Source of the DNA: Bacilli bacterium
GTDB lineage: Bacteria > Bacillota_I > Bacilli_A > RF39 > UBA660
Direction: 5' to 3'
Length of the DNA: 34,105 nucleotides
Assembly: GCA_017441845.1 (NCBI GenBank)
Contig: JAFRVB010000002.1
Coordinates: 1-34,105, forward strand
Part shown: positions 1 to 34,105 of the stretch, piece by piece
How positions within the stretch are numbered: the first letter of the stretch is position 1
Layout of the letters: each line of letters begins with the position of its first letter
The notes under the pieces: generated by a model
The model's input: only the letters and a program-made list of their open reading frames with translations
What the model was told of the DNA's origin: nothing
Database searches by the model: none
Made by a program: the position numbers and the translations under genes

Positions 1-1011
1 ATTCCAAACCATACACTTTTAGTTGGTGGATTTCCATGTCAAGATTATTCAGTTGCTCAAACTCTTTCAAATAGTAAAGGTATTGAAGGTAAAAAAGGAG
101 TTTTATGGTGGGCAATTAATGATATATTAAAAGCTAAGAAACCACCATTTGTACTTTTAGAAAATGTTGATAGATTATTATTATCTCCTGCTAAGCAAAG
201 AGGAAGAGATTTTGGTATTATTTTAAGAAGTTTTCTAGATAATGGTTATGCTGTTCAATGGAGAGTTATAAATGCTGGAGAATATGGTTTACCACAAAAA
301 AGAAGAAGAGTATTTATTTTTGCTTATCATAAATCTACAGAGTATTATAAATCATTATCAAAGAGTAATCCTAAAGATATAATTTTTAAAGATGGAATGT
401 TTGTTAAACAATTTCCAATTAAAGATATAGAATTAGAATTTAATACAACTAATTTATCAAAAGATTCATTTAAAGATTTAGTTGAAGTAAGTGATAATTT
501 TAAAGCACAATTCTATAACGCTGGAATTATGATTAATGGTAAAGTATATACTTCAAAAGTAGAATCAGATTGTAATGAAATATATCCATTGAAGAAAATA
601 ATTCAACATGAAGAAGTTGATCAAAAGTTTTTCTTAAGTGATGAAGCTTATAAGAAATTTGAATATCTTAAAGGTAATAAAAGAATTCCTAGAGTTAAAC
701 CTAATGGAGAAGAATATTTTTATACTGAGGGTGCTATGCCATGTCCTGATAATTTAGAAGCTCCAGCTAGAACTATGTTAACTAGTGAGGGTGGAATAAG
801 TAGAACTACTCATATAGTTGAAGATTATAAAACTAAAAAGATTAGATTATTAACTCCAATTGAATGTGAAAGAATAAATTGTTTTCCAGATAATTGGACT
901 AATACAGGTATGACAGATAAGAAAAGAAACTTCATGATGGGTAATGCTTTAGTTGTAGGAATTATCGAAAAAATAGGAATCGAATTAGAAAAAATAATCA
1001 ACAATGAATAA
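1..1011 (+). CDS. DNA (cytosine-5) methyltransferase, 3' part (5' end outside window)
   Basis: Transfers a methyl group from S-adenosylmethionine to C5 of cytosine in a specific DNA site. The frame is open from base 1, so the gene starts upstream; the ATG at 397 is internal. In the 336 visible codons are motif IV (GGFPCQ, catalytic Cys at visible codon 13), motif VI (ENV, codons 54-56), motif VIII (QKRRRVFIF, about 99-107), a variable target-recognition stretch, and motifs IX and X (RLLTPIECERINCFP, then GNALV). The order is that of the Dcm/HhaI family. Motif I and the SAM loop are missing only because of the window edge. A restriction partner, if any, would be upstream; none is seen downstream. 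A terminator overlaps the stop codon. Target specificity cannot be read from this sequence. Confidence 0.93.
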   Translation: MPNHTLLVGGFPCQDYSVAQTLSNSKGIEGKKGVLWWAINDILKAKKPPFVLLENVDRLLLSPAKQRGRDFGIILRSFLDNGYAVQWRVINAGEYGLPQKRRRVFIFAYHKSTEYYKSLSKSNPKDIIFKDGMFVKQFPIKDIELEFNTTNLSKDSFKDLVEVSDNFKAQFYNAGIMINGKVYTSKVESDCNEIYPLKKIIQHEEVDQKFFLSDEAYKKFEYLKGNKRIPRVKPNGEEYFYTEGAMPCPDNLEAPARTMLTSEGGISRTTHIVEDYKTKKIRLLTPIECERINCFPDNWTNTGMTDKKRNFMMGNALVVGIIEKIGIELEKIINNE

Positions 1012-1028
1012 TTGTTGATCTTTTTATT
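997..1028 (+). terminator. Intrinsic terminator of the methyltransferase gene
   Basis: ATCAACAAT (997-1005) and ATTGTTGAT (1011-1019) form a 9-bp stem followed by CTTTTTATT. The stem includes the last codons and the TAA stop. Confidence 0.75.
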
Positions 1029-1044
1029 ATATTTGTGTTATAAT
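1015..1044 (+). promoter_or_regulatory. Extended -10 promoter for the small RNA candidate
   Basis: TTGATC at 1015-1020, an 18-base spacer, and TATAAT at 1039-1044 with an upstream TG (1036-1037), giving TGTTATAAT. The -35 lies inside the preceding terminator stem. The predicted start is about 1051. Confidence 0.6.
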
Positions 1045-1050
1045 TAATTC

Positions 1051-1155
1051 AGTTAGTAGTTATTACTACTTATTATTTTGAGAACACGGGTTGTTCTACA
1101 CAATGCAGACTCGTGCCATTAGATATTAAAACACTAACAATTGTTAGTGTTTTTT
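1051..1155 (+). ncRNA. Candidate small structured RNA, about 105 nt
   Basis: A promoter (TGTTATAAT ending at 1044) and a strong terminator (1128-1155) bracket about 105 bases with no credible reading frame. Three helices are visible. AGTAGT/ACTACT (1055-1060/1065-1070) has a 4-nt loop. CACGGGT/ACTCGTG (1085-1091/1109-1115, one G-U pair) encloses an inner TTGT/ACAA hairpin. The third is the terminator. The block 1081-1118 is clearly more GC-rich than its surroundings. No known RNA family was recognised. It could instead be the leader of a gene lost or inverted here, but the next gene is on the opposite strand. Confidence 0.5.
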
Positions 1156-1157
1156 TA
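1128..1157. terminator. Bidirectional terminator
   Basis: A perfect palindrome built on AACACTAAC and GTTAGTGTT (1128-1153) has a T-run on the right and A residues on the left. It can stop the small RNA on the plus strand and the 1144-1506 gene on the minus strand. Confidence 0.8.
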
Positions 1158-1506
1158 TTTCTTCTTCTTTCTTAAATGTTCTTTTAGCAGCTAAGAAAGT
1201 TAATTCAATATTAATAAGTATTCCTATTACAAAACCTATTATAAAAGATGTATTTATATCTTTAGTTGTATCTAGTGATACCACTACATTTACGATATAA
1301 CAGGCACAGTATAACCAAAAGAACTTAATACCTCTTCCTTTTAATAAATAAAATAGAGCAATAGCTTCACCAATACAAGCTATTCCTGATATAGCATATA
1401 AGTATCCTTTACTTACAGTCATAAAGTTAGTTACTATACCTAGGATAGCTATAAGTAATAAAAATAATAACCAAATTTTACCAATTCTAGATATTTTACC
1501 AGACAT
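1144..1506 (-). CDS. Small four-helix membrane protein, function unknown
   Basis: 120 residues with four predicted membrane segments: about 12-31 (WLLFLLLIAILGIV), 36-56, 62-80 and 88-108. The C-terminus is charged and lysine-rich. No family was recognised. The start is supported by AGAAGGAG upstream of ATG at 1506. It is transcribed from a divergent promoter pair shared with the nucleotidase-like gene at 1594 and stops inside a bidirectional terminator, so it is a single-gene unit. It shares no visible motif with neighbouring genes. Confidence 0.7.
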   Translation of the reverse strand: MSGKISRIGKIWLLFLLLIAILGIVTNFMTVSKGYLYAISGIACIGEAIALFYLLKGRGIKFFWLYCACYIVNVVVSLDTTKDINTSFIIGFVIGILINIELTFLAAKRTFKKEEEIKKH

Positions 1507-1529
1507 ATATATTCTCCTTCTATAAATTA

Positions 1530-1560
1530 ATTATAACATATTTATAAATTATGTTATAAT
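1530..1560. promoter_or_regulatory. Back-to-back divergent extended -10 promoters in a palindrome
   Basis: ATTATAACAT (1530-1539) and ATGTTATAAT (1551-1560) are exact inverted repeats. Each arm is an extended -10 (TGTTATAAT), one firing left into the 1144-1506 gene and one right into the 1594 gene. Only 11 bases separate the arms, so each promoter's -35 region covers the other's -10. Confidence 0.65.
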
Positions 1561-1593
1561 AGAAAACAATTATCTATTAAATGAGGTGAAAAT

Positions 1594-2091
1594 ATGAAAT
1601 ATTTTGAACCTGGAGATATCTTATTAGCAGATTTTGATGGTGTTTATATAGATTCTCAACAAAGATTTTTAGAAGTAATGAAAGATGAAAAATCTTTTAT
1701 TCTATGGATGGAATATTTAACTAGTATTAATTGGAAATATTTTTTATATGAATGTGAAGAGATGTTGAATGCTACTGATACATTTTTAGAACTACAAGAA
1801 TTAAATATATTAAAAGGATTTATTACTAGGATTCATTCTTTTGATGAAGGTAGAGAAAAAGGTAAATTCATAAGAGATAAAGGTTTAATAGTACCTATAT
1901 ATTATGTACTTCCTAAACAACCTAAAAGTGTTGTATATATGCCTGATGAACATACTATATTATTAGATGATAATTATGATAATGCGATTGATTGGGAAGA
2001 CAATGGAGGTAAGTCAATTATCTTTGATCCTACTAGTAAAACTGAGAATAAAAAATTAATTAAAAAATTAGACAGTCTATTGACAAGATAG
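1594..2091 (+). CDS. HAD-superfamily hydrolase, 5'(3')-deoxyribonucleotidase-like
   Basis: 165 residues with the signatures of the HAD phosphatase fold. Motif I is ADFDGVYID (nucleophile Asp13, acid/base Asp15), a motif II Thr/Ser lies in GFITRIHS (78-82), a motif III lysine lies near 107-111 (LPKQPKS), and the motif IV acidic pair is Asp125-Asp126 in ILLDDN. The pattern LPKQPKS, then ILLDD, then GGxSIIFDP resembles the cytosolic deoxyribonucleotidase (NT5C) branch found in bacteria and phages. The likely reaction is dephosphorylation of a nucleoside monophosphate, but the substrate is inferred. The start follows GAGGTGA. It lies alone between its divergent promoter and its own terminator. 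Confidence 0.72.
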   Translation: MKYFEPGDILLADFDGVYIDSQQRFLEVMKDEKSFILWMEYLTSINWKYFLYECEEMLNATDTFLELQELNILKGFITRIHSFDEGREKGKFIRDKGLIVPIYYVLPKQPKSVVYMPDEHTILLDDNYDNAIDWEDNGGKSIIFDPTSKTENKKLIKKLDSLLTR

Positions 2092-2101
2092 ACTTTTCTT
2101 T
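2074..2101 (+). terminator. Intrinsic terminator
   Basis: AGTCTAT (2074-2080) and ATAGACT (2088-2094) form a stem followed by TTTTCTTTT. The stem overlaps the end of the HAD gene. Confidence 0.75.
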
Positions 2102-2128
2102 TGAAAAAATATTTGTTATGATGAGATT

Positions 2129-2218
2129 GAAGGATAGGTTGATCATATGAAGAATGTATTTTTATGCCAACTTATAATTAAAATTTAGAGCAGGTTAGCC
2201 GAAGTGCCTGCTTTTTTT
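2129..2218 (+). ncRNA. Candidate leader RNA with attenuator-like terminator before the phosphoesterase gene
   Basis: An extended -10 (TGTTATGAT, 2114-2122) predicts a transcript from about 2129. ATAGGTTG (around 2134) can pair with CAACTTAT (around 2168), one G-U pair, enclosing an A/T-rich hairpin. AGCAGG (2189-2194) pairs with CCTGCT (2207-2212) and is followed by seven Ts, ending only a few bases before the ribosome binding site GGGAGGT of the gene at 2233. A terminator between promoter and start codon suggests attenuation or a ligand-sensing leader. A second possible -10 (TATAAT, 2173-2178) lies within it, so the start site is uncertain. No known riboswitch consensus was recognised. Confidence 0.45.
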
Positions 2219-2232
2219 GGTGGGAGGTAACT

Positions 2233-4242
2233 ATGGATAAGGATTTCGATAAAGACGATTTAGAGAAGATTGCCGAACTTCTTGAATTGACTAAGAAAGA
2301 GAAAAACATTTCTGTAGTAGCTAATGCTTTAGGCATTAGTGAATTTGAAACTTTAGGTATTGTTCACACTTTAATTGAAAGAGGAAATCATATTATTGTT
2401 AAACAATATGATGATGGATTTCATTTATTAAATAAAGGAGATCCTGTAGAAGTTGAAGGTGGAAAATACTCTTTTGGAACGGACGAAAACAATGAATTTA
2501 AGTTTGCAGTAATATCAGATACTAGACTTGGTTCTAAGTCACAACAATTAGCTATTCTAAACGATATTTATAGAAAAGCTCAAGAGATGGGAATTCACAA
2601 TGTTATACTTTGTGGAAACATTTCTGCTGGATTAAAGCCTATTACTGATGTAGAATCTAACTTTATAGATGATACTCAAGCTCAAATAGATTATATTGTT
2701 GCTAATTATCCTAAATATGAAGGTATTAAGACATATTTCATTTTAGGTAAAGAAGATAATAAACATCTTACTAAAAATAATATCAATATAGGACAAAGAA
2801 TTGCTAGTCAAAGACCTGATATGATTTATTTAGGAAAAGATCTTTGTGATATAACTATTGATCGTGCTAAGATGCAAGTTTTAAATTCTAAATTAAGTAA
2901 AACTTATACTGCTTCTTATCGTCCACAACAAACTATAGATGCTTATCGTAGTGAAGATAAACCTGATATCTTATTATTCGGTGGTCTACTTCAAATGGAA
3001 AAATTCAAATATCGTGGTGTTGATTGTATAACTGTACCAAGTGTATGTGCTACAGATAAAGAGATGAAAACTAAACGTTATAATAATACTATCGGTGCTT
3101 GGTATGTTACTGCTAAAACTAATGAAAAAGGTTTATTAGAATCAATTAATGCGATAGATTCACCTTACTTTATTAGTAATAAAAATGATTATAAAGGTAC
3201 TACTATTATGATCCCTTCTTCATCAAAGAAAACTATTGATTTAGATAATGCTTCTATTGAGACTGGTTTAAAAAGTTTTAATTATATTAAAAATGGTATG
3301 AGTATAGATACATTTATGTCTAAATTTAATATTAGTTATAAAGAACTACAAGGATTACTACATATATGGGAATATTGTGGTAAGAAAGTAGATATTGTTC
3401 CAGAAGGAAAAGAAATGGTATTTAAAAAGAATACTCCTAAGAAAGCTACTTATAGTAAAGCTGGTTTAGATGATTTGAATTATTCTGAAATATTAGTAGT
3501 ATCAGATACTCATTTTGGTAATATTCATAATCAATTACATTTATTAAATGAGTTATATCAAGAAGCTTATAATAGAGGTATTACTACAGTACTTCATGTT
3601 GGTGATATGACTGATGGTAATTATCCAAATAGACCTGAAAATCCTAGACAACAATTCTTACATGGATTTGATGAACAAGTTGGTTATGTTGCGGATATGT
3701 ATCCTGAAATAGATGGTATGACTACTTACTATATACTTGGTAGCCATGATGAAACTCATTATAAGAATGGTCAAGCTACTGTAGATAGATGGTTAGATGC
3801 GACTAGAAAAGATATGAAATTCTTAGGACAAGACAATGGAGAAATAACTATTAATAAGGTTAAATATGTACTTGATCATCCAGGAGGAGGGTCATCTCAA
3901 TCATTATCTTATAAACCTCAAAAGAGAATTGAGATATTAGAATCTCATATGAAACCAAAGATATTATTAATTGGACATTATCATAAGAGTTATCATTTCT
4001 TATATAGAAATGTTCAATGTTTAGAAGTACCTGCTTTATGTGGAAAGACTCAATTCCAACAAAAACAAGGATTAATCAATTCAGTTGGAGGATATTTCTT
4101 AAAAGTTTGGTCTGACAAGAAAGGTCATGTTCAATATGTTGAACCAGAAGAAATAGCTTATGGTAAGAAAGATCTTTGGGATGAAGCTGGTAAAGATAAA
4201 AAGAAAGTTAAAAAATTAACTATTCCTCATGGTATATATTAA
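2233..4242 (+). CDS. Tandem calcineurin-like metallophosphoesterase with a degenerate first copy
   Basis: 669 residues made of two homologous halves. Each half is a short helical, winged-helix-like segment (about 8-75 and 335-405) followed by a metallophosphoesterase fold. The C-terminal copy keeps the dimetal site: SDTH (Asp425, His427), GD (Asp458), GSHD (His505, Asp506), His549 and GHYH (His582, His584). In the N-terminal copy these read SDTR, GN (Asn129), GKED, Ser219 and GGLL, so nearly every ligand is lost while the fold-defining hydrophobic pattern remains. The likely role is a Mn/Fe/Zn-dependent phosphodiesterase or phosphatase, with the first half regulatory or structural. The substrate is unknown. 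The start follows GGGAGGT. No signal peptide, so it is probably cytoplasmic. Confidence 0.85.
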   Translation: MDKDFDKDDLEKIAELLELTKKEKNISVVANALGISEFETLGIVHTLIERGNHIIVKQYDDGFHLLNKGDPVEVEGGKYSFGTDENNEFKFAVISDTRLGSKSQQLAILNDIYRKAQEMGIHNVILCGNISAGLKPITDVESNFIDDTQAQIDYIVANYPKYEGIKTYFILGKEDNKHLTKNNINIGQRIASQRPDMIYLGKDLCDITIDRAKMQVLNSKLSKTYTASYRPQQTIDAYRSEDKPDILLFGGLLQMEKFKYRGVDCITVPSVCATDKEMKTKRYNNTIGAWYVTAKTNEKGLLESINAIDSPYFISNKNDYKGTTIMIPSSSKKTIDLDNASIETGLKSFNYIKNGMSIDTFMSKFNISYKELQGLLHIWEYCGKKVDIVPEGKEMVFKKNTPKKATYSKAGLDDLNYSEILVVSDTHFGNIHNQLHLLNELYQEAYNRGITTVLHVGDMTDGNYPNRPENPRQQFLHGFDEQVGYVADMYPEIDGMTTYYILGSHDETHYKNGQATVDRWLDATRKDMKFLGQDNGEITINKVKYVLDHPGGGSSQSLSYKPQKRIEILESHMKPKILLIGHYHKSYHFLYRNVQCLEVPALCGKTQFQQKQGLINSVGGYFLKVWSDKKGHVQYVEPEEIAYGKKDLWDEAGKDKKKVKKLTIPHGIY

Positions 4243-4266
4243 AAACACTATTTAATAGTGTTTTTT
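4241..4266 (+). terminator. Intrinsic terminator
   Basis: AACACTAT and ATAGTGTT form a stem with a 3-nt loop just after the TAA, followed by TTTTTT that runs straight into the next promoter. Confidence 0.8.
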
Positions 4267-4269
4267 ATG

Positions 4270-4278
4270 TGATACAAT
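4270..4278 (+). promoter_or_regulatory. Extended -10 promoter of the CYTH gene
   Basis: TGATACAAT begins four bases after the T-run of the preceding terminator. The predicted start is about 4285, immediately before the ribosome binding site AAGGTGA (4286-4292). Confidence 0.6.
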
Positions 4279-4296
4279 TTATATGAAGGTGATTTT

Positions 4297-4932
4297 ATGG
4301 AAATAGAAGCAAGATATTTTTATTCTACTAAGAGTAAAGATAAAATTATTAAACAATTAGAAAGTTTAGATGGGTTGTTCTATGATGATAGATATTATGA
4401 AAAAACTGATCAATATAATCATCCTATGAAAGAATATGATTTCTATAGTAAAGAAATAGATGGAAGATTTAGAATTAGAAAAACAGAAAATGATAAGATA
4501 CAGAAATGTATGATTACATGGAAAAGAAGAGATCATGGTAGTAATGGTAGTATTCATCAAGAAGAAGAAATTGAAGTTAGTATTAATCCTTCAGAGTATG
4601 ATAATTTAATTCTTCTTTTAACTAATGTATTACATTTAGATTTAATAGAGAGTTATGAAAGATATAGATCTGTTTTTCATAATGATGATGTGGAAATTGT
4701 AGTGGATGAATATCCTTTTGGTATAGCTCTTGAAATAGAAAATAAAAATAATGAAAAAGATGGTATTAAAGTAGTAGATGAATGGATTAAAAAGATAGGT
4801 TTAAATATTGATGATGCTTATCCTCTATCTTGGGATGATAAGTACTTAGAGTTATGTAAGGAACAAAATAAAAAGGTGGAATCAATCGTTACCTTTGATA
4901 AAGATATGCCTCAAGCAACTAATGATTTTTAA
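4297..4932 (+). CDS. CYTH-domain protein (class IV adenylate cyclase / tripolyphosphatase fold)
   Basis: 211 residues that read through the CYTH tunnel-fold pattern. The N-terminal acidic motif is MEIEAR (Glu2, Glu4; the usual ExExK lysine is replaced by Arg6). Then come GRFRIRK (Arg57, Arg59, Arg61), ITWKRR (Lys76, Arg77), QEEEIEV (Glu89-Glu93), ERYRS (Arg122, Arg124), VVDEYPFG (Asp137) and LEIE (Glu146, Glu148). CYTH enzymes bind a triphosphate and divalent metals inside a beta barrel. Members include CyaB-type adenylate cyclases, thiamine triphosphatases and inorganic tripolyphosphatases, and which applies here cannot be decided. The start follows AAGGTGA. The gene is a single unit between a terminator-promoter junction and a bidirectional terminator. 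Confidence 0.82.
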   Translation: MEIEARYFYSTKSKDKIIKQLESLDGLFYDDRYYEKTDQYNHPMKEYDFYSKEIDGRFRIRKTENDKIQKCMITWKRRDHGSNGSIHQEEEIEVSINPSEYDNLILLLTNVLHLDLIESYERYRSVFHNDDVEIVVDEYPFGIALEIENKNNEKDGIKVVDEWIKKIGLNIDDAYPLSWDDKYLELCKEQNKKVESIVTFDKDMPQATNDF

Positions 4933-4940
4933 ATACATAG

Positions 4941-4970
4941 AAAAAGCAAACTTAATAGTTTGCTTTTTTT
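4941..4970. terminator. Bidirectional terminator between converging genes
   Basis: AAGCAAACT and AGTTTGCTT form the stem, with an A-run on the left and T-run on the right. It serves both the CYTH gene (plus) and the surface protein gene (minus). Confidence 0.82.
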
Positions 4971-6693
4971 ATTTAACTTTTACTTTATCTTTTTCTCTTC
5001 TTCTACCTAGAGCTAATCCTATTAATGTTAGTGATGATCCTATAAGTGCCATAGCTGGTAGAGCTATATTATTTTCATCTCCAGTTTGAGGCATGCTACT
5101 TACAGCAGCAGGTGTTATTTTTTGAACTGGTTGATCTGGTGTAACAGGTGGCTCAACTGGTGGTTCTACTGGTGGCTCAACTGGTGGTTCATTTTCTTTT
5201 ATGTTAACTAAATCTAAATCAATAGCATAGTTTTCATCATATGGGTTGAACCAAGTTATACCTAATAAGTTTTGATATGCTCCATCATAATCATTACCAG
5301 ATAAATCTGCTGGTATATTATTTGATGAATAAATATATAGATGCATATCAGCTGGATGGTGATCTTGATCACTAATTAGATATTGATATAACTCATAATA
5401 TCTAGCAATTTTTTCTCTTACTTCTGCGCTATTTTTAGCACCGTGTCCTGAACTCCAGTGTCTAGCTAAGTTACCAAAGGCATCTCCTCCACCGATAACT
5501 GTTGTAAAGATATCAGTACCTAATGGTGCATCTGGATTATAAACAAAGCTTCTATACCAAGGATATAAGTATTGATAATAACCTTTTTCTTCATTATACC
5601 AATAATCAGGAACTCCTGCTGGTATAGCACTTTCGCTTCTTATTCCACCTTGTACTCTTGTTAAACCAGCATTTGTATAATTCTTAAGTGCTGATTCAGT
5701 TACATATCTAATTTCTGCAGGTGTTAAATCAGAAAACATTTCTACAGCAAGTTGACGATGATAAATAATATCTAACATTTTGTCATATAACTCTTGTGAA
5801 GTTAAACTTTGATCTGAAATATCAATTTTATTTGTGTTTTGTTGTGCATCAATATAAATTGTTTGTCTCATGAAGTTTCTAATATCATCTGAACTTAATA
5901 CCATTCCATCATAAACAGAGTTTTCATCTGGTGTTTCCCAGTCTTGGTTAATACAGTAAACTTCACTCTTTTGAGATTCCATTTCTATATAATATAATGG
6001 TGTACCACCATAGTGAGAACATGGTGTTTCTGAGAAATCTACACCAGCATTTAAATCTTTTACTTCTACTTTAATAGTAAATGGTTTATCAGCTGCTTTG
6101 ATATATCCATTTGGAGCTGATACTTCATGTAAAACATAATCTCCTTCAGGAAGCATTGATATATGATCAGTTCCATCAGAAATCCATTCATCTACAACAT
6201 TTCCATTTGAATCAATAATTTGTAAAAGAGCTCCAGCTAATGGTTCACCATCTTCATCTAATTTTGAAGTTGTTGTTTGTACTTTATGAACTTCAGATTC
6301 TTCTCTAGGAGTTGCTTCAGCTTTTTGTCCATTTCCGTCGTTAGCAACATTTTCATTAGTAGGTGTTGTTTCTCCAGCTGTTCTTACAGTGTTTTCTTCT
6401 ACTACTTCTCCTTTTGCTTCCTCTTTTACTTCTTCTTTAACCTCTTCTTTTACTTCTTCCTTAACTTCTTCTTTTACTTCTTCCTTAACTTCTTCTTTTA
6501 CTTCTTCCTTAACTTCTTCTTTTACTTCTTCTTTTACTTCTTGACCTTCTTCAACTGTTTGTTCATAAGTTGTATCAGCTGTTTGTTCATCCATAGCATA
6601 AGCAGGTTCAGCTAAAGCTAATCCTCCACTTGTTGATAAAGTAATTGCTACAGCGATAGCAGCTGCATTCATTTTCAATTTACTAATATTCAT
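4969..6693 (-). CDS. Sortase-anchored surface protein with Cna-B-like and thioester-domain-like regions
   Basis: 574 residues, built for display on a cell wall. A signal peptide (1-33, ending AEPAYA) is followed by about ten EVKE repeats (52-92). Next is a SpaA/Cna-B-like prealbumin fold (about 138-215: KLDEDGEPLAGALLQI, then LPEGDYVLHEVSAPNGY). A long region with thioester-domain character (about 224-500) carries YCINQ (Cys247) and RYVTESALK (330-337). A PPVEP linker leads to the sorting signal MPQTG (534-538), a hydrophobic helix and a basic tail. Family thioester domains join Cys to Gln in a TQxAIW-like motif; here Glu333 sits at the apparent Gln position. No sortase gene is in the window. 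The likely role is a host- or matrix-binding adhesin. The start follows GGGAGGT. Confidence 0.88.
   Translation of the reverse strand: MNISKLKMNAAAIAVAITLSTSGGLALAEPAYAMDEQTADTTYEQTVEEGQEVKEEVKEEVKEEVKEEVKEEVKEEVKEEVKEEVKEEVKEEAKGEVVEENTVRTAGETTPTNENVANDGNGQKAEATPREESEVHKVQTTTSKLDEDGEPLAGALLQIIDSNGNVVDEWISDGTDHISMLPEGDYVLHEVSAPNGYIKAADKPFTIKVEVKDLNAGVDFSETPCSHYGGTPLYYIEMESQKSEVYCINQDWETPDENSVYDGMVLSSDDIRNFMRQTIYIDAQQNTNKIDISDQSLTSQELYDKMLDIIYHRQLAVEMFSDLTPAEIRYVTESALKNYTNAGLTRVQGGIRSESAIPAGVPDYWYNEEKGYYQYLYPWYRSFVYNPDAPLGTDIFTTVIGGGDAFGNLARHWSSGHGAKNSAEVREKIARYYELYQYLISDQDHHPADMHLYIYSSNNIPADLSGNDYDGAYQNLLGITWFNPYDENYAIDLDLVNIKENEPPVEPPVEPPVEPPVTPDQPVQKITPAAVSSMPQTGDENNIALPAMALIGSSLTLIGLALGRRREKDKVKVK
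5147..5192. repeat. 12-bp tandem repeat coding the PPVEP linker
   Basis: Four 12-bp units (GGTGGCTCAACT alternating with GGTGGTTCTACT) encode PVEP on the minus strand. The A-B-A-B alternation makes the true unit 24 bp. Confidence 0.8.
6421..6542. repeat. 12/24-bp tandem repeat coding EVKE
   Basis: About ten 12-bp units encode EVKE in the surface protein. In the middle of the array two codon versions alternate, so 24-bp blocks are identical. This pattern suggests expansion in 24-bp steps. Confidence 0.88.
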
Positions 6694-6726
6694 AAGTAAC
6701 CTCCCTTTAAAACGCAGTTCTCTTGT

Positions 6727-6755
6727 ATTTTAATATTTTAATAAGTGTTTGTCAA
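6727..6755 (-). promoter_or_regulatory. Sigma-A-type promoter of the surface protein gene
   Basis: On the minus strand, TTGACA (6750-6755), a 17-base spacer and TAAAAT (6727-6732). This is the only exact TTGACA -35 at ideal spacing that I found in the window. Confidence 0.75.
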
Positions 6756-6825
6756 ACATATTTTGATTTTATACTACTTATTTTAAAATATGCATTATTT
6801 CTCTTGGATTTATTGATAATTATTG

Positions 6826-6854
6826 TTGTTTTTTAACGACATAAGTCTTATACT
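6826..6854 (+). promoter_or_regulatory. Promoter of the DUF5684 gene
   Basis: TTGTTT (6826-6831), a 17-base spacer and TATACT (6849-6854). The ribosome binding site AGAGGAGGA follows before ATG at 6876. Confidence 0.55.
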
Positions 6855-6875
6855 ATAAGTAAGAGGAGGAGTTTT

Positions 6876-7388
6876 ATGTATAATTATAGTTTTGGAAATT
6901 ATTATAATCCTAGTCCAACTCCAGAACCTTTTAGTGAAGCACTTAATGGGTTAACTGGTGGATTAGTAGCTTTAGCTGTAATCTTAATTTTAGTATTAAT
7001 AGCTGTATTAATCATATTAATTATTGCGGAATGTAAGATATTCGCTAAAGCAGGAGAAAGATGGTGGAAGGCACTTATACCAGTATATAATTCTTGGGTA
7101 CAATTTAAGTTTGCCGGTCTAGCATGGTGGTGGTTCATAATCTTCTGTGTATTAACTATACTTACTACAACACTGGGAGAAGAATCAACTGCGATCGTGT
7201 CTATGTTGCTTTTACTAACAGGATTTAACCTTAATTATAATCTTGCGAGAAAATTTGGTAGAGGTAATGGTTATGCATTCCTAATGACATTCTTACCATT
7301 TATCGGATATCCAATGTTAGCATTTGGTTCTGCTAAATATGAGAAAGAAGCAAGAGTTGATAAAAACGGAATATTTTCAGTTGAATAA
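6876..7388 (+). CDS. DUF5684-type integral membrane protein
   Basis: 170 residues with a long hydrophobic helix at about 27-52, then the signature FAKAGERWWKALIPVYNSW (about 56-74). Further membrane segments lie at about 78-100, 103-118 and 132-148. The middle carries FNLNYNLARKFGRGNGYAF. The pattern of an amphipathic GxKxWKALIPxYN segment followed by WW and a LARKFG loop is typical of the DUF5684 family, sometimes annotated as signal-peptidase-like, with no established function. It is transcribed divergently from the sortase-anchored surface protein and ends at its own terminator. The start follows GAGGAGGA. Confidence 0.78.
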   Translation: MYNYSFGNYYNPSPTPEPFSEALNGLTGGLVALAVILILVLIAVLIILIIAECKIFAKAGERWWKALIPVYNSWVQFKFAGLAWWWFIIFCVLTILTTTLGEESTAIVSMLLLLTGFNLNYNLARKFGRGNGYAFLMTFLPFIGYPMLAFGSAKYEKEARVDKNGIFSVE

Positions 7389-7390
7389 TT

Positions 7391-7412
7391 AAAGACCTTT
7401 AAGGTCTTTTTT
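7391..7412 (+). terminator. Intrinsic terminator
   Basis: The perfect palindrome AAAGACCTTTAAGGTCTTT is followed by further Ts, directly after the DUF5684 gene. Confidence 0.8.
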
Positions 7413-7425
7413 CTTTTTAAAAATA

Positions 7426-7434
7426 TGTTATACT
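7426..7434 (+). promoter_or_regulatory. Extended -10 promoter of the lipoprotein gene
   Basis: TGTTATACT at 7426-7434. The predicted start, about 7441, is followed at once by AGGAGG (7443-7448) and ATG at 7453. Confidence 0.6.
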
Positions 7435-7452
7435 TTTAATGTAGGAGGATGT

Positions 7453-8436
7453 ATGAAAAGATATATTAAAATTTTATTTGTTTTTGTTATTGCGTTTTTA
7501 TTAACTGGTTGTATGAAAGCAGAATTTACTATGACTATTAATAAAGATAAGTCTATGGATTTAGGAATTATTTATGCTTTTGATGATTCTTTGATGGAAC
7601 AAGGTCAATCATCAAGCACTAATTTTGATGAGCAATCAAAAGAGTTAAAAAAGAAAGGATTTAGTGTTACTGGATACAAAAAAGATGGTAAGACGGGTAT
7701 TGAAGCTACTAAGAGATTTAAAAATATAGATGAAATGTCTAGTAGTGATAGTAATTCTAAAATAGACTTAAATTCTTATATGGAAAATAAGAAAGATAAG
7801 AATGGTTTTAAAGTTAAAAAAGGTCTTTTTAAGAATCATTATTACGCTACTGTAGAAGTTGATACTAGTACTACTAATACTACTACTAATAATAGACAAT
7901 ATAGAGAAGAAGATAATAATTCAAATGGTGACGCAGATTATTCATCTTTAATGAGTAATATGGATTTATCATTTAATGTTATTCTTCCTTTTAAAGCTAT
8001 AAAGAGTAATGCTACTAGTACTGAAGATAATGGTAAAAAACTTAAATGGGATTTAACTAAAGTTAAAGAAGATATGACTTTTGAATTTGCTTTATATAAT
8101 TATAGAAATATCTATATCGCAGGTGGTGTTCTATTAGTTATAATCTTATTAATAGTATCATCTATTATGACTAGAAATAAAGAAGCTAAACCAACTATTT
8201 CTAAAGATTTAAATAATGTTCATAATACTAGTAATGATATGGAAACTACTATAATTGATGGAGATGGAAAAGAAAAAGAATTTATTAAAGAAGAAGTGGA
8301 TAATTCAAATGATGATCCTTTCTCAGTTCCAACTGATCAAGTTGAAGATAATCAAGAAGTAGATAATCCTGTTCCTAAACAAACAGAATCATCTACTGAG
8401 AATAGTGATGCTTTAAATGATTTATATAATAATTAA
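7453..8436 (+). CDS. LppM-like lipoprotein with C-terminal membrane helix
   Basis: 327 residues. The lipobox LTGC (17-20, lipidated Cys20) follows a hydrophobic n-region, so it is probably attached to the outer face of the membrane. The segment after the cysteine (MKAEFTMTINKDKSMDLGI) and the following alternating strands match the LppM domain type seen in Actinobacteria and Firmicutes. A transmembrane helix at about 222-240 (IYIAGGVLLVIILLIV) is followed by an acidic, Asn-rich, probably unstructured cytoplasmic tail. A lipoprotein with a second anchor and a cytoplasmic tail is consistent with an envelope sensor or scaffold, but function is unknown. A Thr/Asn-rich low-complexity run lies near 138-150. 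AGGAGG precedes the start. Confidence 0.75.
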   Translation: MKRYIKILFVFVIAFLLTGCMKAEFTMTINKDKSMDLGIIYAFDDSLMEQGQSSSTNFDEQSKELKKKGFSVTGYKKDGKTGIEATKRFKNIDEMSSSDSNSKIDLNSYMENKKDKNGFKVKKGLFKNHYYATVEVDTSTTNTTTNNRQYREEDNNSNGDADYSSLMSNMDLSFNVILPFKAIKSNATSTEDNGKKLKWDLTKVKEDMTFEFALYNYRNIYIAGGVLLVIILLIVSSIMTRNKEAKPTISKDLNNVHNTSNDMETTIIDGDGKEKEFIKEEVDNSNDDPFSVPTDQVEDNQEVDNPVPKQTESSTENSDALNDLYNN

Positions 8437-8459
8437 GATGTAGAAATACATCTTTTTTT
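8435..8459 (+). terminator. Intrinsic terminator
   Basis: AAGATGTA and TACATCTT form a stem with loop GAAA and then a T-run. Confidence 0.8.
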
Positions 8460-8507
8460 GACTAATTCTTTTTATTAATATAAGATTATGTTTATGGAAG
8501 TGATTTC

Positions 8508-10364
8508 ATGAAAATTTTAGATAAAATTGATAATCCTAAAGATTTAAAAGATCTTAATTTAAAAGAAAAGGATAAATTGGCTCTTGAATTAAGAGAATAT
8601 ATATTAGATGTAGTATCTAAAAATGGGGGTCATTTGGCTTCTAACTTAGGTATTGTTGAATTAACTATAGCGATGCTTTCAGTTTATAATCTACCTAAGG
8701 ATAAAATTGTTTATGATGTTGGTCATCAAAGTTATGTACATAAGATTTTAACTGGTAGAAAAGAAGAATTTAAAACATTACGTAAGTATAAGGGAATGCC
8801 TGGTTTTCCTAAGATAAGTGAATCTAAATATGATAGTTTTGGTACTGGTCATTCCTCTACTTCTATTTCAGCTGCCCTTGGTATGGCTCAAGCTAGAGAT
8901 TTAAAGGGTGAAGATAATGAAGTAATTGCTGTTATTGGTGATGGTGCTTTAACTGGTGGTATGGCTTTTGAAGCTTTAAATGATGCTGGTAGTAGTAAAA
9001 CTAATATTACTGTTATTTTAAATGATAATGAAATGAGTATTTCTAAGAATGTTGGAGGCATGTCATTAAGATTAGGTAAACTTAGAAGTAAAAGATTTTA
9101 TAAAAAATCTAATGAAATAGTTAAAAATAGTCTAAATAAAGTACCTATTGTAGGTACTGGTATGGTTAAAGCTACTAAGAAAGTTAAAAAAGGTATTAAG
9201 AATTTACTTTTACCTAATATGTTATTTGAAGATTTGGGTTTTACTTATTTGGGTCCTGTCGATGGTCATAATATTGAAGATTTAGAAGGAATGTTAAGAA
9301 TAGGTAAAAAGATAGATGGCCCTAAATTAATACATGTTATTACGACTAAAGGTAAAGGATATGAATTTTCTGAAAAGTATCCTGATAAATTTCATGGTAC
9401 TTCTGCTTTTAATATAAAGACTGGTAAAGGATTAAAGAAAAAGAGTGATGATTACTCTAAGATATTTGGTGAAGAATTAGTAAAATTAGCTAGTAAAAAT
9501 AAAAAAATAGTCGCAGTATGTGCAGCTATGAAAACAGGTACTGGTTTAGTTCCATTTAGTGAAAAGTATCCAGATCGTTTCTTTGATGTTGGTATTGCAG
9601 AACAACACGCTTTAACTTTTGCTGCTGGACTTGCTAAAGAAGGTTTTATTCCTTTTGTACCAATATATTCATCTTTTTATCAAAGAGCTTATGATCAAGT
9701 TATTCATGATATTGCAATTCAAAAACTACCAGTAATAATGTGTGTAGATAGAGCTGGTAATGTAGGTAATGATGGTGAAACTCATCAAGGTTTATTTGAT
9801 TTATCTTTCTTTAATTTAGTACCTAATTTAACAATAATGAATCCAAAAGATTTTAAAGAATTAGAATCTATGATGAAATTCGCAACCTTGGCAAACAAAC
9901 CTATCGTAATAAGATATCCTAGGGGTGGCGAAGGAAGTTACAAATTTAGAAGACCTTCTAAGATTGAGATGGGTAAAGCTGAAACTATTTGTGAAGGTAG
10001 TGATGTCACTATTGTTGCGATTGGTAAAATGGTAGATAGAGTTATGGCTGTAAAAGAAGAACTTTTAAAAGATAACATATCTTGTGAAGTTATAAATGCT
10101 CGTTTCTTAAAACCATTTGATGATAAAACTGTCATTGACTCCATTAAAAAAACTAATTTAGTTGTGACAATTGAAGATAGTATTTTAACTGGAGGATTAG
10201 CTTCTAAAGTAAAAGAATTAATCGTTGATAATTCTTTGAATACTAAGCTTATAACTTGTGGTTATCCTGATAAATTTATTCAACATGGTAGTGTTGATGA
10301 ACTTGAAAAAGAGTATGAATTAGATGTAAATTCTATAGTAAATAAAATTAAAAGCAAGTGTTAA
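8508..10364 (+). CDS. dxs: 1-deoxy-D-xylulose-5-phosphate synthase
   Basis: First enzyme of the MEP isoprenoid pathway: condenses pyruvate and glyceraldehyde 3-phosphate, with thiamine diphosphate, to 1-deoxyxylulose 5-phosphate. The 618-residue length is usual. Visible landmarks are DVGHQSYVHK (His73), FGTGHSSTS (His115), the ThDP/Mg motif GDGALTGGMAFEALN (Gly144-Asp145-Gly146) with its paired NDNEMSISKN (172 on), GIAEQHALTFAAGLA with the cofactor-binding glutamate, YSSFYQRAYDQ, and RYPRG near the end. The start follows GGAAGTGA. It stands alone between two terminators, away from other MEP genes, and is the only clear central-metabolism enzyme in this half of the window. The presence of the MEP route is of taxonomic use. 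Confidence 0.97.
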   Translation: MKILDKIDNPKDLKDLNLKEKDKLALELREYILDVVSKNGGHLASNLGIVELTIAMLSVYNLPKDKIVYDVGHQSYVHKILTGRKEEFKTLRKYKGMPGFPKISESKYDSFGTGHSSTSISAALGMAQARDLKGEDNEVIAVIGDGALTGGMAFEALNDAGSSKTNITVILNDNEMSISKNVGGMSLRLGKLRSKRFYKKSNEIVKNSLNKVPIVGTGMVKATKKVKKGIKNLLLPNMLFEDLGFTYLGPVDGHNIEDLEGMLRIGKKIDGPKLIHVITTKGKGYEFSEKYPDKFHGTSAFNIKTGKGLKKKSDDYSKIFGEELVKLASKNKKIVAVCAAMKTGTGLVPFSEKYPDRFFDVGIAEQHALTFAAGLAKEGFIPFVPIYSSFYQRAYDQVIHDIAIQKLPVIMCVDRAGNVGNDGETHQGLFDLSFFNLVPNLTIMNPKDFKELESMMKFATLANKPIVIRYPRGGEGSYKFRRPSKIEMGKAETICEGSDVTIVAIGKMVDRVMAVKEELLKDNISCEVINARFLKPFDDKTVIDSIKKTNLVVTIEDSILTGGLASKVKELIVDNSLNTKLITCGYPDKFIQHGSVDELEKEYELDVNSIVNKIKSKC

Positions 10365-10378
10365 TAACACTTGTTTTA
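10350..10378 (+). terminator. Intrinsic terminator of dxs
   Basis: AAGCAAGTGTT and AACACTTGTTTT form a long stem around the TAA, followed by a weak T-rich tail. Confidence 0.7.
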
Positions 10379-10477
10379 ATTTGGATTATTGACACCATTT
10401 TTTCTATTTTAACTTTTTATATCAACAATCTATCTATTTATATCATTGTAAATAGCAAATTAATTTGGGTAATAATA

Positions 10478-10506
10478 TTGACTTTTTTTGCTTCTTTTTG
10501 TACATT
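10478..10506 (+). promoter_or_regulatory. Promoter of the second small RNA candidate
   Basis: TTGACT (10478-10483), a 17-base spacer and TACATT (10501-10506). The predicted start falls at the G-run near 10509-10513. The rest of 10379-10477 is AT-rich with no feature I can support. Confidence 0.5.
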
Positions 10507-10611
10507 TAGGGTGCGTGATAGTAATCACGCCGATATCTCTAACGATTATATGTTAGAGTATATTCAACCGAACCCCCTGAAGAGCCAATCGTTGATTGGC
10601 TCGCTTTTTTT
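10505..10611 (+). ncRNA. Candidate free-standing structured RNA with a three-way junction
   Basis: A GC-richer island between dxs and the next gene. Two hairpins with perfect stems are visible: GCGTGAT/ATCACGC (10513-10519/10524-10530) and CTCTAAC/GTTAGAG (10537-10543/10552-10558). They are enclosed by TTTAGGG (10505-10511) pairing with CCCTGAA (10575-10581), one G-U pair. The single-stranded joining segment 10559-10574 includes CAACCGAAC. A strong terminator (GAGCCAATC/GATTGGCTC, 10582-10602, then Ts) follows. The next gene has its own promoter after the T-run, so this looks like a separate transcript rather than a leader. SRP RNA, tmRNA, RNase P and common riboswitch consensus sequences were considered and do not fit. 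The closing helix partly precedes the predicted start, so its length is uncertain. Confidence 0.58.
10582..10611 (+). terminator. Intrinsic terminator of the small RNA candidate
   Basis: GAGCCAATC, loop GTT, GATTGGCTC, then GC and seven Ts. The stem is perfect and unusually GC-rich for this window. Confidence 0.88.
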
Positions 10612-10612
10612 A

Positions 10613-10621
10613 TGTTATAAT
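10613..10621 (+). promoter_or_regulatory. Extended -10 promoter
   Basis: TGTTATAAT starts two bases after the last terminator T. It drives the gene at 10645. Confidence 0.65.
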
Positions 10622-10644
10622 AGTTATGGTTAGGGTGATTAAAA

Positions 10645-10968
10645 ATGAAAGAATATTTATATAATTATATTAAAGAGATTGATAAATTATTAGAAAGTGA
10701 TAAGAAAATAAGTACTGATGTTATAGAGAGACATTTAATTAAGATTAGTTTCTTTCAACATGAAAGATTAATACATTTATATGTAACCTTATTTTATGCG
10801 ATAATGTTTTTATTATTTTCTGGACTTGGTCTTGTTCATTATATATTCTTTATTATTTCAACTATATTATTAATATTCTTAATATTTTATATAATACATT
10901 ATTTTAGATTAGAAAATGGTGTTCAATACTTATATAAACAGTATGATAAGATGATTGAAAAGAACTAG
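10645..10968 (+). CDS. Small two-helix membrane protein, function unknown
   Basis: 107 residues. A charged helical N-terminus (about 1-45, rich in Lys, Asp and Glu) precedes two closely spaced hydrophobic segments, about 46-65 (LYVTLFYAIMFLLFSGLGLV) and 68-88, and a basic C-terminal helix. Both ends are therefore probably cytoplasmic. No family was recognised. The start follows AGGGTGA. It has its own promoter and terminator on either side, so it is a single-gene unit and the neighbours give no hint of function. Confidence 0.68.
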   Translation: MKEYLYNYIKEIDKLLESDKKISTDVIERHLIKISFFQHERLIHLYVTLFYAIMFLLFSGLGLVHYIFFIISTILLIFLIFYIIHYFRLENGVQYLYKQYDKMIEKN

Positions 10969-10986
10969 TTATATTAGTTCTTTTTA
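10961..10986 (+). terminator. Intrinsic terminator
   Basis: AGAACTA (10961-10967) and TAGTTCT (10975-10981) form a stem followed by Ts, overlapping the stop codon of the small membrane protein. Confidence 0.75.
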
Positions 10987-10995
10987 TGTTATAAT
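10987..10995 (+). promoter_or_regulatory. Extended -10 promoter of the exchanger gene
   Basis: TGTTATAAT directly abuts the preceding terminator's T-run. It places the start at about 11002, upstream of AGGTGG and the ATG at 11015. Confidence 0.65.
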
Positions 10996-11014
10996 CTTCT
11001 TTGTAGGTGGTATT

Positions 11015-11965
11015 ATGATCATTTTATATATATTCTTATTATTAATAGGTTTTGTGATATTAATAAAGGGAGCAGATGTCTTTGTAGATGGAGCATCTTC
11101 TCTAGCTAGAAACTTTAGTTTATCTACTATGTTTATTGGATTAACTATTGTGGCTTTTGGTACTTCAGCACCTGAATTTGCGGTTAGTGTTAGTTCGATG
11201 GTTACTAAGAATCCTGATATGGTACTTGGTAATGTTATTGGTAGTAATATATTAAATATATTATTAATACTAGGTTGTGGATCATTAATACATTCTTTAG
11301 GTGTTAGAAATAGTACTGTTAAGAAAGAATTACCTATAGTACTTCTATTAACTTTATTAATGACAGTATTAATAAGTGATGAATTATTTGGTTTAGGAAC
11401 TAATATGTTTACTAGACAAGATGGAATCATAATATTATTATTCTTCACTGTATTTATATATTATTTAATAAGTATGATGAGAAAGAAAAAAGATGAAGAG
11501 GATGAACCACCTAAGTTTAATTTAAGTAAATCAATTATATTAACTTTATTAGGTATTGTAGCAATAATTGTAGGAAGTCAATTAGTAGTTAAAGATGCTG
11601 CATCTATTGCTGCTATTATGGGTGTTAGTCATAGAATGATATCTTTAACAGTAATAGCTTTAGGTACTTCTCTTCCAGAGTTAGTTACTACAGTAATAGC
11701 TGTTAAAAAGGGAGAATATGATATTGCGATAGGTAATGTTGTAGGTAGTAATATATTTAATATTGGTATTGTTTTAGCTTTACCAGTTGCTATCTTTGGA
11801 GGAATAAATCATATAGTATTTAATTATATAGATTTAGTAGTTCTGCTAGGTTCCGCAATACTTCTATTTATATTCTCATTTAGAGATAGAAAAATTAATA
11901 AGTATGAAGGTATATTCATGTTACTTATATTTGTTGTTTACTACTCATATGTAATTATTGGATAA
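11015..11965 (+). CDS. Na+/Ca2+ exchanger family (CaCA, YrbG-like) antiporter
   Basis: 316 residues, ten or so membrane segments, and the two alpha repeats that form the ion-binding core. Alpha-1 has GTSAPEF (49 on) and GNVIGSNILN (72 on); alpha-2 has ALGTSLPEL and GNVVGSNIFN. The two acidic residues in the SxPE motifs are the cation ligands in this family. It exchanges calcium for sodium or protons across the membrane. The frame is open upstream to 10955, but I chose 11015 because it follows AGGTGG at good spacing, sits after the promoter, and gives the usual N-terminal helix (MIILYIFLLLIGFVIL). The longer version would begin inside the preceding terminator. Confidence 0.92.
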   Translation: MIILYIFLLLIGFVILIKGADVFVDGASSLARNFSLSTMFIGLTIVAFGTSAPEFAVSVSSMVTKNPDMVLGNVIGSNILNILLILGCGSLIHSLGVRNSTVKKELPIVLLLTLLMTVLISDELFGLGTNMFTRQDGIIILLFFTVFIYYLISMMRKKKDEEDEPPKFNLSKSIILTLLGIVAIIVGSQLVVKDAASIAAIMGVSHRMISLTVIALGTSLPELVTTVIAVKKGEYDIAIGNVVGSNIFNIGIVLALPVAIFGGINHIVFNYIDLVVLLGSAILLFIFSFRDRKINKYEGIFMLLIFVVYYSYVIIG

Positions 11966-11998
11966 AAAAAGATGTACTAAACGTCTAGTACATCTTTT
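11964..11998. terminator. Bidirectional terminator between converging genes
   Basis: AAAAGATGTACTA and TAGTACATCTTTT form a 13-bp stem with A/T tails on both sides. Confidence 0.85.
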
Positions 11999-12834
11999 AA
12001 TTTGGCTGTTTCGATTGGAGGATATAACTCTTGGAAATTACCTTTAGTTTGGTCTACTGTAGTTCTACCTAATCCTTCATAGTGATAAATTGATTTCTTA
12101 TCTCGGAAACTTGCTCCTACTGTCGCATCAAATACATAGTATTTTCCTTCAAATTCAACATAATTCCAAAGATGTTGATATCCTTCTACTAAATATGATT
12201 TTATACCTATATTTTGAAATATTACTTGAGAAGATTTCGCAAATCCAGAACAGACACTCTCTCCTCCAGTAAAGAATGAATAAATACTTTGATTAGATCC
12301 CATATAAGTAAAAATCTTATCATAGTTATGTCCTGAAACATAATCATAAACATAGATTATCTTTTCTCTATCATTCATATTCTTAGTATCTCTTTTAATA
12401 TTATCTATTTCTCTTTCAATTCTCTTTTCTGCGAAAAAGTATTTTGGTGCTGACATAGTCTCTATAGAATATGTAACATTAGCACCATCACTTTTCCAAT
12501 GCATTAGATAATATGATAATAATTCAGGATGATCTAAATATATACAACTATTAACCTTACTTAATCTAGTAAAACAATCATCTAATTCACATCTATAATT
12601 AGAAATATTTTTACCTTTTAAAGTATCTTGAACGATCGTATCATATAATTCTTTTGATTGATCATCTAAAACATTATTTTTAAAGTATTCATCACTATAA
12701 TATAGTCCATTAACATATGTAGGACTATCTTTTTTAACTAATTTATTTCCTTCTATAGGTCTAAAATAAAAATTAATTAAAGCAAATATAATAACTAATA
12801 CAAAATATAATACTACTCTCATCTTCTTAGACAT
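11977..12834 (-). CDS. Membrane-anchored transglutaminase-like (papain-fold) protein
   Basis: 285 residues. One N-terminal membrane helix (6-22) suggests an outward-facing domain. The transglutaminase-like core has the Cys-His-Asp triad in expected contexts: GGESVCSGFAK (Cys195), QHLWNYVEF (His221) and YYVFDATVG (Asp236). Bacterial members act as proteases or crosslinkers, or are linked to the cell wall; which applies here is unknown. ATG at 12834 is preferred to one at 12849 because it is preceded by AGGTGA at good spacing. It overlaps the upstream gene's stop by 8 bases, so translation is probably coupled. The two form an operon with the 12827-13384 gene. Confidence 0.8.
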   Translation of the reverse strand: MSKKMRVVLYFVLVIIFALINFYFRPIEGNKLVKKDSPTYVNGLYYSDEYFKNNVLDDQSKELYDTIVQDTLKGKNISNYRCELDDCFTRLSKVNSCIYLDHPELLSYYLMHWKSDGANVTYSIETMSAPKYFFAEKRIEREIDNIKRDTKNMNDREKIIYVYDYVSGHNYDKIFTYMGSNQSIYSFFTGGESVCSGFAKSSQVIFQNIGIKSYLVEGYQHLWNYVEFEGKYYVFDATVGASFRDKKSIYHYEGLGRTTVDQTKGNFQELYPPIETAKLKDVLDV

Positions 12835-13384
12835 TGTAATCACCTGCATAATATATTCTATTATTAATTATTCTAACTCCTTCAACAATATAATATTTAT
12901 TGATATAAAGAAGATCTTCATTAGTACCAGTACCATTATTCGCAACTAAACTATTATAATCTATTTTATTCCTAAAGAAAGTAATATATTTATCAAATAA
13001 TACTTTATCATTATTAGAGAAATCCATAATCATATCCATATCAGTATTAATAGTCTTTTCACTTAAATAATTAAGATATTCTAAGTATAAGACTACTACT
13101 ATAACCTCTTCTTTTAACACATTAGCTTCATTCGCAATATATGATATTTTGATATTATCTGTATCTTTCATAAGGTTATAGATATTTAATATATTATCTA
13201 TAGTTATATTAGTATTAACATTATAAAACTTAGAAAAATTACTAAATTTGATCATATCTAATTCTTGTTTTAATAATTTAGATGAATCATTTTGTTTATC
13301 ACGAAAACGATCATATAATATGAAAAATACTATATAAGCTATTGTAAATATAATTATAAATATTATGAATGCTTTTAGTCTCAT
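12827..13384 (-). CDS. Single-pass membrane protein of unknown function
   Basis: 185 residues, with a membrane helix at about 4-24 (AFIIFIIIFTIAYIVFF) and then an Asn/Asp/Ile-rich extracytoplasmic region ending at YYAGDYNV. No family was recognised. ATG at 13384 is chosen over one 18 bases upstream because AAGGGG lies eight bases before it. Its stop overlaps the start of the transglutaminase-like gene, which suggests that the two proteins are made together and may interact. A -10 (TATAAT, minus strand 13407-13412) gives the pair their own promoter after the terminator of the gene at 13442. Confidence 0.65.
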   Translation of the reverse strand: MRLKAFIIFIIIFTIAYIVFFILYDRFRDKQNDSSKLLKQELDMIKFSNFSKFYNVNTNITIDNILNIYNLMKDTDNIKISYIANEANVLKEEVIVVVLYLEYLNYLSEKTINTDMDMIMDFSNNDKVLFDKYITFFRNKIDYNSLVANNGTGTNEDLLYINKYYIVEGVRIINNRIYYAGDYNV

Positions 13385-13429
13385 ATATATACCCCTTATC
13401 ATAATAATTATATAAGATTTTTAAATAAA

Positions 13430-13450
13430 AAAAAAGACTTATTAGTCTTT
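13430..13450 (-). terminator. Intrinsic terminator
   Basis: On the minus strand AAAGACT and AGTCTTT pair, followed by a long T-run. It overlaps the stop of the 54-residue gene. Confidence 0.75.
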
Positions 13451-13606
13451 ATATACATTTAAATCATATATAACTACAAGTATAAAAAATATAATTGAAG
13501 TTACTAATACTGAAGCATTAACTTCTCTCGCAAAAAGATAGTATACTATCATATATACTAGAAAGAATACCATTGTTGATATTATATTATTTAACCATTT
13601 AACCAT
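13442..13606 (-). CDS. Small two-helix membrane protein, function unknown
   Basis: 54 residues, nearly all membrane: helices at about 7-25 (IISTMVFFLVYMIVYYLF) and 32-48 (VLVTSIIFFILVVIYDL), separated by a short charged loop. The start at 13606 is preferred to one 21 bases upstream because it follows AGAGGTG. No family was recognised. It has its own promoter and terminator, so it is a separate unit from the downstream membrane-protein pair. Confidence 0.55.
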   Translation of the reverse strand: MVKWLNNIISTMVFFLVYMIVYYLFAREVNASVLVTSIIFFILVVIYDLNVYKD

Positions 13607-13618
13607 AATACACCTCTT

Positions 13619-13659
13619 AGTTGTCAACTATACTATCATAGAAACTATTTTATTTCAAT
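13619..13659 (-). promoter_or_regulatory. Promoter with small palindrome at the start site
   Basis: On the minus strand, TTGAAA, a 17-base spacer and TAGTAT (13630-13635) with an upstream TG. AGTTGtCAACT (13619-13629) lies over the predicted start and could be an operator, though it is short. Confidence 0.45.
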
Positions 13660-13676
13660 TATTTTATTATTTAAGG

Positions 13677-13682
13677 TATAAT
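13677..13682 (+). promoter_or_regulatory. -10 box giving a leaderless transcript
   Basis: TATAAT ends six bases before the ATG at 13689, so transcription should begin at or next to the A of ATG. No ribosome binding site lies upstream. Confidence 0.55.
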
Positions 13683-13688
13683 CTAAGT

Positions 13689-14906
13689 ATGAAGAATACT
13701 TATGATTTTTATTTTGATAGAGACGTATTTACTTGTAAATATGATAATGGTAAGAGACTCAGAGTCTTAAGAGACTATGATGCTTTAAGAATGCTTCATA
13801 GGATTGATAGATATAGATTTTCTTCTTTTAAAGTTAAAGAAAATATATCTAATAATAGAAGAAGATTATATTTAGAAATGAATAGTAATAATAATAGAGT
13901 ATTTATACATAGTTTTAAAAAATTTGATGAAAATGAATTATTTGAAGAAATGCCTAATCATTTACAAGAAATAGAAAAAGCTTGTGATAAGTATGCGAAA
14001 AAGAGATTTAGTCCTAAGAAAGAAATAGTTAAGAAGTTTGTTGCTACAGCGACTGCTTTAGCTTTAATGACTGGAGGAGCTTCTTTAGCTTTAAACAAAG
14101 ATAAGAGTATTTATAATTCTAATCAACCATATACTATAGAGCAAGAATATGTTAATTATGAAGAAGCTAATAATATTGATACTCCTATAGAAAAAGAGGT
14201 AAAAGAAGTTACGGAAGTTGTTAAAGAAGAGATTTCTCAAAGAGATTATGGTTTTGAAGATAAAACTGATTCTGAAACATATAAGTATGTTGAAAATAAT
14301 TATAGTGATGTTATTGAAAGAGTTAGTAATGAAAGAGGTATATCTAGTGAATTATTAATGGGTATGGTTACTCAAGAATCTTCAGGTAAAGATCCTAATT
14401 TAATGCAGATAACTTATAGTGTATGGAATGATCATGTATTTACTACTTATAACTTTGAAACTGGTAAAGAAGAAAAAATAGTTATCAGTAATAATCCAGG
14501 TGGTTACAAGAGTAGTGTTAAAGTATTATCTCCTGAAGATATGAATGATCCATATAATAATATTACTATAGGTAGTTTAATATTTAGAGATGCTTTAGAG
14601 ACATATGATTATAATATACCTTTAGCTATTCAAGCATATAACTTTGGTTATGGTAATATGAATAAAGTATTATCAGCTTATAGTGAAGATTCTGGTAGAA
14701 GTAGAGATTTAATTATTTCTGATACTAATAATATAGATTTTACTAATTATACTAATGTTGTTGTAGGACAAGGAGATAGTGAATATCTAAATCATGTTAT
14801 GAGGTACGTTGATACTGATAAAGTTTCAGTTAAGAAACTAACTAATAATGATGTTATAGATATAGATTTTCAATTTAGAAGTCAATCACAAGATAAAACT
14901 AAATAG
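13689..14906 (+). CDS. Membrane-anchored lytic transglycosylase (SLT / lysozyme-like)
   Basis: 405 residues in three parts: a basic N-terminal domain of about 110 residues that would be cytoplasmic, one membrane helix (116-135, FVATATALALMTGGASLAL), and an extracytoplasmic linker with a lysozyme-like domain (about 200-375). That domain shows the SLT signatures MVTQESSG (catalytic Glu230), LMQIT, and AIQAYNFGYGN, followed by YLNHVMRYV. It would cleave peptidoglycan glycan strands. The inward N-terminal domain, not recognised, is unusual for a simple secreted hydrolase and suggests a link to a cytoplasmic partner. A stretch of VKEVTEVVKEE follows the helix. The transcript appears leaderless. 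Confidence 0.83.
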   Translation: MKNTYDFYFDRDVFTCKYDNGKRLRVLRDYDALRMLHRIDRYRFSSFKVKENISNNRRRLYLEMNSNNNRVFIHSFKKFDENELFEEMPNHLQEIEKACDKYAKKRFSPKKEIVKKFVATATALALMTGGASLALNKDKSIYNSNQPYTIEQEYVNYEEANNIDTPIEKEVKEVTEVVKEEISQRDYGFEDKTDSETYKYVENNYSDVIERVSNERGISSELLMGMVTQESSGKDPNLMQITYSVWNDHVFTTYNFETGKEEKIVISNNPGGYKSSVKVLSPEDMNDPYNNITIGSLIFRDALETYDYNIPLAIQAYNFGYGNMNKVLSAYSEDSGRSRDLIISDTNNIDFTNYTNVVVGQGDSEYLNHVMRYVDTDKVSVKKLTNNDVIDIDFQFRSQSQDKTK

Positions 14907-14920
14907 TTTTATCTTTTTTT
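14891..14920 (+). terminator. Intrinsic terminator
   Basis: AGATAAAACTA (14891-14901) and TAGTTTTATCT (14904-14914) form an 11-bp stem, followed by Ts leading into the next promoter. Confidence 0.8.
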
Positions 14921-14921
14921 A

Positions 14922-14930
14922 TGTTAGAAT
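14922..14930 (+). promoter_or_regulatory. Extended -10 promoter giving a leaderless transcript
   Basis: TGTTAGAAT ends six bases before the ATG at 14937. A TAG stop in frame at 14925 excludes an earlier start, and no ribosome binding site is present. Confidence 0.6.
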
Positions 14931-14936
14931 AAGGCT

Positions 14937-15827
14937 ATGAGATTGAAAGAGTTAGAAAAATGTAGATTATGTCCAAGGAACTGTATGGTTAATAGATATG
15001 AAACAGTTGGTTTTTGTGGTGCTTCTGATAAAATTAAATTAAGTTATTATTCTACTCATATGTGGGAAGAACCAATAATCTCAGGTACTAATGGTTCTGG
15101 TACTATATTTTTCTCTAATTGTAATTTAAGATGTATGTTTTGTCAGAATAAAAAGATAAGTATAGATAATTATGGAAAAGAGATAAGTAACAAGAGATTT
15201 CAAGATATAATTTTAGAATTACAAGAAAAAGAGGTTCATAATATAAATTTAGTTACACCAACTATTTATGTTCCACAAATTGTATATAATATACAAAAAA
15301 TAAAAGATAAGATAAAAATCCCTATAATATATAATACTAGTTCTTATGAGAATACTGATACTATAAAATTACTTAATAATACTATAGATATTTATCTAGC
15401 AGACTTTAAGTATTTCAATAATGAGTTAGGAGAAAAATACTCTAATTGTAAAAACTATTTTGATGTAGCTTCTAAAAGTATAGATGAAATGTATAAGCAA
15501 GTTGGTAAGTTTAAAATAAAAGATAATTTAATAGTAAAAGGACTAATAGTAAGAATATTAGTATTACCAGGAGAAATAGAAGATTCAATTAAAATACTCA
15601 ATTATTTATATTCTAAGTATAAAGATAATATTATTATAAGTATTATGAATCAATATACTCCTATAGAAGTATATAAGTACTCTAATTTAAATAGAAAAGT
15701 ATCAGAAGAGGAATATAACAAGGTAATAGATTATGCTTGTGATATAGGCATAAAACACGCTTTTATACAAGAAGGAGATACTCAAGAAGAAAGTTTTATT
15801 CCTAATTTTGATATTTCAATATTATAA
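14937..15827 (+). CDS. Radical SAM protein, PflX / pyruvate formate-lyase activase-like
   Basis: 296 residues. The radical SAM cluster CxxxCxxC is NCNLRCMFCQN (Cys62, Cys66, Cys69), preceded by a further cysteine set CRLCPRNC...GFCG (Cys9, Cys12, Cys16, Cys27). This arrangement is that of the COG1313 (PflX) group, related to glycyl-radical-enzyme activases but of unproven function. It would bind a [4Fe-4S] cluster and S-adenosylmethionine. The N-terminal cysteines fix the start at 14937. No glycyl radical enzyme is nearby. The exported thioredoxin-like gene follows after 33 bases with its own possible promoter. Confidence 0.85.
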   Translation: MRLKELEKCRLCPRNCMVNRYETVGFCGASDKIKLSYYSTHMWEEPIISGTNGSGTIFFSNCNLRCMFCQNKKISIDNYGKEISNKRFQDIILELQEKEVHNINLVTPTIYVPQIVYNIQKIKDKIKIPIIYNTSSYENTDTIKLLNNTIDIYLADFKYFNNELGEKYSNCKNYFDVASKSIDEMYKQVGKFKIKDNLIVKGLIVRILVLPGEIEDSIKILNYLYSKYKDNIIISIMNQYTPIEVYKYSNLNRKVSEEEYNKVIDYACDIGIKHAFIQEGDTQEESFIPNFDISIL

Positions 15828-15833
15828 ATAATG

Positions 15834-15842
15834 TGGTATTAT
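15834..15842 (+). promoter_or_regulatory. Extended -10 promoter of the thioredoxin-like gene
   Basis: TGGTATTAT at 15834-15842. The predicted start at about 15849 coincides with the first base of the ribosome binding site GGGAGG. Confidence 0.45.
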
Positions 15843-15860
15843 TTTATTGGGAGGTTATTT

Positions 15861-16403
15861 ATGAAAAAGTTTGGTTTTTTATTTTTATTAATTGTTGCGT
15901 TCTTATTACCAGTTGTAGCTTTTGCGGAAGCTAAACCTGATAAAGAATTCAGCGCTGATCCTAAAGAAGTTAAAGTATATTTCTTCCGTGGAGAAGGTTG
16001 TTCACATTGTGCAGAAGCTGAAGAATGGTTTAAAAGTATAGAGAAGGAATACGGAGATAAATTCGAAGTAGTTGCTTATGAAACTTGGAATAATGAAGAC
16101 AATGATGCTTTAATGCATGAAATAGGAGATTATAAAGGAACAGAAGTTGAAGGAGTTCCATATATCTTAGTTGGTAATAATGCATGGAATGGATTTGATC
16201 AAAGTTATGCTAAAAACATCTTAGCTGAGATAGATGCCTTATATAAACAAGATCCTGATGAGAGATATGATATCATGGATTATGTTTCTGGAGTTAAGAG
16301 TGAAAATACTTTAGCTGCTAGTATAATTACAATAGTAGTTATTGTTATTATTGTAGCTGCTGTAGGAACATCAATATTCTTCTTAAGAAAGAAAGCAGAT
16401 TAA
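15861..16403 (+). CDS. Exported membrane-anchored thioredoxin-like protein
   Basis: 180 residues. A signal-like helix (5-22, ending VVAFAEA) leads to a thioredoxin fold with the redox motif GCSHC (Cys47, Cys50) and the cis-proline loop VEGVPYIL. A C-terminal helix (about 152-174, SIITIVVIVIIVAAVGTSIFF) is followed by RKKAD. It should sit outside the membrane and make, break or isomerise disulfides in exported proteins. The surface proteins nearby contain cysteines. The start at 15861 is chosen for GGGAGG upstream; an earlier in-frame ATG at 15831 overlaps the promoter. The CSHC dipeptide differs from the CGPC of thioredoxin. Confidence 0.8.
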   Translation: MKKFGFLFLLIVAFLLPVVAFAEAKPDKEFSADPKEVKVYFFRGEGCSHCAEAEEWFKSIEKEYGDKFEVVAYETWNNEDNDALMHEIGDYKGTEVEGVPYILVGNNAWNGFDQSYAKNILAEIDALYKQDPDERYDIMDYVSGVKSENTLAASIITIVVIVIIVAAVGTSIFFLRKKAD

Positions 16404-16428
16404 AAAAGAGTGTTACCACTCTTTTTTT
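16402..16428. terminator. Bidirectional terminator
   Basis: AAAAAAGAGTG and CACTCTTTTTTT pair around the loop TTAC. It lies between the converging thioredoxin-like and DUF285 genes. Confidence 0.82.
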
Positions 16429-16434
16429 ATTGTA

Positions 16435-18276
16435 TTAAACTAAAGTTAAGTATCCTCCTTGAGTAGTTGGTTTAGCCATACTTACATCAGTGTAACTAGA
16501 ATTAAAGTTCGGTAGACTACTACATAGATGAAACATTTGAGTACTTTGTGTAACATTACTTACATTCCATAATGATGATATTTTTATTTGGGTTAGATCA
16601 TGACAGTTATAAAACATTTGCCCCATATTTGTAGCAGCTGATGTATTAAAATTACTTAAATCTAAAGTAGTTAAGCTTTCTCCAAATGAAAACATATATG
16701 AGAAATCAGTTACTTTAGATGTATTAAAACTCGACAAATTCATACTTGTAATGTTAGGTGATTTATGAAACATACACTTCATAGTAGTAACATTGCTAGT
16801 ATCAAAATTATATAAGTTTATATATGATAGTCCAGGACATCCAGCAAACATATAACTCATATTTGTAGCACTAGAAGTAGTCCATGTACTAATATTAAGA
16901 ACCGTTAAATTTGAACACATTTCAAACATCGAAGTAAAGTTTTCTACTTTAGAAACATTATATCCTCGTAAATCTAAATTTACTAATCCATCACAATCAT
17001 AAAATATATATGACATACTTGTTACTTTTGAGGTATTAAAGCCAGTAGGATTGAAAGTTGCATTTGTACAGCTCGCAAACATGTTATGCATATCAGTAGC
17101 GCTAGAGGTATCAAATCCAGTTACATTTAAACTTGTTAGACTACTACAATCTCTAAACATATTAGAAAAATTTGTTACCTTGCTGGTATTAAAACTTGTT
17201 ACATTGAGACTTGTTAAGCAACTACAATAAGAAAACATATGTGACATATCTTCTACATTACTTGTATTAAAGTTACTTAAATTCAAACTTATTAATTCTG
17301 GACAAGTGGAAAACATATTATTCATCATTATTACTTTGCTTGTATTAAAGTGAGTTACATCTAAACTTGTTAGACTTCTGCATTGATGGAACATTGCATA
17401 CATACTTGTTACTTGAGAAGTATTAAAATTTGTTATGTCAAGGTTTGTTAAACTTTCACAAGTTGAAAACATTGCATACATGCTAGTTACTTGAGAAGTA
17501 TTAAAATTTGTTACGTCAAGATTTGTTAATTTTCTACAACTCATAAACATAAATGACATATCAGTTACTTTTGATGTATCAAAACCAATTATGGTTATGC
17601 TTGTTGTGTTAGAACAAATAGCAAACATAGCATTCATATTTGTTACTTTGGAAGTGTTGAAATTACTAAGATTTAGGCTTGTTAAACCAGTGCAACCATA
17701 AAACATAGATTCCATAGTTGTTACTTTATCGGTATTAAACTCAATTAAATTTAGATTTGTTAAACTACTACAGCCATGGAAGAAAAATGACATATTTGTA
17801 GCTTTGGAAGTATCAAAATTATTGTTAAAATTGATTACCTCTAATTCAGTAAACTGGTAGAATACAAATCCCGAATTGGTATTGGCTGTTACATCTCCAT
17901 TTCCTCCTATATATAGTTTATAATAACCTGCATTATTTGGATCATTTATTATCCAGGCCATCACTCTGCCATCACTATTCACTGATACATCCCATGTTTC
18001 TACTGCATCTGCAGGTATATTTTTATTATCTAAAACATCTATTGTTTTTATTTTGGTTTTATATGTCGAATTATGAAAATCAGTTGTTGAATTAAGGTTC
18101 CAAGGTCTAATCATATTCCCTTCATCCTTAGTATAATCAACATCTCCAGCTATTGATAAATTTTTATTTAAAGCACCAAAACCTACACTTACTAGTGTAG
18201 TTATCATTAATAATATAGCTATAGCTGTAGTTATATAGAACTTATAACTATTTAAGTATTCTTGTATTTGTTTCAT
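16435..18276 (-). CDS. DUF285 (BspA-like) leucine-rich repeat surface protein
   Basis: 613 residues. An N-terminal membrane helix (about 15-36, YITTAIAILLMITTLVSVGFGAL) anchors or exports it. An N-terminal region to about 155 is followed by about seventeen 26-residue repeats with the consensus M-xxMF-xxC-xxLTxLNLSxFNTSKVTN, the DUF285/BspA pattern. Such proteins display a long solenoid and are linked to adhesion or diversification in mycoplasmas and gut Firmicutes. There is no lipobox and no sorting motif; the C-terminus ends GGYLTLV, a natural cap of the repeat. A few repeats have lost the Cys (MKCMFHKSP, FSYMFSFGES). The start follows AGGAGA. Confidence 0.9.
   Translation of the reverse strand: MKQIQEYLNSYKFYITTAIAILLMITTLVSVGFGALNKNLSIAGDVDYTKDEGNMIRPWNLNSTTDFHNSTYKTKIKTIDVLDNKNIPADAVETWDVSVNSDGRVMAWIINDPNNAGYYKLYIGGNGDVTANTNSGFVFYQFTELEVINFNNNFDTSKATNMSFFFHGCSSLTNLNLIEFNTDKVTTMESMFYGCTGLTSLNLSNFNTSKVTNMNAMFAICSNTTSITIIGFDTSKVTDMSFMFMSCRKLTNLDVTNFNTSQVTSMYAMFSTCESLTNLDITNFNTSQVTSMYAMFHQCRSLTSLDVTHFNTSKVIMMNNMFSTCPELISLNLSNFNTSNVEDMSHMFSYCSCLTSLNVTSFNTSKVTNFSNMFRDCSSLTSLNVTGFDTSSATDMHNMFASCTNATFNPTGFNTSKVTSMSYIFYDCDGLVNLDLRGYNVSKVENFTSMFEMCSNLTVLNISTWTTSSATNMSYMFAGCPGLSYINLYNFDTSNVTTMKCMFHKSPNITSMNLSSFNTSKVTDFSYMFSFGESLTTLDLSNFNTSAATNMGQMFYNCHDLTQIKISSLWNVSNVTQSTQMFHLCSSLPNFNSSYTDVSMAKPTTQGGYLTLV
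16480..17830. repeat. Array of about seventeen 78-bp coding repeats
   Basis: These are diverged direct repeats encoding the 26-residue DUF285 units. Two adjacent units near 17400-17520 are nearly identical at DNA level, suggesting recent duplication. Confidence 0.8.
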
Positions 18277-18296
18277 AGTTATAATCTCCTAGTTTA

Positions 18297-18302
18297 ATTA
18301 TA
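18297..18302 (-). promoter_or_regulatory. -10 box of the DUF285 gene
   Basis: TATAAT on the minus strand, about 21 bases upstream of the start codon. No clear -35 was found. Confidence 0.4.
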
Positions 18303-18360
18303 ATACAGAGTATTCCTTATTTATATAAATATGGTTTAATTTATTTTTTACTTTACAAAA

Positions 18361-18381
18361 AAAAGAAGCAAGGCTTCTTTT
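18361..18381 (-). terminator. Intrinsic terminator of htrA
   Basis: AGAAGC and GCTTCT pair around a 3-base loop and are followed, on the minus strand, by eight Ts. Confidence 0.78.
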
Positions 18382-19462
18382 AATCTTTTGAACTATTTAA
18401 TGTTACTTTGATATTTTTCTCTTTATTATGTCTTATTACTGTTAGTGTTATGGTATCATTTGCTTCGTATTGATATAGTTCATATCTTAAGTGAGCTACA
18501 TCTTTTACTTTTTTACCATTTAATTTAGTAATAATATCATCTTCTTTAATACCAGCTTTTTGAGCTCCAGTACCTTTTACTACTCCAACTACTACTACAC
18601 CTTCAACATCACTATTAGTATACATAGATTCATTTATATCAGTCATTTTAACACCTAGTAGAGGCCAATCTATATCTTTTCCTGATTCTAGGTTTTTAAT
18701 ATGTTTTTGAGCAAATTCTACAGGTATAGCAAATCCCATTCCTTCGATTTGAGCATCTACTAATTTCATAGAACAAATACCTATTACTTCTCCATTAACA
18801 TTTAATAGTGGCCCTCCTGAGTTACCAGGATTTAGTGAAGCATCTATTTGAATAACATTCATTACCCAATCATTAGAATTATATTCTGAAGTAGATACTG
18901 AAACCATTCTATCTTTACCAGAAATAATACCAGCTGTAACACTTCCTGCATAATCATTACCCATAGGTGTACCTACAGTAAATACTGTATCTCCTATTTT
19001 AGAAGTTGTACTCTTACCTATTTGAGATACTAATTTAACATACTTCTTATCTATTCTTAGAACAGCTAAATCTAAATATGTATCTCCTCCTAGTACTTTA
19101 GCTTCTATTTCTTCATTATTTGTATTAATTAATCTAATATCTTTCATTTCTTTAACTACATGTTGATTAGTTAATAAGTATCCATATTTTGCATCTACTC
19201 TATATACAAATGCTGTACCTGTAGAAGCTAATTGTTTTCCTTGATATCCATTAACTACCATTACAGCATCATAAATCTTCTCTACTGAAGCTGCTAAAGA
19301 AGATTTTTCAAATACTTGTGTACCATTATTAATAACAGTATTATTTCCTCCCTCACTAATCTTATCTAATACAGGAGTCCATTTTAGTATTCCTAACATA
19401 AATAGTCCTCCTACTATAAATGAAAATATTATTGTTAATGCTAAATTATTCTTCTTTTTCAT
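18380..19462 (-). CDS. htrA: HtrA/DegP-type membrane-anchored serine protease
   Basis: 360 residues. An N-terminal helix (about 7-25) anchors an extracytoplasmic trypsin-like domain with triad His101 (TNQHVV), Asp131 (YLDLAV) and Ser215 (GNSGGP). A PDZ domain (about 258-355, LGVKMTD...GIKEDDIITKLNGKKV) follows. It degrades or refolds misfolded exported proteins, which fits a region rich in secreted proteins. The start at 19462 follows AAAGGAG embedded in the end of the upstream gene; an in-frame ATG six codons earlier contains that ribosome binding site and is less likely. It overlaps the Abi_2/HEPN gene by 17 bases and shares its transcript, an odd pairing. Confidence 0.93.
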   Translation of the reverse strand: MKKKNNLALTIIFSFIVGGLFMLGILKWTPVLDKISEGGNNTVINNGTQVFEKSSLAASVEKIYDAVMVVNGYQGKQLASTGTAFVYRVDAKYGYLLTNQHVVKEMKDIRLINTNNEEIEAKVLGGDTYLDLAVLRIDKKYVKLVSQIGKSTTSKIGDTVFTVGTPMGNDYAGSVTAGIISGKDRMVSVSTSEYNSNDWVMNVIQIDASLNPGNSGGPLLNVNGEVIGICSMKLVDAQIEGMGFAIPVEFAQKHIKNLESGKDIDWPLLGVKMTDINESMYTNSDVEGVVVVGVVKGTGAQKAGIKEDDIITKLNGKKVKDVAHLRYELYQYEANDTITLTVIRHNKEKNIKVTLNSSKD

Positions 19463-20399
19463 GTTCTTTACTCCTTTCAATATTAACTATATCTTTCCAA
19501 TTATTTGGAAATCCCATTCTCTTTAATACTTCTGATAATTTTATAGATACTAGATTGTAATTTAAAGTCTCTATAACATGATCTATTTCATATATTAGAT
19601 TTTTAAAATCTTCTTTAGATAATAATTGTTTTAGCATTATTACTAAAGCAAATAAATCATTTTTACCTTGAGTATATTCTTCATCTTCTTTTTTAATCTT
19701 TAATAATTTATGATAAATAGTTGGGTTGATTGACTTCTGAGTTCTATTTTCAAATAATATATCTTCATGAGCACATAGATTTCTGTAATTAGCAAGTACT
19801 GGTAAGTAATCTATTAATTCTTCTACATCAATATTATATATATTAGCTATTTCTTTTTGATCTTCTGCTTTTAATATTGAATATAGTTCACTTACTATTC
19901 CAAATGATAATACTTTTACTAAGATCCATAATGGAATATATCCATAATTAGATTGATAGTGAAGAGTAGCTGAGTGTTGAGCTCCATTTACTCTTATTTG
20001 TCTTTTCATTTTAGAAATAAGATCACTTACTTGCTTTTGTTTTAATGGATCTCCAGTAAAGTTTTTATTTCTTAAATAATCTTTTTCTTTGATACCATAT
20101 TTCTTTGATAAAACATATGAAGTTATTGACTTTAAGTTATTTTCTATAACTAATAGATACTTAAAGACAATATTTCTTAAACTTCTATCAAATAAAAACA
20201 AACTATATAATTCTTCAAATCTAGTACCTGGAATGAACTTATCTTTTTCAGATAGAAATAGATGTCTGTATCCATTTAGAAAAAAGTAATTCTCCCTTAA
20301 TAGTATCTGTTTAGTATACTCATCATCCTTAATAGTCAACCCTTTTTCTTTTAGGATATCGATTTGTTCATTAAGTGTTTTAAACTCTTTTGTTACCAT
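19446..20399 (-). CDS. Abi_2 family (AbiD/AbiF-like) HEPN protein
   Basis: 317 residues with the Abi_2 pattern: an N-terminal TLNEQIDILKEKGL, then ENYFFLNGYRHLF, FDRSLRNIVFKYLLVIENNLKS, and NYRNLCAHEDILFENR. The last contains the HEPN nuclease signature R-x4-H (Arg206, His211). Abi_2 proteins are known from phage abortive infection and are probable RNases. The catalytic motif is intact, so the protein may be active. No antitoxin gene is adjacent; the gene downstream, htrA, overlaps it. Its own promoter (TGATATAAT, 20417-20425 on the minus strand) and AAGGTGA precede the ATG, leaving no room for a long upstream RNA. Confidence 0.85.
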   Translation of the reverse strand: MVTKEFKTLNEQIDILKEKGLTIKDDEYTKQILLRENYFFLNGYRHLFLSEKDKFIPGTRFEELYSLFLFDRSLRNIVFKYLLVIENNLKSITSYVLSKKYGIKEKDYLRNKNFTGDPLKQKQVSDLISKMKRQIRVNGAQHSATLHYQSNYGYIPLWILVKVLSFGIVSELYSILKAEDQKEIANIYNIDVEELIDYLPVLANYRNLCAHEDILFENRTQKSINPTIYHKLLKIKKEDEEYTQGKNDLFALVIMLKQLLSKEDFKNLIYEIDHVIETLNYNLVSIKLSEVLKRMGFPNNWKDIVNIERSKEHEKEE

Positions 20400-20416
20400 G
20401 ATCTCACCTTAGTATA

Positions 20417-20425
20417 ATTATATCA
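20417..20425 (-). promoter_or_regulatory. Extended -10 promoter of the Abi_2-htrA unit
   Basis: TGATATAAT on the minus strand, separated from the T7SS-operon terminator by about 20 bases. Confidence 0.6.
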
Positions 20426-20443
20426 TATTTTATTAAATAAACA

Positions 20444-20469
20444 TTAAAAAAAGGAGAATTTTTCTCCTT
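20444..20469 (-). terminator. Intrinsic terminator of the T7SS operon
   Basis: AAGGAGAA and TTCTCCTT pair and are followed, on the minus strand, by a T-run. It begins at the stop of the 72-residue gene. Confidence 0.8.
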
Positions 20470-20686
20470 ATTTTAATGTTTCTTTTAAATAACTTAGTGT
20501 TTTATCTGCTGCAGAATTCATTTCTATAGTTGTTTCTAAATATTTATAATAACTTTCTACAGTAGCAACAAAATCATTTAATTCAGAACTTTGTTTAGTA
20601 GGTGTAAGTTTTCTTAATTCAATAAGTGATTGTTTTAACTTTTCTATTATTTGGCCAACTTCTTCATAAGTAAATTTACCTATCAT
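20468..20686 (-). CDS. Small helical protein at the end of the T7SS operon
   Basis: 72 residues, predicted all-helical (FTYEEVGQIIEKLKQSLIELRKL, then a helix from about 35 to 70). It lacks the WXG motif but has the size and two-helix character of WXG100/Esx-like or Lap-like proteins that pair with T7SS substrates. Its ATG overlaps the previous gene's TGA (ATGA), with AGGAG only one base from the start, so translation is probably coupled. The function is inferred only from position. It could be a substrate, a chaperone or an operon-specific partner. Confidence 0.7.
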   Translation of the reverse strand: MIGKFTYEEVGQIIEKLKQSLIELRKLTPTKQSSELNDFVATVESYYKYLETTIEMNSAADKTLSYLKETLK

Positions 20687-20886
20687 TCTCCTAAAGTCTC
20701 CATTTCTTGTTTATTATTATTTTCATCTTTAGAATAATTCTCTGCTAGTTCAACCACTTTATTTTTATATTCATCAATACTATCTAGATGAGCTATATTA
20801 TCTTGATTATCATAAGCTTGTCTCATCTTATTAGTACAATCATATATAGTATTGATTATAGTTACATATTTTTCATAATCACTCAT
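20683..20886 (-). CDS. Small helical protein of the T7SS operon
   Basis: 67 residues, helical, acidic and polar (YEKYVTIINTIYDCTNKMRQAYDN), with one cysteine and no WXG motif. The start follows TAGGTGA, which includes the stop codon of yukD. It ends with TGA immediately followed by in-frame TAG, the only TGA stop I found in the window. Overlapping stop and start with the 72-residue gene suggests that the two act as a pair, possibly a heterodimer. No family was recognised. Confidence 0.7.
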   Translation of the reverse strand: MSDYEKYVTIINTIYDCTNKMRQAYDNQDNIAHLDSIDEYKNKVVELAENYSKDENNNKQEMETLGE

Positions 20887-20894
20887 TTTATCAC

Positions 20895-21152
20895 CTACAT
20901 TAATATTATCTTAGATCCATTCTCTAGATCTGTATCCATTACAGTAGAATTAACATTATATATTTCACCTGTTTCAGTACTAAAGAAATTAGTATCTTCT
21001 TTAATAATATATGCATGATCTGTTAAATCTACTAAGGCTTCTTCTATTAAATTCTTAACTGTACCTATCTTTTTATTTATTGGTATATATAAGTCATATG
21101 TTTTTTCTATAGAAGGTATTGATAATTCTACTAATATTTTATTCTTGTTCAT
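20895..21152 (-). CDS. yukD: EsaB/YukD-type ubiquitin-like T7SS protein
   Basis: 85 residues with the YukD ubiquitin-like pattern: strands ILVELSIPSIEKTYDLYIPINKKIGTVKNLIEEAL, then a long loop and the end VMDTDLENGSKIILM. The turn DxLxNGxxIIL is typical. YukD/EsaB is a cytoplasmic component of Firmicutes type VII secretion. It follows essC by nine bases, and its ribosome binding site TAGGAGG contains the essC stop codon, so the two are tightly coupled. Confidence 0.85.
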   Translation of the reverse strand: MNKNKILVELSIPSIEKTYDLYIPINKKIGTVKNLIEEALVDLTDHAYIIKEDTNFFSTETGEIYNVNSTVMDTDLENGSKIILM

Positions 21153-21161
21153 AATTACCTC

Positions 21162-24100
21162 CTATTCATCTGACATAAGCTTCATTAAGTAAGCTTTTCC
21201 TTTTACAATTATATATCCAAATCCTTCATTTATCTCTTCTCTTAATATTCTAGATGAAGTTGTTACTTTAAGAGTGAATTGGTTGGATATTCCATTACCT
21301 AACCAAATACCTTGAGATAAATCTAGATTTTGTTTAATAGCTTGTTCAAATAATAATTGTTTAATATTATCTATTGAATCTACTATTACAAATTTAATTG
21401 TTTGTAGTTTGATAGCATCAGTTAATAGTTTAATAAACTTAGTTTTATCTTCTGGAGATATCTTACCTAATAATTGTTTTAATCCAGTAATTATACATAT
21501 AGTATTAACTGAATCATTATTATCAACTTTATTATTAAAGATATCTTTCATCTTCTGAAGAGCATTATCACAAGAAGCTCCATCATAAATTATATTTTCA
21601 TTTTCTTCTGGTCTAGTAATAATAGATAAACTATCCATAATAACTACTCTAGTATTATCACATTTACTTATATTATTAATTAAACCAGTATAGAAAGCTG
21701 TTTCAGTAGATATATCTTCTCCTGTGATAGTATACATATAAGATGATAGTAAATTGATTGTTGCAATCTCTAGAGTTTCTCTTGTAACACCTACTGGTAT
21801 AGTTGCAAGATTACCTAGACGATCTTTAACAAAGTCAGAAGTTACTACCTCTGGTAAGATAGGAATCTTTCTAGCTTTGTATTCTAACATATCATCTAAT
21901 TTCTCACAGATAATCTTTAAGTAATCTGTCATTTTTTCATTAGTATAAGCATAAGCTGTTTGGAATTCATAAACTCCTTCACCTAGAGCTACAAGACCTC
22001 TACCATATACTTTAGATGGTTGTTTCTTTCTAACTCCAGATAGGATTGTTCCATAATCAGAATCATCATTGAATTGTAGTACAATGTTTTGAGCAAAGTT
22101 TTGACGTAGACGATATCTAACAGTATTAGTACCACTTGTAGTAAAGATAAATACTATTCCTGCTTTTAAACAATCTCTAGTTAGTTGTCCTAAAACATCT
22201 TCATAATCTGGATAAGACTCTATAAATGCTTCAACATTATTGATTACTACAGTAATTAATGGTATTTGTTTACCTCCATGATTTATATAGAAGTCATAAG
22301 AACCATTATAATCAATGAATATTTTCTTTCTTTCTTCACTTATTTGAACAATCATCTTAAATAAGTTAGCAATCTTCTCTTCTTCTGTTGATAGAAGTAC
22401 TTCTCCTACATGTGGAGCATTTCTAAAGGTAGTTAGAGTTTCTGCTCCAAAATCTAAAATATAGAAATTTACTTCATTAGAATTATGTCCTGTTATAGAT
22501 GAATATACTAAGTTAGTTAACATTAACTCTTTACCAGTACCTTGAGCACCATAGATAATAGTATTTCCTCTTTCTGATAAAGGTAGTGTTAATAGACCTT
22601 GACTTTGATTATCAGGATCATCAAATTCACCTATAATTGGTTCAATAACATTTTTAACTGGAACATATCCATATTTTTCTTTTAATTCTTCAGTATATAT
22701 AACATCAGGTATTCTATCTAACCATAATTTATCTATAGTTACTTTTTCTTCTTTAGCTTCATCAACTATATATTTAACAATATTAGTAACTTCTTCTCCT
22801 TTAGATTCTATTTTCTCTAGAGGATGTTCTAAATCTAAAGATTTAATACTATTACCAACATTATCAATAATATCAATTGATTTATCTACTCTTTTCTTTC
22901 TCTTTTCTTGTGGATAATATTGAGCTCCTGCCCAAGCTGCTTGACCTAAAGCAAATAACTCATTATATCCAACTTGAAGATAGAAACGACCAGGATTTTT
23001 TAATTCAGCTGCATCTGGTAATTTGATCATATCCATAGAGTCTGATTTATCTTGGACTTTTAAACATACTCTAAATTTAGAGTTTGACCAGATTTGATCA
23101 TTAACTACTCCGGCAGGCTTTTGAGTCGCTAAAATCAAGTGAACTCCAAGTGAACGTCCGATACGAGCAGTAGATATCAATTGATCCATAAACTCTGGTT
23201 GTTGATCCTTTAACTCAGCAAACTCATCTGAAATGATAAATAAGTGAGATATAGGATGTTCAACTAAACCTTTTCGATATAAGCTTTGATATTTATAAAT
23301 ATCAATAGTAGACTCATTTAACTTATCTCTTGCTTCATTAAACATTCTTTGACGTTTACGAAGTTCTGATTGAATAGAAGCAAGTGAACGAGACATCTCA
23401 ATAGTATCTAAGTTTGTAATTGTACCTGCTAGATGTGGTAGTTTTAATCCAGTTTCTTTATTTTCAAAGACTCCAGCTAATCCTCCACCTTTATAATCTA
23501 TAAGTACGAATGATACTTCATATGGATGATAATTAATAGCCATAGACAAGATATAAGTAATAATAAATTCTGATTTACCTGAACCAGTCATACCAGCAAT
23601 AAGGCCGTGTGGTCCATGGAATTTTTCATGTAAATCTAGTTTAAATAACTCATGTGACTTATCTACTCCAACTGAAGCTTGAAGTGACTTAGTTGGATCA
23701 TTAGATCTCCATCTATTTAGAATATTTAATTGTTCAACCATACCAACGTTATACATCTCTAAGAAAGTTAATCCGTTAGGTAGAGTTCTATTTTCTTTTT
23801 CTAAATCTATTGGAATATTCGCAAGTATCTTACAGATACTATGCATGTTCAAATTAGGATCTATATCTGCGACAAACTCTTTTTGTTTATTAGATACTAA
23901 CTCATTTTCAAATACTCCTGATTTCTTATCTCCAATAGAGATAAATGTTTGACATTCATTAGGTAAGTTAACTAGTCTTGGACTAATTACTACTAAACTA
24001 AATCCATAATTAAGTTCAGTTTCACAAACATCTTTTAAGATATCTAAATCTCTATAAGATTTATAATCATCAGTAATAATTAAATAATATGGTTGATAAT

Positions 24101-25745
24101 TCTTATAATCTTTATCAGATATCTTCATATTTCCATCTACATCATTGAATTTTCTTCCTTGTAGTTCTTTTTCTAAATATAAAGATATTTCTTTAGCTTC
24201 ATCTAAGTTTTCAGCATAGAATCTCATCTGTTTATTATCAGACCAGTTATGTGGAGCTATTTTCATATAATCCCAATTATTCTTTTTAGTTTTATTAGTC
24301 AAAATAACTACTTTTAAGTCTGCATATGAATGATATCCTAAAGTCTGTAACATCATTCCTTCAATAACTTGTTGTTTGTTTTGAGCAGTACCAATAATCG
24401 CAGATACTTTACTCTTAATAAATGATACAGCTATAGGTACATTTTCTAATGTTCTAGATTCTGCTCCTAGTTTATATACTTCTTGTAGTAAATCATCATC
24501 TTCTAAAGAGAAATGTTCTGTAGGGAAATTAACATTTCCTTGTAGTTCTGTAGTACCAATTCCTAATCTAATTGATAAGAAATCATCTTGATCTATTTCT
24601 CTTTCCCATAAAGCTCTCTTCTTATTGATAATTATGTCTTCTGTATCTTTTAATGGTAAATAATTATCTATTAAGATTTGTCTTTGAATATTCATTTCAG
24701 AATTAATATCTTGTCTCTTCTTTTCAATATATTCTCTATATTTTTGTTGACGTAATAATTCTCTTTTCTTTCTTTGTTTATTTTCATAGCGTCTTGTTAG
24801 AAGAGGCCATAAAAGCATACTTGCTAGCATTGCACCAGCTATTACTAAAGATGGCATCGCATAAGATAAGTCTTTCTCTCCATTTAAAACTGCTTGTAGT
24901 GAAGTGAAAGCCATCATTGCTGAAGTCATACCCATAGTTAACATAGGTCCAATTGTATAGATAGCAGGCGTTTTATCTTCTCCTTCTCTTCCTGGAGGAG
25001 GATCGATATTTATATCAGCATCTTCTATCATAGTTTTAAATCTAGGTTGTCTATAGAAGAAATCGTCTTCTTTAAAGAATTCAATTAATTCTTCATCTTC
25101 ATTTTCACTTTCTGTGAAAGTTTGAGTAGTAGAACCTACTGGATTAAAATATCTAGAATTGCATCTAATGAAATTACCTATTCTATTTACTATTAAGAAG
25201 TTTGGCATAACTATAATTTTTAATCCCATGATAAAAATTATATCTCCATATTCTAATGCTTTAGAAGATATAGCTTCATTATTAACATAAGTTCCGTACT
25301 TAGAATTTAGGTCTTGAATAGACCATCCTTTTTCACTAAAGACAAGTTTAGCATGTTGTCTTGATACTAAAGGATAAGAATAATTTATCGCAGCAGTTTC
25401 ACTATTACCTATTGTTATTTCTCCATAAGATTTTGGTTGTAGTCTAGTTAGTTCTCTTTCTTGAGAAGGTGAACAATATAAAATCACGTACTCATTATCA
25501 GTATTAACCTTTAAGAAGTATAAACTATAATCCTTTAAAATAGCAGATTCTACTTCTTTGTCTCCCTGCATAATACGTGTTTCAAAGTCACTCTTAATTT
25601 TCCATTCTCCGTTGAATTCTTCAACGTTAATTAAGTTTCTAGAGTTGCCTAAAAAATCGTTATCAGTAATCCAATAGTTACCGCTAACTGTAGTTGGTAA
25701 ATTAAAATTGATGATTTGTCTTTTTTTAATTAGTCTAACTATCAT
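21162..25745 (-). CDS. essC: EssC-type T7SS FtsK/SpoIIIE ATPase with FHA domain
   Basis: 1527 residues, the motor of T7SSb secretion. An N-terminal region with FHA signature (SRQHA 128-132, then DLNSKYGTYVNN) is followed by two membrane helices (about 265-312) and three RecA-like ATPase modules. The first has an intact P-loop GMTGSGKS (718-725) and Walker B-like FIISDEFAEL. The second P-loop is GAQGTGKE (1066-1073), with Glu where Ser/Thr is normal. The third has no clear P-loop. In the family only some modules hydrolyse ATP, so one active and two degenerate modules is plausible. It heads an operon with yukD and two small genes. EssA, EssB and EsaA are not in the window. ATG follows GGGGTGG. 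Confidence 0.95.
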   Translation of the reverse strand: MIVRLIKKRQIINFNLPTTVSGNYWITDNDFLGNSRNLINVEEFNGEWKIKSDFETRIMQGDKEVESAILKDYSLYFLKVNTDNEYVILYCSPSQERELTRLQPKSYGEITIGNSETAAINYSYPLVSRQHAKLVFSEKGWSIQDLNSKYGTYVNNEAISSKALEYGDIIFIMGLKIIVMPNFLIVNRIGNFIRCNSRYFNPVGSTTQTFTESENEDEELIEFFKEDDFFYRQPRFKTMIEDADINIDPPPGREGEDKTPAIYTIGPMLTMGMTSAMMAFTSLQAVLNGEKDLSYAMPSLVIAGAMLASMLLWPLLTRRYENKQRKKRELLRQQKYREYIEKKRQDINSEMNIQRQILIDNYLPLKDTEDIIINKKRALWEREIDQDDFLSIRLGIGTTELQGNVNFPTEHFSLEDDDLLQEVYKLGAESRTLENVPIAVSFIKSKVSAIIGTAQNKQQVIEGMMLQTLGYHSYADLKVVILTNKTKKNNWDYMKIAPHNWSDNKQMRFYAENLDEAKEISLYLEKELQGRKFNDVDGNMKISDKDYKNYQPYYLIITDDYKSYRDLDILKDVCETELNYGFSLVVISPRLVNLPNECQTFISIGDKKSGVFENELVSNKQKEFVADIDPNLNMHSICKILANIPIDLEKENRTLPNGLTFLEMYNVGMVEQLNILNRWRSNDPTKSLQASVGVDKSHELFKLDLHEKFHGPHGLIAGMTGSGKSEFIITYILSMAINYHPYEVSFVLIDYKGGGLAGVFENKETGLKLPHLAGTITNLDTIEMSRSLASIQSELRKRQRMFNEARDKLNESTIDIYKYQSLYRKGLVEHPISHLFIISDEFAELKDQQPEFMDQLISTARIGRSLGVHLILATQKPAGVVNDQIWSNSKFRVCLKVQDKSDSMDMIKLPDAAELKNPGRFYLQVGYNELFALGQAAWAGAQYYPQEKRKKRVDKSIDIIDNVGNSIKSLDLEHPLEKIESKGEEVTNIVKYIVDEAKEEKVTIDKLWLDRIPDVIYTEELKEKYGYVPVKNVIEPIIGEFDDPDNQSQGLLTLPLSERGNTIIYGAQGTGKELMLTNLVYSSITGHNSNEVNFYILDFGAETLTTFRNAPHVGEVLLSTEEEKIANLFKMIVQISEERKKIFIDYNGSYDFYINHGGKQIPLITVVINNVEAFIESYPDYEDVLGQLTRDCLKAGIVFIFTTSGTNTVRYRLRQNFAQNIVLQFNDDSDYGTILSGVRKKQPSKVYGRGLVALGEGVYEFQTAYAYTNEKMTDYLKIICEKLDDMLEYKARKIPILPEVVTSDFVKDRLGNLATIPVGVTRETLEIATINLLSSYMYTITGEDISTETAFYTGLINNISKCDNTRVVIMDSLSIITRPEENENIIYDGASCDNALQKMKDIFNNKVDNNDSVNTICIITGLKQLLGKISPEDKTKFIKLLTDAIKLQTIKFVIVDSIDNIKQLLFEQAIKQNLDLSQGIWLGNGISNQFTLKVTTSSRILREEINEGFGYIIVKGKAYLMKLMSDE

Positions 25746-25781
25746 CTTAGGCCACCCCTACACTTTCTTATTCTATAATAA

Positions 25782-25810
25782 ATTATACCTAATTTTGAAC
25801 CATTATTCAA
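25782..25810 (-). promoter_or_regulatory. Promoter of the T7SS operon
   Basis: On the minus strand, TTGAAT (25805-25810), a 17-base spacer and TATAAT (25782-25787), followed by a leader of about 30 bases with GGGGTGG. Confidence 0.65.
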
Positions 25811-25832
25811 TCTTTTTATAAGATTATTTCAA

Positions 25833-25863
25833 TAAAAAAATAACTTCAAAATGAAGTTATTTT
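25833..25863 (-). terminator. Intrinsic terminator of the protease gene
   Basis: AATAACTTCA and TGAAGTTATT pair and are followed on the minus strand by a T-run. Confidence 0.82.
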
Positions 25864-28853
25864 ATTTTAACAGTTTTTTTATTACTCCATGGAGAATAAT
25901 ATACTTTAGTTCCTACTTTTCTATATGATCTTACATTGAAATAATAATACTTTTTAGATGCAAAACCTTTCTTAGTTATTTTAGTTCCTTTAGTATTAAA
26001 TTTCTTCCATGCTTTTCCACCTTTTACTTTATAAGCTACTTGGTAATATACTCCACCAGCTACTCCTGTATATTGAAGAGTAACTTTACCCTTACTAGGT
26101 GAAGTAACTTTCTTCAAAACAGGTGCTTTAGGTATAATATAAAATGCTTTTTTAACACTAGAACCATATTTATTTATACCTGTAATTGTTACTGTAGCAG
26201 TACCAATATTTTTATTATTAGAATAAGTTAATTTATAATCTGTATTTAATGTTAATAATTTAGATCCATCATATACTTTGATAGCTTGAGTAATATTTTT
26301 ACCAGTATAATACTTCTTAACTATACCACTAATAGTAGTAACATTAATCTTTTTAGCATATTTGGCATATAGAGTTGTATTACTTGTGATATAAGTATCA
26401 GTAAACTTATTAGTACAAGATGATTCTTTATACCAACCTAAGAAGACATGAGTATTATTATTAGATGGAGTTGGTAAAGTTATTGTTTGATTTGGGAATA
26501 CTGATATACTAGATGGTTTTGTTAATGTTGAACCATTCATATTAAATGAAACAAGATATTTAGTTCCTTCCCATATAGCATATAAAGTATAGTTATCACT
26601 TGTAAGATTACTTAAGTTAATTGTTTGTCCTGGTTGATATGAAGTTCCTGTTCCATATCTACTAGTATTCCATTCAACAAATCTATAGTCTCCATTAGTG
26701 AAAGTACAGTTTGGTACTGAATATGATGTTCCTACTCTACCACTAAAACTATTCATTGTACCAATTCCACCATTAGAATCAAATATAATAGTTTTTTGTT
26801 TTCCTTGCCATTGAGCATATAAAGTAATTACTTGATTTTCTTGACCATTTAAAATCATATCATAAGCTAAATAACTAGTTCCTGTTCCATCTCTCTTAGT
26901 ATTCCATTCAACAAAGTCATAGTTTTCTCTAGTGAAACTACAATTTGGTACTATATAAACTGTTCCTACTTTGGTCATAACACTTTCCATTGTACCAGTT
27001 CCACCATTAGCATTAAATGAAACAGTATATTTAGGAGTATAAGTAACATTACCTTTTTTTAGGTTAATAGAAGATATTACATTTGAATTATATAAAACTT
27101 CTAAAGTATATATTCCATCTGATAATCCACTATCAAATGATATCAAAGTATTAATATCATTAGCAGCTACTTTATTATTAGTAACTGTCATTTGACTAGT
27201 CATATCTCTATTATATTCGTTGTATAACTTATATGTAAGAGTAGTACCTGAAGGTATATTTTTGGTAGTAGCATAATATCTCTTACTACTTATTTGTTGA
27301 TCATCATATTGAGACATATCTATATATGGCGAAGTATCTATATTACTTGTGAAAAGCATAAGTTTATCTAAGAAGTATCCTCCGTAACCATTAATAAGAA
27401 TTTTACCTTCATTACTAACTGTTATGTTATCAGGTACATTAAATGTAACCAAACCAGGCATATCTGATGTAACTTCATATACTTGATAATTATTAGTATC
27501 ACTTGTTGGATAAACAGTTATGTAATACTCATTGTCTTTATCATCAGCAACAAATTTTACTTTTTTCAATTTTTCATTATTTTTAATTTTAAGACTAGAT
27601 AATTCATATGTTTTTCTTGAATAAAGATGTGTACCCTCACCTAACAAATAATTATTATCCCATATTTTATTTGTAGTGCTTTCCATTCCAGTAAGAAAAG
27701 CAATAATACTATCAGCAGAATCATAAGCCATATAAGGATTAGGAGTAGATGTTCCCCAAGAATTCTTTAAAATCCAAACACCCTTTCCTGTTACTACATT
27801 ACTACAACCACTAGTAGATGCATTATGAGTACCATTATCATTACAATATGTATATGTATAATTATCATTCCAACCTATTATTTGCATTGCATGAGATTCT
27901 TCTTTAGTACAATTATTAACATCTATAATAGTGTTATTATTTGAATCTTTATATTTACAAGATGAATGCATATAAGTTTGAGTATATGCTCCACCATAAT
28001 TCATAATATTTTGTTTTACTTCATTTAAATAACTAGTTCTTTCGTCTGTTTGATTACTAGTTAATTCTCTTAAATTCATACTAGGAAAATTTATTGTAGA
28101 ATTTACTTCATATAATGATTTATCATAATTAATTATTTCTGATAATTCCATTTGTGATAAATCGGTATCACTAAAAGATTTAAAATTATTGTAATCAAAT
28201 AGTGAAACAGCGCTTGCCATAGGGATAGTAGCACTATAAAAGTTACCTCCTGTACCTAAGCTACGATCAAGAACAGAATAATTGTTAGTATAAGCTTTTA
28301 TTCCATTATTTGATAGAGCATAATCAAGTTGTCTTTCAGCAATTAATCTAGAAGAACTAGAATATGATGTATTAGCATTTTTTAAGATATATGATTCAGT
28401 AACTCCAGCTGTTGCGAAAGTCCAACATATACCTAGTTGACCTTGATTTCTATTAGGTGTTGTAAAATTTTTACCATTAACGTTTCTTAAATCATAATTG
28501 CTAGGAATATTTCCTGCTTCTGCATACTCAGTACTATTATAATCAACAATTACAGCATTTGGTATCGCATCAACTTCAGCTTTTTCCCTATCTGAAAGAG
28601 CTAAATAATCAACATACCTAGGATTTAGATATACTTGATTCTCTTCCTTATTTTTTTCTGTTTTTAGTATTTGCCCTGTTTTATTATAGACCTCTTCTAT
28701 ATAATTTTGTGCTTTCACCGGAAGATAAGAGTACTCTTTTTCTTTTAGTACTTTATTAATCTTTCCATTCTTTTGTCCATTAAAAGATATACCTACTAAA
28801 GTTATACCTATAACAAAAACAAGTATTAAGAATTTTAGTATATTTTTTCTCAT
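25857..28853 (-). CDS. Large secreted C1A papain-like cysteine protease with InlB-type repeats
   Basis: 998 residues. A signal-like helix (6-23) and propeptide-like region precede a papain-family domain with NQGQLGICWTFA (Gln137, Cys143), ESHAMQIIGWN (His321) and WILKNSWG (Asn364), the full catalytic set. An insert rich in Asn, Tyr and Cys lies before the His. Then comes a lectin-like beta region (about 390-560). Three Listeria-Bacteroides (InlB B / Flg_new) repeats at about 618-840 follow (VSFNANGG...FVEWNT...LYAQW). The end has MBG-like and Fn3-like beta domains (about 845-998), lysine-rich, with no sorting signal. It is probably secreted and wall-associated. ATG follows AAAGGAG. Confidence 0.93.
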   Translation of the reverse strand: MRKNILKFLILVFVIGITLVGISFNGQKNGKINKVLKEKEYSYLPVKAQNYIEEVYNKTGQILKTEKNKEENQVYLNPRYVDYLALSDREKAEVDAIPNAVIVDYNSTEYAEAGNIPSNYDLRNVNGKNFTTPNRNQGQLGICWTFATAGVTESYILKNANTSYSSSSRLIAERQLDYALSNNGIKAYTNNYSVLDRSLGTGGNFYSATIPMASAVSLFDYNNFKSFSDTDLSQMELSEIINYDKSLYEVNSTINFPSMNLRELTSNQTDERTSYLNEVKQNIMNYGGAYTQTYMHSSCKYKDSNNNTIIDVNNCTKEESHAMQIIGWNDNYTYTYCNDNGTHNASTSGCSNVVTGKGVWILKNSWGTSTPNPYMAYDSADSIIAFLTGMESTTNKIWDNNYLLGEGTHLYSRKTYELSSLKIKNNEKLKKVKFVADDKDNEYYITVYPTSDTNNYQVYEVTSDMPGLVTFNVPDNITVSNEGKILINGYGGYFLDKLMLFTSNIDTSPYIDMSQYDDQQISSKRYYATTKNIPSGTTLTYKLYNEYNRDMTSQMTVTNNKVAANDINTLISFDSGLSDGIYTLEVLYNSNVISSINLKKGNVTYTPKYTVSFNANGGTGTMESVMTKVGTVYIVPNCSFTRENYDFVEWNTKRDGTGTSYLAYDMILNGQENQVITLYAQWQGKQKTIIFDSNGGIGTMNSFSGRVGTSYSVPNCTFTNGDYRFVEWNTSRYGTGTSYQPGQTINLSNLTSDNYTLYAIWEGTKYLVSFNMNGSTLTKPSSISVFPNQTITLPTPSNNNTHVFLGWYKESSCTNKFTDTYITSNTTLYAKYAKKINVTTISGIVKKYYTGKNITQAIKVYDGSKLLTLNTDYKLTYSNNKNIGTATVTITGINKYGSSVKKAFYIIPKAPVLKKVTSPSKGKVTLQYTGVAGGVYYQVAYKVKGGKAWKKFNTKGTKITKKGFASKKYYYFNVRSYRKVGTKVYYSPWSNKKTVKIK

Positions 28854-28877
28854 AAATAAATTCTCCTTTATACTTAT

Positions 28878-28886
28878 ATTTTATCA
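28878..28886 (-). promoter_or_regulatory. Extended -10 promoter of the protease gene
   Basis: TGATAAAAT on the minus strand, about 25 bases before the start codon. Confidence 0.5.
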
Positions 28887-28941
28887 TAATTTGTTTGTGG
28901 TAAATGTAGTTTTTCTTTAATTTATACTTTTTTATGTAAAC

Positions 28942-28968
28942 AAAAAATCTGAATTTATCAGATTTTTA
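28942..28968 (-). terminator. Intrinsic terminator of the phosphatase gene
   Basis: AAATCTGA and TCAGATTT pair and are followed on the minus strand by Ts. Confidence 0.75.
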
Positions 28969-29588
28969 ATTCATTTTTATATTTTCAATATTAACAACTT
29001 CATTATCATTAAAATCTATCTTAAGTATTTCACAATAATCAAACTTTCCATCTAGTAACAATTTATTATTAAAACTATATCTTAGTTTATCTTCGATCAT
29101 GGTAACATCACACCATTCTTTTAATAAACAGATAGTCGCCGTAGCATGACTAATGATTGCTATTTTTTTATCTTTGTTGCTATTCACTATATTCATAACA
29201 GCATTATACATTCTTTCTCTTACTTCTTTTTGGCTTTCTCCTTACCAAATTTATAATTCTCATCTAAAAATTGTTTCATTTCAAAATCAGTTGGTTTTTC
29301 ATCCCAAGATGAAAATCCAAACTTTCTTTCTCCTAGATCACTAATAACATTAATTTCTAGATTGTTTTTATCTGCTAAATACTTTGCTGTTTGAATTGCT
29401 CTAACATAATTTGAAGAATATAAAATATCAATATTTTCAAGCTCTTTATTATTCATTTTGTTTTTAGCTAATTCTTCTCCTTCTATAGAAAGACAATTCT
29501 TTTCATTTTGAATTTGTAATTCGTCTTTATTTAAATCATTATTAACTTTTAATGCTTTAGAATGTCTTATTAAATATACAGTAGTCAT
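28966..29588 (-). pseudogene. Histidine phosphatase (phosphoglycerate mutase-like), frameshifted
   Basis: Two frames together spell one histidine phosphatase of about 207 residues. The first (29588 to 29220, 122 codons) has the catalytic RHSKA and the SSNYVRAIQTAKYLA segment. The second (open to 28966) carries ISHATA with the second catalytic histidine. In the second frame, reading back upstream of the ATG at 29211, the conserved GES-x(4)-R context appears as GESQKEVRERM. So the frame changes near 29242-29243, where one base is missing from an AAN codon. The first frame then ends KEKAKKK and stops at 29220. A true mutation or an assembly error are the main options. If restored, it would dephosphorylate a small phosphoester. 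The start follows AAGGTGA. Confidence 0.8.
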
Positions 29589-29609
29589 ATTTTGTCACCT
29601 TCCAAATTA

Positions 29610-29618
29610 ATTATAACA
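29610..29618 (-). promoter_or_regulatory. Extended -10 promoter
   Basis: TGTTATAAT on the minus strand, three bases after the T-run of the rpsI terminator. Confidence 0.65.
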
Positions 29619-29621
29619 TAC

Positions 29622-29646
29622 AAAAAAGTCCATAAATGGACTTTTT
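29622..29646 (-). terminator. Intrinsic terminator of rplM-rpsI
   Basis: AAAAAGTCCAT and ATGGACTTTTT pair, with Ts following on the minus strand. Confidence 0.82.
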
Positions 29647-29654
29647 GAAACAAA

Positions 29655-30086
29655 TTAACGTTTTGAGAATTGTGGTGCACGACGTGCTTTCTTTAAACCT
29701 GGTTTCTTACGTTCTTTCTTACGAGGATCTCTTGTGATGAAACCATTATTCTTTAATACTTTTCTATAACTATTTTCTGAATCAGCAGGAGTAGTACTAT
29801 CATAATCTAATAAAGCTCTTGTGATTCCTAAACGGATAGCTCCAGCTTGACCTGTAAGTCCTCCACCTTTAACATCAGCTACTACGTCGAATACTTCACG
29901 AGTATTAGTAACATCTAATGGTTGGCATAGATCCATGATTAAAATCTTATTTGTGAAATAATCATCTACATCTCTTCCGTTTACTACTATTTTTCCTTTA
30001 CCAGGAATTAATTTAACACGAGCGATACTTGATTTTCTATGTCCAGTACCTGCGTAAACTTTTTTCTCTTCTTTTGCTTTTGCCAT
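29655..30086 (-). CDS. rpsI: 30S ribosomal protein S9
   Basis: 143 residues. Core landmarks are [48 protein letters not shown], and the C-terminal [25 protein letters not shown] whose tail reaches the P-site tRNA. A 12-residue acidic/basic N-terminal extension makes it slightly longer than the usual 130. It follows rplM by nine bases with TAGGAGGG, the standard L13-S9 operon. Confidence 0.98.
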
Positions 30087-30095
30087 AAAACCCTC

Positions 30096-30527
30096 CTACT
30101 TAACCTCTAAAGCAACTGGTTTTTGTGCTTCATGTTTATGAGTTGCTCCTTTGTATACAAATAGTTTCTTATACATTTGTCTTCCCAATCTATTATGTGG
30201 AAGCATTCCTTTAACAGCTCTTTCAACCATTTCTTCAGGATATCTTTCCTTCATTTCTTTAGCTGTTCTTTCTCTTAATCCACCTGCATACATAGAATGG
30301 TTATAGTATTTTTTAGTATTTTCTTTATTACCAGTTAATAATACTTTTTCAGCATTAATGATAATAATATTGTCTCCACAATCAATATGTGGTGTATAAG
30401 TTGGTTTATGTTTACCACGTAAGTATGTTGCTGCTAAAGATGCTACTCTACCTAGAGCTTTTCCTTCAGCATCGATTACATACCAATCTCTTTTTACAGT
30501 TTCTTTCTTTTGCATAAAACTTGTCAT
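30096..30527 (-). CDS. rplM: 50S ribosomal protein L13
   Basis: 143 residues, the usual length. Landmarks are [58 protein letters not shown], and [22 protein letters not shown]. It is an early-assembling large-subunit protein. First gene of the rplM-rpsI operon, with its own promoter and a structured leader. The start follows AAGGAG. Confidence 0.98.
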
Positions 30528-30600
30528 AATATAATTCTCCTTTTTTCTAAATTAGATTTTCCCAGGATCTAATTTATGTGGGGATAATCAAATGTACCAG
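30528..30600 (-). ncRNA. Candidate L13-operon autoregulatory leader
   Basis: On the minus strand the leader holds AAATTAGAT/ATCTAATTT (30567-30575/30549-30557), a 9-bp hairpin whose loop is CCTGGGAAA. Upstream, ATCCCCAC (around 30580-30588) can pair through CCCA with TGGG in that loop, giving a pseudoknot. Firmicutes L13 leaders are known to be regulatory; I infer the same here without a family match. Confidence 0.5.
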
Positions 30601-30605
30601 TTATG

Positions 30606-30611
30606 ATTATA
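30606..30611 (-). promoter_or_regulatory. -10 box of rplM-rpsI
   Basis: TATAAT on the minus strand, two bases after the T-run of the preceding terminator. There is no clear -35. Confidence 0.55.
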
Positions 30612-30613
30612 CT

Positions 30614-30643
30614 AAAAAAAGTATTAAAAATCAATACTTTTTT
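30614..30643 (-). terminator. Intrinsic terminator of the three-gene unknown operon
   Basis: AAAAGTATT and AATACTTTT pair around the loop GATTTTT and are followed on the minus strand by Ts. Confidence 0.8.
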
Positions 30644-30662
30644 CTTATATATCAATATTTTA

Positions 30663-31115
30663 CTACTTTTTTAACACATGTGTTTTTTTAACCATTTTGA
30701 TGTCATCTAATAAATCTTTTCTTTGATCTTCTATAGCGATTGGAAAATTATCCATCTCTATTGTTTTTCTTTCTAATTTAGATCTTATTAAACTATTATC
30801 AAAATCATATAGGTTAATTCTATCTTCTGATATTTTTTCAAAGTGAACATGATCTTCTTTTTTGAAGAAATCTACTAATGTTTTTCTATTAAATTTGTGA
30901 TCTTGGTCGATATCAGATGTTTCTTGAATTGAGAATGTTACATAGTTTTCTGATAATCTACCCTTTATTTTAGCTTGATAAGAATCAGCTTCTTTAGTTA
31001 TTTCTACATTAGTATAATAACCTTCTTCTTGAATATCATATTCTGCATCATGTAACATAACAGCACTATAATTACCTAATGCGATATCTAAATATTTATC
31101 AATTAATTTTTTCAT
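30663..31115 (-). CDS. Unknown protein, third gene of a three-gene operon
   Basis: 150 residues, soluble, mixed strand and helix, highly charged. The first part (LIDKYLDIALGNYSAVMLHDAEYD) looks helical, then strands (YYTNVEITKEADSYQAKIKG, VTFSIQETS). The end is lysine-rich. No membrane segment, signal or known motif. It begins five bases after the 31121 gene and is the last gene before the terminator. ATG follows a weak AAAGGT. Confidence 0.65.
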   Translation of the reverse strand: MKKLIDKYLDIALGNYSAVMLHDAEYDIQEEGYYTNVEITKEADSYQAKIKGRLSENYVTFSIQETSDIDQDHKFNRKTLVDFFKKEDHVHFEKISEDRINLYDFDNSLIRSKLERKTIEMDNFPIAIEDQRKDLLDDIKMVKKTHVLKK

Positions 31116-31120
31116 ATTAA

Positions 31121-31465
31121 TTAACCTTTCTTAATAACTTTAACTTCGTTATTATCCTTTCCTTCAATTAATATATCGGCAGTCTCACATAGACTGGCCA
31201 ATTCATCATCAGATAAACTTTCTAAATATAATTCTGCTTTATTTACTTCTTGTGCTGATGCATAATCTGGATTTTCTTCTGCAGAAGCAGCTAATGGGTT
31301 GATTGTTAACGATGTTGTAGTAGCAGTTAATGTAGTAAATGCTCCTGTTTTAGAAATATATATTTCACCTTGTTTATCATGTACTGAAATAGTTGTAGGT
31401 AAACCAACTGTTGCGGTAACACCTAATAACTGAGTACATAAAGTTAATGATCCTTCAAGTGCCAT
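31121..31465 (-). CDS. Unknown small protein, second gene of a three-gene operon
   Basis: 114 residues with two parts. The first 65 are Thr/Leu/Ala-rich with a strand pattern (LTLCTQLLGVTATVGLPTTISVHD, GEIYISKTGAFTTLTATTTSLTI). The rest is acidic and helical (VNKAELYLESLSDDELASLCE). No signal or membrane helix is clear. Its ATG shares a base with the stop of the upstream gene (TAATG), so it is translationally coupled, with GGGGGTG upstream. No family was recognised. Confidence 0.65.
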   Translation of the reverse strand: MALEGSLTLCTQLLGVTATVGLPTTISVHDKQGEIYISKTGAFTTLTATTTSLTINPLAASAEENPDYASAQEVNKAELYLESLSDDELASLCETADILIEGKDNNEVKVIKKG

Positions 31466-32256
31466 TATGATACACCCCCTATTTTCTTAGTACGACTCGC
31501 TTCCGCAATTGCTTTACGAGTACTTGTTCTTCTTTCTTTCTCCTTTAAAATTAATTCTTTCAATTTAATTAATTCTTCTTTATTAGTTTCTATTCTTTGT
31601 AATCTTTCAGTATCAGAAATAGTTTTATCATCTAATTCAATTACTTTATTGATTACTTTTACTCCTTCAGTGTAATTCTCTTGTGTTCTTTTGATTGCTC
31701 TTTGTTCTTTTCTTTCGATTATATCTTTATTCTTTTCAAATCTATAAATATGATAATTTTGTAAGTTAACACATTCAAAGTTTACTGCTAAAGATACTAA
31801 ATCCAAGGCAACTAAAGGAATAAATATTGGGTTTGTGAATGATAAAGTAGTTAGGATAGGTAAAGCTACTGTATCAATAATCATTCCTCTTAAATGAACA
31901 GCTTTATTGTAATTTAAATAGTTTAATAACTCACTAAATCTATGTCTAAAGACATGATAGTTTCTGTTCATTTCATAGTTATCTTCTCTTTTATTTAACA
32001 TTTTTTGAAGAGCAATCTCTTCTTTTATTTTTTTTCTTTCTTCTTCTGTCTTACATCTCTTAAGTAATTTTTCTTCCCTTCTATCAAATAGTTTATTTAC
32101 TCTTTTTGTATAATTAGGGAATACTTTCTTCATGACTTTGAACTTTAATCTTTCTACTTTTTTAACAATTTTTGCGAATTGTTTAGCTCCAAGTCTCTCA
32201 CATCTTTTTATTCTTTTGTTGTATTCTTCTTTAGTAAGAACTCTATCCTTTTTCAT
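31465..32256 (-). CDS. Charged helical membrane protein, first gene of a three-gene operon
   Basis: 263 residues. The N-terminal 110 are very basic and helical (KRCERLGAKQFAKIVKKVERLKFKV, EERKKIKEE). A central hydrophobic hairpin, about 125-165 (IIDTVALPILTTLSF, IFIPLVALDLVSLAV), is followed by a second charged helical stretch to the end. Both flanks are probably cytoplasmic and may form coiled coils. ATG at 32256 is preferred to one 60 bases upstream, which lies over the promoter. AGGGGTTGG precedes it. No family was recognised. The three genes share one promoter and one terminator. Confidence 0.68.
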   Translation of the reverse strand: MKKDRVLTKEEYNKRIKRCERLGAKQFAKIVKKVERLKFKVMKKVFPNYTKRVNKLFDRREEKLLKRCKTEEERKKIKEEIALQKMLNKREDNYEMNRNYHVFRHRFSELLNYLNYNKAVHLRGMIIDTVALPILTTLSFTNPIFIPLVALDLVSLAVNFECVNLQNYHIYRFEKNKDIIERKEQRAIKRTQENYTEGVKVINKVIELDDKTISDTERLQRIETNKEELIKLKELILKEKERRTSTRKAIAEASRTKKIGGVS

Positions 32257-32287
32257 CCTACCAACCCCTATCAGAATTACGAGGCAT

Positions 32288-32316
32288 ATTATACCACATT
32301 TCTCTTGATTTTTCAA
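32288..32316 (-). promoter_or_regulatory. Promoter of the three-gene unknown operon
   Basis: On the minus strand, TTGAAA (32311-32316), a 17-base spacer ending in TGG, and TATAAT (32288-32293). It has both a -35 and an extended -10, making it one of the best promoters in the window. Confidence 0.75.
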
Positions 32317-32322
32317 GTTAAA

Positions 32323-32348
32323 ATAAAAAAAGCATATCTCTATGCTTC
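32323..32348 (-). terminator. Intrinsic terminator of the PrsW gene
   Basis: AAGCATA and TATGCTT pair around a 4-base loop and are followed on the minus strand by a T-rich tail. Confidence 0.78.
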
Positions 32349-32352
32349 CATT

Positions 32353-33129
32353 TTATATAACTTTTTGTCCACAATTACCACAGAAATTATCACTAACTTC
32401 ATGTCCACAATTAGTACAATATCTCTTTTTTCGATAGAAATTATGGTCTATTGCGGCTACTGCATTAACTTTTTTAACTGTGAATATATACATTAATATT
32501 ACTAATACGAAGAATATAAGTATAAACATTAAATTCTCAGTTAATAAAAGAAAATCATATACACCATGCATTAATGTAGGGACTATTATACTTAAAGCTA
32601 TATTTTTGTTTCTCATTGATGGATTTTTGTTTAAATCATAATACTTAGCTAATCCTAAGAAATAACCCATAAATACACCATCACAAGCATGTCCAGGTAC
32701 AGCTAAGAAAGCTCTAGTGATACCTACACTTAACCCTCCAACTAAGACATACATTAAGTTTTCAAATAAAGCAAAACCTAAAGCTACAAAAACACAATAG
32801 ATGATCATATCATATAATTCATCAAATTCTTTATTATTATATGATATTTTATACGCAAATATCCATTTAGATATTTCTTCTACTAAACCTACACCAAATA
32901 TTGAAGCTATAAATAATGTGAGAGTATCTTTACTTTCAAGCATTTTATCAAAATTAGGTATAAATAAACCTATTATATCATTTAGAATAAAGACTAAGAA
33001 TACTGAACCAATACCTCCTAAAAGTAGTTTAAATAATAATGATTTAGGTTCTTTATTCCTATCTTTAGCATAAATATAGTAACCAATTAATACTACTGGT
33101 AATGTTGCGATAAATAATAAACTATCCAT
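32353..33129 (-). CDS. PrsW-family intramembrane metalloprotease with C-terminal zinc ribbon
   Basis: 258 residues, about seven or eight membrane segments. PrsW signatures are present: VEEISKW (Glu84, Glu85, Lys88), LGFALFENLMY (Glu123), VPGHACDG (His147) and PTLMHGVYDF (His188, Asp192). In Bacillus, PrsW makes site-1 cuts in anti-sigma factors. The end adds a double CxxC zinc ribbon (CTNCGHEVSDNFCGNCGQ) that the core family does not need, suggesting a cytoplasmic binding role. No anti-sigma or sigma factor is adjacent. It follows truA by 34 bases with a weak TATAAT between, so it may be read partly from the truA transcript. Confidence 0.85.
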   Translation of the reverse strand: MDSLLFIATLPVVLIGYYIYAKDRNKEPKSLLFKLLLGGIGSVFLVFILNDIIGLFIPNFDKMLESKDTLTLFIASIFGVGLVEEISKWIFAYKISYNNKEFDELYDMIIYCVFVALGFALFENLMYVLVGGLSVGITRAFLAVPGHACDGVFMGYFLGLAKYYDLNKNPSMRNKNIALSIIVPTLMHGVYDFLLLTENLMFILIFFVLVILMYIFTVKKVNAVAAIDHNFYRKKRYCTNCGHEVSDNFCGNCGQKVI

Positions 33130-33163
33130 ATAATCAATCCTATCCTAGTTAATTATATATTAA

Positions 33164-33895
33164 TTAATACTTAATATCAACTAAATATAATCCTTCTGCA
33201 GGAGCAGTTTTACCAGATTTAGTACGATCTTTACTATCTAATATCTTCTTTATATCAGAACTATTTAGTTTACCTTCTCCAGCTCTAATTAAAATACCTA
33301 CCATATTTCTAACTTGATATTTTAAGAATCCATTACCAGTAAAAGTTATCTCTAAAATATGATTTTTTAAATTAACTGAGACATTAGTTATTGTTCTAAC
33401 ACAGTTTTCTTTTTCTTTATTTTCAGTCACAAAAGCTCTAAAATCATGTTCTCCTACAAAGACTTTAGCGCATTCTTTAATTCTTTCTATATCTAAACTA
33501 TGATTATATTGATATACATAAAACCTCTCAAGAGGATTATATTCTCCTAAATTAATTAGATATTTATATGTCTTTTCTTTAACCATGTATCTTGCATTAA
33601 AATCTTTATCCACAATAGTTGTGGAAATCACATGAATATCATCCGGAAGGAATGTATTCATTGCCCTACGTAGTTTATTTTCATTAATTGAGACATCTAT
33701 GTCGGTATGGGCATATTGGATTAATGCATGTACTTTTTTATCTGTTCTACCTGTTGCGACTATATTGGTTTTCTTATTATTATTTATTTTTGTTAGAGCT
33801 TGTTCTAACTCTCCTTGAATAGTTCTTTTATTAGGTTGTCTTTGAAAACCTACAAAGTTAGTACCATCATAAGAAAATTTAATTAAAAATCTCAT
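33164..33895 (-). CDS. truA: tRNA pseudouridine synthase A
   Basis: 243 residues. It makes pseudouridine at positions 38-40 of tRNA anticodon stems. The N-terminus has KFSYDGTNFVGFQRQPNKRTIQGELEQAL, and the catalytic aspartate is Asp52 in TGRTDKKVHA (usually GRTDAGVHA or GRTDKGVHA; the KK pair is a variant). Then NTFLPDDIHV, ARYMVKEKTYKY, HDFRAFV, and GNGFLKYQVRNMVGILI. The start follows GGGGTGA. It lies ten bases after the preceding partial gene, as in the Firmicutes ecf-truA arrangement. rplM-rpsI, normally next, are displaced by PrsW and a three-gene operon. Confidence 0.96.
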   Translation of the reverse strand: MRFLIKFSYDGTNFVGFQRQPNKRTIQGELEQALTKINNNKKTNIVATGRTDKKVHALIQYAHTDIDVSINENKLRRAMNTFLPDDIHVISTTIVDKDFNARYMVKEKTYKYLINLGEYNPLERFYVYQYNHSLDIERIKECAKVFVGEHDFRAFVTENKEKENCVRTITNVSVNLKNHILEITFTGNGFLKYQVRNMVGILIRAGEGKLNSSDIKKILDSKDRTKSGKTAPAEGLYLVDIKY

Positions 33896-33905
33896 ATTAT
33901 CACCC

Positions 33906-34105
33906 CTATATATGTTTATATATATCTTTCATTATATCTCTTATATCTTGTAGATAATCTAAGTCTATGTTCTTCTTTTTATGTACTTTATTAATAAATA
34001 ATACACTATCTGGTACTTTAAAATTATATTTATTTAAAACATTAATCTTTTTATAAGTATCAATAGTTTTCCCTTCTAATACAATATTATTATCATTTAT
34101 AAAAT
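33906..34105 (-). CDS. Probable ECF transporter ATPase (EcfA), C-terminal part only
   Basis: About 65 codons on the minus strand, open at the window edge, ending with TAG ten bases before truA. The fragment reads INDNNIVLEGKTIDTYKKIN, then NKYNFKVPDSVLF, then a charged helical tail. The pattern xxxIVLEGxxxxxF/Y...LxxxxxxVPxxxxL is that of EcfA ATPase C-termini, and position before truA supports it. The catalytic ABC motifs would lie outside the window, so the call rests on tail and context. In Firmicutes the usual order is ecfA-ecfA-ecfT-truA; here ecfT is not between. Confidence 0.6.
   Translation of the reverse strand, partial: FINDNNIVLEGKTIDTYKKINVLNKYNFKVPDSVLFINKVHKKKNIDLDYLQDIRDIMKDIYKHI

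Follow-up and report, generated by a model that had tools for sequence, protein, structure and literature searches.

A C-rich small RNA gene of an uncultured gut family of Bacilli that appears to serve as an integration site with exchangeable terminators

The window analysed here is the whole 34,105-nt stretch of contig JAFRVB010000002.1 from a Bacilli bacterium. On its forward strand, dxs (8508–10364; Pfam DXP_synthase_N, E = 9.5e-119) is followed by a same-strand ORF for a small membrane protein (10645–10968; no Pfam match). The dxs gene ends with its own terminator-like hairpin (10351–10377), which is detected on both strands. Between the two genes, positions 10478–10611 of the forward strand contain a predicted small RNA gene, designated here as sRNA1.

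The gene begins with a sigma-70-type promoter (10478–10506), in which the −35 box TTGACT (10478–10483) and the −10 box TACATT (10501–10506) are separated by a 17-nt spacer. The start inferred from the −10 box lies at about 10512–10513, and together with the terminator it defines a predicted transcript of ~100 nt (10512–10611, forward strand). Its extreme 5′ end is occupied by hairpin H1 (10513–10530; 7 bp, loop AGTA), followed by hairpin H2 (10532–10564), which consists of an apical 7-bp stem and a basal 5-bp AU-rich stem with a bulged T. The next segment, CAACCGAACCCCCTGAA (10565–10581), is predicted to be unpaired and is proposed as an antisense seed on the basis of its conservation in homologs and of minimum free energy (MFE) folds; it ends with CCCCCTGAA (10573–10581), the putative attachment-site core (attB) of tyrosine-integrase elements. 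The intrinsic terminator (10582–10611), recognized by folding and scans, has a 9-bp stem, a GTT loop and a T-run, and it is this part of the gene that appears to be exchangeable.

The 134-nt region has a folding energy of −40.4 kcal/mol (z = −5.3), and no shuffled sequence folded equally well. The initial annotation had called the terminator the strongest of the window, and the hairpin at 10582–10602 with its T-run indeed ranks first in whole-window scans and contains the most G-C pairs.

A DNA search of 60 related genomes revealed clear relatives of sRNA1. In the host's family, the exact motif AACCRAN{0,2}CCCCCTGAA was found in 184 of 291 genomes and in 108 of 150 genera, usually as one copy, with a single match for the reversed control. 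A covariance model built on structure-fitted relatives detected sRNA1 in 91 of 117 family genomes, approximately once per genome (six of these matches are weak), and in the host's own genome the R2 covariance model matched 10510–10581 (79.5 bits, E = 2e-17). Nothing convincing was found outside the family among 296 genomes of the class: four matches are weak and lack a promoter or terminator, and the one strong match (G400) looks misbinned because it lies on a 3-kb contig. The occurrence of sRNA1 in other families of the class was therefore rejected, the hits being weak or contaminant-like. A phage origin was also rejected, since motif matches in viral contigs were mostly due to chance and lacked the promoter and hairpins. 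The motif-bearing contigs are assigned mostly to uncultured Bacilli, Tenericutes, Mollicutes and Erysipelotrichaceae, and many isolate names indicate gut or rumen samples.

The search of Rfam 15 with the window and the loci of five relatives gave no match at the gathering threshold; the best sub-threshold sRNA match was McaS (16.5 bits against a cutoff of 42), and nothing meaningful was seen below the threshold. This agrees with the initial annotation, which had recognized no known RNA family. The comparative sequence evidence indicates that sRNA1 is a real RNA gene, new to Rfam and present in most members of one uncultured gut family.

The promoter-like boxes had already been pointed out in the initial annotation. 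Their significance comes from their conservation in relatives, since promoter-like matches in AT-rich sequence occur at chance frequency (26 such sites in the region against 26.2 in shuffles). Among ~195 relatives, the promoter is strongly conserved as TTGACA or TTGACT with TATNAT at a near-fixed distance to the motif, and the spacer is 17 nt long in 178 of 197 well-scoring cases.

The gene upstream of sRNA1 is recG in 106 of 190 loci, and the genes downstream are nearly all different between relatives. The position of the ORF at 10645, on the same strand and 3′ of sRNA1, would suit a cis-acting leader or attenuator of the downstream gene, but that gene differs in nearly every relative, a strong terminator lies in between, and the ORF has its own promoter-like site (10592–10621); we regard this explanation as extremely improbable and rejected it for the lack of downstream synteny. 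Covariation, synteny and presence throughout the family strongly support the initial annotation's proposal of a free-standing structured RNA, and the predicted gene has the features of a free-standing bacterial sRNA: its own promoter, an intrinsic terminator, an intergenic position and conserved structure.

Relatives share a common plan, TTGACA-17-TATNAT, H1 at the expected start site, H2 of the form CTCTTACG...GTGAGAG, the unpaired segment CAACCRAA(A)CCCCCTGAA, and a terminator. In an alignment of 97 distinct sequences, two-sided compensatory changes were found in 19 of 19 base pairs (all 7 of H1 and all 12 of H2). Two-sided cells numbered 281, compared with 54 in shuffles, and pairing held in 96.2% of cells, compared with 26–50% for slid controls; these counts are inflated by the fitting of the alignment to the structure. 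Plain MFE folding, which does not depend on the alignment, gave exactly two hairpins in 182 of 185 bodies, compared with 54 of 185 mononucleotide-shuffled ones.

The initial annotation had drawn two perfect 7-bp hairpins closed by a third helix and had proposed a search for compensatory changes in relatives. The two hairpins (10513–10519/10524–10530 and 10537–10543/10552–10558) exist and covary. The closing helix (10505/10581) can be drawn in the window, but all seven of its positions can pair in just 2 of 185 relatives, no better than in shuffles, and its 5′ arm TTTAGGG begins within the −10 box and runs on beyond it, ahead of the predicted start. For these reasons the third helix was discarded, and the predicted structure is a pair of hairpins followed by an unpaired C-rich segment and the terminator.

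The segment 10565–10581 is near-invariant in 185 motif-found homologs, for which conservation is partly imposed because the search required the motif, and it is also well kept in 20 homologs found by the covariance model alone. The C-rich seed CCCCCUGAA is predicted to be unpaired and is conserved, as in the class of C-rich antisense sRNAs (RsaE/RoxS, LhrC and csRNA type).

The 3′ part of the gene behaves differently from its body. Among 185 pairs of relatives with tails at least 85% identical, the bodies are less than 75% identical in 156; conversely, among 313 pairs with bodies at least 85% identical, the tails are less than 60% identical in 271. The sequence 3′ of CCCCCTGAA is common to genomes with very different sRNA bodies. 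Many contigs end within a few hundred bases 3′ of sRNA1, as is expected beside repeated elements.

A tyrosine-integrase ORF adjoins the site (attL) in 44 sRNA1 loci, always in convergent orientation and mostly ending 85–180 bp past the core; one example integrase (Phage_integrase, PF00589, E = 1.1e-25) has a MobV relaxase beside it. Direct copies of CCCCCTGAA marking the other end (attR) lie 8.3–13.4 kb downstream in five genomes (G006, G305, G136, G087 and G011), two of which have additional tandem copies, and the distal copies are usually followed by another terminator-like hairpin. No integrase adjoins the window's own site (10573–10581). These comparisons point to CCCCCTGAA as an attB core within an RNA gene, where attL retains the promoter, hairpins and seed and the element brings a new terminator. 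An integron-like attI was considered and rejected, since the ATTCAAC motif is inconsistent across homologs and no integron features were seen. The role of the sRNA 3′ end as a putative integration site with exchangeable terminators, like the partner RNA described below, goes beyond the initial annotation.

It should be noted that the element at the sRNA site in G136 (L285:1100–9740) is an 8.6-kb mobilizable element, which carries the integrase, a MobV/Mob_Pre relaxase, a helicase-like ATPase, an ABC-F ATPase (NCBIfam ribosomal-protection-like, below cutoff) and a zeta-toxin/kinase-like protein. Two-element tandem arrays at one sRNA site, with further CCCCCTGAA copies between, were observed in L283 (G006) and in L286 and L287 (G087).

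Since the core falls in the stretch of the gene that is conserved best and integrases flank 44 loci, one could suppose that CCCCCTGAA is conserved chiefly for the integrases and that the RNA is a side effect of keeping an attachment region. Most sRNA1 copies are without an adjacent integrase, however, and outside the core the hairpins, the promoter and the upstream AACCRAA are also conserved, with covariation in the hairpins. A host would gain no benefit from retaining attB, and integrases typically adapt to conserved RNA genes such as those of tRNA and tmRNA. We consider this supposition quite improbable and retain the reading of a conserved sRNA gene used as attB.

A search for complements of the seed brought up a second family-wide RNA, sRNA2. 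In the host genome it is located at G000:C4:14758–14815 (loci L356 and L334), and in many genomes it is encoded divergently just upstream of recG. It has its own promoter, two hairpins, the near-invariant GCTAGTATCACACTAGCCAACCCCTTTTTATTC and a terminator hairpin. Of 193 family genomes, 167 contain it, and the control gave no matches; among 198 genomes of the class, it was seen in no other family. Rfam gave no match for it either.

The sRNA2 terminator loop UCAGGGGG is complementary to the sRNA1 core CCCCCUGA, the relation of a G-rich loop to a C-rich seed expected of an RsaI-like RNA. The loop CAGGGGG is present in 107 of 126 sRNA2 copies, preceded by U in 96 of the 107, and the 5′ stem arms around it take 84 distinct forms. 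For the host genome, the calculated energy of the seed–loop duplex is −18.2 to −19.0 kcal/mol. Of 2000 shuffled seeds, 2 reached −18.2 kcal/mol, and of 2000 shuffled loops, none did. Five base pairs (CCCCU/AGGGG) of the loop could also form inside sRNA2.

The co-occurrence of sRNA1 and sRNA2 (Fisher p = 5e-5) is indicative, because the genomes are linked by common descent. Joint loss of sRNA1 and the sRNA2 loop was rejected: the loop is kept in 20 of 25 genomes without detected sRNA1, and this persistence suggests that sRNA1 may not be its sole partner. The idea that the sRNA2 loop is a second att site was likewise rejected, with an integrase downstream in 0 of 80 sRNA2 loci.

The search for mRNA targets gave ~36 matches of CAGGGGG near ATG in 20 genomes, against ~25 in reversed controls, with no gene in common, and the patterns AGGGGGTT and CAGGGGGT showed no clear enrichment over controls; none of the three patterns gave a recurrent gene. 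The lack of an enriched target motif, together with the strong structural covariation and the near-universal single copy in the family, would be in keeping with a protein-binding or housekeeping structured RNA, whose C-rich segment binds protein or joins a tertiary fold. Against this, MFE folds leave 98% of the conserved segment open, and its complementarity to the loop of sRNA2 is exact. Since the sequence of the body hairpins is free to vary, a protein would have to recognize them by shape alone. We judge such a role unlikely, albeit less so than the other alternatives considered.

With a probability of about 0.8, we interpret sRNA1 as a C-rich antisense sRNA that is probably antagonised by a partner RNA, and its gene as being at the same time an attB hotspot. 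The sequence comparisons indicate the RNA gene with its structure and distribution, as well as its att role and the swapping of terminators; antisense action through the C-rich seed is suggested by analogy and by complementarity. sRNA1 would act in trans as an antisense RNA of ~100 nt, in which the two covarying hairpins would shield the 5′ side and expose the single-stranded seed CAACCRAA(A)CCCCCUGAA ahead of the terminator. The seed would most likely pair with G-rich RNA, namely presumed Shine-Dalgarno-type sites of mRNAs and the loop of sRNA2. The complementarity and the analogy with RsaE/RsaI suggest that sRNA2 may serve as a sponge or co-regulator of sRNA1. Mobilizable elements with tyrosine integrases would recombine at the 9-mer CCCCCTGAA and place a new terminator hairpin directly after it, leaving the sRNA body and seed intact and the 3′ end exchanged.

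A more far-reaching version, which we offer tentatively and hold to be possible rather than probable, is a family-ancestral circuit of two sRNAs, in which the att core is also part of the regulatory seed, elements re-terminate sRNA1, and the sRNA2 loop titrates it. If this were true, the recombination core being part of the seed, integrases would be locked to an indispensable sequence, and every element would re-terminate, and might retune, a host sRNA.

In general kind, sRNA1 belongs to what is known, being a C-rich sRNA and an RNA gene serving as attB. Its closest precedents are csRNA3/phiOXC141, for the effect of an element on an sRNA, and RsaE/RsaI. In S. pneumoniae, the prophage phiOXC141 replaces the 3′ stem-loop of csRNA3 (ccnC) and strengthens the sRNA, and at attL the native csRNA3 promoter and 5′ stem-loop are kept (PMC9764711). 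The likeness lies in a small antisense RNA gene that is itself attB, with the 5′ part kept and the 3′ stem-loop swapped (PMC9764711); it is one of architecture, not of direct sequence comparison, the Rfam search having given no match, and sRNA1 is known from sequence alone. For csRNA3, the target comC is known and functional data exist (PMC9764711). The two cases differ in that the element examined here is mobilizable and not evidently a phage, the core here precedes the terminator, and the swap is seen in many genera of a family, not within a single species.

The sRNA RsaE/RoxS of S. aureus has a C-rich (UCCCC) seed and is sponged by G-rich stretches of RsaI (PMC9217828). By analogy, sRNA1 has a C-rich seed and a second sRNA a complementary G-rich stretch, whereas sRNA1 and sRNA2 have no Rfam match to these families and the G-rich element of sRNA2 is a terminator loop. 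As at tRNA and tmRNA integration sites, the element inserts into a conserved RNA gene, in its 3′ part, and restores the gene, but here what is replaced is the terminator alone and not a functional RNA domain, and the identity block is about 9–11 bp.

What is unusual is the combination of a recombination core inside a conserved seed, a family-wide exchange of terminators and a complementary loop in another conserved RNA. For a large uncultured gut lineage, the analysis adds two uncatalogued RNA families with good support. It also pinpoints a site at which mobilizable elements insert throughout the family; among these elements is one with an ABC-F gene that is related to ribosomal-protection proteins. 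The csRNA3 precedent showed that host behaviour can change when an element modifies the 3′ end of an sRNA (PMC9764711). Since the same architecture recurs across many genera, the questions of why elements choose sRNA genes and of terminator tuning become comparative and testable.

Two further arrangements of related sequences were observed. In L314:1638–2111 (G108), GAGTACCAAAACCCCCTGAA occurs twice, 398 bp apart, within a tandem repeat and without the sRNA fold. In L033 (G216:C4:53339 and 53578), a promoter-less second copy of GTATTCAACCAAAACCCCCTGAA lies in inverted orientation ~240 bp from the sRNA.
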